A DNA stretch of 64,000 nt. Origin: Candidatus Segetimicrobium genomatis. GTDB lineage: Bacteria; Sysuimicrobiota; Sysuimicrobiia; Sysuimicrobiales; Segetimicrobiaceae. A program made the translations under genes and the position numbers. Positions 1-64,000 of this stretch are shown here, piece after piece (positions within the stretch are counted from its first letter, which is position 1; every line of letters begins with the position of its first letter). The notes under the pieces are model-generated. The model had not been told where the DNA came from. It saw only the letters and a program-made list of their open reading frames with translations, and made no database searches. The stretch spans positions 1 to 64,000 of the forward strand of contig VBAK01000107.1 of NCBI GenBank assembly GCA_005882275.1. The letters are read 5' to 3'.

Positions 1-1
1 C

Positions 2-1372
2 GGGGTCAAGGCGTTTCTTGTCACGCGGCTGGGGGACGTCGGAATGCTCCTCGGCATCTTTGTGGCGTTTGGCGTGTTCGGGACGACGGACTTTGGGGTG
101 ATGACCAGGGATGCCGGCGCGCGGCTCGCGCTCGGCGGCGGCGCCGCGACCGCGCTCGCGCTCCTCTTGTTTGCGGGCGCCGCCGGAAAATCTGCGCAGC
201 TCCCCCTGCACGTCTGGCTGCCCGACGCGATGGAAGGGCCCACGCCGGTGAGCGCCCTGATCCACGCGGCGACGATGGTGACGGCCGGGGTCTACATGAT
301 CGTCCGGCTGCACGCCGTGTTTCTCCGCGCGCCGGCCGCCATGGATCTCATCGCGGCCGTGGGGGCGGTCACGGCGATCTTCGCGGCCGCCGCCGCCCTC
401 GTCGAACCCGACCTCAAGCGGGTGCTCGCCTACTCGACGATCAGCCAGCTCGGGTACATGTTCCTCGCGGTCGGGGTGGGGGCGTTCTCCGCCGGCATCT
501 TCCATCTGACGTCGCACGCGTTTTTCAAGGCGCTCCTCTTCCTCGCCGCAGGCGCCGTGATGCACGCGCTCGGCGGGGAGACCGATATGCGGCGGATGGG
601 CGGGCTGGCGCGCCGGCTCCCGCGTACCACGGCCGCATTTGCCATCGGGGCGCTTGCGCTGGCCGGGATCCCGCCGCTCAGCGGATTTTTCAGCAAGGAC
701 CTCATCCTCTCCGAGGCGTTCCGGGCGCAGGCCTGGTGGTGGGCCGTCGGGGTGGCGGCCGCCGGGCTGACCGCCGTGTACATCCTCCGGGCATTCGCGC
801 TCACGTTCCTGGGAGCGGATCTCCGCGGCGCGGAGGGCGCCGCGCACGATCCGCCCCCCTCGATGGCCGCGCCGATGTGGATCCTCGCCGGGCTCACGGT
901 CGCCGGCGGCGGGTTGGGATGGTCGTTCACCCATCCCGGGATCCTGGAGCGGTTCCTTCTGACGGTTCTGCGGGGGGGCGCCGCGGCTCCCGCGCGGGCC
1001 GGGGGAGCGGGGGAGGGGACGCTGGTCGCCGCGAGCGTGCTGGTCGCGGTGGCCGGCATCGTGGTGGGCTGGCTCGTGTACGTTCGCCGGAGCCTGCGCG
1101 GCGGCGTCCCGGCGCTGGCGAGGCTTCTGAGCCGCCGGTTCTATATTGAGGATGCGTACGCGGTCGCGGTCATCGGTCCGGTTCGCGCCCTGGCGCGCGC
1201 CGCGGCGGTCGCGGACCTGACCGTGATCGACGCCGCCGTCATGGGGCTGGCCCGCGCGGTCGGACGCAGCGGCCAGGCGCTGCGCGGCCTCGAGACCGGT
1301 TACCTCCGCCACTACGCCGCCTTCGTCCTGATCGGCGTGCTGCTGATCCTCGTCTATTGGGTGTCGCGCTAG
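2..1372 (+). CDS. nuoL: NADH-quinone oxidoreductase subunit L, 5' end missing
   Basis: Membrane antiporter-like subunit at the distal end of the complex I arm, involved in proton translocation. The reading frame is open from base 2, so the gene begins upstream of the window; about 456 C-terminal residues are visible and roughly 170 N-terminal ones are missing. The first visible residues (KAFLVTRLGDVG) match the conserved NuoL stretch, and the LPLHVWLPDAMEGPTPVSAL block and a KRVLAYSTISQLGYM block follow. The end has the amphipathic-helix region and final membrane helix typical of NuoL. Its TAG stop overlaps the likely GTG start of nuoM. Identity is firm from family motifs and gene order L-M-N. 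Confidence 0.95.
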   Translation, partial: GVKAFLVTRLGDVGMLLGIFVAFGVFGTTDFGVMTRDAGARLALGGGAATALALLLFAGAAGKSAQLPLHVWLPDAMEGPTPVSALIHAATMVTAGVYMIVRLHAVFLRAPAAMDLIAAVGAVTAIFAAAAALVEPDLKRVLAYSTISQLGYMFLAVGVGAFSAGIFHLTSHAFFKALLFLAAGAVMHALGGETDMRRMGGLARRLPRTTAAFAIGALALAGIPPLSGFFSKDLILSEAFRAQAWWWAVGVAAAGLTAVYILRAFALTFLGADLRGAEGAAHDPPPSMAAPMWILAGLTVAGGGLGWSFTHPGILERFLLTVLRGGAAAPARAGGAGEGTLVAASVLVAVAGIVVGWLVYVRRSLRGGVPALARLLSRRFYIEDAYAVAVIGPVRALARAAAVADLTVIDAAVMGLARAVGRSGQALRGLETGYLRHYAAFVLIGVLLILVYWVSR

Positions 1373-3021
1373 TGGGGCCGCTCACCTGGTTGATCGCGCT
1401 CCCCCTGCTCGGCGCCGCGGCCGCGGCCGCGGTGGGCCGGGATCGGGAGCGCGCGCTGCGGATGGTCGGGCTCGTGACGTCCGGCCTGGTGTTTGCGATC
1501 GCGGCCCTGGTCTGGGGGAGGTTCGCGCCGGGCGCGGCGTCGCTCCAGTTCGAGGAGCACGCTCCCTGGGTCCCGGGCGTCGGCCTCGTCTACCACCTCG
1601 GCGTCGACGGCCTCTCGGTCAGCCTGGTGGCGCTCACCGCCCTGCTCTTCCCGCTGGCGCTCGGGGCCGCGGCCCAGCAGGTGAAAGGGCGCGCGCAGGG
1701 GTTCGTGATCACGGCCTTGCTGCTCGAGGCCGGCATGCTCGGGACGTTCCTGGCCCAGGACCTCGTCCTGTTCTACGTGTTCTGGGAAGGGATGCTCATC
1801 CCGATGTACTTTCTGATCGGGCTGTGGGGGGGCCCGGGGCGGGCGCCCGCGGCGATGAAGTTCCTCCTGTACACGATGGCCGGGAGCGCGCTGATGCTCG
1901 TGGCCCTGGTGGCGGTCGCGTTTGCCGGCGAGCGGATCGCGGGGCGGTTCACCTTCGATCTGCCGGCGCTGCTGGCCCGCCCGCTGGGGCTCGGCGGGCC
2001 GTATGAGACCGTGCTGTTCCTGGCGTTCGCCGCGGCCTTCGCGATCAAGATGCCGGTCTGGCCGCTGCACACGTGGCTCCCCGACGCGTACGCGGAGGCG
2101 CCCCCGGTCGTCACCGTGCTGCTGGCCTCCGTCATGGCCAAGGCCGGCGCGTACGGGCTGCTGCGGTTCTGCCTCCCGCTCTTCCCCGAGGCGATGCGGG
2201 CGTTCGGACCGCTCCTGTCCATTCTGGCGGTCATCGGCATCCTGTACGGCGGCGCGATCGCGTGGGCCCAGGGCGACATGCGCCGGCTGCTGGCCTACGG
2301 GAGCATGAGCCATATGGGGTTCATCCTGCTGGGCATCTTCGCGCTCAATGTGCCCGCGCTGCAGGGCAGTCTCATCCAGATGATCAATCACGGCATCAGC
2401 ACCGGGGCGCTGTTCCTCATCGCGGGGATGCTGATCGCCCGGACCGGCCGCGCGGACACCGACGGCTACGGCGGCGCCGCGGCGCGCGCGCCGACGCTCG
2501 CGGCGGCGGCGATGATCGTCGCCCTGTCCTCCCTGGCCCTCCCGGGCACGAACGGCTTCATCGGCGAGTTCCTGATCCTGCTGGGGACCTTCCAGGCCCG
2601 TCCGGCCGCCGCGGTCCTGGCGGCGTTCGGCGTGGTCGCGGCGGCGGCCTACCTCCTCGCGTTCATCGGCCGCATCTTCCACGGTCCCGTTCGCGACGGC
2701 CTCGCCTCGATGGCGGACCTCCGCAGAGAGGAACTCGCGATCCTCGTGCCGCTGATCGCGGTGATCTTCTGGGTGGGCCTGTACCCGCGCCCGCTGCTCG
2801 CGCGGAGCGAGGCGACCGTGCGGGCGCTCTTGGCGAACGCCGCGGCCTCGGCCGCGCCGGCGCCGGCACGGCACGGCCGTGATGCGGCGGCATCGCAAGG
2901 CGCGCATCCGGCGGCACGGCAAGACCGCCGGGCGCCGGCATTGTACCGCGCGCATCCGGCAGGAGGGGAGGCGGGGTCGGCCCGCGGAGGGGCGGCGGCC
3001 GGCGGGGGGACCTCCCCGTGA
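1372..3021 (+). CDS. nuoM: NADH-quinone oxidoreductase subunit M
   Basis: Antiporter-like proton-translocating membrane subunit of complex I. It has many membrane helices, the conserved Glu in VFWEGMLIPMYFLIG, and a Lys in AIKMPVWPLHTWLPDAYAEA. I prefer the GTG at 1372, which overlaps the nuoL stop; an in-frame TTG at 1357 is possible. With this start the protein is 549 residues, longer than the usual 490-530. The excess is a C-terminal Ala/Gly/Arg/His-rich tail of about 50 residues encoded by imperfectly repeated, very GC-rich DNA (about 2870-3015) and is unlikely to be part of the conserved fold. The stop overlaps the nuoN start (GTGA). Confidence 0.95.
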   Translation: MGPLTWLIALPLLGAAAAAAVGRDRERALRMVGLVTSGLVFAIAALVWGRFAPGAASLQFEEHAPWVPGVGLVYHLGVDGLSVSLVALTALLFPLALGAAAQQVKGRAQGFVITALLLEAGMLGTFLAQDLVLFYVFWEGMLIPMYFLIGLWGGPGRAPAAMKFLLYTMAGSALMLVALVAVAFAGERIAGRFTFDLPALLARPLGLGGPYETVLFLAFAAAFAIKMPVWPLHTWLPDAYAEAPPVVTVLLASVMAKAGAYGLLRFCLPLFPEAMRAFGPLLSILAVIGILYGGAIAWAQGDMRRLLAYGSMSHMGFILLGIFALNVPALQGSLIQMINHGISTGALFLIAGMLIARTGRADTDGYGGAAARAPTLAAAAMIVALSSLALPGTNGFIGEFLILLGTFQARPAAAVLAAFGVVAAAAYLLAFIGRIFHGPVRDGLASMADLRREELAILVPLIAVIFWVGLYPRPLLARSEATVRALLANAAASAAPAPARHGRDAAASQGAHPAARQDRRAPALYRAHPAGGEAGSARGGAAAGGGTSP

Positions 3022-4466
3022 GCGCCGCGGACCTGGTCCTCGTCGGACCGGAGCTCGTGCTGACCATCGCGGCGGTCGTCGTCCTTTTACAAGAAGCGTG
3101 GGCGGCCGGAGGGGTCCTCGAGCCACAGGCGCCCCGGATGGCGGCCGTGTGGGGGTCGCTGGCCGCGGTCGGCCTGGCGCTGGTCTGGGATCTCGGGGGC
3201 CGGCAGTGGGGCCCGGCGTTCGGCGGCATGTATATCCGCGATCAGTTCACGGTGATCGCCGATCTCGCGGCGCTGGCCGCGGCAGGCCTCAGCATCCTGC
3301 TCTCCTCCGCGTACCTCCCCCGGGTGCGGCTCCCGGCGGGCGAGTACCACGCGCTGCTCCTGCTGGCGACCGTCGGGGCGATGGTGATGGCGGCGAGCGG
3401 CTCGCTCATCACGCTCTTTCTCGGTCTCGAGATCCTGAGCTTCTCCCTGTATGTCCTGGCGGCCATCGCGCGGAGGAGCCGGCGGTCGCAGGAGGCCGGC
3501 CTGAAGTACCTGCTCCTCGGCGCGTTCGCCACCGCCTTCTTTGCCTACGGGATCGCGCTGATCTTCGGGGCCACCGGGTCGATCGATCTCCGCGAGATCG
3601 GGGCGGCGCGGTCCTCCAGGCTCCTCGGCGCCGGGATCGCGCTCCTCACGATCGGGCTGGCGTTCGAGGGAGCGCTCGTCCCCTTCCATGCCTGGGCGCC
3701 GGACGTCTACGAGGGCGCGCCGCTCCCGGTCACGGCGTTCATGTCGGTCGTGGCCAAGGTGGGGGCGTTCGCCGGGCTGCTCCGGGTCTTTCCCCTCGCG
3801 CTGGCCCACCTCGCCGGCGTCTGGGGGCCGATGCTGGCGGCGATCGCCGTGGTCACGATGATCCTGGGCAACCTCGCCGCGCTGTTCCAGACAAACCTGA
3901 AGCGGCTCCTCGCCTACTCCGGCATCGCCCACGCCGGCTATCTCATGATCGGGGTCGCCGCGGGTGGGCCCGCCGGGACCTGGAGCGTGCTCTTCTACCT
4001 CCTGGTCTACGTCGGGATGAACCTCGGCGCGTTCGGCGTCCTGCTGCTGCTGGCGCGCCGGGGGATGGAGGCGGACCGGGTCGAGGATCTCGCGGGCCTG
4101 TCCGGCCGCGCGCCCTGGGCCGCGGCCGCCCTGGTGCTGTTCCTGGTGTCGCTCGCCGGCCTGCCGCTCACGGCGGGGTTCATCGCGAAGCTGTATCTGT
4201 TTCGCGCGGCCCTCGGCGCCCATCAGCCGGTCCCGGCGCTCGTGGGCGTCCTCACGAGCGTGGTCTCGGTCTACTACTATCTCCGGGTGGCCTACGCCGC
4301 CCTGAGCGGCGGCGCCCCCCAGGCCGTCGCGGTGCTGCGGAACAGGCTCGTCGGGGCCGCGCTCGTGCTCGCCACCGCGGCAGTGCTCTGGCTCGGACTG
4401 TTCCCGGCGGGATTCACCGCGGCGGTGCAGCAGGCCGCGCAGCAGGCGGCCGCCGCGGTCAGGTAG
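3018..4466 (+). CDS. nuoN: NADH-quinone oxidoreductase subunit N
   Basis: Third antiporter-like subunit of the complex I membrane arm, 482 residues, almost all hydrophobic helices. The HAWAPDVYEGAPLPVTAF block, with a downstream Lys in SVVAKVGAF, and the LKRLLAYSGIAHAGYLMIG block are characteristic. The GTG start at 3018 overlaps the nuoM TGA, so the two are translationally coupled. Only 11 bases separate it from the FixC-like gene, suggesting that complex I and an ETF:quinone oxidoreductase share a transcript feeding the quinone pool. Confidence 0.95.
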   Translation: MSAADLVLVGPELVLTIAAVVVLLQEAWAAGGVLEPQAPRMAAVWGSLAAVGLALVWDLGGRQWGPAFGGMYIRDQFTVIADLAALAAAGLSILLSSAYLPRVRLPAGEYHALLLLATVGAMVMAASGSLITLFLGLEILSFSLYVLAAIARRSRRSQEAGLKYLLLGAFATAFFAYGIALIFGATGSIDLREIGAARSSRLLGAGIALLTIGLAFEGALVPFHAWAPDVYEGAPLPVTAFMSVVAKVGAFAGLLRVFPLALAHLAGVWGPMLAAIAVVTMILGNLAALFQTNLKRLLAYSGIAHAGYLMIGVAAGGPAGTWSVLFYLLVYVGMNLGAFGVLLLLARRGMEADRVEDLAGLSGRAPWAAAALVLFLVSLAGLPLTAGFIAKLYLFRAALGAHQPVPALVGVLTSVVSVYYYLRVAYAALSGGAPQAVAVLRNRLVGAALVLATAAVLWLGLFPAGFTAAVQQAAQQAAAAVR

Positions 4467-4477
4467 AAACCCGGCTC

Positions 4478-5776
4478 GTGGCTTCCGAAGAGTTCGACGC
4501 GATCGTCGTCGGCGCCGGCCCCGCCGGCGCGGCGGCGGCGCTGACCATGGCGCGCGGCGGCCTCAATGTCGTGCTGTTCGAGCGCGGCGAGCGGCCGGGC
4601 GTGAAGAACGTGATGGGCGGCGTGATGTACGGCCGCATGCTGGCCGACGTCGTTCCGGAGTTCTGGAAGACCGCGCCGATGGAGCGCGTGGTGACCGACG
4701 AGCGGTTGTGGCTGACCACCGCGGACAGCGTGGTCACCGCCGGCCACAAGCACCTGCCCCACTCGATCGAGCCCCCCAACGCCTTCACCGTGCTGCGCGT
4801 GCCGTTCGATGGCTGGTTCGCCGCCCAGGCGGAGGCCGCCGGGGCCCTGCTCATTCCCGGGACCACGGTGGACGATGTGATCCGCGAGCACGGCCGGGTC
4901 GTGGGAGTCCGCACCGGCCGCGAGGAGGGCGAGCTCCGCGCCCATCTGGTGGTGATCGCCGACGGCGCGAACTCGTTCCTCGTGCAGAAGGCCGGGCTGG
5001 GCCGGCCGCTGGAGCCCAACGAGATGGCGCTGGTCGTCAAGGAGATCATCGCGCTGCCGGGGGCGGCGATCGAAGAGCGGTTCACCCTCGATCCCGGGAT
5101 GGGCGCGACGATCGAAGTCTACGGCGCGGTGACGCGCGGCATGGCCGGGTACGGGTTCATCTACACCAACCGCGAGTCGCTGTCCGTCGGCATCGGGGCG
5201 CTCATCTCGCAGTTCATGGAGACCCGGATCACGCCGTGGGACCTGCTGGAAGGGTTCAAGGCCCACCCGATGGTCGCCCCCCTGCTGCGGGGAGGCGTCG
5301 TGCGGGAGTACCTGGCCCACGCGATCCCCGAGGGCGGCCTCCGGGCGATGCCCCGCCTCTTCGACGACGGGGTGCTGGTCGCCGGCGACGCCGCGATGAT
5401 GGTCAACAACCTCCACCGCGAGGGCAGCAACATGGCCATGGCCGCCGGCCGGATGGCCGGGGAGACCGCGATCCAGGCCAAGCGCGCCGGGGATTGGTCG
5501 GCCCGCTCGCTCGCCCAGTACCGGGAGCTCCTGGAGGCGTCGTTCGTCCTGCAGGACCTCCGGAAATACCGGCGGCTCCCCGACCTGGTCGAGCGGCGGC
5601 CGGACCTGCTGCGCCTCTATCCGGAACTCGTGAGCGAGGCCGTCCACGAGATGCTGACCGTGGACGGCGCCGGCAAGCGCGAGAAGCAGCGCCGGATCCT
5701 CCGCCGGCTGCTCGCCCGGCGGCCGTGGTGGCGCCTGATTCGGGATGCCTACGAAGGCTGGCGGGCGATGCGGTGA
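4478..5776 (+). CDS. fixC: FixC-like electron-transfer flavoprotein:quinone oxidoreductase
   Basis: FAD-dependent oxidoreductase of the FixC/ETF-QO family, expected to pass electrons from electron-transfer flavoprotein to membrane quinone. The N-terminus has the FAD Rossmann motif GAGPAG at residues 12-17 and an ExG-type ending (VLFERG) of the second strand; a second FAD contact (DGVLVAGDAAMMVN) lies near residue 300. The length of 432 is normal for FixC. The frame is open far upstream, but the GTG at 4478, directly before the Rossmann strand and just after the nuoN stop, is the sensible start. Its ferredoxin partner FixX is encoded about 630 bases downstream, beyond a prepilin gene. Confidence 0.88.
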   Translation: MASEEFDAIVVGAGPAGAAAALTMARGGLNVVLFERGERPGVKNVMGGVMYGRMLADVVPEFWKTAPMERVVTDERLWLTTADSVVTAGHKHLPHSIEPPNAFTVLRVPFDGWFAAQAEAAGALLIPGTTVDDVIREHGRVVGVRTGREEGELRAHLVVIADGANSFLVQKAGLGRPLEPNEMALVVKEIIALPGAAIEERFTLDPGMGATIEVYGAVTRGMAGYGFIYTNRESLSVGIGALISQFMETRITPWDLLEGFKAHPMVAPLLRGGVVREYLAHAIPEGGLRAMPRLFDDGVLVAGDAAMMVNNLHREGSNMAMAAGRMAGETAIQAKRAGDWSARSLAQYRELLEASFVLQDLRKYRRLPDLVERRPDLLRLYPELVSEAVHEMLTVDGAGKREKQRRILRRLLARRPWWRLIRDAYEGWRAMR

Positions 5777-5825
5777 CGACCGGACGCTGGCTTGACTCCG
5801 CGGATTTTGGGCATACCCCGGGAAG

Positions 5826-6305
5826 ATGGGGATCGATTCCGGGCAGTCCGATCGAAGGACGGGAGAGTCGGTCGAGCCGGGGCCTGCCGGGGGCGCCCGC
5901 GCAGTCGAGCGGCGCCGCGATCCACAGCGCGCGGAGCGCGGGCTCACGCTCATGGAACTGGTGGTCGTGCTCTCGATCATCGCTGTGCTCGTCGCGCTGG
6001 CGCTGCCGCGCTACATCATCCCGCGCAGGAACGCGTACAGGTTGGAAGCGGAGAATATCCTTCAGGAGCTCAAAACGATGGAATGGGCCTACTACCAACA
6101 GTGGAACGCGTTTACCTCGAACGTGACGAGCGCCGGGCTGGCCATGCCCGGCGGGTCGCATTGGGCGACGCCTCTCCTGTACACGTTCTCGCCCGGGTAC
6201 ATCGTGTTCGGGACCTATGGCGCGGTCGCTCCGATGGCGTGGAGCGATATCGTGTACATCACCCTCAGCAGCGACGGCAGTTCTACCTCAAGATCCACAT
6301 TCTAA
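5826..6305 (+). CDS. type IV pilin-like (prepilin) protein
   Basis: Prepilin-peptidase substrate with a class III signal. A 39-residue, charged, glycine-rich leader ends in RG, followed by LTLMELVVVL and a hydrophobic helix. Cleavage after Gly39 would put Glu at mature position 5, the hallmark of type IV pilins and pseudopilins, leaving a mature protein of 120 residues with LPRY after the helix. The leader is unusually long, but the ATG at 5826 is the only normal start codon upstream. It sits between fixC and fixX with no other pilus gene in the window. Whether it is a major pilin, minor pilin or secretion pseudopilin cannot be told. Confidence 0.82.
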   Translation: MGIDSGQSDRRTGESVEPGPAGGARAVERRRDPQRAERGLTLMELVVVLSIIAVLVALALPRYIIPRRNAYRLEAENILQELKTMEWAYYQQWNAFTSNVTSAGLAMPGGSHWATPLLYTFSPGYIVFGTYGAVAPMAWSDIVYITLSSDGSSTSRSTF

Positions 6306-6403
6306 GGATTGACCCAGGACGCGCCGCCGCCGGCGGCGAACCGGCGCGTGAGAGGTTCCCAGATCGAGACCGGGGGTGCGGCCGTGCCTGTCGAGGCCGT
6401 GCG

Positions 6404-6688
6404 ATGAAGATCGAAGAGAAACTCTACCTGCTGCGCTGGAAGCACGACAAGCGGTCGCACATCGCGATCAAGGACCAGCACGTCTGCCTGGAGACCTGCG
6501 GGGCGAAGTGGAAGCGGCCCTGCACGACGTTCTGCCCGGCCAGCGTCTACACCTGGGACGGTGAGAAGACCGTCGTCTCCCACGACAACTGCGTCGAGTG
6601 CACGTCCTGCCTGCTCGGCTGCCCCTACCGCAACATCGACTGGACGCTCCCCCGGGGCGGGTTCGGCATCGAGTGGCAGCACGGTTAG
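6404..6688 (+). CDS. fixX: FixX-like ferredoxin, ETF-QO partner
   Basis: Small iron-sulfur protein of 94 residues. It has a C-x2-C-x2-C-x3-C-P motif at residues 63-74 that can bind a 4Fe-4S cluster. A second cysteine group, Cys28, Cys32, Cys40 and Cys44-Pro, is also typical of FixX. It would carry electrons between FixC and the quinone side of the ETF:quinone oxidoreductase. The ATG at 6404 follows a GC-rich gap after the prepilin gene. Its TAG stop overlaps the stop of convergent lgt (bases 6685-6688). Confidence 0.88.
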   Translation: MKIEEKLYLLRWKHDKRSHIAIKDQHVCLETCGAKWKRPCTTFCPASVYTWDGEKTVVSHDNCVECTSCLLGCPYRNIDWTLPRGGFGIEWQHG

Positions 6689-7455
6689 GGGGAGATTCCC
6701 CGCCGACTCCAGACGAACCACGCTCCGCCGACGATCAGGACGAGCGCCGCCATCTGCCCCCAGGTGAGGAACAGGACCGTCCGGTCCTCGCCGCGCAGCA
6801 GGTCGAGCAAGAAGCGCAGCGTCGATGACGCGGCCATCGCGGACCAGAACAGGAACCCGTCGAAGGGACGTCGGCCGGCCGCCGCAAGCGCCCACGCCAG
6901 GATGATGGCCGTCCCGGCCATCTCGTAGAGCTGCAGCGGGTGGCGGGGGCCCCCGGGAACGCCGGGGAAGACGACTCCCCACGGCAGACCGGTCGGGTCG
7001 CCGTAGAGTTCGCCGTTCATGAAATTCCCCCACCGCACCAGGATGATGGCGACGAGGATCGCTGGGGTGATCGCGTCGGTGACCCGCCACAGCGGCACCC
7101 GGTGGCGGCGGCTCCACACCGCCAGGAAGGCGAGGCCGACGGCGATCGCCCCGTGGGACGCCAGCCCGGCGAAGGGGGGCCGGACGGCCGCCAGCGGGTC
7201 GCCCGCGAATTCTTGGAAGTGGGACACGACGTACCCCGCGCGGGCGCCGGCAAGCAGCGTGGCCATCAACGGAACGGCGAGCGAGTCGACCACGAGCGTC
7301 CGCGGGATCCCAAACTGCTCCCCCATGCGGGCGCTGAGCGGGACCGCGAGGAGGATGGCGAGCGCCATCATGGCGCCGTACCAGCGGAGGAGGAGCGGGC
7401 CGATCTTGAAGGCGCCGAGCGCGAGCGGGCCGAGCCTGACGAGCACCGGATGCAT
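6685..7455 (-). CDS. lgt: prolipoprotein diacylglyceryl transferase
   Basis: Integral membrane enzyme that moves diacylglycerol from phosphatidylglycerol to the lipobox cysteine of prolipoproteins. The 256-residue protein has about seven membrane segments, the signature RWGNFMNGELYG and a following RHPLQLYE, all diagnostic of Lgt. The usual HGGL loop reads SHGAIAVG here: the His and first Gly are kept, the second Gly is Ala. The ATG at 7455 has no Shine-Dalgarno sequence; an extended -10 box only a few bases upstream suggests a leaderless message. A lipobox protein is encoded in this window (59750). Confidence 0.9.
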   Translation of the reverse strand: MHPVLVRLGPLALGAFKIGPLLLRWYGAMMALAILLAVPLSARMGEQFGIPRTLVVDSLAVPLMATLLAGARAGYVVSHFQEFAGDPLAAVRPPFAGLASHGAIAVGLAFLAVWSRRHRVPLWRVTDAITPAILVAIILVRWGNFMNGELYGDPTGLPWGVVFPGVPGGPRHPLQLYEMAGTAIILAWALAAAGRRPFDGFLFWSAMAASSTLRFLLDLLRGEDRTVLFLTWGQMAALVLIVGGAWFVWSRRGISP

Positions 7456-7463
7456 CCGCGCCT

Positions 7464-7472
7464 AGTATAGCA
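7464..7472 (-). promoter_or_regulatory. extended -10 promoter of lgt, near-leaderless
   Basis: Read on the minus strand, TGC immediately precedes TATACT (7469 to 7464), an extended -10 element. The expected transcription start is two bases or so before the lgt ATG at 7455. No convincing -35 box lies 16-18 bases upstream, as expected for extended -10 promoters. Confidence 0.45.
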
Positions 7473-7627
7473 TCGCCGCATTCCAGGAGCCGTCGCGTCG
7501 GGCGCAGAACAGAGCCTCGTGCCCGCCCGGGGCGCGTGGGCGTCCTCCGGGCCGGCGCGCACACGCACATCCGTGACCGGGAGGCGGTCTGGGGGAAATT
7601 CTGGGGTGCGTGAAGGGGATGGGGCGT

Positions 7628-7951
7628 ATGGGAGTGCAGGAAAGCTCTGCGAACGGTCCCCGCACCGATTTGGATTCCCTGCTGGCGGCGCTGGAGGCCC
7701 TGCTGGAGCGGATTCGAGACTCTGCCCGGGTCCATGTGCCGGTCCACGAGCAGGTCGAAGGAGAGATCCGCCAGGCGATCAACCACCTCTTCAATGCCAT
7801 GGAAATCCTCGTCGACTGGATGAGCCAGGATCACGGCCGTCAACCGCACGCCGCGCTGCTCCTGCGGCAACTTCGAACGGTCTCCGACACGCTCATGGGG
7901 TGCATCGGCGGATGCCCGTCGGCGATGGTGGTGGACGCGGGGCTGTCGTGA
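7628..7951 (+). CDS. hypothetical small helical protein
   Basis: I do not recognise this gene. The ATG at 7628 lies 9 bases after GAAGGGG, a good ribosome site; in-frame GTG 7610 and ATG 7619 are alternatives. The predicted 107 residues are mostly helical, with heptad-like leucines (LLAALEALLERI), a central histidine/glutamate segment, and a C-terminal GCIGGCP containing two cysteines. It has no signal peptide or membrane helix. It lies alone between divergent lgt and the SAM-riboswitch transcript. Codon use resembles its neighbours, so it is probably a real gene of unknown function. Confidence 0.55.
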   Translation: MGVQESSANGPRTDLDSLLAALEALLERIRDSARVHVPVHEQVEGEIRQAINHLFNAMEILVDWMSQDHGRQPHAALLLRQLRTVSDTLMGCIGGCPSAMVVDAGLS

Positions 7952-8005
7952 TCCCAGGGCGACAGAGGCATCGCTCCTACCGGCGGGCGAGGCGGTCCAA
8001 ATTTC

Positions 8006-8034
8006 TTGACACAGGCGGGGGTCTATGCTAAGTT
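8006..8034 (+). promoter_or_regulatory. sigma-70 type promoter of the riboswitch transcript
   Basis: TTGACA at 8006-8011 is a perfect -35 box. It is followed after 17 bases by TAAGTT at 8029-8034, preceded by TGC, giving an extended -10. The start would fall about 8041, a short distance before the first riboswitch stem at 8055. Confidence 0.7.
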
Positions 8035-8054
8035 AACTTCAAACTGAATAGCAA

Positions 8055-8165
8055 CTCTTATCCAGAGTGGTTGAGGGACGGGCCCGATGAAACCCGGCAG
8101 CCTACCAGGTTCCCGCCTGGCGTGGTGCTAACTCTCGCGGAAGATCCAATTCCGGTAGATAAGAG
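8055..8165 (+). ncRNA. SAM-I riboswitch (S box)
   Basis: Cis-acting aptamer that binds S-adenosylmethionine. The closing P1 stem is CTCTTATC (8055-8062) with GATAAGAG (8158-8165), a perfect 8-bp match. In between, in order, come the S-box landmarks GAGGGA, GGCCCGATGAAACCCGGCA, a variable hairpin, and GGTGCTAACTC. An intrinsic terminator follows at once, so SAM binding should stop transcription of the downstream threonine-synthase-like gene. SAM-I riboswitches nearly always control methionine, cysteine or SAM genes, which bears on what that gene does. Confidence 0.95.
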
Positions 8166-8171
8166 GGATGA

Positions 8172-8200
8172 CCCCCTCGCGGAGTTGGAGGGGGATTTTT
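8172..8200 (+). terminator. intrinsic terminator of the SAM-I riboswitch
   Basis: CCCCCTC (8172-8178) pairs with GAGGGGG (8188-8194) around a 9-base loop, followed by ATTTTT. It starts seven bases after the P1 stem, the usual expression platform of S-box riboswitches. Confidence 0.88.
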
Positions 8201-8276
8201 GTTGGAGTCGGCGATGACTCCGGTCCCCGGCGTGCCGGCCCTCGGGCGCGGAGTCGGGTGGAAGGGGAGGGACGAG

Positions 8277-9509
8277 ATGGCGGTGCGCGGGCTGGTGTGC
8301 CGCGAGTGCGGCCGGCGGTTTGCGGCGGAGCCGATCTTTGTGTGCGAGCAGTGCTTCGGGCCGCTCGAGGTCGAGTACGATCTCGGCGGACTCGACGCCG
8401 CGGCGCTCCGGGACCGGATCGCGGCCGGTCCGGCTTCCATCTGGCGGTATCAGGATCTGCTGCCCGTCTCCCGGGTTCCGGAGTGGGACCTGGTGCCGGG
8501 GTGCACGCCGCTGGTGCGGGCGCACCGGCTCGGCGAAGCGCTGGGGCTCCGCAACCTGTATCTCAAGAACGATACCCGCAATCCCACCTGGTCGTTCAAG
8601 GACCGCGTCGTCGCGGTGGCGGTGGCGGCGGTGAAGCAGTTCGGCTTCTCGGTGCTCTCCTGCGCGTCGACGGGCAACCTCGCCAACGCGGTCGCCGCGC
8701 ACGCGGCAAAGGCCGGGCTGCGCGCGGTCGTGTTCATCCCCAAGGGACTCGAGCGGGCGAAGGTCGTGACGACCTCGGTCTACCGGCCGACCGTGGTGGA
8801 GGTGGAGGGGACCTACGACGACGTGAACCGGCTGTGCCTGGAGATCGGTGACGAGCACCGCTGGGCGATCGCGAACGTCAACCTCCGGCCGTACTATTCC
8901 GAGGGCGCCAAGACCCTGGCGTTCGAGGTGGCCGAGCAGCTCGGCTGGCGGGCGCCCGATCGCGTCATTGTCCCCGTCGGCTCCGGCAACATGTTCGTGA
9001 AGATCCACCGGGGGTTTGAGGAGTTCCAGCGGGTGGGCCTGATCCCCCGCCACCAGGTGCGGATGACCGCGGCCCAGGCGGACGGGTGCGGCCCCGTGGC
9101 CGCGGCCTACAAGGACAACACCGACAAGGTGGTGCCGGTGCGGCCGCGCACGATCGCGAAATCGCTCGCCATCGGGGCGCCGGCCGACGGCCACTACGTT
9201 CTCGATCTTGCGCGCCGCACGGGCGGCGCCGTCGAGTCGGTGACCGACGACGAGACCGTGGAGGCGATCCGCCTCCTCGCCGAGACCGAGGGGCTGTTCA
9301 CCGAGCCTGCCGGCGGCGTGACCGTCGGCGTGCTCCGCAAGCTGGCGGGGGCCGGCGTGATCGGGCCCGACGAGGTCACCGTCGCCTACATCACCGGCAT
9401 CGGCCTGAAGGCGCTCGAAGCGGTCGAGCAGATCGTCGAGCGTGTGATTACGATCAGGCCGACCCTGGCATCGTTCGAAGAGCGGGTGCTGGCCCTCGCG
9501 GGCGATTGA
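8277..9509 (+). CDS. thrC: threonine-synthase-family PLP enzyme under SAM riboswitch control
   Basis: Fold-type II PLP enzyme of 410 residues. It starts with a zinc ribbon (CRECGRRF and CEQCFGPLE) seen in a subgroup of threonine synthases. The PLP-lysine region is NPTWSFKDRVVAVAV, followed by SCASTGNLANAVAAHAAKAG, as in ThrC. The ATG at 8277 follows GGGGAGG at good spacing. By family it would turn O-phosphohomoserine into threonine. However, it sits directly behind a SAM-I riboswitch and 22 bases before a MoaD/ThiS-like sulfur-carrier gene. I infer a possible role in homocysteine formation, by analogy with CysM/CysO. The threonine synthase assignment is from sequence; the alternative is from context only. 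Confidence 0.85.
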   Translation: MAVRGLVCRECGRRFAAEPIFVCEQCFGPLEVEYDLGGLDAAALRDRIAAGPASIWRYQDLLPVSRVPEWDLVPGCTPLVRAHRLGEALGLRNLYLKNDTRNPTWSFKDRVVAVAVAAVKQFGFSVLSCASTGNLANAVAAHAAKAGLRAVVFIPKGLERAKVVTTSVYRPTVVEVEGTYDDVNRLCLEIGDEHRWAIANVNLRPYYSEGAKTLAFEVAEQLGWRAPDRVIVPVGSGNMFVKIHRGFEEFQRVGLIPRHQVRMTAAQADGCGPVAAAYKDNTDKVVPVRPRTIAKSLAIGAPADGHYVLDLARRTGGAVESVTDDETVEAIRLLAETEGLFTEPAGGVTVGVLRKLAGAGVIGPDEVTVAYITGIGLKALEAVEQIVERVITIRPTLASFEERVLALAGD

Positions 9510-9531
9510 AGCACACTGGGGGGAACGATCG

Positions 9532-9825
9532 ATGGCGGTGCACGTCCGGATTCCCACGCCCCTGCGGCGGATCACGAACGGCGAGCGGGTGATCGTGGTC
9601 AGCGGCGGCAACCTGGCGCAGGCGCTCGAAGACCTGGACCGCCGGTTCCCGGGCTTTCGGGCAAAGATCATGGACGACCGGGGGGAGCTCCTCCAGTTCG
9701 TCAACATCTTCGTGAACGAGAAGGATATCCGCTTCCTCTCCGGCCTCCAGACGCCGCTGGCCGAGGGGGCGGAGGTCTCGATTGTCCCGGCCATGGCCGG
9801 GGGCAGCCCGCCGCCACTCCGATAG
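9532..9825 (+). CDS. MoaD/ThiS-like ubiquitin-fold sulfur carrier
   Basis: A 97-residue beta-grasp protein of the MoaD/ThiS/CysO superfamily. Its N-terminal strand (VHVRIPTPLRRITNG), the RFPGFRAKIMDDRGELLQFVNIFVN core and the PLAEGAEVSIVPAMAGG end match the family. Unlike mature sulfur carriers it does not end in Gly-Gly: six residues (SPPPLR) follow. HcyS-type carriers also carry such an extension, which a JAB-type protease removes before activation. It follows the threonine-synthase-like gene in the same transcript, with GGGGGGAA as ribosome site. No E1-like activator or JAB protease gene lies nearby. Confidence 0.82.
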   Translation: MAVHVRIPTPLRRITNGERVIVVSGGNLAQALEDLDRRFPGFRAKIMDDRGELLQFVNIFVNEKDIRFLSGLQTPLAEGAEVSIVPAMAGGSPPPLR

Positions 9826-9898
9826 CCCGACAGGCGGCTCCCCTGCGAGCGGACGGCGCGTCGGCGCCCGCGCCGCCGGCCTCCTCCGCTGGATCCTG

Positions 9899-10873
9899 GT
9901 GACCGCCACCCCCCTGCACGTCGTGACAGGGGCGTTCGGCTATACCGGCCGGTTCATCGCCCGCCGGCTCCTTCAGGCGGGGAAGCGGGTGCGGACGCTC
10001 ACGGGGAACCCCGCCCGTCCCAATCCGTTCGGCGACCGCCTGAGCGTCGCCGCATTCGACTTCGACCATCCCGACGCGCTGGCCCGCAGCCTCGAGGGCG
10101 CCGCGGTGCTGTACAACACCTACTGGGTGCGCTTTCCGCGCGGCCGGGTGACGTTCGAGACGGCGGTGGCGAACACCCGGACATTGATCCGGGCCTGCGA
10201 GCGGGCCGGGGTCCCCCGGATCGTGCACCTCAGCGTGACCAATGCCGCCGCGGACTCTCCCCTGCCGTATTACCGCGGCAAGGGCGTGCTGGAGCAGGCG
10301 ATCACGGGCTCCACCCTGTCGTACGCCATCCTGCGTCCCGCCCTGGTGTTTGGCCCCGGGGACATCCTCGTAAACAACATCGCCTGGTTCCTCAGGCGGT
10401 TGCCGCTGTTTCCGCTGATGGGGGCAGGGGGGTACCGCCTGCAGGCCGTCTTTGTCGACGACCTCGCCGAGATCGCTCTCCAGGCCGGTGAGCGCCGGGA
10501 CAATTCCGTCGTGGACCTGGTGAGCCCCGAGATCTACACGTTTGATGCGTTTGTCCGGCTGATCGCGGCCAAGATCGGCAGCCGGGCCAGGATCGTTCAC
10601 TGGCCTCCAAGGCTGGTCGGGGGAATACTCGGCGCCGCGGGCCTCGTTGTCGGGGATGTGGTGCTGACCCGCGACGAGATGGCCGGCCTCATGGCCGAGC
10701 TGCTGGTATCGTCGAGCCCTCCGCTCGGCCGGACCCGGTTCGCGGACTGGCTCGACCGCTCCGCCGCCGCGCTCGGGCGGACGTACGCCTCGGAACTCGA
10801 CCGGCATTTCCGCTCCCAGCCCCGGATGCGCGCCGAGGGACCGAGCGGCGCAGCGCCGAATCCCTCGGAATAG
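9899..10873 (+). CDS. NAD(P)-binding epimerase-like protein (atypical SDR)
   Basis: Extended/atypical short-chain dehydrogenase of 324 residues, related to the NmrA and complex-I NDUFA9-like groups. The nucleotide-binding motif GAFGYTG lies at the N-terminus directly after the first strand, and YYRGK fits the YxxxK catalytic pair. The frame is open upstream, but the GTG at 9899, just before the first Rossmann strand, is the best start. The substrate is unknown; such proteins act on sugars, quinone-related compounds or serve as assembly factors. It is about 75 bases downstream of the sulfur-carrier gene and could be co-transcribed. Confidence 0.75.
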   Translation: MTATPLHVVTGAFGYTGRFIARRLLQAGKRVRTLTGNPARPNPFGDRLSVAAFDFDHPDALARSLEGAAVLYNTYWVRFPRGRVTFETAVANTRTLIRACERAGVPRIVHLSVTNAAADSPLPYYRGKGVLEQAITGSTLSYAILRPALVFGPGDILVNNIAWFLRRLPLFPLMGAGGYRLQAVFVDDLAEIALQAGERRDNSVVDLVSPEIYTFDAFVRLIAAKIGSRARIVHWPPRLVGGILGAAGLVVGDVVLTRDEMAGLMAELLVSSSPPLGRTRFADWLDRSAAALGRTYASELDRHFRSQPRMRAEGPSGAAPNPSE

Positions 10874-13035
<2,162 letters not shown>

Positions 13036-13036
<1 letters not shown>

Positions 13037-13590
13037 TGGCCCGCGGCCGGCCGGGCCCGGGGCGCGAGCGGCGTTCCCCTCCCCGGTGGGCATGGTGGCT
13101 GCTCGCGGTCGCGCTCGTAGGGATCGCCGGCGCGGTCGCGAGCCGCTGGATGGCGGCGCCTCGGCGCCCTGCGGGGGTTGACGTCTACTTTGTCGTCAGG
13201 GGGGCCGGCCGCACCGGCTCGCTGGTCCCGGTGCGCCGGCCGGCGCCGGCCGGGCCAACGGAAGTCCGGCTGCAGGCTGCGCTGCGGGCGCTCCTGGATG
13301 GGCCGCACGACGCGCGGTTCCACACCGAGATTCCGCAGGGGACGGCGCTCCTGGGGGCCAGCGTCCGGGACGGGGTGGTGACCGTGGATGTGTCTCCGGC
13401 GTTTGCGTCGGGCGGCGGGAGCACGAGCATGCTGGGACGGGTCTGGCAGGTGGTGTACACCGCGACCCAGTTTCCCGACGCCCCGGCGGCGCAGATCTTG
13501 ATCAACGGCCGGCGGGTGGAGGCGCTGGGAGGGGAGGGGATCCTGATCGGGGCGCCCCTCCGCCGTCCCGACGTTCCCCCGTCATTTTGA
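13036..13590 (+). CDS. GerMN-domain membrane-anchored protein
   Basis: A 184-residue protein with a basic N-terminus, one membrane helix at about residues 17-37 (WAWWLLAVALVGIAGAV) and an extracytoplasmic GerMN domain. Visible domain elements are the DVYFVV strand, LQAALRALLDGP, GVVTVDVSPAF and a final QILINGRRV strand. GerMN domains occur in the spore germination protein GerM and in lipoproteins such as LpqB; no sporulation is implied here. The ATG overlaps the ligA stop, so it is co-translated with ligA, a pairing that need not mean a shared function. Confidence 0.78.
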
Positions 13591-13638
13591 GGCAGCTTTT
13601 GCGCCCCGGGACATTGTCCGTTCGAACCGTCTATTCGG

Positions 13639-14853
13639 ATGGAGGGGGCCCTTTCTTACGGGCAGAATACCCCGGCGATGCCCCGAGAGATCCTCGCCGA
13701 AGATATCGAACGGTTCCTCACCACCGTCGATGGGGTGGTGTCCGCCAGGCTGCTGACCTCGCCGTCCGGGGAGGTCGACCAGATCTACATCACCGCGGAA
13801 GACGCCACGGAAGGCCGCGCGGCGCGGCGGTCGGTGGTTGCGGCGCTGATGACCGCCTACGGGATCCCGATCGAGCCCGGGCGGATTCAGGTGACCCACC
13901 TCCGGGGCGCCCGCGCCGCCGAGGTGCCGGATCTCAAGGTCGTGCGGGTGGAAGAGACCGCCTCGGGCGCCGAAGTCTCGGCGCGGGTCCAGGTGGCCTG
14001 GGAGCGCGCGGGGGAACGGCGGACGGGAACGGGGCAGGCGCGGGGTCCGGCCGGGACGGCCCACCGTCTCCGCACCCTGGCGGCCGCGGCGATCGACGCC
14101 GTCCGTGCGGTGCTCGAGCCGGCCCAGCGGCGGGTGACGCTGCACCAGGCGGCCCTGGTCGACTCCATGGACCAGCCGGTGGTGCTGATCGGCATCAGCG
14201 CCCCGACGCCCCGGGGTCCCGAGATCTTCATCGGCGCGGCGCCCCAACCCGAAGGGGAGCCGCAGGCCGCGGTGAACGCGGTCCTCGACGCTGTGGCCAA
14301 GTGGATGCTTCAGGCGCCGGCCGGGCACCCAGAGACGTCCCCGGAAGGCAATCGCCGCGCGCGCCTGGAGGCGATGCGGCACTTCGTCCGGTCGGGCGCG
14401 AAGGCCCCGCTCGAGGCGCCGGTCCGCCAGACGCCTGGCGGCTCCCCGGCCGATCCCGAGGCGGAGGCCCTGGACGCCGCGCCGGCGACCGAGCCGTCGA
14501 TGGCCGGGCGGGATGACCGCGTGCCGATGCTGTCCGACATCGTCATCGATCCGCAGGAGATCCGGCCGGAGCAGGCAGGAGGGGCCGCGGTGATGGCACA
14601 CGATGTTTCACGGCCGGGGGGCGCGTCCGCCCGAACGGGGCGCCAGTCCGGCGAGGACGGGTTCTACCTGGCGCTGCTCGAGGCGCGGACTCCCGTGCGC
14701 ATCCGCTGCCGCGACGGCTACGAGATCGCGCATGCCGTGCTCCGGGACGTCGGGACCGAGACCCTGCTCGTGGAAGCCGAGGGCGGCACCGAACTCCTCT
14801 ACAAGCATGCCGTCATCTCGATCCGGCCCCGCGGGGCGTCCCCGGGCGTCTGA
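13639..14853 (+). CDS. unknown protein with C-terminal Hfq-like (Sm) domain
   Basis: 404 residues in at least two parts. Residues 14-85 form an alpha/beta unit I cannot name (DIERFLTTVDGVVSARLL, then AARRSVVAALMTAYGIPIEPGRIQV). A second alpha/beta segment runs to about 230, followed by a low-complexity linker. Residues 336-398 align with Hfq without gaps over the first 28 positions (QSGEDGFYLALLEARTPV against QSLQDPFLNALRRERVPV) and end in LLYKHAVISI, matching the Hfq YKHAIS Sm2 motif with Lys56 and His57. Gln8 is Glu, Asp9 is kept. The start may be ATG 13639 or ATG 13678. It leads the methylmalonyl-CoA operon, with its stop just before the next gene. Confidence 0.7.
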   Translation: MEGALSYGQNTPAMPREILAEDIERFLTTVDGVVSARLLTSPSGEVDQIYITAEDATEGRAARRSVVAALMTAYGIPIEPGRIQVTHLRGARAAEVPDLKVVRVEETASGAEVSARVQVAWERAGERRTGTGQARGPAGTAHRLRTLAAAAIDAVRAVLEPAQRRVTLHQAALVDSMDQPVVLIGISAPTPRGPEIFIGAAPQPEGEPQAAVNAVLDAVAKWMLQAPAGHPETSPEGNRRARLEAMRHFVRSGAKAPLEAPVRQTPGGSPADPEAEALDAAPATEPSMAGRDDRVPMLSDIVIDPQEIRPEQAGGAAVMAHDVSRPGGASARTGRQSGEDGFYLALLEARTPVRIRCRDGYEIAHAVLRDVGTETLLVEAEGGTELLYKHAVISIRPRGASPGV

Positions 14854-14859
14854 GGAGTT

Positions 14860-16416
14860 GTGACCGACCGTCTCCCCAGCCGGCAGGACGAGCTCGCCGT
14901 CCGCCGCGCCCGGTTGGAGGAAGGGGGCGGCGGGGACCGCGTCGCCCGCCAGCATGCCGCGGGCAAGCTCACGGCCCGCGAGCGGCTCTCGGAGCTGCTC
15001 GATCCCGGCACGTTTGTCGAGCTCGACCGCTTTGTCACCCACCGCGCCGCCGCGTTCGGGATGGACAAGGTCGAGGCGCCGGCCGACGGCGTGGTGACGG
15101 GGTACGGGGCGATCGAGGCGAGGCTGGTCTATGTCTTCTCCCAGGACTTCACGGTGCTCGGGGGCTCGCTCGGGGAGGGCCACGCGGCGAAGATCTGCAA
15201 GCTCATGGACCTGGCGCTGCGCAACGGCGCGCCGGTGATCGGGCTGAACGACTCCGGCGGCGCGCGAATCCAGGAAGGGGTCGTCAGCCTGGGCGGGTAC
15301 GCGGAGATCTTTCTCCGGAACACGCTGGCCAGCGGCGTCGTCCCGCAGATCTCGGCGATCATGGGGCCGTGCGCGGGCGGCGCCGTCTATTCGCCGGCGA
15401 TCACGGATTTCACCGTGATGGTCCGGGGGACCAGCTACATGTTCGTCACGGGCCCCCAGGTCGTCAAGGCCGTGATGCACGAGGACGTGACCTCCGAGGA
15501 CCTGGGCGGCGCCGAGGTGCACGCCGCCCGCAGCGGGGTCGCGCACTTCATCGCGGACCACGATCTCGATGCGCTGCGGTTGATCCGCCGCCTCGTCGCC
15601 TACCTCCCGCAGAACAACCAGGAGGGTCCCCCGCGCGTCCCGTGCGCGGATCCGCCCGACCGGATGGATCCGGCGCTGGACGCGGTCGTCCCGGAGGATC
15701 CCCACCGCCCGTACGACATGCGCGAGGTCATCCGGCGCGTCGTCGACGGCGGCGAGTTTCTCGAGGTCCACGAGCGCTTCGCCCAGAACCTCCTCACCGG
15801 GTTTGCCCGGCTGGACGGCCGGTCCGTCGGCATCGTGGCGCAGCAGCCGGAGGCGCTGGCCGGCGCGCTCGACATCAACAGCTCCGTCAAGGGCGCCCGG
15901 TTCGTCCGGTTCTGTGACGCCTTCAACATCCCCCTCGTGACGTTTGTCGATGTGCCCGGGTTCATGCCGGGCACGGGGCAGGAGCACGGCGGGATCATCA
16001 GGCACGGCGCCAAGCTGCTGTTCGCCTATTGCGAGGCCACCGTGCCGAAGCTGGCCGTGATCACCCGCAAGGCGTACGGCGGGGCCTACGACGTGATGTC
16101 CAGCAAGCACATCCGGGGCGACCTGAACCTCGCCTGGCCCACCGCCGAGATCGCCGTGATGGGTCCGGAGGGCGCCATCGACATCATCTTTCGCCGCGAA
16201 CTGGCCGAGGCGGGCGATCCGGAGGGGACGCGCGCGCGGCTCGTCGCCGAGTACCGCCGGCAGTTCGCCAACCCGTACGTCGCGGCCGGCCGCGGGTATC
16301 TGGACGACATCATTGAGCCCCGCGAGACCCGCCCGCGGCTGATCTCGGCGCTGCGCATGCTCGAGGGCAAGCGCGACCGCAACCCGCCAAAGAAGCACGG
16401 GAACATCCCGCTCTAG
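14860..16416 (+). CDS. pccB: propionyl-CoA/methylmalonyl-CoA carboxyltransferase subunit
   Basis: Carboxyltransferase beta-type subunit (518 residues) that moves CO2 from biotin to propionyl-CoA, or back in a decarboxylase. The crotonase-fold duplicated domain shows [28 protein letters not shown] in the N half and [30 protein letters not shown] in the C half. The Asp in GGAYD is the residue that favours propionyl-CoA over acetyl-CoA in actinobacterial homologues. The GTG start at 14860 follows GAGGAG. Biotin carboxylase and biotin carrier follow directly, so a complete carboxylase is encoded here. MmdA is an alternative name if the enzyme works in the decarboxylating direction. Confidence 0.93.
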
Positions 16417-16426
16417 CCGCCACGCC

Positions 16427-17929
16427 GTGACCACGGCCGCCCGCCCTCTGCGCAAGATCCTCATTGCCAACCGGGGAGAGATCGCCCTGCGCGTCATCCG
16501 GGCCTGCCGCGCGGGCGGGCGCACCGCGGTGGCGATCTACAGCGACGCCGACCGCGCCGCCCTCCACGTGCACGCGGCGGACGAAGCCTACCGGGTCGGG
16601 GGCGCCGCCCCCGCCGACTCGTATCTCAACATCTCGGCGATCGTGGGCGCCGCGCGCCGGTGCGGCGCCGACGCGGTGCACCCGGGGTACGGGTTCCTGT
16701 CCGAGAACCCGGCCTTCGCCGAGGCCTGCGAGGAGGCCGGCCTGACCTTCATCGGGCCGCCGGCCGCCGCCCTCGCCCTGTGCGGCGATAAATCCCGGAC
16801 CCGTCGCGCCGCCCTCGCGGCGGGCGTGCCCGTGCTGTCGGGGACCGATCTGCTGAGCGACGCCGCGGCGATGCAGGCGGCGAAGGATCTCACGTTCCCG
16901 GTGCTGATCAAGGCGGCCGCCGGCGGCGGAGGAAAGGGCATCCACCTCGTCGAGCGGCCTTCGGAACTCGTCGGGGCGCTGCTCCTGGCGCGCGGTGAGG
17001 CGCGAACGGCATTCGGGGACGACCGCATCTATCTGGAGCAGTGGCTGGACCGTCCGCGGCACGTCGAGGTGCAGATCCTCGCGGACGCCCACGGCGCGGT
17101 CGTCCACCTGGGAGAGCGGGAGTGCTCGATCCAGCGGCGGCACCAGAAACTGATCGAGGAGTCTCCCGCCCCCGCGCTCACGCCGGAGCTCCGGAAGGCG
17201 ATCGGGAAGGCGGCGCTCGCCGCCGCGCGCGCGGTCGGGTACCGCAATGCCGGGACCGTCGAGTTCCTCGTGTCGGGGCGGGCGTTCTATTTCCTGGAGA
17301 TCAACGCCCGGCTGCAGGTGGAGCACCCCGTCACCGAGTGGGTCACCGGGCTCGACCTGGTGGCGCTGCAGTTCGGGGTCGCAGAAGGAGAGCCGCTCCC
17401 GTTCCGCCAGGGCGACGTGCGGCCCCGCGGGCACGCGATCGAATGCCGGATCTCCGCCGAGGATGTCGACCACGAGTTCCTGCCGTCGGTCGGGCGGATC
17501 GGGGAGGTCGTGCTGCCCGGCGGCCCGGGTGTCCGGGTCGACGCCGCGCTGTCGCCCGGGATGGAGATCACCCGGTTCTACGACCCGCTGCTGGCGAAGG
17601 TGATCGCCTGGGGACCGACCCGGGACGAGGCGATCGCCCGCCTCGGGAGCGCGCTGCGCGAGACGGTCGTCACCGGCGTCCTCACGACGATCCCGTTCCA
17701 CCTCTGGACCCTGGCGCATCCGGGCTTCCGGTCGGGTCACTACCACACCCGGTTCGTGGAGGAGGAGTGGGCCGCGCCCTCCCGGCGGCCGGACGCCTCG
17801 CCCGGCCGCTGGCTGGCCGCGCTCGCCGCGGCGGCGCTTGCCGCTCGTGACGACCGCCGCCCCCCGCTCCTGCCGCCTCAAGACGCGGGCGCGTGGGGCC
17901 GGGCGGCGCGCCAGGACGGGCTGGCATGA
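16427..17929 (+). CDS. accC: biotin carboxylase subunit
   Basis: ATP-grasp enzyme (500 residues) that carboxylates biotin with bicarbonate. It opens with KILIANRGEIALRVIRACR, has the glycine-rich KAAAGGGGKGI loop, the ECSIQRRHQK signature and EINARLQVEHPVTEW near the active site. The GTG at 16427 lies 11 bases after the carboxyltransferase stop. The TGA stop overlaps the ATG of the biotin carrier gene (ATGA). In this operon it most likely serves propionyl-CoA carboxylase, although it could also be shared with acetyl-CoA carboxylase. Confidence 0.94.
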   Translation: MTTAARPLRKILIANRGEIALRVIRACRAGGRTAVAIYSDADRAALHVHAADEAYRVGGAAPADSYLNISAIVGAARRCGADAVHPGYGFLSENPAFAEACEEAGLTFIGPPAAALALCGDKSRTRRAALAAGVPVLSGTDLLSDAAAMQAAKDLTFPVLIKAAAGGGGKGIHLVERPSELVGALLLARGEARTAFGDDRIYLEQWLDRPRHVEVQILADAHGAVVHLGERECSIQRRHQKLIEESPAPALTPELRKAIGKAALAAARAVGYRNAGTVEFLVSGRAFYFLEINARLQVEHPVTEWVTGLDLVALQFGVAEGEPLPFRQGDVRPRGHAIECRISAEDVDHEFLPSVGRIGEVVLPGGPGVRVDAALSPGMEITRFYDPLLAKVIAWGPTRDEAIARLGSALRETVVTGVLTTIPFHLWTLAHPGFRSGHYHTRFVEEEWAAPSRRPDASPGRWLAALAAAALAARDDRRPPLLPPQDAGAWGRAARQDGLA

Positions 17930-18426
17930 GGACCTGCCGGGTCCGGCTGGGGGAGGAGGAGTTCGACGTCGGGATCGACGACACCGGCGGGACGCTCGCC
18001 GTCACCCTGTCGGGACGGACCCATCGGGTGGACCTGATCGAGATCGTGCCCGCGTGTTACACCCTGATCGTCGACGGCGCCTCCCATCGCCTCGCGGTGC
18101 GGGACCGCGCGGGGCCGTGGGTCTTCGAGCTCGACGGACGCACCGAGGTCGCCGAGGTCACCCGGACGGGGGTGGGGGCGGCCGCCGCGCGCGGGGCCGC
18201 GGCCCCGGCGCGGCAGGGGGAGATCAGGGCGCCGATGCCCGGGCTCCTGCTCGCCGTGCCGGTCGACCAGGGCGCCCAGGTGGTGGCCGGGCAGCCGCTG
18301 GCTATAATAGAAGCGATGAAGATGCAGATGGAGATCCGCGCGCCGCACGCCGGCACCGTCCGGCGGGTGCATGTCTCGCCGGGTCAGGAACTCGCCGCCG
18401 GCCAGCTGCTGATCACGATGGGCTGA
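17926..18426 (+). CDS. biotin carboxyl carrier protein
   Basis: A 166-residue biotinylated carrier. The C-terminal barrel has the biotin site EAMKMQM at about residue 130, between MPGLLLAVPVDQGAQV and VRRVHVSPGQELAAGQ. The N-terminal half, a beta-rich segment, resembles the BT-domain part of propionyl-CoA carboxylase alpha chains, so this gene and accC together correspond to a split PccA. It overlaps accC by four bases and is followed at once by the mutase gene. Confidence 0.92.
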   Translation: MRTCRVRLGEEEFDVGIDDTGGTLAVTLSGRTHRVDLIEIVPACYTLIVDGASHRLAVRDRAGPWVFELDGRTEVAEVTRTGVGAAAARGAAAPARQGEIRAPMPGLLLAVPVDQGAQVVAGQPLAIIEAMKMQMEIRAPHAGTVRRVHVSPGQELAAGQLLITMG

Positions 18427-18429
18427 GGC

Positions 18430-20022
18430 ATGGGCCGCCGGGAGGACGTTCGGACCCCATCCGGCATTCCGGTGAAGCCGGTGTTCACCCCGGAGGATGC
18501 CGCCGCGGTGGACGCCGAGCGCGACATTGGATTCCCGGGCGAATACCCGTTTACGCGCGGCATCCATCCCACCATGTACCGCGGCCGGCTGTGGACGATG
18601 CGCCAGTACGGGGGATACGCGGGAGCCGAGGAGTCCAACCGCCGGTACCGGTACCTCCTGGAGCAGGGGCAGACCGGCCTTTCGATCGCCTTCGATCTGC
18701 CCACCCAGATGGGCTACGACAGCGACCACCCCCTGGCGGAGGCCGAGGTGGGCAAGGTGGGGGTGGCCATCGACTCCCTGGCCGACATGGAGGTGCTCTT
18801 CGACGGGATCCCGCTCGACCGCGTCAGCACCTCGATGACGATCAACGCCACCGCGGCGATCCTCCTGTGCATGTACCTCGCGGCGGCGGAGCGCCGGGGC
18901 GTGCCGGCGGACCGGTGCGCCGGCACCACGCAGAACGACATCCTCAAGGAGTACATCGCCCGCGGCACCTACATTTACCCGCCCGGCCCGTCCCTGCGGC
19001 TGGTCGCCGACACGTGCACCTACTGCGCCGCGCGCCTGCCGCGGTGGAACCCGATCAGCATCAGCGGGTACCACATCCGGGAGGCCGGGGCGACGGCGGT
19101 CCAGGAGGTGGCGTTCACGCTCGGGAACGCGATCGCCTACGTCGAGGCGGTGCGGGACACCGGGATGGCCGTCGACCGGTTCGCGCCGCACCTCGCGTTC
19201 TTCTTCGACGCGCAGATGAACGTCTTCGAGGAGGCCGCCAAGTACCGGGCCGCCCGCCGCCTCTATGCCCGGATCATGCGCGACCGGTTCGGCGCCAGAG
19301 ACCCCCGGTCGCAGATGCTGCGGTTCCACACCCAGACCGCCGGGGTGGCGCTGACCGCGCAGCAGCCCAGGAACAACGTCGTGCGCGTCGCCCTGCAGGC
19401 GCTGGCCGCCGTGCTGGGGGGGACCCAGTCGCTCCACACCAACGCGCTGGACGAGGCGCTGGCCCTGCCGACCGACGAGGCGGCGCTGCTCGCGCTCCGC
19501 ACGCAGCAGATCATCGCGCACGAGAGCGGGGCGGCCTCCACCGTGGATCCGCTGGCGGGGTCCTACTACGTGGAGCACCTCACCGCGGAGATCGAGCGGC
19601 GGGCGCAGGCGTACCTCGACCAGATCGAGCGGATGGGCGGGATGCTGCGGGCGATCGAGCAGGGGTACGTCCAGCGCGAGATCGGCGAGGCCGCCTATCG
19701 CGAGCAGCAGGAGATCGAGTCCGGCCGCCGGGTGGTCGTGGGCGTGAACCGCTTCCAGCAGGCGGCCGGGCAGGTCCCGGCCATTCTCAAGGTCGACCCC
19801 GCCGTGGTCAGCCGCCAGAAGGCCCGGCTGGCCGCATTGCGCGCGCGGCGCGACGGTGAGCGGGTGCAGGCGGCGCTGCGGGCGCTGGACGGGGTGGCCT
19901 CGGGCGGCGACAACCTGCTCCCGCCGATCCTGGAGTGCGTGCGGGCGTACGCCACCATCGGGGAGATCTGCGAGACGCTGCGGGGGCGGTTTGGGGTCTA
20001 CCGGCCGCCGGCCGTGGTGTGA
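18430..20022 (+). CDS. methylmalonyl-CoA mutase, catalytic (large) subunit
   Basis: Converts (R)-methylmalonyl-CoA and succinyl-CoA using adenosylcobalamin. The 530 residues cover only the TIM-barrel domain; the B12-binding domain (DxHxxG...) is absent, as in archaeal-type split enzymes. Substrate residues fit methylmalonyl-CoA: TMRQY contains the Arg and Tyr of MCM, PSLRLV the CoA-side Arg, and ISISGYH the catalytic His. Isobutyryl- and hydroxyisobutyryl-CoA mutases differ at the Tyr and Arg. Three bases separate it from the biotin carrier gene. A small cobalamin-binding subunit must be encoded elsewhere for it to work. Confidence 0.92.
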
Positions 20023-20027
20023 GCCCG

Positions 20028-20966
20028 ATGAACGTCGCCCTGACCCTTGCCGACGGGGTCCTGCAGGGGTCCCCCCAGGCGGCCGCGCGCCTGATCTCGC
20101 TGCTGGAGAGCCGGAGCGACGACGCGGTGCCGGCGCTGAGGGCGCTGCACCGCCACACCGGACGCGCCCACGTGGTCGGCGTCACCGGCCCCCCGGGGGC
20201 CGGCAAGAGCACCCTGGTCAACGCGCTCATTCGGGTGCTGCGGGCCCAGGGCCGCCGCGTCGGTGTGGTCGCCGTCGATCCGACGAGCCCGTTTACCGGC
20301 GGGGCCATCCTGGGCGACCGGATCCGGATGCAGGACCACAGCACCGACTCCGGGGTCTTCGTGCGCAGCATGGCGACCCGGGGCCGCCTCGGCGGCCTGG
20401 CGCCTGCGACCGCCGGGGCGGTCGCGGTGCTGGATGCCTACGGCTGCGACGTCATCTTCATCGAGACGGTCGGGGCCGGCCAGGCCGAGGTGGACATTGC
20501 CGGCACGGCGGACACGGTCGTGCTGGTGACCGTGCCCTGGCTGGGGGACAGCGTCCAGACCCTCAAAGCCGGAATCATGGAGATCGGGGACGTTTTTGTG
20601 GTCAACAAGGCCGACCGGGGCGAGGCCGACAAGGCCGCGGCCGAGATCGAGATGATGCTGGGTTTGGCCCCCGACCGCGGCGCGTGGCGGCCTGCCGTTC
20701 TCCGGGCCGTCGCCTCCGAGGGCAGGGGGGTGGAGGAGATCCTCCAGGCCCTCGAGCGGCACCGGGCGTCCCTGATCGAGCACGGACTCTTGATGGCCCG
20801 GCGCCAGGCCCGGCGACGGCGGGAGATCATCGAGATCATCGAGGAGCGCTTCCTCGCCCGGATCAGCGCCGGCCGGATGGACGAACTGGCCACGCGGGTG
20901 GCCCGCGGCGAACTGGATCCTTACACCGCCGCCGAGGAACTGATGGCGGCGGGCGCCGGTGGGTAA
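20028..20966 (+). CDS. meaB: methylmalonyl-CoA mutase-associated GTPase MeaB
   Basis: G3E-family P-loop GTPase (312 residues) that protects and reloads cobalamin-dependent mutase. It shows GPPGAGKST (Walker A), VDPTSPFTGGAILGDRIRM, the FIETVGAGQAE switch and VNKADRG for guanine recognition. The ATG at 20028 is chosen; a GTG at 20019 overlaps the mutase stop and would add three residues. It ends within the epimerase reading frame by a few bases. Position between mutase and epimerase is standard for this pathway. Confidence 0.93.
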   Translation: MNVALTLADGVLQGSPQAAARLISLLESRSDDAVPALRALHRHTGRAHVVGVTGPPGAGKSTLVNALIRVLRAQGRRVGVVAVDPTSPFTGGAILGDRIRMQDHSTDSGVFVRSMATRGRLGGLAPATAGAVAVLDAYGCDVIFIETVGAGQAEVDIAGTADTVVLVTVPWLGDSVQTLKAGIMEIGDVFVVNKADRGEADKAAAEIEMMLGLAPDRGAWRPAVLRAVASEGRGVEEILQALERHRASLIEHGLLMARRQARRRREIIEIIEERFLARISAGRMDELATRVARGELDPYTAAEELMAAGAGG

Positions 20967-21456
20967 GGCCAATCGAAGCGAGGAGTGGGGCATAGGTAAG
21001 GCCAATCGAAGCGAGGAGTGGGCCAAAGGTAAGGCCCGGCTGGCCCATCTCGGCGTCATCGTGCGCCGCCTCGATGCCGCAGAGCCCTTCTACGCGCGAT
21101 TGGGGCTTTCGCCGGCCCCGCGGGTGTCGCTGGATCGCGAGCACGTCCGCATGACCTTCATCCGAGTCGCGGACGCCGAGATCGAGCTCCTCGAGCCGGC
21201 CGCCCAGGAGGGCCCGCTGAGCCGGTTCCTCGCGACGCGCGGGGAGGGGATCCATCACATTGCGATCGAGGTCGATGATATCGAACGTGCGTTGGCCCTC
21301 GCGACGGCCTCAGGGATGCGCGCCATCGATCAAGTCCCACGCCCTGGAGCCCATGGGACGCGGGTCGCATTCCTGCACCCGGGCCAGGCCCATGGTGTCC
21401 TGCTGGAATTGGTCGAACGCCCACGACATCCGCCTCGCGAGGAGCCCTCGACGTAA
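20959..21456 (+). CDS. mce: methylmalonyl-CoA epimerase with repeat-derived N-terminus
   Basis: Vicinal-oxygen-chelate metalloenzyme that interconverts (S)- and (R)-methylmalonyl-CoA. The fold and metal ligands are visible: His in AHLGVIV, His in GIHHIAIEV and Glu in VLLELVE; LDAAEPFYARLGL is typical. The enzyme proper starts near residue 25. The first 24 residues (GKANRSEEW twice) are encoded by two and a bit copies of a 33-base tandem repeat, related copies of which occur elsewhere in the window. No normal start codon lies between the repeat and the enzyme, so translation must begin at GTG 20959 or at a rare codon. The repeat seems to have replaced the native start. Confidence 0.88.
   Translation: MGKANRSEEWGIGKANRSEEWAKGKARLAHLGVIVRRLDAAEPFYARLGLSPAPRVSLDREHVRMTFIRVADAEIELLEPAAQEGPLSRFLATRGEGIHHIAIEVDDIERALALATASGMRAIDQVPRPGAHGTRVAFLHPGQAHGVLLELVERPRHPPREEPST
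20962..21036 (+). repeat. 33-bp tandem repeat, copy A, inside epimerase start
   Basis: Two full 33-base units and a 9-base third start: GGTAAGGCCAATCGAAGC then GAGGAGTGG plus a variable tail (GGCATA or GCCAAA). Units begin at 20962, 20995 and 21028. The period is a multiple of three, so the frame stays open. Related sequences are at 22768, 39976 and 50334. Confidence 0.85.
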
Positions 21457-21515
21457 TCTGCTTCATCTGCCAGGCCACCCTCTCTATCCAAAAGGACTAT
21501 TGCATTGAATTTTGT

Positions 21516-21528
21516 CTATATGATATAG
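21516..21528 (+). promoter_or_regulatory. palindrome in AT-rich leader, possible operator
   Basis: CTATAT-G-ATATAG is a perfect 13-base palindrome, and a related half site (GTCTATATCACAT) follows at about 21548. It lies in an unusually AT-rich stretch (21490-21570) of the 253-base gap before the G5/3D gene. It could be a regulator site overlapping a promoter (TATAGT at 21524). Further down the gap, a GC hairpin (21658-21675) precedes the gene; nothing else is recognisable. Confidence 0.35.
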
Positions 21529-21709
21529 TGGCAACCGTAGAATAAAGTCTATATCACATAACCCATACCCCACCCCCTGACCGTCGCAGCATACCGCCGG
21601 CGCATAGAACTCAGGCAGACCTTATCGATCCGTACCATCTGAGATATGCGGCGGCGGGCCCCGCCAGCGCGGGGCTATCTAGCGGGCGAATGGAAGGGGG
21701 GGAGAAGCC

Positions 21710-22771
21710 ATCGCGCCGGCTGTCCTGCCATCGACTGCCAGTGAGATCGAAGTCCTGAAGCACCACCGATTTGGGTGGGCGTTTCTGACCCACCTCCTGG
21801 TCGGGATCCTCGTCTCGGGTCTGCTCCTGCCCTTCGTGTCGAACCCAAGCCTGTGGCACCTGGTGCTCGGCAAGTCCGTCTACCTTACGGTCGACGGCGA
21901 GACCCGGTCGTTCAGCACGCTCCGCCAGACCGTAGGCGACGTCCTTCGGGAAGCCCAGGTCGCCGTCGATCCGGCCGACCGGATCGACCCTCCGGTGGAG
22001 GCGGCGATCTGGCCGGGGATTCAAATCAGCATCGTGCGGGTCGTTCCCCTGACCGTGACCGTAGGCGGAATCCCGCAACAGGTTCGATTGCCCGCCGCCA
22101 CGGTGGGCGAAGCCCTGACCGCCATGAACGTCGAGGTCCGTCCCCAGGACCGGGTCTACCCTGATCCCTCGACCAAACTTGCCCCAGATATGCGGGTGAC
22201 GGTCGAGCGGCGGGACACGCGGACCTGGGTCGAGCACAGTGCCTTTCCGTTCCCCACCGAGATTGTTCGGGATACCACCCTGCTGAAAGGGCGCCAGGTG
22301 CTGCGGTCCGCCGGGGAGCCCGGGCTCATGAATCGGACGGTGTGGGTGGAGTATGCCGACGGGCGTCCGGTCACGGTGCAGACGCTCGAGGAAGCCCTCG
22401 TCATGCCCCCGATCCCCCGGGTGATCGCCATCGGTACCCGGCCGGTGATCGTGACCCAGGGCCCGTACGCCGGCAAGGAGGTCATGATCATGGAGGCCAC
22501 CGCCTACTATCCGGGTCCGAACAACTACGGGGGCGCGGTTGGCAACGTGACCGCGTTTGGGCTTCCCGCCCGGCGCGGCGTGGTGGCCGTCGACCCCTAT
22601 GTGATCCCGTTGGGGACGCGCGTGCATGTCGACGGGTACGGGGACGCGATCGCGGGGGACGTCGGCGGGGCCATCCGCGGGCGCCGCATCGATCTCTGCT
22701 TCAACACCTACGAGGAGGCCATCCAGTTCGGCCGCCGAAATGTGACGGTGTACATCCTCGGCAAACCGTAG
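21710..22771 (+). CDS. G5/DUF348 and 3D-domain cell-wall protein (YabE/RpfB-like)
   Basis: Secreted or membrane-anchored wall-active protein. After a membrane anchor (FLTHLLVGILVSGLLLPFV) come two DUF348-type repeats (VYLTVDGETRSFSTLRQTVGDVL and LTVTVGGIPQQVRLPAATVGEAL), a G5-like segment, and a C-terminal 3D domain (MEATAYYPGP...VVAVDPYVIPLGTRVHVDGYG...IDLCF). It would hydrolyse or bind peptidoglycan. The anchor lies upstream of the first normal start (GTG 21836). No ATG/GTG/TTG is in frame from the stop at 21680 to 21836, so I place the start at ATC 21710, five bases after GGAAGGGGGGAG. A miscounted G-run could instead join ATG 21690. Its TAG stop lies in repeat copy B. Confidence 0.8.
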   Translation: MAPAVLPSTASEIEVLKHHRFGWAFLTHLLVGILVSGLLLPFVSNPSLWHLVLGKSVYLTVDGETRSFSTLRQTVGDVLREAQVAVDPADRIDPPVEAAIWPGIQISIVRVVPLTVTVGGIPQQVRLPAATVGEALTAMNVEVRPQDRVYPDPSTKLAPDMRVTVERRDTRTWVEHSAFPFPTEIVRDTTLLKGRQVLRSAGEPGLMNRTVWVEYADGRPVTVQTLEEALVMPPIPRVIAIGTRPVIVTQGPYAGKEVMIMEATAYYPGPNNYGGAVGNVTAFGLPARRGVVAVDPYVIPLGTRVHVDGYGDAIAGDVGGAIRGRRIDLCFNTYEEAIQFGRRNVTVYILGKP

Positions 22772-22823
22772 GCCGATCGAAGGCCGATCGAAGCATGGAA
22801 TAGAGCCAAGGTAAGCCGAAGGC
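22768..22823 (+). repeat. dispersed repeat copy B between G5/3D gene and ksgA
   Basis: GGCCGATCGAA occurs twice, 10 bases apart, followed by GCATGGAATAGAGCCAAGG and TAAGCC. It is the same family as copies A, C and D. It starts at the stop codon of the G5/3D gene and ends just before the ksgA frame opens. Confidence 0.75.
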
Positions 22824-22877
22824 TGATATCGGGGGCGGCCCCTGGGGCAGGGCCCGGCATCCACCAGCGCTCGCGAC

Positions 22878-23738
22878 CTGGCCACCCCCGCCGGCACGCG
22901 GGCAATCCTCAGGCAGTTCGGGATCCGGCCGTCGAAGCGGTGGGGCCAGCATTTCCTCGTCAGCGCCCAGGCGCTCGGCCGGACGCTCGCCGCCGCCGCC
23001 CTGACCCCATCGGACAGCGTGCTCGAGGTCGGAGCGGGGGTGGGCACGCTGACCGCCGGGCTGGCGGAGCGCGCCGGCTGGGTGACCGCCGTCGAGGTCG
23101 ACCGCGGACTCCTGGAGGCGCTTCACACCACCGTCGGCGGCCGTCCGAATGTGCGCATCGTCCCGGGGGATGTCCTTGCTCTGCCGCCCGCCGCGCTCTT
23201 CGATGGCCCGCCGGATGCGCCCCGTAAGGTGGTGGCCAACCTCCCCTACAACATCGCCTCGGCCGTGCTGATGCGGCTGCTGGAGGCCCCGCTCGGCCTC
23301 ACGCTCCTCGTCGTGACCGTCCAGCGCGAGGTGGCCGAGCGGATCGCCGCCCCGCCGGGGGGACGCGACTACGGGATCCTCTCGGTCGCCACGCAGTATC
23401 ACGCGGCCCCCAGGATTCTAGCCCGCATCCCTCCCGGCGCGTTCTTACCGAGGCCGAAGGTGGCCTCAGCGCTCGTGGAACTGAAGCCCCACCGCACGCC
23501 TCCCGCGTCCGTTCCCGATGAACAGACGTTCTTCCGGGTCGTGACCGCGGGGTTCGGGCAGCGCCGCAAGATGCTCTCGAATGCGCTGGCGGCGGGCCTC
23601 GACCTGCCGCGTGGGGTGGTGGAGCGCGCCTGCGCCGAGGCCGGAGTCGATCCGCGCGCGCGGGCGGAGACCCTCGGCCTGGCCGCGTTTGCCTCTCTGG
23701 CCCGGGCGCTGTTCCCCCACCTGCGCCCTCCGCCGTAA
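22878..23738 (+). CDS. ksgA: 16S rRNA dimethyladenosine transferase (KsgA/RsmA)
   Basis: Dimethylates two adjacent adenines near the 3' end of 16S rRNA. Visible parts are the N-terminal RAILRQFGIRPSKRWGQHFL block, SAM motif VLEVGAGVGTLT, NLPYNIASAVL (motif IV) and the C-terminal helical domain (FGQRRKMLSNAL). The N-terminal block is encoded upstream of the first normal start (GTG 23019, which would delete it). From the in-frame stop at 22824 to 23019 there is no ATG, GTG or TTG. I place the start at CTG 22878, giving LATPAGTRAIL and a normal length of 286. Repeat copy B lies just upstream and may have displaced the original start. ksgA converges on the LCP gene, the stops being 5 bases apart. 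Confidence 0.88.
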   Translation: MATPAGTRAILRQFGIRPSKRWGQHFLVSAQALGRTLAAAALTPSDSVLEVGAGVGTLTAGLAERAGWVTAVEVDRGLLEALHTTVGGRPNVRIVPGDVLALPPAALFDGPPDAPRKVVANLPYNIASAVLMRLLEAPLGLTLLVVTVQREVAERIAAPPGGRDYGILSVATQYHAAPRILARIPPGAFLPRPKVASALVELKPHRTPPASVPDEQTFFRVVTAGFGQRRKMLSNALAAGLDLPRGVVERACAEAGVDPRARAETLGLAAFASLARALFPHLRPPP

Positions 23739-23743
23739 CGGAG

Positions 23744-25057
23744 TTATTGCCGGGGGAGCGGGGCGGGGGCGGGGATCGCCGTGGTGGTATCGGTCAGGAT
23801 CACCGTGAGGTCCGGACCGCTCGTCGAGGGACTGTCGATGACCGTCCGCGCGCCCACGAGGGCGGCCACGATCTCCGCCACGCGGCGGTCGCCGTGGTGA
23901 AGGATCACGGCCGTGGGCGAATCGGAGGAGCTGGTGGCGAACCCCACCAGCCGGACCCCCAAGGCGGTGACCCTGGCCAGCGCATCGCCCGCGGCGTCCG
24001 GGTTCGCGGGGGAGGCGAGAAGTTCGGCTGTGGTGTGCGCGAGCGCTTCGGCATCCACGTCGTAGAACATCCGCGTCACCAGGCTGTGATCCCGGGGGAG
24101 ATCGGGGATCCAGTCGCTCTGGCCAAAACTTCCCGGCAGCGTTTCGCGCACCACCCCACCGGGCCCAAGCCCGGCGCCGAACAGCGCCAGGCTGACGAGC
24201 TGGGGACGGGAGAGGTTCGTCCGGGCGTCCTCGCGGAACACGCGCAGCATGCGCGGCAGGCGGGTGACGATCCTGGGCCGCCGGAGCTCATCGAGCAGCG
24301 CGTTCATCACCTGCTGCCCGCGCTTGATCCGCCCGATGTCTCCCAGCGGATCGTGCCGGAACCGCACGTACTCCATGGCGGCCTTGCCTCCGAGGCGGCG
24401 GTATCCCTTCTTCAGGTGGATGTGCAGGCCGTCCCAGTTATCGTCGTAGTCCAGATTCTTCTCGATGCGGACGTTCACGCCGCCGACGGCGTCGATCAGG
24501 CGCACGAACCCGCGCTCGGTCAGCTCGATGTAGTAGGGGAACCGCACCCCGAGGACGTTCTCCACGGTCCGAATCGAGAGCCGCGTGCCGCCGTACGCGT
24601 GGGCGGCGTTGATCTTGGTGATCCCGTGTCCCGGGATGCTCGTCCGGGTGTCCCGCGGCACGCTGAGCAGGTAGACGCGACGGGAAGCGGGGTCGAAGCT
24701 GGCGGCAACGAGCGTGGTGGTCCTGGTCACCGGGTACACGATCTTGGGATTCCGTTCGCTGACGGTGCGGTCCAGCCCCATGATCAGGACGTTGGTGCGC
24801 TGCCTCAGCAGCAGGGACCAGGGGAGCGCGATCCGCAGCGGGGTCATGCTGAGCCCGATGCCCGCGACGGCGCCGATGAGGCAGGCGGCCACGATCTGGA
24901 TGCCAACCTGCCCCCACCGGATGGGGCGTTCCCACCGCCGGCGCGGTTTGGCCTCTGCGGCCGGGTCGAGCGGGATCTCCGCGGTCTCCGACGCGGCCGC
25001 GGGCCTGTCGGGACGCGCCGGAGAATCGCCGGAGAACGACACCATAACCTCCATCAT
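23744..25057 (-). CDS. LytR-CpsA-Psr family protein
   Basis: Membrane-anchored phosphotransferase family that attaches glycopolymers to peptidoglycan in Gram-positives and their relatives. A cytoplasmic basic N-terminus and one membrane helix (VGIQIVAACLIGAVAGIGLSM, near residues 50-70) precede the LCP domain: NVLIMGLDR, SVPRDTRTSIPG, KINAAHAYGG, the GGVNVRIEKNLDYDD block, and EYVRFRHDPLGDIGR with the phosphate-binding arginines. A C-terminal LytR_C-like domain follows (VRLVGFATSS...VIDSPSTSGPDLTVIL). It is 437 residues from ATG 25057; ATG 25045 is favoured if the overlapping promoter is real. It diverges from ispE. Confidence 0.9.
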   Translation of the reverse strand: MMEVMVSFSGDSPARPDRPAAASETAEIPLDPAAEAKPRRRWERPIRWGQVGIQIVAACLIGAVAGIGLSMTPLRIALPWSLLLRQRTNVLIMGLDRTVSERNPKIVYPVTRTTTLVAASFDPASRRVYLLSVPRDTRTSIPGHGITKINAAHAYGGTRLSIRTVENVLGVRFPYYIELTERGFVRLIDAVGGVNVRIEKNLDYDDNWDGLHIHLKKGYRRLGGKAAMEYVRFRHDPLGDIGRIKRGQQVMNALLDELRRPRIVTRLPRMLRVFREDARTNLSRPQLVSLALFGAGLGPGGVVRETLPGSFGQSDWIPDLPRDHSLVTRMFYDVDAEALAHTTAELLASPANPDAAGDALARVTALGVRLVGFATSSSDSPTAVILHHGDRRVAEIVAALVGARTVIDSPSTSGPDLTVILTDTTTAIPAPAPLPRQ

Positions 25058-25080
25058 AGTTATTTCCCTTGGGGTGTCAA
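25053..25080 (-). promoter_or_regulatory. promoter overlapping the LCP start, possible leaderless mRNA
   Basis: On the minus strand TTGACA (25080 to 25075), 16 bases, then TATGAT (25058 to 25053). The expected start of transcription falls at or one base before the A of an in-frame ATG at 25045, so a leaderless message starting with AUG is predicted. The two upstream ATGs would be part of the -10 box. Confidence 0.6.
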
Positions 25081-25262
25081 GCGCGGGCCCAATCCGGCCC
25101 CGCCGCGAGCAGGAGCCCGGAAGGATGGCCGGGGCGGCGCCTCGAAGGGAGAGGTGCCATGCACCGAGCTGGAAATGGCTTCGGGCTCTGCCCGCTGTCG
25201 ATCCCGCGAGGCCGCGCGCTGCGGCCCCGCGGTTTGTGTTTTGAGAGGGGGGGTGGACCCTT

Positions 25263-26129
25263 GTGAAGCAGCTGCGCCTCAACGCGTATGCGAAGATCAA
25301 CCTGACCCTGGATGTGCTCGGTGATCGCCCCGACGGGTATCACGACATCGAGACGATCCTGCATACGGTGGAGCTCCACGATACGATCATTCTTCGGGAG
25401 AACGGCGAGGGGATCTCGGTCCGCTGCGCCAGCCCCGATGTTCCCCCCGAGCGGCAGAACATCGTGCACCGGGCGGCGAACCTGCTGCAGGAAACCTTCC
25501 AGGTTCCCCGGGGCGTCGAGATCGAGCTGTCCAAACAGATCCCCGTGGCGGCCGGGCTGGGCGGGGGATCGAGCGACGCCGCCGTGACGCTGCTCGGCCT
25601 GGCCCAGATGTGGAAGCTCCGCCTGGACGACCGGCAGTTGATGGACCTCGGCGGGAAGATCGGATCGGATGTGCCGTTCTTTCTGATCGGCGGCGCCGCC
25701 CTGGCGATGGGGCGGGGGGAGCGGGTCCGGATGCTCCGGCCGCTGCCCACGACCTGGGTGGTGATCGCCCGGCCCACCGTCCAGATCACGAGCGAGTGGG
25801 CCTACAAGGCGCTGGACCACGGGGCCGTGCGGAAGCGCCCGGACACCCAGCGCGTGGTCCGGGCGCTGGAGGCCGAGGACCCCCGCGTCGTTGGGCAGCT
25901 GCTCTGCAACGTGTTCGAAGATGTCGTGGTCGCCAGCCATCCGATCGTCGGCGCGCTCCGCGAGCGCATGGCCGCCCTGCGCCCGCTCGGGGTGTCGCTG
26001 TCGGGGACGGGCCCCGCCGTGTACGCCATGGCCGCGAACGAAGCGGCGGCGACAGAAATCTGCGGCGCGCTTGCCGCGATGCCCGACGTCGAGGTGTTCC
26101 TCACCCGGACCTTTTCCGAGGAGCGGTAG
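25263..26129 (+). CDS. ispE: 4-diphosphocytidyl-2-C-methyl-D-erythritol kinase
   Basis: GHMP kinase of the non-mevalonate (MEP) isoprenoid pathway; phosphorylates the 2-hydroxyl of CDP-methylerythritol. It has 288 residues: N-terminal AYAKINLTLDVLGDRPDGYH, the ATP-binding PVAAGLGGGSSDAA loop, GSDVPFFLIGGAAL, and a C-terminal LSGTGPAVYAM. The GTG start at 25263 follows GAGAGGGGGG. Its partner genes of the pathway are not in the window. It leads a three-gene cluster ispE - nucleotidyltransferase - purR like that seen in many Firmicutes-related genomes. Confidence 0.95.
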   Translation: MKQLRLNAYAKINLTLDVLGDRPDGYHDIETILHTVELHDTIILRENGEGISVRCASPDVPPERQNIVHRAANLLQETFQVPRGVEIELSKQIPVAAGLGGGSSDAAVTLLGLAQMWKLRLDDRQLMDLGGKIGSDVPFFLIGGAALAMGRGERVRMLRPLPTTWVVIARPTVQITSEWAYKALDHGAVRKRPDTQRVVRALEAEDPRVVGQLLCNVFEDVVVASHPIVGALRERMAALRPLGVSLSGTGPAVYAMAANEAAATEICGALAAMPDVEVFLTRTFSEER

Positions 26130-26137
26130 GTCGGGGG

Positions 26138-26929
26138 ATGCCCGACGCGCTCGTGCTGGCGGGAGGCCGGCCCGATCCCGCGCTCGGCGAAGGCATCCCC
26201 AACAAGGCGTTCCTTCCCCTCCTGGGCCGTCCGATGGTGGAGTTCGTCCTGGCCGCCCTGCGGCAGGCCGCGTCCATCCGGCGGATCGCCCTGGTCGGTC
26301 CGCTCCCCTTGCCGCCGGCGGTCGCCGCCTGTGTCGACGTTGCCGTGGGCGAGGGCGGCACGATGCTGGACAATGTGGCCGCCGGGTTGGATGCGCTCGG
26401 TGGCGCCGGGCCGGTCCTGGCCGCCGGCGCGGACATTCCCCTGGTGACCCCCCGTGCCGTCGACGCGTTCGTCCGGGCGGCGCAGGCCCTCGACGCGGAG
26501 ATCGTGTACGGGGTGGTGCGCCGCGAAGATGTGATCCGCGAGTTCCCCCGTGCGCGGAAGACCTTTGTTCGCCTCCGGGATGGGACGCTGACCGGCGGGA
26601 GCCTCATCCTCATCGGGCCCCAGGCGTTCGCGCGGGCGCGGCCCGTGATCGAGCGGGCGATCCGCGCCCGGAAGCGGCCGTGGGAGCTGGCGCGGATGTT
26701 CGGCCTCGGCGCGCTCGTGGGTCTCCTGGCGGGGACTCTCCGCGTGGACGGGCTCGAACGCCGGGCGGCCGGCCTGCTCGGGGTGCGGGCGCGCGCGCTC
26801 ATCTGCGCCAGCCCCGAGATCTGCATGGACATCGACACCCCGGCGATGCTCGCCGTCGTCCTCGAGCGGATGGCCCGAGATCCCCGGGCGCCGTCTCCCC
26901 GCGGCGCGGAGGGCATGGCGAGGTGGTGA
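26138..26929 (+). CDS. GT-A fold nucleotidyltransferase (MobA-like) of unknown substrate
   Basis: A 263-residue protein with the nucleotidyltransferase N-terminus (ALVLAGGRPDP, then NKAFLPLLGRPMVEFVL) and a metal-binding region GADIPLVTPRAV. It resembles the MobA/IspD/GlmU-N superfamily. The ATG at 26138 follows GGGGG nine bases after the ispE stop. Homologous genes are known between ispE and purR in several lineages, but I do not know a proven reaction. An IspD role is conceivable from the neighbour, although the typical IspD motifs are weak. The stop overlaps the purR start. Confidence 0.75.
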   Translation: MPDALVLAGGRPDPALGEGIPNKAFLPLLGRPMVEFVLAALRQAASIRRIALVGPLPLPPAVAACVDVAVGEGGTMLDNVAAGLDALGGAGPVLAAGADIPLVTPRAVDAFVRAAQALDAEIVYGVVRREDVIREFPRARKTFVRLRDGTLTGGSLILIGPQAFARARPVIERAIRARKRPWELARMFGLGALVGLLAGTLRVDGLERRAAGLLGVRARALICASPEICMDIDTPAMLAVVLERMARDPRAPSPRGAEGMARW

Positions 26930-27765
26930 GACGGCTGCGCCGGGGAGACCGCATGGTGACCATCGCCCACCGGCTGTTTCAGGAGCCGCACACCGTCGTT
27001 CCCCTGGGGACGTTCACGGGCGCGCTGGGCGCCGCCAAGTCGACGATCAGCGAGGACATCGCCTCGCTCCGCCAGACCTGCGAGCGGTTTCAGTTGGGAC
27101 GGATCGAGACGCTGGCCGGAGCGACCGGGGGCGTCCGGTACACCCCGTTCCGGACGGCCGAGCAGATTCGGGCGATCGCCGAAGACCTCGTCCGCCGGCT
27201 CCGGGACCCAGCCCGCATCCTTCCGGGGGGATTCCTGTACACCGCCGACCTGCTCTCGCTGCCCAGCCTGGTGGTGTCGCTCGGCGAGGTCTTTGCCACC
27301 TTCTTCGCGGAGCGCCGCCCCGATGTGGTGCTCTCGATGGAGGTGCAGGGGATCCCGCTCGCGCTCATGACCGCGCGCGCCTTCAACGTGCCGCTCGTCA
27401 CGGCGCGCCGCGGCGGTATCCGCACGGAGGGACCGTCCGTGGGCGTGAACTACGTCTCGGGATCGTCTCGAACGATGCAGTCGATGACCCTGCCCCTGCG
27501 CGCCGTTCCACCGGGCGCCCGCGCGCTGTTCATCGACGACTTCCTCCGCGGGGGCGGCACCGCCCGGGGCGTCTACGATCTGATGCGCGAGTTCCAGGCG
27601 GAGGTCGTCGGGATCGGGGTTCTGCTCGAGGCGGCCGAGCCCAAAGACAAGCTCGTCGACCGGCACGTGTCGCTCCTCGTCCTTGAAGGCATCGACGAGG
27701 CCCGGGGCGCCGTCCATCTCGCGCCCAGCCGCTTCGCCCTCGGAAACCCTCCCCGCCAGTCCTGA
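26926..27765 (+). CDS. purR: Bacillus-type purine operon repressor PurR
   Basis: DNA-binding regulator of purine synthesis genes; responds to PRPP through a phosphoribosyltransferase domain. The 279 residues comprise a winged-helix N-terminus (RLFQEPHTVVPLGTF, then GAAKSTISEDIASLRQTCERF) and a PRTase domain with the PRPP loop ALFIDDFLRGGGTARG and flexible-loop region. The GTG at 26926 overlaps the preceding stop; an ATG at 26953 is possible. This PurR type is found in Firmicutes and relatives and is unrelated to the LacI-type PurR of Proteobacteria. A PRPP synthase gene lies at 43983. Confidence 0.93.
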   Translation: MRRLRRGDRMVTIAHRLFQEPHTVVPLGTFTGALGAAKSTISEDIASLRQTCERFQLGRIETLAGATGGVRYTPFRTAEQIRAIAEDLVRRLRDPARILPGGFLYTADLLSLPSLVVSLGEVFATFFAERRPDVVLSMEVQGIPLALMTARAFNVPLVTARRGGIRTEGPSVGVNYVSGSSRTMQSMTLPLRAVPPGARALFIDDFLRGGGTARGVYDLMREFQAEVVGIGVLLEAAEPKDKLVDRHVSLLVLEGIDEARGAVHLAPSRFALGNPPRQS

Positions 27766-27946
27766 TCTCCCAGTTCGCGCCAATCTCCTGGCGGTAGGCA
27801 ACCTCGATGTCACTTTGCAGTAAGGCAAGTTACATGTCACTTAGGCGGAGTAGTCTAGTCCCGAAAGTAAAGGGGTACCAAACCCGCCTGTAGGGATAAT
27901 CCGTAAGGCATCTGCCTGATCGATCAGCGCAAACGGGAGAACAGCC
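27766..27946. other. intergenic stretch with repeats and potential RNA structure
   Basis: ATGTCACTT occurs twice (27806 and 27832), flanking a short imperfect inverted sequence. Downstream, GGCGG (27845) can pair with CCGCC (27880s) around an inner CCC/GGG hairpin. It is AT-richer than the surroundings. The direct repeats could be the remnant of an insertion-sequence end, or the whole could be a structured leader of the di-heme gene. I match it to no known riboswitch. Confidence 0.3.
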
Positions 27947-29239
27947 ATGAAGTATCCGTTCCTTGTGGGTTTACTGGCCCTTGTCACGGCGGCGACGCGG
28001 CTGCCCGAGGCTCCCTCGGCTTTCGACGGCGTGAGCAACGGCCTGGTGGACAGCACGACCCACCAGACCGACCAGTCTAGGTTTGACGAGGTGGAGGGGG
28101 TGGACGATGGGCTCGGCCCTCTCTACAACGCCCAATCCTGCCGCGAGTGCCACCAGAACCCGGTCTCGGGGGCGACCAGCCAGATCACGGAGTTGCGGGT
28201 CGGCCACCGCGCCGGCGGTCGGTTCGAGAATCCCTCGATCCCCATTGCGCGCGGAACCGTGGTCATCGCCGGCCGCTCGCTCGTGAACGACCGCGCCATC
28301 TGCCCCAGCGCCCAGTTTTCGAACACGGAGATTCAGGAACGCGTGCCGCTGACGGAAACCATTATGACGACGCGGGTCTCGCTCGGCCTCCTGGGTGACG
28401 GCTTCGTCGAGGCGGTGGCGGACGAGACGCTCATCAACGTGGCGCGCAGGCAGCCCGCCCAGAGCGGCGGGAAGATCCGGGGGCAGGCGCTCTACGTCCC
28501 CGTCGTTGAGGCCCCCGGGGAGACGAGGATCGGGCGGTTCGGCTGGAAGGACCAGCACGCCAGCCTGCTGTCGTTTTCCGCCGACGCCTACCTGAACGAA
28601 ATGGGCATCACCAGCCGGCTGCAGCCGGACGAGGTGACGGCGCTCTGCAATACCGCGCAGGAGCCGAACAACCGGCCGGAATCGGACGGACTCGAGGACA
28701 TCGACCACTTCACCCGCTTCATCCGGGCCGCGAAGGCTCCCCCCCGCGACGCGGTGCTCGCGGAGACGGCGAGCGCCATGCGCGGATCCCAGATCTTCGA
28801 CGCCGTCGGCTGCGCCATCTGTCACGTCCGAACCCTGACCACCGCGCCGGCGGGCACGAAGATCAACGGGGGGATGTTTACGATTCCCGCGGCCCTGGGG
28901 GGAAAGGCCTTCCATCCCTTCAGCGATTACCTGCTGCACAACGTGGGCACCGGCGACGGCATCGTCCAGTCCTTCCAGGAGCACTACGGTCGCAGAGCGT
29001 ACAGCGTCGGTTGGAGAAATCTGTCGGCGGGTGATTTCTACAACACCGCGGACAAGATCCGGACCGCGCCCCTGTGGGGCGTCCGGATGCAGACCAGGCT
29101 GATGCACGATGGGCTGTCGCTGACGTTCCGCGATGCGATCCTGCGCCACCGGCGCGAGGCCAACGATGTCACGCTGCGCTTTGAAAACCTCTCCTCCGGT
29201 CAGCAGGAAGAACTCTTTCAGTTCCTGAGATCTCTGTAG
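27947..29239 (+). CDS. di-heme oxidoreductase family cytochrome c, paralog 1
   Basis: Exported c-type cytochrome of the di-heme oxidoreductase (DUF1111, cytochrome c peroxidase/MauG-related) family; 430 residues. A signal peptide (MKYPFLVGLLALVTAA) is followed by two heme-binding CxxCH motifs: CRECH near residue 65 and CAICH near residue 289. The C-terminal half carries HNVGTGDG and a met-rich LWGVRMQTRLMHDG block that supplies axial ligands. The ATG at 27947 is preceded by GGGAGAA. A close paralog follows in tandem, 123 bases downstream. The substrate is unknown. Confidence 0.88.
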   Translation: MKYPFLVGLLALVTAATRLPEAPSAFDGVSNGLVDSTTHQTDQSRFDEVEGVDDGLGPLYNAQSCRECHQNPVSGATSQITELRVGHRAGGRFENPSIPIARGTVVIAGRSLVNDRAICPSAQFSNTEIQERVPLTETIMTTRVSLGLLGDGFVEAVADETLINVARRQPAQSGGKIRGQALYVPVVEAPGETRIGRFGWKDQHASLLSFSADAYLNEMGITSRLQPDEVTALCNTAQEPNNRPESDGLEDIDHFTRFIRAAKAPPRDAVLAETASAMRGSQIFDAVGCAICHVRTLTTAPAGTKINGGMFTIPAALGGKAFHPFSDYLLHNVGTGDGIVQSFQEHYGRRAYSVGWRNLSAGDFYNTADKIRTAPLWGVRMQTRLMHDGLSLTFRDAILRHRREANDVTLRFENLSSGQQEELFQFLRSL

Positions 29240-29362
29240 CGGGGACGCGGGGCACGACATCGCGCCGGCGCCGGAGTTTGGGCCGCCGGGGAGAGGGGCA
29301 TACTCCACAATAGCAGCAAGATGCCATAGGGGCTCGCCGGGTGGCGGGAACGGAGAGATCCC

Positions 29363-30664
29363 GTGAGGTACGCGGCTGTCGTGGGGCTGGTGGGCATCGT
29401 GGCTGCGGCCGTGGCCGCGCCGCCGCCGGAGGCGCCCTCGGGGTTCGACAACAAGAGCAACGGCATGGTGGACGAGGCGATCCACCAGGCGGACCTGAAG
29501 ACGTTCGACGAGGTCGAGGCGTTGGACGACGGGCTGGGCCCCCTCTACAACGCTCAATCCTGCCGCGAGTGCCACCAGTCCCCGGTGTCCGGGGCGACCA
29601 GCCAGGTCACAGAATTGCGCGTGGGCCATCGCGGTCCCGATGGGCGGTTCCAGGAGCCGAGGATTCCCATTGCGCGCGGAACCGTGATCATCGCCGGCCG
29701 CACGCTCGTGAACGACCGCGCCGTCTGTCCCAACGGCCAGTTCCCGGACACGGAGATTCAGGAGCGCGTGCCCCTGACGGAAACCATCCGCACGACCCGG
29801 GTCTCGCTCAACCTCCTTGGCGACGGGTTTGTGGAAGCGGTGGCGGACCGGACGCTGATCGAGCTGGCGGGCCGGCAGCCGGGCGAGAGCCGCGGCAGGA
29901 TTCACGGGCACGCGATCTTTGTCCCCATCCTGGAGGCCCCGGGGCGGACGGGGATCGGGCGGTTCGGCTGGAAGGATCAACAGGCCAGCCTGCTCTCGTT
30001 TTCCGGCGACGCCTATCTGAACGAGATGGGCATCACGAGCCGGCTGTTCCCGGATGAGGTGACCGCGCTCTGCAACACCGCGCAGGAGCCGAACAACCGG
30101 CCGGGCTCGGACGGGCTCGAGGACATCGACCATTTTACGCGCTTCATGCGGGCCGCCAAGGCTCCGCCCCGCGACGCGGTGCTCGCGGCCACGCCCAGCG
30201 CCGTGCGCGGGTCCCAGGTCTTTGACTCGATCGGGTGCGCGATCTGCCACGTCCGATCCCTGACCACCGCGCCGGCGGGCACGAAGATCAACGGGGGGAC
30301 GTTCACGATCCCGGCGGTCCTCGGCGGGAAGACCTTCCACCCCTTCAGCGATTTCCTGCTCCACGACGTGGGGACGGGAGACGGCATCGTGATTGCCGCC
30401 CAGGAGCACTACGGGCCAAAGATGCGCACGATCAGCTGGAAGAACCTCTCGATCCAGGACCTCCAGGACACGGCGAACCGCATCCGGACCGCGCCGTTGT
30501 GGGGGGTTCGGATGCAGACCAGGCTCATGCACGACGGCGCGTCGCTCACCTTCCGCGACGCCATTCTCCGGCACAAGGGCGAGGCCGGCGAGGTCACGGA
30601 GCGCTACCAGAGGCTCTCCCACCAACAAAAGGAAGACCTCTTCCAGTTCTTGAGTTCCCTGTAG
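29363..30664 (+). CDS. di-heme oxidoreductase family cytochrome c, paralog 2
   Basis: Tandem paralog of the preceding gene, 433 residues and similar end to end, with the same signal peptide type (MRYAAVVGLVGIVAAAVA) and heme motifs CRECH and CAICH. The second copy has HDVGTGDG where the first has HNVGTGDG. The GTG start at 29363 follows GGAGAGAT. The duplication is old enough that the two differ throughout, including the segment after the second heme. They may form a heterodimer or act on different partners. No cytochrome maturation gene lies in the window. Confidence 0.88.
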   Translation: MRYAAVVGLVGIVAAAVAAPPPEAPSGFDNKSNGMVDEAIHQADLKTFDEVEALDDGLGPLYNAQSCRECHQSPVSGATSQVTELRVGHRGPDGRFQEPRIPIARGTVIIAGRTLVNDRAVCPNGQFPDTEIQERVPLTETIRTTRVSLNLLGDGFVEAVADRTLIELAGRQPGESRGRIHGHAIFVPILEAPGRTGIGRFGWKDQQASLLSFSGDAYLNEMGITSRLFPDEVTALCNTAQEPNNRPGSDGLEDIDHFTRFMRAAKAPPRDAVLAATPSAVRGSQVFDSIGCAICHVRSLTTAPAGTKINGGTFTIPAVLGGKTFHPFSDFLLHDVGTGDGIVIAAQEHYGPKMRTISWKNLSIQDLQDTANRIRTAPLWGVRMQTRLMHDGASLTFRDAILRHKGEAGEVTERYQRLSHQQKEDLFQFLSSL

Positions 30665-30831
30665 CGCCCGCGGGCTCTTCGCGCGGCCCTCCCGGCTCAG
30701 GGCGCGTCGGCCTTCCCTCGCGCCGATCCGGCCGCGCCGGGACCGCCCCCGCCGGGCCGTGCGCCAGGCAGGATCGGGAGCGGGACACCATCGAAGACAC
30801 CCCGCACATATCGATACCGCGGAGGATTCCC

Positions 30832-31260
30832 GTGGCTGAACACAACATGGTCGACACGGTCCGGACCCGCTCGATCGGCCTGCCGGGGCGCGCGCTCAAC
30901 AGCGCGCGCACACACCACTTTGTCCTCGACTCCTCATCGGGCCCCAGCGAGGCCTTGACCAACAGCGAGGCGTTCCTGGCCGGGATCTCCTCCTGCGGCG
31001 TGACGCTGATCGAGAAGTACGCGAAGGAAGCCGGGATGCCGCTGACCGGGATGGAGATCACGATCACGGGCACCCGCGCGGCCAATCCGGCCCGATTCCA
31101 GGCCATCGCGATGCGCTTCGAGATCCACGGCGTGGACAAGGCGGCGGCCGACCGGCTCGTCGAGGTCTGGCAGGCGCGCTGACCCCTCTACCGGACGGTC
31201 GCGGTCGCGACCGAGGTGAAGCTCGAAGTCGTGGCGCGGCCGCGGCCCGCGGCGGTCTGA
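30832..31260 (+). CDS. OsmC-family protein, candidate selenoprotein (in-frame TGA)
   Basis: OsmC/Ohr-like thiol peroxidase family. The GTG at 30832 follows GGAGGATTCCC. Reading gives 116 residues to a TGA at 31180, with the first redox cysteine in AGISSCGVTLIEK (Cys55). In the same frame after the TGA comes PLYRTVAVATEVKLEVVARP and a normal stop at 31258. In family members the position before PLYRT or PVxRT is the second redox cysteine, so the TGA stands exactly at that cysteine. A 7-bp GC hairpin follows at the distance of a bacterial SECIS element. I therefore annotate through the TGA as Sec117, 142 residues in all, the normal OsmC length. A nonsense mutation or sequencing error is the alternative. 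Confidence 0.72.
31196..31213 (+). promoter_or_regulatory. bSECIS-like hairpin for selenocysteine insertion
   Basis: CGGTCGC (31196-31202) pairs perfectly with GCGACCG (31207-31213) around the loop GGTC. The loop starts 21 bases after the TGA, within the 16-37 range of bacterial SECIS elements. Its GGTC resembles the GGUC in the E. coli fdhF apical loop that SelB recognises. GC-rich DNA forms such hairpins by chance, so this is support rather than proof. Confidence 0.55.
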
Positions 31261-31308
31261 TGGCGCGACGCGCCGGACCCGGCGTGTCCCCGATCAGAGG
31301 GAGGAGCG

Positions 31309-32478
31309 ATGAAGCCTGAGACGAGGCTGGTGCATGCCGGCCGGGATCCCGGGAAGAACTTCGGCGTGGTGAACCCCCCCGTGTACCGCGCCTCGACGAT
31401 CCTGTTCCCGACGACCGCGGAGTTCGAGCGCCGGCGCGAGCGCAAGTACACGGGCTTCTACTACGGCACCCACGGCACCCCGACCACGTTCGCGCTGGCG
31501 GAGGCCGTCGCGGAGCTCTCGGGCGGCCATCGCTCGCTCATCACCTCCTCGGGGCTCTCGGCCATTACCCAGGCGCTGACGGCGTTCCTGCGCCAGGGCG
31601 ATCACCTCCTGGTGGCCGACACGGTGTACGAGCCGACACGAACCTTCTGCACGTCGGTGCTGGCCCGGTTCGGGGTCGAGGTGACCTTCTACGACCCGCA
31701 TGCCGGGGCGGAGATCGGCGCGCTGATGCGGCCCCGGACGCGGGTGGTCTACGCGGAGTCGCCGGGGTCCCAGACGTTCGAAGTGCAGGACGTGCCCGCG
31801 ATCGCCCGGGCGGCGCACGAACGCGGCGCGGTGGTGCTGTTCGACAATACCTGGGCGACGCCGCTGAACTTCCGGTCGTTCGAACACGGCGTGGATGTGG
31901 AGATCCAGGCGGCGACCAAGTACCTCGCCGGCCACTCGGACCTCCTCCTCGGCGTGATCACGGCGCGCACCGAGGAGCACTTCCGCACGGTCAAAGACGG
32001 TCTCGGCGATTTCGGCGACTGCGTCGCTCCGGACCTCTGCTACGAAACGCTGCGGGGACTGCGCACGCTGGCGGTGCGCCTCCGCCGCCACGAGCGCTCG
32101 GCGCTCGAGGTGGCCCACTGGCTGGCGCGGCGCCCCGAGGTCGCCCGGGTCCTCCACCCGGCCCTGCCGGAGACCCCCGGCCACGCGCTGTGGAAGCGGG
32201 ATTTCCTGGGCGCCTCCAGCCTGTTTGGGGTGCTCCTGCGCACGGCGTCCACCGGCGCCGTCGCCGCGATGCTCGACGGGCTCCGCCTCTTCAAGATTGG
32301 CGCCAGCTTCGGGGGATTCGAGAGCCTCATTATTCCCACATCGCCCGCCGCGAACCGGACCGCCCGTCCCTGGAGGGAACCGGGGCTGCTCCTGCGGCTG
32401 CACGTGGGGCTCGAAGCGGCCGAGGACCTGATCGCGGATCTGGAGGCCGGGTTCGACCGCCTCAGCGCGGCCTCGTAA
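31309..32478 (+). CDS. metC: cystathionine beta-lyase (Cys/Met metabolism PLP enzyme)
   Basis: PLP-dependent gamma-family enzyme of 389 residues that would cleave cystathionine to homocysteine, pyruvate and ammonia. It shows the N-terminal TRLVHAGRDP...NPPVYRASTILFP typical of MetC, the PLP-contact segment YAESPGSQTFEVQDV, DNTWATP, and the Schiff-base lysine in QAATKYLAGHSDLLLG. RBS is AGGGAGGAG. A split from cystathionine gamma-lyase or synthase rests on overall resemblance. It is 48 bases after the OsmC-like gene. Confidence 0.88.
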   Translation: MKPETRLVHAGRDPGKNFGVVNPPVYRASTILFPTTAEFERRRERKYTGFYYGTHGTPTTFALAEAVAELSGGHRSLITSSGLSAITQALTAFLRQGDHLLVADTVYEPTRTFCTSVLARFGVEVTFYDPHAGAEIGALMRPRTRVVYAESPGSQTFEVQDVPAIARAAHERGAVVLFDNTWATPLNFRSFEHGVDVEIQAATKYLAGHSDLLLGVITARTEEHFRTVKDGLGDFGDCVAPDLCYETLRGLRTLAVRLRRHERSALEVAHWLARRPEVARVLHPALPETPGHALWKRDFLGASSLFGVLLRTASTGAVAAMLDGLRLFKIGASFGGFESLIIPTSPAANRTARPWREPGLLLRLHVGLEAAEDLIADLEAGFDRLSAAS

Positions 32479-32551
32479 CCTCGTTTTCCAACTACCCACC
32501 AATTCACTCGGGCGGTAGTAGCTTCGGCCGCTATTTTGGCCGTACATCATA

Positions 32552-32572
32552 TTATTTAACGGCGTTAAATAA
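32552..32572 (+). promoter_or_regulatory. palindromic operator upstream of tetR
   Basis: TTATTTAAC (32552-32560) and GTTAAATAA (32564-32572) are perfect inverted arms around GGC. The site lies 3 bases upstream of the -35 box of the tetR promoter in an AT-rich gap. It is probably the binding site of the TetR-family protein itself, giving autoregulation of regulator and efflux genes. Confidence 0.6.
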
Positions 32573-32575
32573 CCA

Positions 32576-32604
32576 TTGACAAGTTAATTGAATCATGTTA
32601 GGAT
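32576..32604 (+). promoter_or_regulatory. promoter of the tetR-RND efflux transcript
   Basis: TTGACA (32576-32581), 17 bases, then TAGGAT (32599-32604), with TGT directly before the -10 box. Transcription would start about 32611, leaving a 100-base leader before the tetR ATG. The leader contains a small C/G hairpin (CCCCCTCCGGGGG). Confidence 0.7.
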
Positions 32605-32710
32605 TTCGTACATTCGACGACTAACCAGAGACGCCTAGCAGAGGTTGCCCCCCTCCGGGGGCTCCAAACCGGGATGGGGCAAACGACACACAGAGGTTGG
32701 TGGCAAAGGG

Positions 32711-33334
32711 ATGGGGGTCAAAGAACGGCGGGATCGGGAGCGGCTGGAGATGCGGCAGTCCATCCTCGACTCGGCCCGCGCGATCGCGGCCAAGGAGGGG
32801 TGGCAGGCCGTCACGATCCGGAGGGTGGCCGAGAAGATCGAATACAGCCCTCCGGCCATTTACGAGTACTTCGAGAGCAAGGAAGCGCTGATGGAAGAGG
32901 AGGCCCGCGAGGCCTTCGAGATCTTCCTGGCCGACCTGATCGCCGCGCGCGATGCGCACACAGACCCGCGCGAACGCCTGCGGGCGATGGGGGACGCCTA
33001 CTGGAACTTCGTCTGGAAGCATCCCGAACTGTATCAGGTCATCTCGGGCCTGGGCGGGGTCAACCTCTGCGGGCCCGGCCACGAGCATCCGCACTCCGAG
33101 GGCCAGCAGGTCTTCGAGACCTTTCGTGACGTGCTTCAGGCGAATCTGCCGCCGGGCGGGCGGACCGCGGAGGAGGTCGAGGGCAAAGTGACGATCCTCT
33201 GGAGCCTGTTCCACGGGTTCATCGCCCTGCTCATGACCGGGCGGATTCCCATGGAGAAGCGCGACCGAGCGAGGGCGCTGGCGGGCCAGGCGGTTGAGGA
33301 TCTCCTGACCACTTGGTCGGGACGGCAGGCCTGA
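32711..33334 (+). CDS. TetR-family transcriptional regulator
   Basis: A 207-residue repressor. The N-terminal helix-turn-helix is clear: SILDSARAIAAKEGWQAVTI, RRVAEKIEYSPPAIYEYFESKEALM. The helical C-terminal ligand domain is of the WHG/TetR_C type (AYWNFVWKHPELYQVI). The ATG at 32711 directly follows AAAGGG. It is the first gene of a cluster with a membrane-fusion protein, an RND pump and TolC, so it most likely controls their expression through the palindrome at 32552. Confidence 0.88.
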   Translation: MGVKERRDRERLEMRQSILDSARAIAAKEGWQAVTIRRVAEKIEYSPPAIYEYFESKEALMEEEAREAFEIFLADLIAARDAHTDPRERLRAMGDAYWNFVWKHPELYQVISGLGGVNLCGPGHEHPHSEGQQVFETFRDVLQANLPPGGRTAEEVEGKVTILWSLFHGFIALLMTGRIPMEKRDRARALAGQAVEDLLTTWSGRQA

Positions 33335-33386
33335 CCGGCCGGCGCCTGCGATGCGCTGGGGCAACACAGTCAGGGGGAGGTTCCAC

Positions 33387-34703
33387 ATGGAGCGGCTCGT
33401 CGTTGTGGGGATGGTCATGCTGGCCTTGGCGGGGGGGACGTTCATCGGACGGTCGAAGGGGCGGCCGGCGCCGCCCGCCGCCCAACCGGCGGCGGTGATG
33501 AGCCAGGCTCCCGCGTCCGTGGTGATCGGCGCGGCGCGCCGGATCGACGCGGTGACCCGGGTCCTGGCCTCGGGGTCCGTGACGAGCATTCGCGATTCGA
33601 AGATCGGGTCCAGGCTCTCCGGCCGGGTGGCGGCGGTCCTGGTGGAAGAGGGGCAGCGCGTCGCGGCCGGCACGCCGCTCCTGCGGCTCGACACCTCCGA
33701 CCTTGAGGCGCAGGAGGCTCAGGCCGAGGCCAACGTGGCGGGCGCCCGCGCGCGGCTGGACGAGGTCTTGGCGGGACAGAGGCCCCAGGAACGGCAGCAG
33801 GTCACGAATGCGGTCTCGCAGGCGGAGGCTGCGCTTCATTCCGCCCAGGCGTCGCTGGACCTTGCCCAGGCCAACGTGCAGCGGATGCGCTCCTTGAAGA
33901 CCCAGGGGGCGGTCTCCCAGCAGGATCTCGACTCCGCCGAAACCCAGGCCCGCGTCGCGCAGGCCCAGGTCGTCCAGGCGCAGGCCGCCTACGACTCCGC
34001 CAAGCAGAACTGGAACATCATGACCGTCGGCGCCCGGCAGGAAGACATCCAGCAGGCGCGCGCCCAGCTGGCCCAGGCGGAGGCCGGGCTGGCGATGGTC
34101 CGCGAGCAGCTGCGCGAGTCCACCATCTCTGCCCCGTTCGACGGAACGATCACCCGGCGGAACGTCGAGCCCGGCGAGGTCGTGTCGTCGGCCGGCGGCG
34201 CAAGCCAGAGCCCGCTGTTCGTGCTCAGTCAGGTGGCGGACGTCTACGTCGAATTCATCGTGCCCGCGCAGCACCGGTCCGAGCTGCAGCAGGGGCAGGC
34301 GGCGCAGATGGCCGTGGACGGTCTTCCCGGAAGGGTGTTCGACGGGCGCGTCGAGGAGATCCGGCCGGCGGCCGACGTGGCCAGCCGGACGTTCGGCGTG
34401 AAGATCCGGGTCCCCAACCCCCAGGGAATCCTCCGGCCCGGCATGTTCGCCCGCGGCGCCATCGTCGTGGGTGTGCGCCACGCGGTCTTGAGCATTCCGG
34501 AGCAGGCCGTGGTGACGGCGACCTCGGGCCCGATCGTCTACGTCGCGCGCGAGGGCCGGGCGATCCGGCAGAGCGTGACACTCGGTGAGCATCACGAGGG
34601 GTCGGTCGAGGTGACGTCGGGCCTCGCCGAGGGGGACACCGTGGTCATCGAGGGCCAGGACGGGCTCACCGACAACCAGCCGATCACCCCGCGCACCCCG
34701 TAG
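33387..34703 (+). CDS. RND efflux periplasmic adaptor (membrane-fusion protein)
   Basis: HlyD/AcrA-type adaptor linking the inner membrane pump to the outer membrane channel. 438 residues from ATG 33387, which has GGGGGAGG at ideal distance (ATG 33351 is possible). An N-terminal signal anchor is followed by the half-lipoyl GRVAAVLVEEGQRVAAGTPLL, a long alpha-helical coiled-coil hairpin rich in Gln/Ala, the second lipoyl half (ISAPFDGTITRRNVEPGEVV), a beta-barrel and a membrane-proximal domain. The neighbours complete a tripartite pump. Confidence 0.93.
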   Translation: MERLVVVGMVMLALAGGTFIGRSKGRPAPPAAQPAAVMSQAPASVVIGAARRIDAVTRVLASGSVTSIRDSKIGSRLSGRVAAVLVEEGQRVAAGTPLLRLDTSDLEAQEAQAEANVAGARARLDEVLAGQRPQERQQVTNAVSQAEAALHSAQASLDLAQANVQRMRSLKTQGAVSQQDLDSAETQARVAQAQVVQAQAAYDSAKQNWNIMTVGARQEDIQQARAQLAQAEAGLAMVREQLRESTISAPFDGTITRRNVEPGEVVSSAGGASQSPLFVLSQVADVYVEFIVPAQHRSELQQGQAAQMAVDGLPGRVFDGRVEEIRPAADVASRTFGVKIRVPNPQGILRPGMFARGAIVVGVRHAVLSIPEQAVVTATSGPIVYVAREGRAIRQSVTLGEHHEGSVEVTSGLAEGDTVVIEGQDGLTDNQPITPRTP

Positions 34704-34739
34704 CGCTGCGCCACCCGGAGTTTTCGAGGAGGAACACTC

Positions 34740-37700
34740 ATGCAGGGGCTCGCAGGTCTATCGATTCGCCGTCCCGTTCTCGCCTCGGTGATTGTCCTGG
34801 CGATGGTGTTCATGGGCGTCTTCTCCTACGCCAAGCTGAACATCGAGCGCTGGCCCAACATCGATATCCCCATCATCGTGGTCACGGTGACCGATCCCGG
34901 CGCCTCGCCGGAAGAGATCGAAAGCGACGTGACCAACAAGATCGAGGACGCGGTCAACTCGGTCAGCGGGATCGACCATCTCCAGTCGACGTCGGCCGAG
35001 AGCGTGTCGATCGTGATGGTGCAGTTCGTCCTCGAGAAAAACATCGACGTCGCGGCGCAGGAGATCCAGAACAAGATCAACGCCATTCCGGATCTCCCCG
35101 CGGGGGTCGATCCGCCGACCGTGTCCAAGATCGACCCGAGCGCGTTCCCGGTGATGACGCTCGCGCTGTCGGCGAACCGCCCGGTGCGGGACATCTCCGA
35201 GTTCGCGGACAAGGTGCTGCGGCCCCAGCTGGAGAGCACCCTCGGCGTTGGGCAGGTCACCCTCATCGGCGGCCAGCCGCGGCAGATCAACGTCTGGGTC
35301 GACCCGGACCTCCTGGCGTCCTACGGGCTGCCGGTGACGTCGGTGCTGCACGCGGTGCAGAACCAGAACGTGCAGTTGCCCGCCGGTCACGTGGACCAGG
35401 GCAACACGCAGGTCACCCTCCGGGCGCTCAGCCGGATCACCTCGCCCCAGGAACTGGCGAACGTGGGGCTGGCGACGCGCAACGGCCAGCCGGTCAGGGT
35501 CGGGGACGTGGCGCGCATCGAGGACGGCGCGGCGGAGCCCGTCACCACCGCGAACGTCAACGGGACGCCGGCCGTGCTGCTGTCCATCCAGAAACAGTCC
35601 GGCACCAACGCCCTCAACGTCGTGCACGCCCTCAAGGAGCGCCTGCGGGCGATCCAGCCCGTCCTCACCCCCGGCTACACCCTCCGGATCGTGCGCGACC
35701 AGTCCGTGTTCGTGGAAGCCTCCACCCACGCCGTGCAGGAACACCTGGTCATCGGCTCCATCCTGGCCGCGCTGGTGGTGCTGGTCTTCCTGTGGAACTG
35801 GCGCTCCACGCTCATCGCCGCCCTGGCGATCCCGACGTCGATCATCGCCACCTTTACGCTGATCGCCGCGCTCGGCCTGACGCTGAACACGATCACCCTG
35901 CTGGCGCTCGCCCTGGTGGTGGGGATCGTCATCGACGACGCCATCGTGGTGCTGGAGAACATCTACCGCCTGCTGAAAGAGAAGGGGATGCCGCCCGTTC
36001 AGGCGGCGATCGAGGGGACGCGGGAGATCGGCCCCGCGGTGACGGCGACGACCATCAGCCTGATCGCCGTGTTCCTGCCCCTCGCATTCATGAGCGGGAT
36101 CGTCGGCCGGTTCATGAGGAGCTTTGGCTGGACGATGGCGTTCGCGATCGGGGTCTCGCTCATCGTGAGCTTCACGCTCACGCCCTCGCTGTCGGCGCGC
36201 TGGCTGGGCGGGGGGAAGCGCAGGCCGGCCGGCGCTCCCGGGGATCCCCTCGAGATCGAGAACGGCGAGGCGGTGAATCGGGGGCCCGATGGGGAGCAGC
36301 ACCGCGGCCGGGTGTACAGCGCGCTGGACCACGGCTACCGCTGGCTCCTCGAGCACGCGCTGCGGCGGCGGTGGGCCGTCGTCGTCCTGACGCTGCTGGT
36401 GCTGTTCAGCATCGGGCCGATCGGGGCCGCGGTCAACAAGAACTTTCTGCCGGAAGACGACCAGTCGCAGCTGGAAGTGGTCGTGCGGGCGCCGGAGGGA
36501 TGGACGCTTCAGGCCACCGACCGCTTCGCCACGCAGATGGCGGCGGAGATCCGGCAGCTCCCGGGGATGGACTACACCATCGTCACGGCCGGCGACGACC
36601 CGCAGCATACCCCGAACCGTTTCACGATCTTCGCGAAGATGGTCGATCTGGACAAGCGCTCGATCAGCCAGCAGGCCATGTACGGCAGGGTCCGTGACCT
36701 GATCCAGTCGCGCCACGGGTACCTGGGCCTGCAGGTTCAGGTCGAGGCGGTCTCGGAGTTCGGCGGCAGCGGCGGGTTCCAGCCGGTCGACTACGTCGTG
36801 AGCGGCCCCGATCTCGGGGTGTTGACCCGCGTCGGCGATCAGGGGATCCAGATCCTGCGCTCCATCCCCGGGGTCGTGGACCCCCGCTCGTCTCTGATCA
36901 GCGGCGCCCCGCAGCTGGGGGTGCAGGTGGACCGCGCCCGCGCCGCCGACCTGGGCGTCAACGCGGTCGACGCCGCCAACGCCCTCTACATGCTCGTCCA
37001 GGGCGTCGAGGTCAAGACCGCCAAGTACACCGAAGCCGGTCAGCAGTACAAGATCGTCATCCGCGCCGACAAGCAGCACCGGTCCGACCAGGACCTGCTG
37101 GCGCAGCTGCCCGTCTCCTCCCCCAGCCAGGGGGTCGTGGCCCTCGAGCAGGTCGTGAGCACGGCCCGCGGGGTGGGCCCGAGCGAGATCAGCCACTTCA
37201 ACCGGCGCCGCCAGGTCGAGCTGACCGCGAACCTCCTGCCGACCGCGTCGCAGCAGGCGGTGCTGCAGCAGCTCGACAAGAAGATCCGCTCGCTCGGCCT
37301 GGGGCCGCAGTACGACATGACGTTCACCGGCCAGGCCATCGAGCAGGGCAGGCAGGCGGCGGCGTTCATGCAGTCGTTCATGCTGTCGTTCCTGTTCATG
37401 TACCTGGTGCTGGCGGCGCAGTTCGAGTCGTGGCTCCACCCGGTGACGATCCTGCTCTCGCTGCCGCTCACCGTGCCGTTCGCGCTGCTCTCGATCCTGT
37501 TCCTGCACGGGTCGCTGAACATTCTGTCCCAGTTGGGAATACTCGTCCTCTTCGGCGTCGTCAAGAAGAATGCCATCCTTCAGATCGACCGGGCCAACCA
37601 CCTGCGGGTGCTGGGCCTCGACCGCAACGCGGCCATCGTCCAGGCCAGCCGGGACCGGCTGCGGCCGATCCTGATGACCACGATCGCCTTCGTGGCGGGG

Positions 37701-37943
37701 ATGATCCCGCTCGCCATCTCGACCGGCGTGGGGGCGGCGACCAACCGGGCGATGAGCTCGGTCATCATCGGCGGACAGGTGATGTCCCTGCTGCTGACGC
37801 TGGTGGCGATCCCGGTGATGTACTCGCTGTTCGACGACCTCCGGGGGCTCCGGGTCGGCGGCTGGCTGGCGGTCCCGCGCCGTTTGTGGGAGGCCCGAGG
37901 CGGGACGCCCCGCGAGCGGACGCCGTTCCCGCTCCGCCCGTAG
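34740..37943 (+). CDS. RND multidrug efflux pump, HAE1 family (AcrB-like)
   Basis: Proton-driven inner membrane pump of 1067 residues. It has the N-terminal GLSIRRPVLASVIVLAMVF, the DPGASPEEIE motif of the porter domain, proton-relay aspartates in GIVIDDAIVVLENI and the TM10 lysine in FGVVKKNAILQIDRAN. Two large periplasmic loops (about 40-330 and 565-870) flank the helices. ATG with GAGGAGG. Substrates cannot be read from sequence; the HAE1 group exports hydrophobic and amphiphilic compounds. Confidence 0.95.
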   Translation: MQGLAGLSIRRPVLASVIVLAMVFMGVFSYAKLNIERWPNIDIPIIVVTVTDPGASPEEIESDVTNKIEDAVNSVSGIDHLQSTSAESVSIVMVQFVLEKNIDVAAQEIQNKINAIPDLPAGVDPPTVSKIDPSAFPVMTLALSANRPVRDISEFADKVLRPQLESTLGVGQVTLIGGQPRQINVWVDPDLLASYGLPVTSVLHAVQNQNVQLPAGHVDQGNTQVTLRALSRITSPQELANVGLATRNGQPVRVGDVARIEDGAAEPVTTANVNGTPAVLLSIQKQSGTNALNVVHALKERLRAIQPVLTPGYTLRIVRDQSVFVEASTHAVQEHLVIGSILAALVVLVFLWNWRSTLIAALAIPTSIIATFTLIAALGLTLNTITLLALALVVGIVIDDAIVVLENIYRLLKEKGMPPVQAAIEGTREIGPAVTATTISLIAVFLPLAFMSGIVGRFMRSFGWTMAFAIGVSLIVSFTLTPSLSARWLGGGKRRPAGAPGDPLEIENGEAVNRGPDGEQHRGRVYSALDHGYRWLLEHALRRRWAVVVLTLLVLFSIGPIGAAVNKNFLPEDDQSQLEVVVRAPEGWTLQATDRFATQMAAEIRQLPGMDYTIVTAGDDPQHTPNRFTIFAKMVDLDKRSISQQAMYGRVRDLIQSRHGYLGLQVQVEAVSEFGGSGGFQPVDYVVSGPDLGVLTRVGDQGIQILRSIPGVVDPRSSLISGAPQLGVQVDRARAADLGVNAVDAANALYMLVQGVEVKTAKYTEAGQQYKIVIRADKQHRSDQDLLAQLPVSSPSQGVVALEQVVSTARGVGPSEISHFNRRRQVELTANLLPTASQQAVLQQLDKKIRSLGLGPQYDMTFTGQAIEQGRQAAAFMQSFMLSFLFMYLVLAAQFESWLHPVTILLSLPLTVPFALLSILFLHGSLNILSQLGILVLFGVVKKNAILQIDRANHLRVLGLDRNAAIVQASRDRLRPILMTTIAFVAGMIPLAISTGVGAATNRAMSSVIIGGQVMSLLLTLVAIPVMYSLFDDLRGLRVGGWLAVPRRLWEARGGTPRERTPFPLRP

Positions 37944-38019
37944 CGACGTCGCCGGCGCGCCCCGCAGGCCGGAATCGGATCTTGCCGGGAGTGTGGATGT
38001 CCCCAGGGGGGTTGATGAA

Positions 38020-39489
38020 ATGAGAGATCGGTTTGTCGTTCTGATCGTCGTCTGCGCGCTCGCGCTGGCCGCGCCTGCGGCGCAGCCCGCCGGAGCGCAG
38101 CAGGCGCCCCCGGCGCCCACGCCGGCGCCCGGCATGCCGCCGGCGCCGGGGACCCCCTCGGCGCCCGCGTTGGGTCCGATCCCGGCGATCCCGCCGGTCC
38201 CGACGCTCGCGCCGCGCCCGCTGACGCTGGCCGACGCGGTCACCACCGCGCTGCAGAACAGCTTCCAGACCCGCCAGGCGGCGCTCGCGGTCGCGATCGC
38301 CCGGGCGCAGCTGCGGGAAGCGGAGGCTCAGAAGGCCGTCACCCTGGGCGGGTCGGCGAGCTTCACGGACAACTCCCAGTGCTGCGGCGGCTCGCCGGTG
38401 AGCGGGACCATCTCGATCCCCAGCAGCGGGATCAGCAACGCGCCGTTCACGGCGACCGGGATCGGGGGCAGCGCGGCCACGAACACCGTGTTTGCCCTGA
38501 CCCTCAAATACCCCCTGTACACCGGCGGGGCGCTGGAGGCGCAGATCGCGATCGCCCGGGCGAACGAAGTCATCGCGGAGGCGCAGTTCGCCGCGGCGGC
38601 GGAGCAGGTCGTGTTCTCCGTCCGGCAGGCGTATTACTCCGTGACGGCGTCCGAGGCCAACGTTGGATCGGCGCAGCGCTCGGTCGACGCCGCGCGCGAA
38701 AACGTTCGGGTCGCGGCGGCGCGCGTGCAGGTGGGCACCTCTCCTCAGTTCGACCTGCTGCAGGCGCAGGTGCAGCTCGCCCAGTCGGCGCAGGCGCTGA
38801 CCCAGGCCAGGACGGCCCTATCGCAAAGCCAGCAGAATCTGGCCGCGACCCTGGTGCTCCCGTTGCCGACCACGGTCGTGCCGGCCGGGTTCTCCGGCCT
38901 TCCCGAGGTTCCCCAGGACGTGGACGCCCTGATCGGGCAGGCCCTGCAGCGCCGGCCGGAGATTGCGGCGGCCCGGGCCGGCGAGGTCGGCGCGCAGGCG
39001 GCGATCGACCTGGCCGCGTCGGGGCTGGCGCCCAACATCACGGTCCAGGCCGGTCCGCAGATCCAGACGAGCGATCCCACCACCAGGGACGCGGTCAACC
39101 TCACCGGCACCATCACGCTCACGCTCGCCATCCTCGACGGCGGGCTGACCCAGGCGAAAGTGGAAGAGGCCCGCTCCCGGCTTCAGTCGGCCAAGGTGAC
39201 CGAGGAGCAGACCCGGCAGCAGGTGGAGCTCGACGTCCGGAACGCCTACCTGTCGCTGGGGAACGCCGCGGACGTCCTGCGCTCGGCCCTGGCGGGACAG
39301 ACGGCGGCGCGCGAAGCGCTGCGCATCGCCAACGTCCGGTTCCAGGCGGGCGTGGGGACGCAGCTGGAGGTCGTGACCGCCGTGCAGAATCTTTCGACGG
39401 CGGATACCAACGTCACCCAGGCCGCGTTCCAGTACTATGTGGCCCTCGCCCAACTCGACCGCGCGATCGGGGTGCAGGTGAAGATCTGA
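38020..39489 (+). CDS. TolC-family outer membrane efflux protein
   Basis: Outer membrane channel of the tripartite efflux system, 489 residues. It has a signal peptide (FVVLIVVCALALAAPAAQPAGAQ), a Pro/Ala-rich linker, then the duplicated OEP domain with long coiled helices (SQFDLLQAQVQLAQSAQALTQ; ARSRLQSAKVTEEQ) and strand segments rich in small residues. The ATG at 38020 follows AGGGGGG; an upstream GTG at 37993 is possible. It shows that the organism has an outer membrane. Confidence 0.92.
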   Translation: MRDRFVVLIVVCALALAAPAAQPAGAQQAPPAPTPAPGMPPAPGTPSAPALGPIPAIPPVPTLAPRPLTLADAVTTALQNSFQTRQAALAVAIARAQLREAEAQKAVTLGGSASFTDNSQCCGGSPVSGTISIPSSGISNAPFTATGIGGSAATNTVFALTLKYPLYTGGALEAQIAIARANEVIAEAQFAAAAEQVVFSVRQAYYSVTASEANVGSAQRSVDAARENVRVAAARVQVGTSPQFDLLQAQVQLAQSAQALTQARTALSQSQQNLAATLVLPLPTTVVPAGFSGLPEVPQDVDALIGQALQRRPEIAAARAGEVGAQAAIDLAASGLAPNITVQAGPQIQTSDPTTRDAVNLTGTITLTLAILDGGLTQAKVEEARSRLQSAKVTEEQTRQQVELDVRNAYLSLGNAADVLRSALAGQTAAREALRIANVRFQAGVGTQLEVVTAVQNLSTADTNVTQAAFQYYVALAQLDRAIGVQVKI

Positions 39490-39546
39490 TGGCCGGACAA
39501 GCGGGTGTCATGCGATGCGGCAGCTCCCCGTGGAGGTGATGGAGTG

Positions 39547-39930
39547 ATGACAGGTAAGCGCGTCGTCAAAACCGAGCAGGCGCCCCCGGCGATCGGTCCC
39601 TACTCGCAGGCCATTGCCGCGAACGGGCTGGTCTTGACGGCGGGCCAGATCCCGCTCGATCCGCGTACCGGCCAACTGGTCCCCGGGGACATCCGGGTCC
39701 AAACCAAACGCGTCTTGGACAATCTGAAAGCCGTCCTGGAGGCCGCGGGGTCCTCGATGGACAAGGTCGTCAAGACCACCGTGTTTCTGCGCGACCTGAA
39801 CGACTTCGGGGCGATGAACGAGGTCTACGGCGAGTACTTCAGAGAGAATCCCCCTGCGCGGTCGACCGTGCAGGCCGCCAAGCTCCCGCGGGACGCGGCG
39901 GTAGAGATCGAGGCGATGGCACTGGCGTAG
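39547..39930 (+). CDS. ridA: RidA family reactive imine deaminase
   Basis: YjgF/YER057c/UK114 family; hydrolyses enamine/imine intermediates such as 2-aminoacrylate made by PLP enzymes. 127 residues with N-terminal APPAIGPYSQAI, GQIPLDP, and the catalytic-site arginine and glutamate region NPPARSTVQAAKLPRDAAVEIE. The ATG at 39547 is preceded by GGAGGTGATGG. It may be read from the efflux transcript, but need not be functionally linked; PLP enzymes MetC and ThrC are in the window. Confidence 0.93.
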   Translation: MTGKRVVKTEQAPPAIGPYSQAIAANGLVLTAGQIPLDPRTGQLVPGDIRVQTKRVLDNLKAVLEAAGSSMDKVVKTTVFLRDLNDFGAMNEVYGEYFRENPPARSTVQAAKLPRDAAVEIEAMALA

Positions 39931-39975
39931 CGCCGGCCCCCAGTTGTCGCCTGTGGGTTCGTGCGGTACGATGGC

Positions 39976-40010
39976 GGTAAGGCCGATCGAAGCGTGGACT
40001 AGCGCCAAGG
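39976..40010 (+). repeat. dispersed repeat copy C just upstream of tRNA-Gln
   Basis: One unit: GGTAAGGCCGATCGAAGC, then GTGGACTAG and CGCCAAGG. It ends eight bases before the tRNA. It is closest to copy A in its first 18 bases (one difference) and to copies B and D in the rest. Confidence 0.75.
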
Positions 40011-40018
40011 GAACCCGC

Positions 40019-40092
40019 TGGGGGGTCGGCTAACGGTAGGCCATCAGACTTTGGATCTGAGTGTCCAGGTTCGAATCCTGGCCCCCCAGCCA
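40019..40092 (+). tRNA. tRNA-Gln (UUG anticodon)
   Basis: A 74-base cloverleaf with encoded CCA. The acceptor stem is TGGGGGG with CCCCCCA (U1-A72, as usual in tRNA-Gln), discriminator G. The anticodon stem TCAGA/TCTGA encloses CTTTGGA, so the anticodon is TTG. The T arm is CCAGG-TTCGAAT-CCTGG. Anticodon UUG reads both glutamine codons. Confidence 0.95.
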
Positions 40093-40245
40093 CCCCGTTC
40101 TGAAGCCCGGGTGTACGGTGTGATCCCCCGATCTGCCGTCTAATAGCCCATGCGTTGGGCAATATAACACAGAGGATGGGCAGGCCCCGTCCACCCGGTC
40201 ATGTGATCGGCCTCTGATGTTCAACCGCACGCCGGAGACCTGAGT

Positions 40246-42510
40246 ATGAATCTTGCAGCGCTGAGAGGGGTTGGGGGCGTCTTCTGCGCCGTGGTGGCGG
40301 CCGGCGTTCTCGCGCTGCCGCACTACTCCACCGATCTGTGGCCCGCCCTCGTCCTTCTATTTATAGGACTGGGGATCCTCGGCATGCCGATCGTCGAACA
40401 GGTGGTCGGTCTGGCGGGCGGAGCGGCCGCCGCGTCGCGGCAGACGTCCCCCTCGCCCCATCTGCTCGAGGAGGCGATGCGGGGTCTGCCGCAGGCGGTC
40501 ATCGTCCTGAACGACGAGAAGGTCGTCCTCTGGAATGCCGCGGCCGAGCGTCTCTTTGGGTGGAGCGCGCAGGAAACCGCCGGCCGGCCGCTGCCCTTCG
40601 CCCTGGGCGGCGAAGCGGTCCCGCCCGACGTCGCGGAAGCGGCGGCGCGTCCGCGGACGAAGGCCGGGGCGCCGATCGATAGCGCGGTCGTCTCCTCGCT
40701 GCTGCGCGATTCACAGGGACGGGTGACGGGGCGGATGCTTGTGTTCGCGGGTCCCGCCGGCCCCGCGCGTCCGGAGGACCGCGACCCGTTCCAGGCCGCG
40801 CTGCTGGAACTGCCCACGTCGATCGGCGTCGCCGCGTCATCGGCCACCAACATCTCGATGGTGCAGGAGATCAGGAACCGCCTCCAGATCCAGAGCCACG
40901 TGGCCTCCGTGAGCCGGGCCCTCAGCCGCCTCGCGCCGTCGGCCGAGGTGATGAAGACCATCGGGGAGGCCGCGCTCTCGCTCGGCAAGGCCGATCGCGC
41001 CGCGGTGTACCTGCGTCAGCCCGACGGAGCCGTTTCGTGTCCCTGGTCTCGGGGGCTCTCCGAGTCGTACGTCGCGCAGGTCATGCGCTACGCCCAGGCC
41101 ATCGCCGGCGGACGCATCATGGATTGGACCAAGCCCGATCTGCTGGAGATCTCCGGGCGCGGCATCGACGGTTCCGCCCCGGCACTCTACAACGACGTGA
41201 CGGCGCTGCCCCACGGCGCGGCGGTCCCGAAATTGACCCAGGTCGAGGGGTACCGCGCCCTGGCCAACTGGCCGCTCGTCCGCGAGGGGGAGATCCTCGG
41301 TCTCGTCTGCTGCTATTACAACGCCGGGCGCACCTGGACCGAGATCGAGCAGGAGTCGTTCCGCGCGTTCTGCCAGGCGGCGGCGGACGCGATCGACAAC
41401 GGCCGGCGGTACGACGAGCAGGCCCAGCGGGCCGCCGACCTGGAGGTGTTCTTCGACCTGAGCAAGCGGCTCAGGGTCGCCCGGAACCCTGAGGCGATCT
41501 ACCCGATCCTCGTCGGGCAGGCCATGAATCTCACCCGCGCGGAGAAAGGGATGCTGTTCCTGCTCGAACCCAAGGGTGCGGCAATGGCGTGCGTGTATAT
41601 GGCGGGGCTGCCGCCGGAAGCGCGGGGCGAGGCGTTCCCGACCTCCGGCAGCGCGTTTGGCAAAGTGGCCGAAACCGGGACGCCGTACCGCACGGACAAC
41701 CTCGGCGGCGAGCCGCTGCCCGTCTGGCTGAACGTCTACCGATCGATCGGCCCGGCGGCCATCGTGCCGGTGCGGTCGGAGTCCGAGATCATCGGGACGC
41801 TGGCCCTCGGCCGGGAGCGGGGGCCCGCCGCCCGTCCGTTCGCGGACGCCGAGATCCGGCTCCTGGAGGGGATCGCCGACATCGGAGGCACGGCCGTCCG
41901 CCGCGCCAAGCTCTTCCAAAACCTCGAGAACTCCTACCTGCAGATGGTGTTGAGCCTCGCCCGGACGATGGACGCGCGCGACCACTACACGTCGGGTCAC
42001 AGCGAGCGCATCGCGGTGTGGGCCGAAGAAGTGGCCCGCGCGCTCGGATGCGACGAGGCGGCGGTCCAGGAGATCCGCTGGGGGGCGCTGCTGCACGATA
42101 TCGGCAAGATCGGCGTGCCCGACGAGATCCTCCGCAAGCCCTCCGACCTCACGGAAGAGGAGTGGGCGGTGATGCGCCAGCATCCGATCATCGGGGAGGA
42201 GATCCTCGCCTCGACGGATCGGATGCGCGGCGTCGCCAGGATCGTCCGGCACCATCAGGAGAAGTGGAACGGCACCGGGTATCCGGACAAACTCCGGGGG
42301 GAGGAGATCCCCCTGGGCGCGCGCATCCTGGCCGTGGTGGACAGCTACAGCGCCATCACCGACGACCGGCCGTACAAGAAGGCGCGGAGCCATGAGTCGG
42401 CCATCGCCGAACTGCGCCGGTGTGCGGGCACCCAGTTCGACCCCGAGGTGGTCGACGCGTTCCGCCGGGTCGTGCACCGGGCCCGGGCGCAGCCGGGACG
42501 GGCTCAGTGA
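40246..42510 (+). CDS. PAS-GAF-HD-GYP signalling protein (c-di-GMP phosphodiesterase)
   Basis: Membrane-associated sensor of 754 residues. Two N-terminal membrane helices (about 7-25 and 33-55) are followed by a PAS domain (about 75-150), two GAF domains (about 215-390 and 395-560) and a C-terminal HD-GYP domain. Catalytic features are intact: GHSERIA, LLHDIGKIGVPDEIL with HD, HHQEKWNGTGYP with the GYP loop, and ARILAVVDSYSAITDDRPY. It should degrade c-di-GMP in response to a small-molecule or redox signal. ATG 40246 follows GGAGACC. No diguanylate cyclase is in the window. Confidence 0.93.
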   Translation: MNLAALRGVGGVFCAVVAAGVLALPHYSTDLWPALVLLFIGLGILGMPIVEQVVGLAGGAAAASRQTSPSPHLLEEAMRGLPQAVIVLNDEKVVLWNAAAERLFGWSAQETAGRPLPFALGGEAVPPDVAEAAARPRTKAGAPIDSAVVSSLLRDSQGRVTGRMLVFAGPAGPARPEDRDPFQAALLELPTSIGVAASSATNISMVQEIRNRLQIQSHVASVSRALSRLAPSAEVMKTIGEAALSLGKADRAAVYLRQPDGAVSCPWSRGLSESYVAQVMRYAQAIAGGRIMDWTKPDLLEISGRGIDGSAPALYNDVTALPHGAAVPKLTQVEGYRALANWPLVREGEILGLVCCYYNAGRTWTEIEQESFRAFCQAAADAIDNGRRYDEQAQRAADLEVFFDLSKRLRVARNPEAIYPILVGQAMNLTRAEKGMLFLLEPKGAAMACVYMAGLPPEARGEAFPTSGSAFGKVAETGTPYRTDNLGGEPLPVWLNVYRSIGPAAIVPVRSESEIIGTLALGRERGPAARPFADAEIRLLEGIADIGGTAVRRAKLFQNLENSYLQMVLSLARTMDARDHYTSGHSERIAVWAEEVARALGCDEAAVQEIRWGALLHDIGKIGVPDEILRKPSDLTEEEWAVMRQHPIIGEEILASTDRMRGVARIVRHHQEKWNGTGYPDKLRGEEIPLGARILAVVDSYSAITDDRPYKKARSHESAIAELRRCAGTQFDPEVVDAFRRVVHRARAQPGRAQ

Positions 42511-42616
42511 CCGGCGCCCCGCGGAGCGCTGTGCCCGCGTAGCGCGGCGTCGGCGACCGCAGGGGCCGTGCTGCCCCGCCGCGAATGCTCCGGAGAGGGG
42601 TCGGGGAGGCGGGAAG

Positions 42617-43969
42617 GTGGAGCAGCCGGCCGCCGTGATTCTGGCCGCAGGCCGAGGTACGCGGATGAAGTCGAACCTCCCCAAGGTCCTGCACCCCCTG
42701 TGCGGCCGCCCGATGGTGTCGTACGCCGCGGACGCCGCGCGGCGCGCGGGGGTGAGGCGCCCGGTCCTCGTGGTCGGACGAGACGACGCCGCGGTGCGCG
42801 CGGCGCTGGGGTCCCTCTTCGGCTACGCCGTCCAGCGCCGGCCGCTCGGGACCGGCCACGCGGTCGCCCAGGCGCTGTCCGGACTGCGCGGACACCGGTT
42901 GACGTATGTGACCTACGCCGACATGCCCTTCGTCTCGCCGGCGACGCTGCGAGCGCTGGGGGCGGCGGTGCGGGGGGATGTCGTCGCCGCCCTGGCCACC
43001 ACGATCGCCCAGCACGACCATCGCTTCGGCCGGATCGTCCGGGATGACCAGCGCCGGTTTGTGCGGATCGTGGAGGACAGGGACGCCGCCCCCGAGGAGC
43101 GGGCGATCCGCGAGGTCAATCTCGGGGTCTACTGCTTCCGCCTGCCCGAGTTGCGGCGGGTCCTCCGGCGGATCCGCCCGGACAACCGCCAGCGCGAGTA
43201 CTACCTGACCGACGCGGTGAACCTGCTGGCCCAAGACGGCCGGGTGGTCACGGTCGCGGTGACCGATCCGGACGAGGCGATTGGGATCAACAGCCGCGAG
43301 GAATTGTCCGAGGCGGAGCGCGCCATGCGCCGCCGGATCCTTCAGCGCCTGATGGAGTCCGGGGTGACGGTGGTCGACCCCGCGACCACGTTCGTCGACG
43401 AGACGGTTCGGATCGGACGCGAGACCGTCATCCACCCGATGACGATCCTGACCGGGCGGACCGTGGTGGGCCCGGACTGCGTCATCGGCCCCGGCGCCCG
43501 GATCCGCGACTCGGTGGTGGCGCGGGGGGCCCGCGTCCGGGACTCGTCGCTGGAGGGAGCGCGGATCGGGGACGAATCGGTGGTGGGGCCGTACGCCCAC
43601 CTGCGTCCCGGCACCGTGGTCGGCCGGCGCGTGGAGATCGGCAACTACGCCGAGATGAAACAGGTGCGGGTGGGCGATCGGACGAAGGTTCACCACAAGA
43701 GCTACCTGGGGGACGCCTGGGTCGGGGCCGACGTCAACATCGGCGCCGGCACGATTACCTGCAACTACGGGCTCGACCGCAAAAAGCACCGCACCACCAT
43801 CGGGGACGGCGCCTACATCGGGAGCGACTCGATGCTCGTCGCGCCGGTCCGGATCGGTCGGGGAGCGATCACGGGCGCCGGCGCGGTGGTCACCAAAGAC
43901 GTTCCGCCGCGCAGCGTGGCCGTCGGGGTTCCTGCCCGCGTCATCCGCGTTCTCGACGGCAGGCGCTAG
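42617..43969 (+). CDS. glmU: bifunctional UDP-GlcNAc pyrophosphorylase / GlcN-1-P acetyltransferase
   Basis: Makes UDP-N-acetylglucosamine for peptidoglycan and LPS. 450 residues: N-terminal uridyltransferase with LAAGRGTRM, PKVLHPLCGRPM, GTGHAVAQA and TYADMPF; linker helix; C-terminal left-handed beta-helix acyltransferase with hexapeptide repeats and the IGAGTITCNYGLDRKKH active-site segment. The frame is open well upstream, but the GTG at 42617 with GGAGG before it gives the canonical N-terminus. Followed in 13 bases by prs, a common pair. Confidence 0.96.
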   Translation: MEQPAAVILAAGRGTRMKSNLPKVLHPLCGRPMVSYAADAARRAGVRRPVLVVGRDDAAVRAALGSLFGYAVQRRPLGTGHAVAQALSGLRGHRLTYVTYADMPFVSPATLRALGAAVRGDVVAALATTIAQHDHRFGRIVRDDQRRFVRIVEDRDAAPEERAIREVNLGVYCFRLPELRRVLRRIRPDNRQREYYLTDAVNLLAQDGRVVTVAVTDPDEAIGINSREELSEAERAMRRRILQRLMESGVTVVDPATTFVDETVRIGRETVIHPMTILTGRTVVGPDCVIGPGARIRDSVVARGARVRDSSLEGARIGDESVVGPYAHLRPGTVVGRRVEIGNYAEMKQVRVGDRTKVHHKSYLGDAWVGADVNIGAGTITCNYGLDRKKHRTTIGDGAYIGSDSMLVAPVRIGRGAITGAGAVVTKDVPPRSVAVGVPARVIRVLDGRR

Positions 43970-43982
43970 GTCGGGAGGGCAC

Positions 43983-44966
43983 ATGGCGGCCTCGGGCATC
44001 CGGGTCTTCAGCGGGACGAGCAACCCGGATCTCGCCCGGGGGATCGCCGCCTACCTCGAGCTGTCGCTGGGCGCGATCGACGTCTTCCGCTTCGCCGACG
44101 GGGAGATCGGCGTCCGGATCGAGGAGAGCGTGCGCGGGGAGGACGTGTTCGTCGTCCAGCCCACCTGCCCCCCTGCGAGCGAGACACTGATGGAGCTGTT
44201 GGTGATCATCGATGCGGTGCGGCGCGCCAGCGCGGCCCGCATCACGGCCGTCATCCCGTACTTCGGCTACGCCCGTCAGGACCGCAAGATGAAGCCCCGG
44301 GAGCCGATCTCGGCCAAGCTGGTGGCCAACCTGCTGACGACCGCGGGGGCCCACCGCGTGCTCACGCTCGATCTCCATGCCGGGCAGCTGTGGGGGTTCT
44401 TCGATATCCCGCTCGACCACCTGCCCGGCCGGATGATCCTCGGGGATTACTTCCGGCGGCTCTCGCTCGAGAACGTCGTGGTCGTCTCGCCGGACATCGG
44501 CGGGGTGAAGCGGGCGCGGGAGTTCGCGGAGTACCTGCGGGCGCCGCTGGCGATCATCGACAAGCGGCGGGACCGTCCGAACCAGGTCGCCGAAGTGGTC
44601 CATGTCATCGGCAAGGTGTACCGGCGGACGGCCATCCTCGTCGATGACATCATCGATACCGGGGGCACTCTGGCGATGGGCGCGGAGGCCCTGATGCGGC
44701 GCGGGGTGCGCGACGTCTACGCCTGCTGCACCCACGCGATCCTCTCGCCGCTGGCCGCCGCCCGCATCCTGCGCTCGCCGATCCGCCAGCTGGTCGTCAC
44801 GGACAGCATCCCGGTGCCGCCGGAGAAGCGGACCGAAAAGGTCACCGTGATCTCCGTCGCCGGGCTGCTCGGGGAGGCGATCCGGCGCGTGCACGCGGAC
44901 CAGTCGGTGAGCGAATTGTTCGGGCAGCCGCCGCGGACGATGCAGCCGGCGGCCGAAGGGGAGTGA
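43983..44966 (+). CDS. prs: ribose-phosphate pyrophosphokinase
   Basis: Makes PRPP from ribose 5-phosphate and ATP; PRPP feeds purine, pyrimidine, His and Trp synthesis and signals to PurR. 327 residues with RVFSGTSNPDLARGIAAYL, FADGEIGVRI, YFGYARQDRK (ATP loop), DLHAGQLWGFFDIPLDHL and the PRPP loop ILVDDIIDTGGTLAMGAEAL. ATG 43983 follows TCGGGAGG. Usual length and position after glmU. Confidence 0.96.
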   Translation: MAASGIRVFSGTSNPDLARGIAAYLELSLGAIDVFRFADGEIGVRIEESVRGEDVFVVQPTCPPASETLMELLVIIDAVRRASAARITAVIPYFGYARQDRKMKPREPISAKLVANLLTTAGAHRVLTLDLHAGQLWGFFDIPLDHLPGRMILGDYFRRLSLENVVVVSPDIGGVKRAREFAEYLRAPLAIIDKRRDRPNQVAEVVHVIGKVYRRTAILVDDIIDTGGTLAMGAEALMRRGVRDVYACCTHAILSPLAAARILRSPIRQLVVTDSIPVPPEKRTEKVTVISVAGLLGEAIRRVHADQSVSELFGQPPRTMQPAAEGE

Positions 44967-44991
44967 GCCGGCCCGTCGGCCCCCGCTCCGT

Positions 44992-46116
44992 ATGCTGATC
45001 TCCCGCTTTCTCGTGGCCGCCGCGATCGGTCTGGTCATCAGCTACGCCGTCACCCCGCTGGTGCTCTGGACCGCGGTCCGGTTCCGGGTGCTGGCGCAGC
45101 CCGGCGGCCGGCACATCCACCGGACCCCGATCCCCCGCCTGGGGGGCATCGCGATCTACGCGGGGTTTCTCGTCGCCGTGATGGCCGGCCTGCCGCTCTC
45201 GCACGCGGTCCGCGTCGGCGTCGAGTCGCGCCAGGTGGTGCTGACGGTGCCCTACGTCCCCGGGGTCGACCGCCCGATCGTCGGACTGCTCCTGGGAGCG
45301 ACGCTGATCACGATGGTCGGCATCATCGACGACACCTGGGGGGTCTCGCCGCTGCAGAAGGTGCTCGGCCAGGTCGCCGCCGCGGCGATCCCGATCCAGT
45401 TCGGCATCGGCATGGACGTGCTGACGAACCCGATGGGAGGGATGATCTTCCTCGGACCCTTCGGCCTGGTGCTGACCGCCGTCTGGTTCGTGGCTCTGTC
45501 CAACGTCATGAACCTCATCGACGGCATCGACGGGCTCGCGACGGGCATCGCGACGATCGCCAGCGGCACGGTCCTCTTCGCCGCCTCCGCGGCCGGGGAC
45601 GTCCCGACGGCGATGCTGGCGGCGGCGTTGATCGGCAGCACGCTCGGGTTCCTCCCATACAATTACAACCCGGCGCGGATTTTTCTGGGCGATACCGGAT
45701 CGATGCTCCTCGGCTACCTCCTGGCCGGCCTCTCCGTGCTCGGCGCCTACAAGAGCTACACCGCGCTGGCGCTGCTCGTCCCGCTCGCCGCCCTCGGCGT
45801 GCCGGTGCTGGACACCGCGCTGGCCATCACGCGCCGCTGGCGCACCCGCCGGCCGATCTTCCAGGCCGATACCGAACACCTCCACCACCGCCTCCTGCGG
45901 CGCGGGCTGAGTCAGCGGCAGACCACGGTCGTGCTCTACCTGGTCACCGGCATCCTGGGTGTCGCGGCGCTGCTGGCGAGCGGCATCCACCGATTCTCGC
46001 TCGTCGCCGTCCTGGGATTCCTGCTGGCGGCGCTGGCCTTCGGCGCGCGCCGCACCGGATTGCTGTCCGCGCCGCGGGCCGCGCCGGCCGACGGGCACCA
46101 CAACTCCGCCACGTGA
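44992..46116 (+). CDS. WecA/TagO-like polyprenyl-phosphate GlcNAc-1-P transferase
   Basis: Polytopic enzyme (374 residues, about 11 membrane helices) of glycosyltransferase family 4 that starts lipid-linked glycan synthesis on undecaprenyl phosphate. Signature segments are HIHRTPIPRLGGIAIYAGF, the Mg2+-binding GIIDDTWGV, NLIDGIDGLA and the cytoplasmic EHLHHRLLRRG motif. This motif set separates WecA/TagO from MraY. The gene overlaps wecB by four bases, so UDP-GlcNAc/UDP-ManNAc-based cell-surface polymer synthesis is likely. Whether it makes O antigen, enterobacterial-type antigen or a teichoic-type linkage unit is open. Confidence 0.9.
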   Translation: MLISRFLVAAAIGLVISYAVTPLVLWTAVRFRVLAQPGGRHIHRTPIPRLGGIAIYAGFLVAVMAGLPLSHAVRVGVESRQVVLTVPYVPGVDRPIVGLLLGATLITMVGIIDDTWGVSPLQKVLGQVAAAAIPIQFGIGMDVLTNPMGGMIFLGPFGLVLTAVWFVALSNVMNLIDGIDGLATGIATIASGTVLFAASAAGDVPTAMLAAALIGSTLGFLPYNYNPARIFLGDTGSMLLGYLLAGLSVLGAYKSYTALALLVPLAALGVPVLDTALAITRRWRTRRPIFQADTEHLHHRLLRRGLSQRQTTVVLYLVTGILGVAALLASGIHRFSLVAVLGFLLAALAFGARRTGLLSAPRAAPADGHHNSAT

Positions 46117-47369
46117 CCACCGCCCGCCCGCGGACGGTCATGGTCGTGTTCGGCACCCGACCTGACGCCGTCAAGATGGCCCCGGTGGTGCAGGCGCTCC
46201 GCGCCTCCCCCGCCGAGTTCACGCCGGTCGTCGCGGTCACCGCGCAGCACCGGGAGATGCTGGATCAGGTGCTCCGGCTCTTCGCCATCACGCCCGACCA
46301 CGATCTCGGGATCATGACCGAGAAGCAGTCCCTGGCCGACATCACGGTGCGGACCCTGGAGGGGCTGTCGGCGCTGCTGCCCCGCGTCGCCCCCGATCTC
46401 GTCCTCGTCCAGGGGGACGCCGCGCCGAGCTTCGTCGGCTCGCTGGCCGCGTTCTACCAGCGCATCCCGGTCGGCCACGTCGAGGCCGGCCTGCGGACCG
46501 ACGACAAGTACCAGCCGTTCCCCGAGGAGATGTACCGGCGGATGACCACGGTGCTGGCGGATATGCACTTCGCGCCGACCCGACAGGCCCGCCGGAATTT
46601 GATGGCGGAAGGGGTGCCGGCGGCGCGCATCCTGGTCACCGGCAACACGGTGATCGACGCGCTGCTGGACGTGGCGCGGCGGGACCGCCCGCCGGCGGAC
46701 CCGGCGCTCGCGGCCGTGCTGAACCGGCCGGGCCGGCGCGTGCTGCTGCTCACCTCGCACCGCCGTGAGAACTGGGGGGAGCCGCAGCGGCGCATCTTTC
46801 TCGCCGTCGGGGACCTCCTCGATCGCTTTCCGGACCTCGACCTGGTCTTTCCGGTTCACCCGAATCCGGTCGTCGCCGGCCCGGCGCACGAAATCCTCGG
46901 GCGTCACCCGCGGGCGTACCTCTGCGAGCCGGTCGATTACGCGGCGAATGTGGCCTGCATGAAGGCCGCAACGCTCATTCTGACCGATTCCGGAGGCATC
47001 CAGGAGGAGGCGCCGGCGCTCGGCCGCCCCGTGCTGGTCCTGCGGGAGACGACCGAGCGGCCCGAAGGCATCGCCGCGGGCACGGCGCACCTGGTGGGGA
47101 CGGATCGGGCCCGGATCGTGGAGGCGGGGGCGCGGCTGCTCACCGATCCCGCGGCCTACGCGCGGATGAGCCGGGCGCGCAACCCGTACGGGGATGGGCG
47201 GGCGGCCGGGCGGATCGTGGACGGGCTGCGCTATTTTTTCGGGGTGACCCGGAACCCCCCCGCGGAGTTCGTCGTAAGAGACACAGCGGCGCCGGCGCGC
47301 GCCGCGCGGAAGGTCCTCGCGGCGGCCAGGGCGCGCGGCCGGCCGTCGCGCCGCCGCTCCCCGCCGTGA
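46113..47369 (+). CDS. wecB: UDP-N-acetylglucosamine 2-epimerase, non-hydrolysing
   Basis: Interconverts UDP-GlcNAc and UDP-ManNAc. 418 residues with VVFGTRPDAVKM, TAQHREMLDQVL, VEAGLRTDDKYQPFPEE, HRRENWGEP, ILTDSGGIQEEAPALGRPVLVLR and TERPEGIAAGTAHLVG, all conserved in the family. The GTG at 46113 overlaps the previous stop. A basic, Ala/Arg-rich tail of about 35 residues extends beyond the usual end. With the preceding transferase it points to a surface glycan containing ManNAc. Confidence 0.93.
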   Translation: MTTARPRTVMVVFGTRPDAVKMAPVVQALRASPAEFTPVVAVTAQHREMLDQVLRLFAITPDHDLGIMTEKQSLADITVRTLEGLSALLPRVAPDLVLVQGDAAPSFVGSLAAFYQRIPVGHVEAGLRTDDKYQPFPEEMYRRMTTVLADMHFAPTRQARRNLMAEGVPAARILVTGNTVIDALLDVARRDRPPADPALAAVLNRPGRRVLLLTSHRRENWGEPQRRIFLAVGDLLDRFPDLDLVFPVHPNPVVAGPAHEILGRHPRAYLCEPVDYAANVACMKAATLILTDSGGIQEEAPALGRPVLVLRETTERPEGIAAGTAHLVGTDRARIVEAGARLLTDPAAYARMSRARNPYGDGRAAGRIVDGLRYFFGVTRNPPAEFVVRDTAAPARAARKVLAAARARGRPSRRRSPP

Positions 47370-47469
47370 TCGTGTGGCGGGGACCCCGGCGCGCACGGCT
47401 CGCCGCCGGGAGAGATGGGTACTTATATATGGGTGAGGGGCCGCCCCGAGTGGGCGCGCGGGGCGGTGT

Positions 47470-47499
47470 TTGACACTCCCTTCGGGCGGCGCCTATAAT
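47470..47499 (+). promoter_or_regulatory. consensus sigma-70 promoter
   Basis: TTGACA (47470-47475), 18 bases, TATAAT (47494-47499): both hexamers are perfect. Transcription would begin about 47506, 20 bases before the start of the lipoyl-like gene. It is the strongest promoter match in the window. Confidence 0.88.
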
Positions 47500-47525
47500 T
47501 GGCTGGCATAGCGAGGTGATGGCGC

Positions 47526-47846
47526 GTGGCGTCCGTGCGGACCTTCAACATCGTCCTGGCAGTCGCGGCGCTCGCCGCCATCGTGTTGATCCCGGCCGGC
47601 GCGCAGCAGCGGCCGACGGTGCTCGTCCGCGTCGTCATCTCCGGAGAGGTCCTGCCGCTGCAGCTGGCCAAGGTGGGCCAGGTGGTCAAACAGGGAGATC
47701 CGCTCGTCTTCCTCCGGGGGACGAGCTCCGGCGCGGCCGTTCCCGCGGCGGTCGCCCCGGTCGACGGCCAGGTGGTGCAGGTGACGGTGCGGGCGGGAGA
47801 CCACGTCAACATCGGCGATGTCGTCGCCGCGATTCAGCCCCAGTGA
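47526..47846 (+). CDS. small exported protein with biotin/lipoyl-like barrel
   Basis: 106 residues: N-terminal signal or anchor helix (FNIVLAVAALAAIVLIPAGA), then a barrel that reads like a biotinyl/lipoyl domain or the hybrid domain of HlyD adaptors (LPLQLAKVGQVVKQGDPLVFL and AVAPVDGQVVQVTVRAGDHVNIGDVVAAI). There is no EAMKM-type lysine: the hairpin reads GAAVPAAVAPVDG, so it cannot be biotinylated or lipoylated. The GTG at 47526 follows GAGGTGAT. It has its own consensus promoter and terminator, so it is probably expressed alone and strongly. Function unknown. Confidence 0.75.
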   Translation: MASVRTFNIVLAVAALAAIVLIPAGAQQRPTVLVRVVISGEVLPLQLAKVGQVVKQGDPLVFLRGTSSGAAVPAAVAPVDGQVVQVTVRAGDHVNIGDVVAAIQPQ

Positions 47847-47866
47847 GGGCTGGCGCGCAGGGAGTT

Positions 47867-47896
47867 CCGAGGGGGATGGTCCCCCTCGGCCTTTTT
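47867..47896 (+). terminator. intrinsic terminator after lipoyl-like gene
   Basis: CCGAGGGGG (47867-47875) and CCCCCTCGG (47881-47889) form a perfect 9-bp stem with loop ATGGT, followed by CCTTTTT. It ends the short transcript begun at 47506. Confidence 0.92.
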
Positions 47897-47945
47897 ATGG
47901 GACGGAAGCGCCGGCACGGGCCGAGCGGGGAGGGGAGAGGCCAAG

Positions 47946-49760
47946 GTGCGGAAACTGCGGGGGGCTCTGGCGATCCTGGCCGTCACCCTCGTCGGTGGGA
48001 CGCCCGTGGGAAGCGCCTCGCCGGACGGCGCTCCGGCGATCACGCCGTTGAGCCAGGTGCGGCCCGGCATGGCTGGGTACGGCCTGACCGTCCTTCGCGG
48101 CACCACGATCGAGCGGTTTGACGTCCAGATCCTGGGCATCCTCAACGGCGGCCCCGGCAGCGACTTGATCCTCTTCCGGGCCACCGGCCCGGCGATCGAC
48201 CAGGCCGGAGGCACGGCGGAGGGGATGAGCGGCAGCCCCATCTTCGTCAACGGCGGCATCATCGGGGCGCTGGGGTACGGATTCCACTTCGCCGGCCGGG
48301 ATTCCAACCTGAGCCTGGCCACGCCGATCGAAGAGATGCTGAAGCTTCTGGCGCGGCCGGGCGCCGGCGGCCGCCGGGGCGCGCAGGAGGGGCGGGGGCC
48401 GCGCATCTTCGACGCCGCGGCGCCGATCCCCACCGCCGCGGGGGCCATCTCCCGCGTGGTCCTGATGGCATCCCCGGCAGATGCGCGCGCCTACAACGCG
48501 CGCCCGCTGCCGCGCACGATCGCCGCGGCCCCGGCGGCGGTCCCCATGTTTGTGGCCGGGGTCTCCCCGGCGGCGTTCACGCTGCTGTCGCGCGCGCTGG
48601 GCCGGTACAACGTGATTCCGACGCAGGGCTACGGAGGGAGCCGGGACTTTACCCCGCCCCCCGTCGAGCCGGGGAGTTCGTTGGGGGTCGAACTGGTGCG
48701 GGGGGATGTCGAGATGGGCGCGCTCGGGACGGTGACCTACCGCCGTGGAGACCAGATCCTGGCGTTCGGCCACCCGTTCCTCAACGCCGGCTCCGCGGCG
48801 ATGCCGATGACCGCGGCGTGGATCGATACGGTCGTGCGGTCGGTGGACTCTCCGTTCAAGCAGGGGAGCCTCGGTCCCCTGGTCGGCGGGACGACGCAGG
48901 ACCGGAGCATGGGCCTGGGCGGCGAGGTCGGCCGCTACCCCCGGATGTTTGCGGTCCGCGTGAGGGTCCGGGATGCCGAGCGGGGTCCCGTGCACGAGAC
49001 CAACGCCCAGGTGGTCCGCCGGGCGGACCTCGCCGAATCGCTCGTGCCGCTCGTCGTGCTCAGCGGCGTCCAGCGCGCCCTCGACCGGGTGTCCGGCGGA
49101 TCGGCGCGCGTCCGCATCGCGCTGCGCGTCCGGGGCATCGAGCGGGACATCGTTCGCGAAGATCTCGCCTATGACGCCGGCGACATTGCGACCGCGGCCG
49201 TGCTGGAAGTTCCCGGCGCCTCGCAGCTGCTCTTCGGCAATTTCTTCAAAACGCTCGATCCGATCGACATGACCGTCGACATCGGCGTCGAGAGCCAGCC
49301 GAATACGGCGCTCCTCGTCAGGGCGACCCCCGAGCCCCGAACCGTCGGCCGCGGCCAGCGCGTCCGCGTCGGGCTCCGCCTCTGGCCCTACGGCGGCTCC
49401 GCCCCGGTCGACCGCACGGTGCAGGTCATGGTGCCCGACGATTTTCCGCCGGGGCCGGCCTTCCTGGTCGTCGGGTCGGGCGGGGGGCTCAACGACCCCA
49501 CCCCGGTCCAGCAGAAGTTTCAGACCCTGGTGGGATTCCAGGCCTCGCCTCCGGGCACGGCGGGGTCGCTGGCCGAGGCCCTGGACGACTTCGAGAATTT
49601 TGGGCTGAACACCGACGTGCTGGTGGACCTGCTGCCCGCACCGGTGCTCGAGGCGGTCGGCGCAAACGCCAACCCCGCCTTCACGTCCACCGCCTCCGCG
49701 GTCCTCAAGACGGACTCGGTGGTGTTGGGCAGGTTCCAGATCCCGATGGTGGTCAGATAG
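47946..49760 (+). CDS. SpoIVB-type S55 peptidase domain protein 1
   Basis: 604-residue exported protein. After a signal peptide (LRGALAILAVTLVGG) comes an S55 domain: PGMAGYGLTVLRGTTIERFDVQILGIL and the serine motif GMSGSP at residues 93-98, as in the Bacillus SpoIVB serine peptidase. The rest is beta-rich, with GDQILAFGHPFLNAGSAAMP and a long C-terminal region ending in a LGRFQIPMVVR strand. No PDZ domain is evident. SpoIVB signals in sporulation, but such proteins also occur in non-sporing bacteria with unknown roles. GTG 47946 follows a GGGGAGGGGAGAGG stretch. It is the first of a tandem pair. Confidence 0.82.
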   Translation: MRKLRGALAILAVTLVGGTPVGSASPDGAPAITPLSQVRPGMAGYGLTVLRGTTIERFDVQILGILNGGPGSDLILFRATGPAIDQAGGTAEGMSGSPIFVNGGIIGALGYGFHFAGRDSNLSLATPIEEMLKLLARPGAGGRRGAQEGRGPRIFDAAAPIPTAAGAISRVVLMASPADARAYNARPLPRTIAAAPAAVPMFVAGVSPAAFTLLSRALGRYNVIPTQGYGGSRDFTPPPVEPGSSLGVELVRGDVEMGALGTVTYRRGDQILAFGHPFLNAGSAAMPMTAAWIDTVVRSVDSPFKQGSLGPLVGGTTQDRSMGLGGEVGRYPRMFAVRVRVRDAERGPVHETNAQVVRRADLAESLVPLVVLSGVQRALDRVSGGSARVRIALRVRGIERDIVREDLAYDAGDIATAAVLEVPGASQLLFGNFFKTLDPIDMTVDIGVESQPNTALLVRATPEPRTVGRGQRVRVGLRLWPYGGSAPVDRTVQVMVPDDFPPGPAFLVVGSGGGLNDPTPVQQKFQTLVGFQASPPGTAGSLAEALDDFENFGLNTDVLVDLLPAPVLEAVGANANPAFTSTASAVLKTDSVVLGRFQIPMVVR

Positions 49761-49803
49761 CCGGGGCGCCGCCGCGCTCCATGCGGGGACGACGGAGGTC
49801 GTG

Positions 49804-51630
49804 ATGCGCAAAGCCAACCGGGCGGGGCGATGGTCTGGTGCGGCGCTGGCGGCCGCGCTGGTGGTGTTGCCGCTGCCGGCGCCCCCGGTCGGAGCCGCGC
49901 CCCAGTTCATCCCCGTGTCGCAAATCGTCCCCGGCATGACCGGGATCGGCAGGACCGTCTTCCTCGGCACGACGATCTCCGAATTCCGGGTGACGACCCT
50001 CGGCGTCCTCCCGGACGCGGGACCGGCCGGGGATCTGGTGCTCTTTCGGGCCTCCGGGCCGGCGATCGAGGCGGCCGGCGGGCTCGCGGCCGGCATGAGC
50101 GGGAGCCCCATCTACTTTGGAGGCCGGCTGGCGGGCGCGTTCAGCTACTCGTTTCCGTTCGCGGATCCGATGGTCGGGTTGTTCACCCCCATCGAGGACA
50201 TGCTGAACGGCGTCTCATGGCGGTCGCGCCGGGAGGGCCCCCGCGTGGTTGCGGTCGCTCCGTTCTCGCTCGGCGGCCGAACGATCCGCCGCGTCGTCCT
50301 GGGACGATCGCCGGATGCCCGGCCGGATACCTCTGATCCACTCCTCGCTTACCATTGGTCTACTCCACGCTTAGATCGGCTTTCGATCGGCTTTGACGAC
50401 GGGACGGCGGTGGCGGTCCCCGCCGCCACCCCGCTGTTCGTGGCCGGGCTGGGCCCCGCGGCGGCCGAGGCGATGGGGGAGACGTTCCGCCCCATGGGGC
50501 TCATCCCGATGGCCGGCGCCGCGATGGCCGATCTGCCGGACACGATCCCGCTCGAACCCGGAAGCGCCATCGGCGTGGCATTGATGCGGGGCGATGTGGC
50601 GGCGTATGCGATCGGCACGCTCAGTTATCGTGACGGCGACCGGGTCCTCGGGTTCGGGCACCCGTTCATCGGGCTCGGGCACTCCGGGTTCGTCCTGACG
50701 AACGCCACGATCTTCCAGATCGTGCGGGCGCAGCAGCACAACCTGAAGGTGGGCGCCGCCGGCTCGCCGGTCGGCACGATCTCTCAGGACCGTCCCGCAG
50801 GGGTCGGAGGGGTGGTGGGCGTGCTGCCGCGGATGTTCGGCGTCCGGGTCGCCGTGCACGATGACGATGCGGGCACCACCCGGCAGTTTCGGTTCCAGGT
50901 GGTCGGCGGCAAGGACCTGGCCCCGTTCCTCGTGGCGATGGGGACGCACGGGGTGGTCGACCGCGCGCTGAACCGGTCGGGCGAGGGGACCGCCGAGGTG
51001 CGCATGACCCTGCACGGTCGGATGCTGCCGCGCGAGGTGGAGCGGACGAACATCTTCTACAGTGGAAGCGACATCACGGGCCAGGCGCTCAGCGAAGTCC
51101 CGGAAGCGCTGGACCTGCTGTTTGAAAACGACTTTGCCGATGTCGCTCCCACCGGGATCGAGATCGATGTGCGGATCACCAAAACCCGCCAGACCGCCAC
51201 GATCACCGACGCGGAGTTGCCCCAGGGGCCCGCGAGTCCCGGGGAGACCCTGCGGACGCGGGTGACCGTGCGCCCGTTCCGCGAAGCGCCCGTCTCCCGC
51301 GACATCGAGCTCGTGGTGCCCGAGGACTTCCCGGCGGGCGGCGCGATGCTGGTCGTCCGCAGCGGCGGCGTCGCGCCGGCCGAGGCGGGGCCCGGGGGCG
51401 CGGCCGGCTCCGGCGGTCCCGGGGTGATCCGGGACCTCGCGGCCGCCATCACCCAGTTCGAGAGCCGCGAGAAGAACACCGATGTCGTGGTCGAGCTGGT
51501 CGCCGGCGCGCGGGGGGCGGCGTCCCCCGCGGACGCGGAGCGGAGCCGGGTCTCGACGCGGTGGACGACCCGCTGGATCCTCAGCGGCCGGTTCCAGGCC
51601 CCCATCATGGTCCGCCGAGGTTCGCGCTGA
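49804..51630 (+). CDS. SpoIVB-type S55 peptidase domain protein 2, with repeat insert
   Basis: 608-residue tandem paralog of the preceding gene: signal peptide, PGMTGIGRTVFLGTTISEFRV, serine motif GMSGSP at 97-102, LGFGHPFIGLGHSGF, and a closing LSGRFQAPIMVRR strand. Compared with the first copy it has about 17 extra residues at positions 178-197 (LLAYHWSTPRLDRLSIGF), encoded by repeat copy D read antisense. The insert keeps the frame and lies in a loop between conserved blocks. ATG 49804 is chosen after GGAGGTC; GTG 49801 is adjacent. It is followed with overlap by the TamB-like gene, so these S55 proteins probably act in the envelope. Confidence 0.82.
   Translation: MRKANRAGRWSGAALAAALVVLPLPAPPVGAAPQFIPVSQIVPGMTGIGRTVFLGTTISEFRVTTLGVLPDAGPAGDLVLFRASGPAIEAAGGLAAGMSGSPIYFGGRLAGAFSYSFPFADPMVGLFTPIEDMLNGVSWRSRREGPRVVAVAPFSLGGRTIRRVVLGRSPDARPDTSDPLLAYHWSTPRLDRLSIGFDDGTAVAVPAATPLFVAGLGPAAAEAMGETFRPMGLIPMAGAAMADLPDTIPLEPGSAIGVALMRGDVAAYAIGTLSYRDGDRVLGFGHPFIGLGHSGFVLTNATIFQIVRAQQHNLKVGAAGSPVGTISQDRPAGVGGVVGVLPRMFGVRVAVHDDDAGTTRQFRFQVVGGKDLAPFLVAMGTHGVVDRALNRSGEGTAEVRMTLHGRMLPREVERTNIFYSGSDITGQALSEVPEALDLLFENDFADVAPTGIEIDVRITKTRQTATITDAELPQGPASPGETLRTRVTVRPFREAPVSRDIELVVPEDFPAGGAMLVVRSGGVAPAEAGPGGAAGSGGPGVIRDLAAAITQFESREKNTDVVVELVAGARGAASPADAERSRVSTRWTTRWILSGRFQAPIMVRRGSR
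50334..50394 (-). repeat. dispersed repeat copy D, inserted in frame in S55 gene
   Basis: Read on the minus strand: AAGCCGATCGAAAGCC, GATCTAAGC, GTGGAGTAG, ACCAATGG, TAAGCGAGGAGTGG, ATCA. It combines the doubled GCCGATCGAA of copy B with the GAGGAGTGG ending of copy A. It is antisense to the gene and adds about 17 codons compared with the paralog. Confidence 0.8.
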
Positions 51631-54600
51631 CCTCCCCACCGCGGCAGGCGACCCGGCGCCGCTTCAGGTGGCGGAGCGGGGCGGCCGTCACGGCGTTCGC
51701 GCTCGCGGCCGCCCTGGCGTTCGGAGGCGTCCTCTGGCACCGCTACCGCGCGAGCGGGCTGCTGGCCGGCGATCTCCGCCGGGCGGTGGTCCGGGAGCTC
51801 GAAGCGAGCCTGGGCCGGCCCGTCTCCCTCGGCGGCGTCACCGGGGATCTGGTGCACCGCATCGTCCTGCGCGACCTCCGGATCGCGGAGCGAGGTGGGT
51901 TCGATCACGGCGCGGCGTTCTCCGCCGCGGAAGTCCGTCTCACGTTCAGCTGGAGCCGGCTCTTCAGCACCCGGCTGGATGTCGTCGGCAGCATTGCGAA
52001 GGCCGAACTGGCGCATCCGCATCTGGTGCTGTCCCGCGATGCGGCCGGGCGGTGGTCCGTTGGAGACGTTTCCGGTTCCCGGAGCAGCGCCGGCCCCGGC
52101 CCGTTTCGGGGGCGGGTCGTCGTGGAAGACGGCAGCCTGGATTTCGCCGACGCCTTCAACCTGCCGGGACCGCCCTTCGCCGCCTCGTTCACGCGGATCG
52201 CCGGCGCGGCGGACTTCCGCGCCGGCGACGCGGTGGCGGTGTCCCTGTGGGGGTGGAGCCCGGACGGCGAAGGGGCCACGGTCAACGGCGCCTACCGGCC
52301 GGGCGCCACCTCCGGGCTCGATCTCACCGCGACGAACGCGAGCGTGTCGCGGTGGGGTCCGTATCTTGTCCGGCTGCGCGAGCTGGGGTGGACGCGGGGC
52401 CGGTTCGCCGGCACCGTCCACCTCTCCGTGCCGGCGTCCTCGTCGGGGGTCCTGCTGGACTACAAAGCCGTGCTGAGGCTCCACGAGGCCGACGTCGAGT
52501 ACCGGCCGCTGCACCTGCAGCTCCGGCACGTCACCGGCCCGATCACCGTCGACAGCATGCACGCGGAGTCGCCGGGCCTGGCGCTCGTCGCCGAAGGGTC
52601 GCCGGTGGTGCTCGACGGCTCCATCGTCTTTGGCGGCGGGCCGTGGCTGCAGTTTGGGCTCACCTCGCCCGGGCTCGACCTCGCCACCGTCCAGGCCCTG
52701 TTCTTTCCCAAGGCCGCCGTCACCATCGCGGGAGAGGCTGCCGGCCGGGTCCAGGTGATCGGTCCGGCGGGCGCGCCGGGTCTGGACGGTGAGATCACGG
52801 GCGCGCACGGCCGTCTCAACGGCCAGGGCTTCGACGGGCTGCACGCGAGGCTCCAATACGGCGCCGGCCTCCTCAGCCTGACCGATCTCCGGGCGGATGC
52901 CGCCGGAGGCCGGATCGGCGGCGACCTGCTCCTCAACGCCCGCAATCCGTCGCCGTCGTATCTATTCAGCGGCTCGACGACCGACGTCGACGTGCACACG
53001 CTCACCTCCGCCGGGCTCCCCGGCCTCGCCGCGCTGACCGGACGGTTCTCCGGGCGCATGGTCGGCGTGGATTCGGGGACCGGCCTGCAGGTCATGGGAG
53101 ATGTGACGGTGGGGCAGGGCTCCCTCCAGGGTCTGCCCTTCGATGGGCTGCACGCCGTGTTCTGGCGCGGCGCCGCCGGGTCGGTGGACCTGGACTACCT
53201 GAGCGGGCAGATCGGGGGGGCGGCCATCTACTCCGCCGGGAATGTCGGCGCCGACGGGGCGCTGGACCTGAATGTCCTGGTGCACGACCTCTCGCTCGCG
53301 GACGTCCGCGCCCGCGCGGCGCCGCCGGCGGCGGGTCCTGCGCCGGCGCAGGCGGCGCTCGACGGCACCGCCGACCTGACCGGCCGCGCGACCGGGACGA
53401 CGGATGCCCCGGTCTTTTCCGGGACCGTCACCGCGACTCACGGGCGCCTCGGGCCGATCGCGTTCGCCCGCGCGCAGGGGGATGTGGTCGTCACTCCCGG
53501 CGGGCTCTCCTCACAAGACCTGGTCTTGCAGAACGGTCCGGCCCGCTACCGGTTGAGCGGCGGGCTGACCTTCGACCCCCCGTCCGCGGCGAACCTCCGC
53601 CTGGAAGCCGACAACGTCGACGCGCAGTGGTTGAGCGTCGCCCTCGCCTCCGCACCGGACATGACCGGCACGCTCTCTGGAGATCTCACGGTCAACGGTC
53701 CCCTCGGGGCCCCGACGGTCGCGGGCCGGGTCGCGCTCGACCGCGGCCGCGTCGGCGGGCAGCGGATCGACCACGCCGAGGCGCAGCTCGCCCCGGAGGC
53801 CGGGCGCATCCGGATCGCGGAGGCCGAGGCCCGGGTGAATGGATCCCGGCTGCAGGCCGCCGGGACCATCGATCCGGAAGGCCCGATCGACCTGCGCGTG
53901 TGGGCCGAGAATCTCCGGCCGGCCGATGTCACCGCCGCGCTCGGGTTGAACGTTGCGGCCGAGGGAGGGCTGACGCTGTCCGGGGAGGTGGGAGGCACGC
54001 TCCGGAATCCGCGGCTGGCCGGCGAGGTGAGCGCCCACAGCCTCGTCGTGGGTGGGGAGGCGTTCGACGCCTCGGGAGCCCTGGAATATCAGGGGGGGAC
54101 CCTGCGGCTCCACTCGTTCCAGCTGATCCAAGGCCCCTCCAGCTACCGGCTCTCCGGAGAGATCCGGCCCGGCCCGGATCCGACCGCCGGCCTCGCGCTC
54201 GATATCGACCACGGGGAGGTCGCCACGGTCCTGGCCGCGATGGGACTCCGGATGCCCGCGCCGATCCGGGGCACCCTCGATGGGCGGGTCGAGCTCTCCG
54301 GAGCCCTGGACGATCCCTCTGCCCGCTTGACCCTCACGCTTCGAGACGCCACCTTCGGGGCGTATGCGATCGGCACGGGGGCGGCCGATCTCACCCTCAC
54401 GCACCAGAAGATCGAGATCGACCGCTTCGAGATCCATCCGGCCCAGGGTCAGGTCGCGGCGAAAGGGCGGATCGACCTCGCGGGTCCCAGCGCGGTCGAG
54501 GTCTCGGCTCAGGACATCAACCCTGATTTCCTCAGGCCGTTTTTCCCGTTTGATCAGCCGTTCGAGGGCAGCCTGACGTTTACGGCCCAGTTCACCGGGA

Positions 54601-56057
54601 CGACGCAGGACCCCACGGCCGGTCTTTCGCTCGACGCCACGGATGTCGGCGTCTCGGGCGCGCTGGCCGACCGGATCACCGGGCTGGCCTACTATACGAA
54701 CGGCACGCTCCACATCGAACAGGCCGTGGTCGCCAAAGGCCCGCACAAGGTCGTGCTGGCGGGGACGCTCCCGGTCGACGCCAAGACCATGACGCTGGAT
54801 CCCGGACGGCCCCTCGCGCTGCAGTTGCGCCTTCAAGACGCGGGCCTCAGTTCCCTCGTGTTCCTGACCCCGCAGATCACGGACGCGACGGGGACGATCG
54901 CGGGCGCGGTCGACGTCGCCGGGACGGTGGCCGCCCCGCAGATGACCGGGTTCTTGCGATCGTCCGAGGGCCGGCTGAGCGTCCGGGGATTGCGGACCCC
55001 GCTGGAACGCCTGAACGTGGATCTGTCCTTTTCCCAGGACAACATCCAGGTGCGCGACCTCTCGGCGGCGCTGGGCCAGGGTCAGATTGCCGCCAGCGGG
55101 GCCGTCGAGATCACCAACTTCCGGCCGGGCAACGTCCAGCTGGCCTTCACCGCCACGCATGCCGCCGTCGACGTGCCCGGACTGTACAACGGCCTGGTGG
55201 ATGCCGGCCTCCAACTGAGCGGTCCGTGGGCCCAGCCGACGCTGTCGGGAACCGCGACGCTCTCCGACGCGGTCCTGTCGCCCGGCGCGACCGGCCCCGC
55301 CGGTGGGATCCCCAGGCTCGGCCTCGACGTCACCGTCGAGGCGGGGCAAAACGACGTCTTCGCGGTGGGGGCGATCCGGGCGCACGTGACCGGAAGCGTC
55401 CACGCCGGCGGGACGCTCGATCATCCCCTGCTGGCGGGCCGCGTCGTCGCGCCCGATGGCGAAGTCGACTTCCTGGGATCCGCCTTCCGCCTCACGTCCG
55501 GGGAAGCGGTGTTTTCAGAGTCGCTGGGGATCGAGCCGCGCGTCTCCATGCGGGCGCAGCAGGTGTACGGCGACACGCTCGTGTTTTTGGACATCAACGG
55601 GCTCGCGTTCCACCTGACGACGTCCGACCTCGCCGTGACGTCGGACCCGCCGATGACGCAGGCGGACCTCCTCAACATGATCGCCCGGAACGCGGGGTAC
55701 TTCGGCGATCCCGAGTCGATCCTCGGGCAGGGCGTGGGCCGGTACCTGTTGGGGTCGATCCGCGGGGCGCTCAACCTCAACGAGTTCGCGGTCACCTACA
55801 GCCACGAGAGCCCCGTCACGCTGCGGATCGGGAAGTTCCTGCTCCAGAACATCTACCTGACGGTGTCCGAGGTGTTTCCGGGACCGACCGCGACCACGCT
55901 GCCGGCCGCCGGGTCGCTGACCCGGCCGGTCCCCCCAGGCACGTCGTACGCCATCGGCGGGCTGGAGTACTTCTTGAGCCCCAGCGTGCTGGCCGCGTTC
56001 AACGTCGACACGCTGGGCGGGACGGGGGTCTTCCTGGTGACCCGGTTCCCGTTTTAA
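51561..56057 (+). CDS. TamB-like translocation/assembly or lipid-transport protein
   Basis: Giant 1498-residue AsmA/TamB-type protein spanning the periplasm. It has an inner membrane anchor (AAVTAFALAAALAFGGVLW, near residues 40-58), then over 1200 residues of repeating beta-strand units with G-x-L/A-x-L patterns that form a lipid-binding groove, and a C-terminal TamB (DUF490) domain ([51 protein letters not shown]) ending in Phe. The only normal start codon is GTG 51561, overlapping the previous gene by 70 bases; CTG 51627 would overlap by four. TamB homologues move phospholipids to, or insert barrels in, the outer membrane. Confidence 0.88.
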   Translation: MDDPLDPQRPVPGPHHGPPRFALTSPPRQATRRRFRWRSGAAVTAFALAAALAFGGVLWHRYRASGLLAGDLRRAVVRELEASLGRPVSLGGVTGDLVHRIVLRDLRIAERGGFDHGAAFSAAEVRLTFSWSRLFSTRLDVVGSIAKAELAHPHLVLSRDAAGRWSVGDVSGSRSSAGPGPFRGRVVVEDGSLDFADAFNLPGPPFAASFTRIAGAADFRAGDAVAVSLWGWSPDGEGATVNGAYRPGATSGLDLTATNASVSRWGPYLVRLRELGWTRGRFAGTVHLSVPASSSGVLLDYKAVLRLHEADVEYRPLHLQLRHVTGPITVDSMHAESPGLALVAEGSPVVLDGSIVFGGGPWLQFGLTSPGLDLATVQALFFPKAAVTIAGEAAGRVQVIGPAGAPGLDGEITGAHGRLNGQGFDGLHARLQYGAGLLSLTDLRADAAGGRIGGDLLLNARNPSPSYLFSGSTTDVDVHTLTSAGLPGLAALTGRFSGRMVGVDSGTGLQVMGDVTVGQGSLQGLPFDGLHAVFWRGAAGSVDLDYLSGQIGGAAIYSAGNVGADGALDLNVLVHDLSLADVRARAAPPAAGPAPAQAALDGTADLTGRATGTTDAPVFSGTVTATHGRLGPIAFARAQGDVVVTPGGLSSQDLVLQNGPARYRLSGGLTFDPPSAANLRLEADNVDAQWLSVALASAPDMTGTLSGDLTVNGPLGAPTVAGRVALDRGRVGGQRIDHAEAQLAPEAGRIRIAEAEARVNGSRLQAAGTIDPEGPIDLRVWAENLRPADVTAALGLNVAAEGGLTLSGEVGGTLRNPRLAGEVSAHSLVVGGEAFDASGALEYQGGTLRLHSFQLIQGPSSYRLSGEIRPGPDPTAGLALDIDHGEVATVLAAMGLRMPAPIRGTLDGRVELSGALDDPSARLTLTLRDATFGAYAIGTGAADLTLTHQKIEIDRFEIHPAQGQVAAKGRIDLAGPSAVEVSAQDINPDFLRPFFPFDQPFEGSLTFTAQFTGTTQDPTAGLSLDATDVGVSGALADRITGLAYYTNGTLHIEQAVVAKGPHKVVLAGTLPVDAKTMTLDPGRPLALQLRLQDAGLSSLVFLTPQITDATGTIAGAVDVAGTVAAPQMTGFLRSSEGRLSVRGLRTPLERLNVDLSFSQDNIQVRDLSAALGQGQIAASGAVEITNFRPGNVQLAFTATHAAVDVPGLYNGLVDAGLQLSGPWAQPTLSGTATLSDAVLSPGATGPAGGIPRLGLDVTVEAGQNDVFAVGAIRAHVTGSVHAGGTLDHPLLAGRVVAPDGEVDFLGSAFRLTSGEAVFSESLGIEPRVSMRAQQVYGDTLVFLDINGLAFHLTTSDLAVTSDPPMTQADLLNMIARNAGYFGDPESILGQGVGRYLLGSIRGALNLNEFAVTYSHESPVTLRIGKFLLQNIYLTVSEVFPGPTATTLPAAGSLTRPVPPGTSYAIGGLEYFLSPSVLAAFNVDTLGGTGVFLVTRFPF

Positions 56058-56167
56058 GGGCGCCATCCCCGCACCGCCGCCGGGGCGAGGCGCGATGACG
56101 GCGGCGCCGCCGGTCGGGGGAGACTGGCGCGCCGTCCCGATGGATACTCTAGAGGGGAGCGTGTGGC

Positions 56168-56803
56168 GTGTTTGCCGAGTACGTGCGTGAGCTCCAGAAG
56201 ATCGCCCTGCTGCGGCCGGACCAGGAAGCCCGGCTCTGGCGGGCCTACAAAGGTCGCGGCGATGCGCGCAGCCGCGCCCGCCTGATCGAGTCCTACCAGC
56301 CCCTCGTGTTCAAGGTGGCGATGCACCTGCGCCTGCGCGAGGAGATCGTCATGGACATGATCCAGGAGGGGACGGTGGGGCTGATCGAGGCGGCGGAGCG
56401 CTACGATCCGGCGCGGGGAGCGCGGTTCAGCACCTACGCCGCCTACCGGATCCGAGGCCGCATCCTCAATGCGCTCCACCGCGAACGGGCGCCCGCGGCG
56501 GCGGGAGGCCTCCAGACCCTGCCGGAGGCGCTGCTGGAGCGCCTCCAGGACCCGGGAGCGGAGGACAGCCTGGCGCACGTGGAAGACGCGGTGGTGGTCG
56601 AGCAGGTCGTCGCGGCGATCGACCGGCTGCCCTCGCGGGAGCGGCGGATCCTCCACGCGTTCTTCCGCAAGGAGGAGCCCCGACGGATCGCCGGCGAACT
56701 CCGCATCAGCCTCTCGCACCTCTATCGCCTGCAGAAGCAAGCGGTGCAGCGGATCCAGGCGCATCTGGTGCCGGCCCACGCCGGGATGCGGGTCCCGGAA
56801 TGA
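56168..56803 (+). CDS. sigma-70 family RNA polymerase sigma factor
   Basis: 211 residues with regions 2 and 4 and a short region 3. Region 2: IESYQPLVFKVAMHLRL and DMIQEGTVGLIEAAERYDP, then GARFSTYAAYRIRGRILNAL. Region 4: IDRLPSRERRILHAFF and ISLSHLYRLQKQAVQRI. The strong region 2.1-2.2 suggests a group 3 (FliA/SigF/SigB-like) factor rather than an ECF factor. GTG 56168 follows GGGGAG. The next gene overlaps it by four bases and codes for a one-pass membrane protein, and the outer-membrane assembly operon follows. I infer control of envelope genes, but no target promoter is proven. Confidence 0.88.
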   Translation: MFAEYVRELQKIALLRPDQEARLWRAYKGRGDARSRARLIESYQPLVFKVAMHLRLREEIVMDMIQEGTVGLIEAAERYDPARGARFSTYAAYRIRGRILNALHRERAPAAAGGLQTLPEALLERLQDPGAEDSLAHVEDAVVVEQVVAAIDRLPSRERRILHAFFRKEEPRRIAGELRISLSHLYRLQKQAVQRIQAHLVPAHAGMRVPE

Positions 56804-57348
56804 ACGGCGGGGCCGGGCCGTCCGGAATCGTGGAGCACATCCGCCATGCCGAGGCATGGCTCCGGCGGGCGCGGGGAGACTGCGCGCGGGGGGACGCGCG
56901 GCAGGCGGTGCTGCGGCTGCTGCTCGCCGAGGCGGAGATCCGCCGCGCCCGCGAATCGGGGGCCTGGATGGACGTGCCGGTGTCCTGCGGAGTCCGTCGG
57001 GGGCGTCCGGCGAGGGTGGTCTGGGCGGTGGTGGCGGCCGGCCTGCTGGTCGTGGCCGCCTCTGCGCTCCTGCGGCCTCCCGGGCCCGTCCCGTCGGCCG
57101 GGATACGCTCGGACGGTCGAGCCGCGGCCGCCGCAGACGAGGGAAGGGGGATCCTCCGATTCGAGAGCGGGAACGTTCTCCCGTTTGTGGGCTTTCCCGT
57201 GGGCGCGCGGCCGGACCGGCCGGCCTTCGATGGTTTCTGGGGACCGGACGCCCCGCCCGCCGGCGAGGCATCCGGAGGTGCCTCCATCGACGTGCCGCTG
57301 CGCTTCGGCGGTGACGGGAGCGTTCCGGCGATATCGAAATCACAGTAA
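56800..57348 (+). CDS. one-pass membrane protein, possible anti-sigma partner
   Basis: 182 residues that I do not recognise as a named family. An N-terminal helical, Arg/Ala/Glu-rich cytoplasmic part of about 65 residues (HIRHAEAWLRRA, AVLRLLLAEAEIRRA) is followed by one membrane helix (VVWAVVAAGLLVVAASALL) and an extracytoplasmic tail with little predicted structure. The ATG overlaps the sigma factor stop (ATGA), so the two are co-translated. That layout is typical of sigma/anti-sigma pairs, but no zinc-binding or RskA/RseA motif is visible. A role in the downstream OM assembly operon is equally possible. Confidence 0.6.
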   Translation: MNGGAGPSGIVEHIRHAEAWLRRARGDCARGDARQAVLRLLLAEAEIRRARESGAWMDVPVSCGVRRGRPARVVWAVVAAGLLVVAASALLRPPGPVPSAGIRSDGRAAAAADEGRGILRFESGNVLPFVGFPVGARPDRPAFDGFWGPDAPPAGEASGGASIDVPLRFGGDGSVPAISKSQ

Positions 57349-57357
57349 GGAGCGGTG

Positions 57358-59268
57358 ATGATACCTCCTCGGAGTCGGGCGGCGCGCCTGGTAGCCTTCG
57401 GCGTGCCGTGGGCCATCCTATTTGTGGCCGCGGCGCCGGCCGGGCTGACCGCCCAGCCGCGGCTGCGGGTTGCGGCACTGCCGCGGGCGCAGTTCCAGCC
57501 GCCCCCCGCGCAGCCGCCGCCGGCGCCGCCGCCGCCATCGACGCCCTCGCCGCCGCCGGGGCCACCGGCCCCGCCCGGGCTCGTGCCCCCCGGCCCCTTC
57601 GTCCCGGAGCCGGGGGTTCCACCGCAGACCCTCCCGCCGCAGAAGGTCGCTGAGGTCGTGGTGCGCGGCAACGAGCACGTTCCCACCGATCAGCTCCTCG
57701 CGGTCGTGTCGACCAAGCCGAACGATCCTCTCAACGACGAGAAGCTCCGCAACGACGTCCAGGCGATCCTCAACCTGGGGCAGTTCGCGGACGCGGTGGT
57801 GCGGTTCGAGCCGGTCCCGAACGGCGTCCGGGTGGTGTTCGTCGTCGTGGAAAACCCGATCATCTCATCCGTCGACATCACGGGCAACACGATCATCCCC
57901 ACGCCGGAGGTCCTGAAAGCGCTGGGGGTCGAGACGGGCCGGGTGCTGAATACCGTCACCATGCGCAACGGGCTGCGGGCGGTGGAGAAGGTCTATCAGG
58001 ACAAGGGCTATATCCTGGCCCGCGTCGCCGACGTCTCGGTCAGCCCCGAGGGGGTGCTCCGGGTGGCGCTGACCGAGGGGCGGATCGAAACGATCAAGGT
58101 CGAGGGGTTGGTCAAGACCCACGAGTACGTCGTCCTCCGCGAGCTCGGATTCAAGCCGGGCGACGTGTTCAACGTCAACGAGGTCAACGCCAGCCTCAGG
58201 CGTCTCTTCCAGCTGCAGTACTTCTCGGACGTGAAGGCGCAGCCGGGCCCCGGCGCGCAGCCGGATACCGTCGACGTCACGATCTCGGTCACGGAGCAGA
58301 AAACGGCCACGGTGAGCTTTGGCGCCGGCTTCAGCAACCAGACCGGGATCGAGGGGTTCGTCGGCCTGCGCGACATCGACTTCGGGGGAAACGGGCAGTC
58401 CGTGCGGATCGAGTACAGCAGCACCGCGCTGTTCGGCACGGGCCTGGCCATCTCGTTCCATGAGCCGTATTTCGAGGGGAGCCGCACCGTCTTCGATACC
58501 CAGCTGTTCAACACGACGACGATCCCGACCGACTACTCGCTGGGGCTCAACAGCTCATTCCAGTACGATCTGACCCAGGTGGGAGGGTTCTTCTCCTTCA
58601 CATCCCCGCTCAGCCCGAGCACCTCGGTCAACTACGGGATCAAGGCGGTGACCTCGACCTTCGGCCCTCCCCTCATCGGCACGCCGCCGCCGGGGAGCTT
58701 CCCGTTCACCCCCGGCCAGGTCAACGCGCTGATCGTCGGCGCCGCCGTGGACTCGCGGGACGATCCCGTGAACCCGGCGACCGGGGACCACCTCCAGCTC
58801 ATCGGCGAGTTCGCCCTCCGGGTGCTCGGCGGGTCGTTCACGTTTCAGAAGTATGAGCTCGACTACGCCCACTTCATCCCGGTCACGGCCGCGGACACGC
58901 TGGTGGGGCACGTGCATCTCGGGTATTCCGCCACCCCGCTGCCGATTCAAGAGCAGCTCTACCTCGGGGGCCAGGCCGCGCTGCGGGGGTACGTGACCAG
59001 CCGCTTTCGCGGGGACGAGATGGCCTTCGCGCAGGCGGAGTATCGGTTCCCGATCAGCGAGCTGCCGCTGCTGCACAGCTTCGGCGGGATCACCGGCGTC
59101 GTGTTCATCGAGGCGGGAGACGCCGAGCCGACGGGATCCCAGTTGAGGTTCAAGGAGGATGTCGGCCTCGGCATCCAGGTCAAAACCGCCGTCGGGCCGT
59201 TCCGGCTCGACTACGGGGTCAGCCCCGAAGGGTCGCAGTTGTGGATTTCCACCGGGGCGCAATTTTAA
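57358..59268 (+). CDS. bamA: outer membrane protein assembly factor BamA
   Basis: Omp85 protein that folds beta-barrels into the outer membrane; 636 residues. After a signal peptide and a Pro-rich linker (about residues 45-85) come three POTRA domains (VRGNEHVPTDQLL; ITGNTIIPTPEVLKALGV; KVEGLVKTHEYVVLRELGF) and a 16-strand barrel (about 310-636) with the ALRGY loop-6 motif and a C-terminal Phe. Proteobacterial BamA has five POTRAs, so three is a short version like that of some diderm Terrabacteria. ATG 57358 follows AAGGAG. First of a bamA-ompH-lpx cluster. Confidence 0.93.
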   Translation: MIPPRSRAARLVAFGVPWAILFVAAAPAGLTAQPRLRVAALPRAQFQPPPAQPPPAPPPPSTPSPPPGPPAPPGLVPPGPFVPEPGVPPQTLPPQKVAEVVVRGNEHVPTDQLLAVVSTKPNDPLNDEKLRNDVQAILNLGQFADAVVRFEPVPNGVRVVFVVVENPIISSVDITGNTIIPTPEVLKALGVETGRVLNTVTMRNGLRAVEKVYQDKGYILARVADVSVSPEGVLRVALTEGRIETIKVEGLVKTHEYVVLRELGFKPGDVFNVNEVNASLRRLFQLQYFSDVKAQPGPGAQPDTVDVTISVTEQKTATVSFGAGFSNQTGIEGFVGLRDIDFGGNGQSVRIEYSSTALFGTGLAISFHEPYFEGSRTVFDTQLFNTTTIPTDYSLGLNSSFQYDLTQVGGFFSFTSPLSPSTSVNYGIKAVTSTFGPPLIGTPPPGSFPFTPGQVNALIVGAAVDSRDDPVNPATGDHLQLIGEFALRVLGGSFTFQKYELDYAHFIPVTAADTLVGHVHLGYSATPLPIQEQLYLGGQAALRGYVTSRFRGDEMAFAQAEYRFPISELPLLHSFGGITGVVFIEAGDAEPTGSQLRFKEDVGLGIQVKTAVGPFRLDYGVSPEGSQLWISTGAQF

Positions 59269-59289
59269 TGTTAAGGAGGGACCGGCATC

Positions 59290-59739
59290 ATGAGGTGGAA
59301 CGCCAGAAGCATCGGCATCGCGGCGGCGGTGATCATCGTGCTCGCCGCTTCGGGATTCATCGCGGCCCGATCGGCTCCGGCCCTGGGGCAGTCCTTCACG
59401 GTCGGGTACGTGGATATGGCCAAGGCGATTGAAGGCCATCCAAAGAAGGCGAGCGCGGAGGCGGCCCTGAAGGACTACGCGCAGGCCCAGATCGCCGACG
59501 CGCAGCAGCGCATGAAGACGATGACCCCGGACCAGCAGGCGGAGACCCGGAACAAGGTCAACCAGGATCTCGTGAAGAAGCGCCAGGAGCTGATCGCCCC
59601 CCTCGAGAAAGACATCCGCGCCGCCATCGAGAAGGTCGCGAGATCGCAGGGCATTGCGATCGTGCTGAGCCGCGACGTCGTCCTGTACGGCGGGGTCGAT
59701 CTGACCGATCAGGTCGTCAAGGCGATCAGCGGCAAATGA
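59290..59739 (+). CDS. OmpH/Skp-family periplasmic chaperone 1
   Basis: 149 residues: signal peptide (IGIAAAVIIVLAASGFIAARSA), then the Skp pattern of a first strand (VGYVDMAKAIEGHPK), a long Gln/Lys-rich coiled-coil tentacle and a closing VKAIS segment. Skp trimers hold unfolded outer membrane proteins on the way to BamA. ATG 59290 follows AAGGAGGGACC. It lies 21 bases after bamA, the usual position. Confidence 0.88.
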   Translation: MRWNARSIGIAAAVIIVLAASGFIAARSAPALGQSFTVGYVDMAKAIEGHPKKASAEAALKDYAQAQIADAQQRMKTMTPDQQAETRNKVNQDLVKKRQELIAPLEKDIRAAIEKVARSQGIAIVLSRDVVLYGGVDLTDQVVKAISGK

Positions 59740-59749
59740 CGGTTCGGAG

Positions 59750-60892
59750 ATGACCCGCCCGCTCGTCTGGGCCGCGCTGGCCGCCCTCCTCGCCGGCTGC
59801 TCGGGGCGGGCGATGACGGCGAATCCGGCTCCCGCGCTCCCTCCCGAGGCGCGCGCCGCCACCGCCCCGCGGATCGCCGTGGTGGACCTCACGCGGGCGA
59901 CCCGGGTCCACCCCCGGTGGGCGGAGGTCGCGGCCCTCGACCGGCAAATCAGCGTGCTCCAGGCCAAGCTCGCCCTGGCGTCCGATCCCCGCCTCTCCGC
60001 CGCGCGCATCGAGATCCCCCGGGTGGATCTGACCCCCGAGATGAAGGCCGCCGTGGAGCGGATGCGGCCGGAGTTCCAGCACGAGGTCGAGGCGGTGCGG
60101 GCGGCGGCGCGGGCGGAGCTGGATGCCTACGCCGCCCAGGTGCGCGCGGGCCAGCAGCAGCAGCTCGTCGCGAAGCGCGCGGCGCTGGAGGCGCAGATGA
60201 CCGCGGCGATCCAGGAGAAGCGCGACGCGCTCGACCAGGACGGCCAGGAGTACCAGCAGCAGCAGCTGGCGGAGTACCGGCTGCCGATCCTCAACCTCAA
60301 GTTGAAGCTGGAGAACGTGCAGCCGTCGGCCAGGGGAGATGTGGAGACGCTGAACGAACAGCTGCAGGCGCTGACGAAGGAGCGGGACGAGAAGATCGCC
60401 GCGCACGAGAAGGCGAACCAGGAGACGCTGCAGGAGTTCCAGCAGGGGCAGATCCGGCGGTCCAACGACCGGCTCGCGGCGCTCTCGGCGCAGCTCAACG
60501 CGGACGGGCAGCGCCTGGTGGACGCCCGGGCCGCGGAGATCACCGCCCGCGTTCGCGCGCAGCTCGAGGCGACGCAGGCGGAATTCAACCAGCGCCTCCG
60601 GGGACAGCAGGAGGCCATCGTCACCTCCGCGCGCGCGGCCCAGGCCCAGGCGGTGGCGCAGGCTCAGGCGCAGGCGCGGTCCGAGACCGAACGGATCCGC
60701 GCGCTGCAGGACCAGCTCGTGGCGGTCCAGCGTGACCGGGCGCGGCTCTACGCGCTGATCCTCGCCGCCGTCCGCGTCGAGTCGGCGGGGCTGGCCCAGG
60801 AGCGCAAGTGGGACGTCGTGCTCACCGAGGCGATCTCCGCGCCGGGCGCGTTCGACGCCACCGACGAGGTCATCGCCCGCATCAGGCGATAA
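59750..60892 (+). CDS. long OmpH-like lipoprotein with coiled coils
   Basis: 380 residues. Lipobox LLAGC with Cys17 predicts a lipid anchor via Lgt. The mature part starts like Skp (IAVVDLTRATRVHPRW) but continues as a very long Gln/Ala/Arg-rich coiled coil (about 120-330) before an OmpH-like end (DVVLTEAISAPGAFDATDEVIARI). It thus looks like a Skp whose tentacle is more than doubled. It lies in line between two normal-sized OmpH-like genes, so it is probably a periplasmic chaperone or spacer. ATG 59750 is eight bases after the previous stop. Confidence 0.8.
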   Translation: MTRPLVWAALAALLAGCSGRAMTANPAPALPPEARAATAPRIAVVDLTRATRVHPRWAEVAALDRQISVLQAKLALASDPRLSAARIEIPRVDLTPEMKAAVERMRPEFQHEVEAVRAAARAELDAYAAQVRAGQQQQLVAKRAALEAQMTAAIQEKRDALDQDGQEYQQQQLAEYRLPILNLKLKLENVQPSARGDVETLNEQLQALTKERDEKIAAHEKANQETLQEFQQGQIRRSNDRLAALSAQLNADGQRLVDARAAEITARVRAQLEATQAEFNQRLRGQQEAIVTSARAAQAQAVAQAQAQARSETERIRALQDQLVAVQRDRARLYALILAAVRVESAGLAQERKWDVVLTEAISAPGAFDATDEVIARIRR

Positions 60893-60904
60893 GGGGAGGC
60901 CGGC

Positions 60905-61309
60905 ATGACGAAACTTCTGGTCGGGCTGCTCGCATTCGGGGTGGCGTTCATGCCCGGGCAGTGCACCGGGCCCGCCGTCGGCGTCGTGGACACCCAGCGG
61001 GTGCTGAACGAAAGCGTCAAGGCGCTGCAGTATCAGAAGCAGCTGGATGATCGCGAAAAGCAGATGGTCGCCGATCTCGCCGCCATCGCCCCGCAGATCG
61101 GCAAGCCCGAGCTGAACGCCCGCCGCGCCCGGTACCTGACGGAGCTCGGGCAGATGAAGCGCGATTTCGAAGCGCAGCTCACGCAGCAGTTGAACCAGGC
61201 GGCCGGCGAGATCGCCCGGGAGGATCATCTCCGGATCGTCCTGGTGAAGGCGCCGACCTGGGCCGGCGGCCGGGACATCACGCAGCAGGTCATCGACCGG
61301 CTGAAGTAG
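60905..61309 (+). CDS. OmpH/Skp-family periplasmic chaperone 2
   Basis: 134 residues with a signal peptide ([15 protein letters not shown]), then [22 protein letters not shown], a short coiled coil and a closing [14 protein letters not shown]. It is the third OmpH-like gene in a row and the shortest. ATG 60905 follows AAGGGGAGG, 12 bases after the lipoprotein. Eight bases separate it from lpxD. Confidence 0.85.
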
Positions 61310-61317
61310 GCGCGCGA

Positions 61318-62334
61318 ATGCGATTGGATGCGCTGGCCCAGCGCGTCGGCGGGGAGCTCGCCGGGGATCCCGGCCTGGAAGTGCACCAGGTGGCCCCCCC
61401 CGAGGACGCCCGCCCCGGGACGGTCGTGGTGGTGACCGATCCGCGCCGCCTGCGCCAGGTCGAGGCCGCGGGCGCCGCCGTGATCCTGCCCCACGATGCG
61501 CCGCCCACCCGTCTGCCGGCGATCCGCGTGGCGAGCGTCCGGCTGGCGCTGGCCCTGGCCCTGCGGGCCCTGGCGCCGCGGACCGCCCCGCCGGCCGGCA
61601 TCCACCCCACCTGCGTGCGCGGGGCCCGGGTCACGGTGGGGGCGGAGTGTTCCCTGGGCCCGTACGTGGTCGTGGGGAACGATGTGACGCTGGGGGACCG
61701 CGTGCAGGCGCACGCCCACGTGGTCATCGAGGACGACGTCCAGATCGGCCCGGACAGCATTCTCCACGCGCAGGCGACGATCCGCCGCGGCAGCCGCCTC
61801 GGCGCGCGCGTCGTCGTGCAGAGCGGGGCCGTGGTCGGCAGCGACGGGTTCGGGTACGCGCAGGATGCCGAGCGCCGGCACATCCACATTCCCCAGATCG
61901 GGCGTGTCGTCATCGAGGACGACGTGGAGATCGGGGCCAACACGACGGTGGACCGGGCCATGCTGGGGGTGACGCGGATCGGCCGGGGCACCAAGCTCGA
62001 TAACCTCGTCCACATCGCGCACAATGTGCAGATCGGCGAGGACGTCGCCATCGCCGCGGCCGTGTTCGTGGCGGGGAGCGCGCGGATCGGCAACCGTGTC
62101 CTGATCGGCGGGTGGGTCGGCGTCAGGGATCACGCCGTGATCGGGGACGACGCGATCGTCCATGCGGATACCGGCGTGTCCGAAGACGTGGCGCCCGGCG
62201 ATGTCGTGGCGGGCCACCCGGCGTGGCCGGCCAGGTCGCAGCGGCGGGCCGAGGCGGCCTACCGGCGCCTCCCCGAGCTGGTGCGCGGGTTCCGGGAGCT
62301 CACCCGCCGCCTCCGCCGCCTCGAAGGCGGGTAG
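61318..62334 (+). CDS. lpxD: UDP-3-O-acylglucosamine N-acyltransferase
   Basis: Third step of lipid A synthesis: adds a second acyl chain to UDP-3-O-acyl-glucosamine. 338 residues with an N-terminal uridine-binding domain ([13 protein letters not shown]) and a left-handed beta-helix of hexapeptide repeats, with the catalytic His in [11 protein letters not shown] and [22 protein letters not shown]. Its length and C-terminal helices are typical. With lpxC, fabZ and lpxA it shows an LPS-containing outer membrane. Confidence 0.95.
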
Positions 62335-62343
62335 CGCGCGGCG

Positions 62344-63168
62344 GTGGAGCCGGCCCGGCAGGGAACGATCGCCGCGGCGGCGCGGCTGGCGGGGGTCGGC
62401 CTCCACACCGGCCAGCACCGGCAGATGATGCTCCGCCCGGCGCCCCCCAACACCGGCATCGTCTTCCGGCGCCCGGGGGGCGGGGGGACGATCCCGGCGA
62501 CGCTGGCCGCCGTGACCGGCACCGCCGGGCGCGTCACGCTCGGCGGCGAGGACGGCGTCCAGACCGTGGAGCACCTCCTCTCCGCGGCGTGGGCCCTCGG
62601 GATCGACAACCTGGACGTGGAACTCGACGGCGGCGAGGTCCCCGGGATGGACGGGAGCGCTCTGCCCATCGTCCGCGCGCTGCGCGAGGCGGGGCGGCGC
62701 CCCCAGGAGGCGCCGCGGCCGGTGCTCTCGGTCATCCGGCCGGTCTGGGTGGGCGAGGGCGGCGCCTTCGCCGTGGCCCTCCCGGCCCCGCGGTTTGGCG
62801 CGGCCTGCGTGGTGCGCTTCGACGCCCCCTGGTCGGAAGACCAGGCCGCGACGTACGATCCGGCCCGCGACCCCTACGAGGAGGTCATCGCTCCGGCGCG
62901 AACGTGGGGATACGAGCGGGACGCGGACGCGCTCCGCCGGCGGGGTCTGGCCCTCGGCGCGTCGCTGGAGAACACCCTGGTGATCCGGGACGCGGGGTTT
63001 CGCAATCCGCCGCGCTTCCCCAACGAGCCGGCGCGCCACAAGGTGCTCGACCTGCTGGGGGATCTGGCCCTGCTGGGCCGGGAGGTGCGGGGCTACGTCA
63101 TCGCGATCCGCGCCGGCCACACCCTGCATGTCGCACTGGCGAAGGCGCTGAGCCAACAGGAGGGATGA
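62344..63168 (+). CDS. lpxC: UDP-3-O-acyl-N-acetylglucosamine deacetylase
   Basis: Zinc enzyme of the committed lipid A step. 274 residues, near the short end of the family. Zinc and catalytic residues are present: His in QTVEHLLSA, His and Asp in HKVLDLLGDLALLG, and the catalytic His in GHTLHVAL; N-terminal GVGLHTGQ and MDGSALPIV are canonical. GTG 62344 is nine bases after lpxD. Its TGA overlaps the fabZ ATG. Confidence 0.95.
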   Translation: MEPARQGTIAAAARLAGVGLHTGQHRQMMLRPAPPNTGIVFRRPGGGGTIPATLAAVTGTAGRVTLGGEDGVQTVEHLLSAAWALGIDNLDVELDGGEVPGMDGSALPIVRALREAGRRPQEAPRPVLSVIRPVWVGEGGAFAVALPAPRFGAACVVRFDAPWSEDQAATYDPARDPYEEVIAPARTWGYERDADALRRRGLALGASLENTLVIRDAGFRNPPRFPNEPARHKVLDLLGDLALLGREVRGYVIAIRAGHTLHVALAKALSQQEG

Positions 63169-63689
63169 GCGTGGTGGACCGCCACCCGGTACGGATGGAC
63201 ATCCTGGAGATCATGAGCCACATACCCCACCGCTACCCCATGCTGCTCGTGGACCGCATCCTCGAGTTCGAGCCGGGCCGGCGGATCGTGGGGCTCAAGA
63301 ACGTTTCGGGCAACGAGCCGTACTTTGCCGGCCACTTTCCCGGCCATCCGGTGATGCCGGGGGTCATGATCATCGAGGCGATGGTGCAGGTCGGCGGGGT
63401 GCTGGCGTCGCTCCTTCCCGGCGCGGAGCGGAAGCTCGCCTATTTCGCGTCGATCGACCGGTGCCGGTTCCGCCGGCCGGTGAGGCCGGGGGATCAGCTG
63501 ATCACCGAAGTGGTGGTCATGCGCGTCCGGGACCGCGTGGGCAAGATGCAGGGGACGGGGCGCGTCGACGGCGAGGTCGTGGCGGACGGCGTCTTCACCT
63601 ACTCGATGGTGAGCCTCGAGGAGATGCACCAGGGCGTGATCGCGGGGCGGATCGTCAATTTGGAGGAGGCGCAGAATGACCCGGTCTGA
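63165..63689 (+). CDS. fabZ: 3-hydroxyacyl-ACP dehydratase FabZ
   Basis: Hot-dog fold enzyme that dehydrates beta-hydroxyacyl-ACP, competing with LpxA for the same substrate. 174 residues with IPHRYPMLLVDRILEFEPG, NEPYFAGHFPGHPVMPGVM holding the catalytic His, the Glu in IIEAMVQVGG, and CRFRRPVRPGDQL. ATG 63165 overlaps the lpxC stop and follows CAGGAGGG. About 25 C-terminal residues extend past the usual end and overlap the lpxA start by 14 bases. Confidence 0.95.
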   Translation: MSVVDRHPVRMDILEIMSHIPHRYPMLLVDRILEFEPGRRIVGLKNVSGNEPYFAGHFPGHPVMPGVMIIEAMVQVGGVLASLLPGAERKLAYFASIDRCRFRRPVRPGDQLITEVVVMRVRDRVGKMQGTGRVDGEVVADGVFTYSMVSLEEMHQGVIAGRIVNLEEAQNDPV

Positions 63690-64000
63690 GCGGGCCGCCC
63701 CGCGCGCGAGGACCGACCGGGAGGCCGCCCCCGCCGAACCGCGCGTCCACCCGGCGGCGTCCGTGGACCCGGGGGCCCGGCTCGGCCCGGGGGTGCGGGT
63801 CGAGCCCTACGCCGTGATCGAGAACCACACGACGATCGGGGCCGGGTCGTGGATCGGGCCGCACGCCGTGATCCGGGAATGGACCACGCTGGGGCAGGAC
63901 TGTCAGGTCCACCCCGGCGCCGTGCTCGGGGGCCCTCCACAGGATCGGCACTTCAAGGGTGAACGCAGTTTCCTCCGGATCGGCGATCGGGCGACGTTCC
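63676..64000 (+). CDS. lpxA: UDP-N-acetylglucosamine acyltransferase, 3' end cut by window
   Basis: First enzyme of lipid A synthesis. About 108 residues are visible, starting at ATG 63676 after GGAGGAGGCGCAGA, within the end of fabZ. A basic, Ala-rich N-terminal extension of about 22 residues precedes the beta-helix (RVHPAASVDPGARLGPGVRVEPYAVI). The AVLGGPPQDRHFKGE segment is the LpxA signature. The catalytic His lies beyond the window. Gene order lpxD-lpxC-fabZ-lpxA supports the call. Confidence 0.9.
   Translation, partial: MTRSERAAPRARTDREAAPAEPRVHPAASVDPGARLGPGVRVEPYAVIENHTTIGAGSWIGPHAVIREWTTLGQDCQVHPGAVLGGPPQDRHFKGERSFLRIGDRATF

Follow-up and report, generated by a model that had tools for sequence, protein, structure and literature searches.

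Proteins of the Ohr/OsmC superfamily are known for two redox cysteines, i.e., a first, peroxidatic one and a second one, carried by a CP motif, which acts as the resolving residue. In the known Ohr/OsmC enzymes, the dithiol donor is a lipoylated protein. As for the hairpins (bSECIS) that accompany selenocysteine (Sec) codons in bacteria, the one of E. coli fdhF presents a GGUC apical loop shortly past the UGA. A published model of these elements describes a loop of 3–9 nt with a G in its first two positions, a stem of 4–16 bp, a distance of 16–37 nt from the UGA to the loop and a minimum free energy of −7.5 kcal/mol or below, and gives the pattern N1-G-[G/U]-N-N2, in which N1 and N2 are paired (PMC13188914). 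Both themes meet in the OsmC-like selenoproteins, which have been predicted in the Sargasso Sea (PMC1088965) and GOS (PMC2398784) data and are also listed elsewhere (PMC9312934, PMC13188914); their redox motif is UxxT and the sets comprise 3 and 5 marine sequences. The YhfA-type proteins, for their part, possess neither the catalytic Arg nor the catalytic Glu, and no activity is known for them (PMC8945050).

Here, we analyzed a stretch of 64,000 nucleotides from Candidatus Segetimicrobium genomatis (contig VBAK01000107.1, positions 1–64,000), hereafter the window, which carries an OsmC-family gene interrupted by an in-frame TGA. Sequence, Pfam and relatives lead us to give a probability of about 0.96 to the reading in which this gene (30832–31260, + strand) encodes a selenoprotein, with Sec117 translated from the UGA at 31180. 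The GTG start codon is preceded, 6 nt on its 5′ side, by a Shine-Dalgarno-like GGAGG (30821–30825, + strand). From this GTG, 116 codons lead to the in-frame UGA (31180–31182, + strand), and the same frame continues for 25 more codons (PLYRTVAVATEVKLEVVARPRPAAV) up to the true stop codon, TGA (31258–31260, + strand), where family members have TGA, TAA or TAG. The read-through product thus comprises 142 residues. The 116 residues up to the TGA, the stop at 31258 and the total of 142 residues are those of the original prediction; the peptide that it gave after the TGA is a real continuation as well, of which it quoted only the first 20 of the 25 residues.

The TGA recurs at one and the same column in relatives. 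Indeed, among 147 relatives searched, 15 genomes have a TGA in their best homologue, and the alignment of these 15 genomes places it at a single column within R-U-P-L-Y-R/G-T-V-A-V-A-T. Wider searches added one more distant genome with a TGA copy; the phylum of genome G126 yielded 40 copies in 39 genomes, all with TGA, and the phylum of genome G139 one further copy. We count 56 TGA-bearing copies in 55 genomes, each with the TGA in frame, and all of the 46 distinct loci that were read base by base (L054 and L074 being the same) have it at the same column. The genomes concerned are drafts, in part metagenome-assembled. They cover the genus and family of the window, three remoter members of its order, a phylum containing Candidatus Rokuibacteriota and two other phyla. 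Locus L053, named Terrabacteria group bacterium ANGP1, is the contig of genome G004, from the window's genus, and L054, named Candidatus Rokuibacteriota, is the same gene as that of genome G452, from the phylum of G126. A single close homologue has a cysteine, the one of genome G090, which reads TGT at the column (RCPLYRTVARA). Hence, the column is occupied by TGA in every clade copy read and by Cys in G090, which is the Cys/TGA pattern that the original prediction had proposed to look for. A tree was also built, which included short Cys fragments; it is unreliable for the Cys rows and served only for the clustering of the Sec rows.

Shortly after the UGA lies a hairpin, CGGUCGC-GGUC-GCGACCG (31196–31213, + strand), made of a perfect 7-bp stem (31196–31202 and 31207–31213) and a loop (31203–31206) situated 20 nt from the UGA. 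Such a stem, with its GGTC loop and within bSECIS distance, had been announced beforehand; it is found exactly at this place, it agrees with the bSECIS model and it covaries. The 4-nt loop GGUC, the 7-bp stem, the spacing of 20 nt and a folding energy of −17.1 kcal/mol over 42 nt all fall inside the published bounds (PMC13188914). In the window, only 3 of 1275 TGAs are followed, within the bSECIS range, by a perfect 7-bp stem closing a 4-nt loop with an early G. Folding energy, on the other hand, was discarded as evidence: at 71% G+C, 90% of the window's TGAs pass the −7.5 kcal/mol threshold, and it is thus uninformative. What decides is the comparison between genomes. A scan of 30700–31700 against Rfam returned only chance-level matches, far under the gathering scores. 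The window's genome contains no other identical hairpin, and this single copy indicates that the element is specific to the gene and not a repeat.

Comparison between relatives shows that the core of the hairpin (31197–31212) is conserved, in the form GGUCGC-[N G N N′]-GCGACC, 15–30 nt past the UGA. Its six codons are identical at synonymous sites in 11/11 diverged genomes, and among the other conserved fourfold-type codons of the same eleven genomes 1/34 is identical and 33/34 vary (hypergeometric probability 1.8e-6, for rows that are not fully independent). The hairpin is the gene's only stretch with frozen synonymous sites. Across 44 distinct sequences, the stem is paired in 99.7% of the cells and GGUCGC/GCGACC is nearly invariant, while the loop-closing pair covaries (GC in 32 sequences, AU in 8, GU in 3 and CG in 1). 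A second, inner pair changes from U-A to C-G in one distant member. This level of covariation was reached by 0 of 500 shuffles. Moreover, in the phylum of G126 (L089–L102), the loop codon can stand for Val, Ala, Gly or Asp, and the stem bases are fixed. This drift of the loop residue beside a fixed stem indicates that the RNA, more than the residue, is under selection, and offers a clean natural example of such a constraint within a coding region. The Cys homologue of G090 does not have such a hairpin.

The Sec genes on which the original prediction depended, i.e., selA, selB, tRNA-Sec and selD, are all present in the window's genome. The bin contains the selA-selB set twice (L123 on contig C11 and L124 on contig C34), a tRNA-Sec accompanying each copy, and two selD genes. 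When compared with a genome of the same genus, the C11 set shows 74% identity for SelA and 69% for SelB, whereas the C34 set is far from that genome's own. The C11 set is therefore probably native, while the C34 set, which comes with a selD, does not look like one of this genus and may be a bin contaminant. The C11 set and the OsmC gene are on different contigs, in a bin whose contamination amounts to 5.9%. Beyond this genome, selA scores above its family cut-off in 15/15 of the TGA-OsmC genomes from the search of 147 relatives. A TGA also lies within the frame of one of the selD genes (L019, contig C81, 14658–15578), where it forms part of the motif CAG-U-ASK and is followed by a hairpin with a GGUCC or GUC loop. 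SelD is thus likely a selenoprotein in its turn, which would be another sign that UGA can mean Sec in the window's genome.

Could the TGA at 31180 simply be a true stop, closing a natural OsmC of 116 residues, the similarity downstream being residual? The truncated protein still scores 36.7 bits against the Pfam OsmC family (PF02566), above the curated cut-off of 27.5 bits, but the read-through protein, also above it, reaches 53.2 bits with a match that extends to the end of the profile (100/100). The truncated form, moreover, would have neither the second redox residue nor the final strand of the OsmC fold. Nor is the TGA column an end in relatives: they read on past it, the protein that follows is conserved (RUPLYRTVAVAT), its codons are among the best kept of the gene across several phyla, and the later stops are TGA, TAA or TAG at variable places. 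This conservation refutes a true stop, which we consider very improbable. A sequencing error or a decaying gene would be compatible with the draft state of the assembly, and the original prediction had itself envisaged a TGC or TGT misread as TGA; however, the same TGA occupies the same column in 55 genomes, and nearly all TGA copies have no other stop within their alignable part, which excludes this explanation, the least probable of all. An open frame by itself cannot tell Sec from another amino acid inserted through a general recoding (e.g., UGA = Trp) or from plain read-through. Nevertheless, UGA is the ordinary stop codon of this very gene (31258), the column holds Cys and not Trp, both in the homologue of G090 and in relatives of solved structure, and both a SECIS-type hairpin and a complete Sec system are present. 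Recoding or plain read-through is as improbable as a true stop. Sequence evidence thus shows coding past the UGA, a SECIS element, a machinery for Sec, the OsmC fold and the redox column.

The model of the read-through protein, with Sec entered as Cys, was predicted from an alignment of three rows and has a mean pLDDT of 82. Its best Foldseek matches are OsmC-like proteins, among them the M. pneumoniae OsmC-like protein, Aq1549 (2egt), E. coli YhfA (1ml8) and Ohr proteins; together with the 53.2 bits obtained against PF02566, this fold places the protein in the OsmC superfamily. When the family profile is aligned to solved Ohr proteins, Cys55 (codon TGC, 30994–30996, + strand) corresponds to the first, peroxidatic Cys, and Sec117 to the one that belongs to the CP motif. 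Counting Sec as Cys, the protein thus has the two redox cysteines of Ohr/OsmC at equivalent columns, and the assignment of the TGA to the second catalytic cysteine, first made without any database search, agrees with the profile alignment to solved Ohr/OsmC. All family members share Cys55, Sec117, Pro118, Leu119 and Tyr120. In this same profile alignment, the column of the Ohr catalytic Glu is of Ser/Thr type, an invariant Glu being found one residue further on; two Arg are also invariant, though their match to the Ohr catalytic Arg is unsure. Since the Glu column is of Ser/Thr type, canonical Ohr catalysis is not assured.

From these elements, we infer actual Sec insertion as well as a peroxidase activity and an electron donor, with either Cys55 or Sec117 as the residue that attacks the substrate, according to the following scheme. 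SelB and Sec-tRNA(Sec) would bind the GGUCGC[GGUC]GCGACC hairpin just past the UGA at 31180, and Sec would be inserted at this codon, creating a Cys55/Sec117 redox pair. By homology, organic hydroperoxides or related oxidized substrates would be reduced, a Cys55-Sec117 selenenylsulfide would form during turnover, and this bond would be re-reduced by a dithiol donor. By analogy with its relatives, a thiol/selenol peroxidase chemistry has, in our opinion, about one chance in two of being the right one for this clade. The protein might also be a selenoprotein and yet no peroxidase, resembling YhfA and acting perhaps on sulfur or selenium compounds. YhfA (1ml8) and Aq1549 (2egt) do figure among the top Foldseek matches, and the YhfA type lacks the catalytic Arg/Glu and any known activity (PMC8945050); at the level of sequence profiles, however, it is the Ohr proteins that head the matches. 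As a possible hint of a sulfur or selenium role, a cystathionine beta-lyase-like PLP enzyme (31309–32478, + strand) directly follows the OsmC gene on its 3′ side, and it adjoins the gene in 2 of the 13 other genomes inspected, but it was not found next to it in the eleven remaining ones. A conserved operon was consequently rejected, and no function is drawn from this context. We hold the YhfA-like role to be a serious alternative, at somewhat lower odds than the peroxidase.

On the 5′ side, the gene is directly preceded by two tandem di-haem oxidoreductase genes (27947–30664; DHOR, PF06537, putative peroxidase), apparently the result of a duplication. A plasmid search gave no match.

If translated as proposed, the selenoprotein would belong to a well-supported clade with an unusually clear SECIS, combining synonymous freezing and compensatory changes inside a coding region. 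In a large share of the uncultured lineages of soil and groundwater, standard gene finders would miss this gene or cut it short. No NCBIfam model covers the UPLY clade, and a search of the open-licence literature for selenoproteins of Rokubacteria/Methylomirabilota yielded no paper on it. We regard it as an even bet that this is an undescribed and widespread OsmC clade in which Sec sits at the resolving and not at the peroxidatic position. If so, either the catalytic roles would be swapped in this clade or Sec would speed the recycling of the enzyme; this raises the question of why, in a thiol peroxidase fold, Sec is placed at the resolving and not at the attacking position of Ohr/OsmC.

Two other OsmC genes with an in-frame TGA were encountered. 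In a second OsmC of the same order (L105; genome G026, contig C1, 2956610–2956915), the TGA is at the first (peroxidatic) Cys, within LGF-U-EGVQFAR, and the hairpin after it has an 8-bp stem and a GGC loop, which makes this gene a second candidate Sec-OsmC form. With this TGA at the first Cys and its hairpin, both positions seem to be used, and Sec may have entered the two positions of the OsmC fold independently. In the other gene (L104; genome G013, contig C19, 12369–12659), the TGA comes about ten codons before the first Cys (AGA-TGA-PVELVLLSLGGC), at a column where relatives have no Cys, and only weak hairpins follow; it could reflect decay, an error or something else.

Compared with the lipoyl peroxidases of the Ohr/OsmC type (P. 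aeruginosa Ohr, 1n2f; E. coli OsmC, 1nye), the protein shares the fold, the two redox positions and the CP motif at the second of them, but it has Sec in place of the second Cys, about 15–25% identity, and, in the profile alignment, no Glu at the Glu column. The YhfA-type proteins (E. coli YhfA, 1ml8; Aq1549, 2egt) are among the best structural matches and have two Cys positions and a similar length; here again, Sec replaces the second Cys, and sequence identity is low. At the RNA level, the hairpin resembles the bSECIS of E. coli fdhF, as generally known, by its GGUC apical loop soon after the UGA, and differs from it by a stem without bulged U and of another sequence. Lastly, with the published OsmC-like selenoproteins the clade has in common the PF02566/COG1765 fold, a UGA-encoded Sec and a bSECIS, both groups being computational predictions. 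The original prediction saw in the gene a further case of this reported family. It is an OsmC-like selenoprotein indeed; however, every member of the clade reads UPLY at the second Cys instead of UxxT, so that it is not merely another copy. As the first Cys of the clade mostly reads CGVT, it is possible that the published UxxT form carries its Sec at the first Cys. Finally, the UPLY clade comprises uncultured lineages with at least 55 genomes, against the 3 and 5 marine sequences of the published sets.
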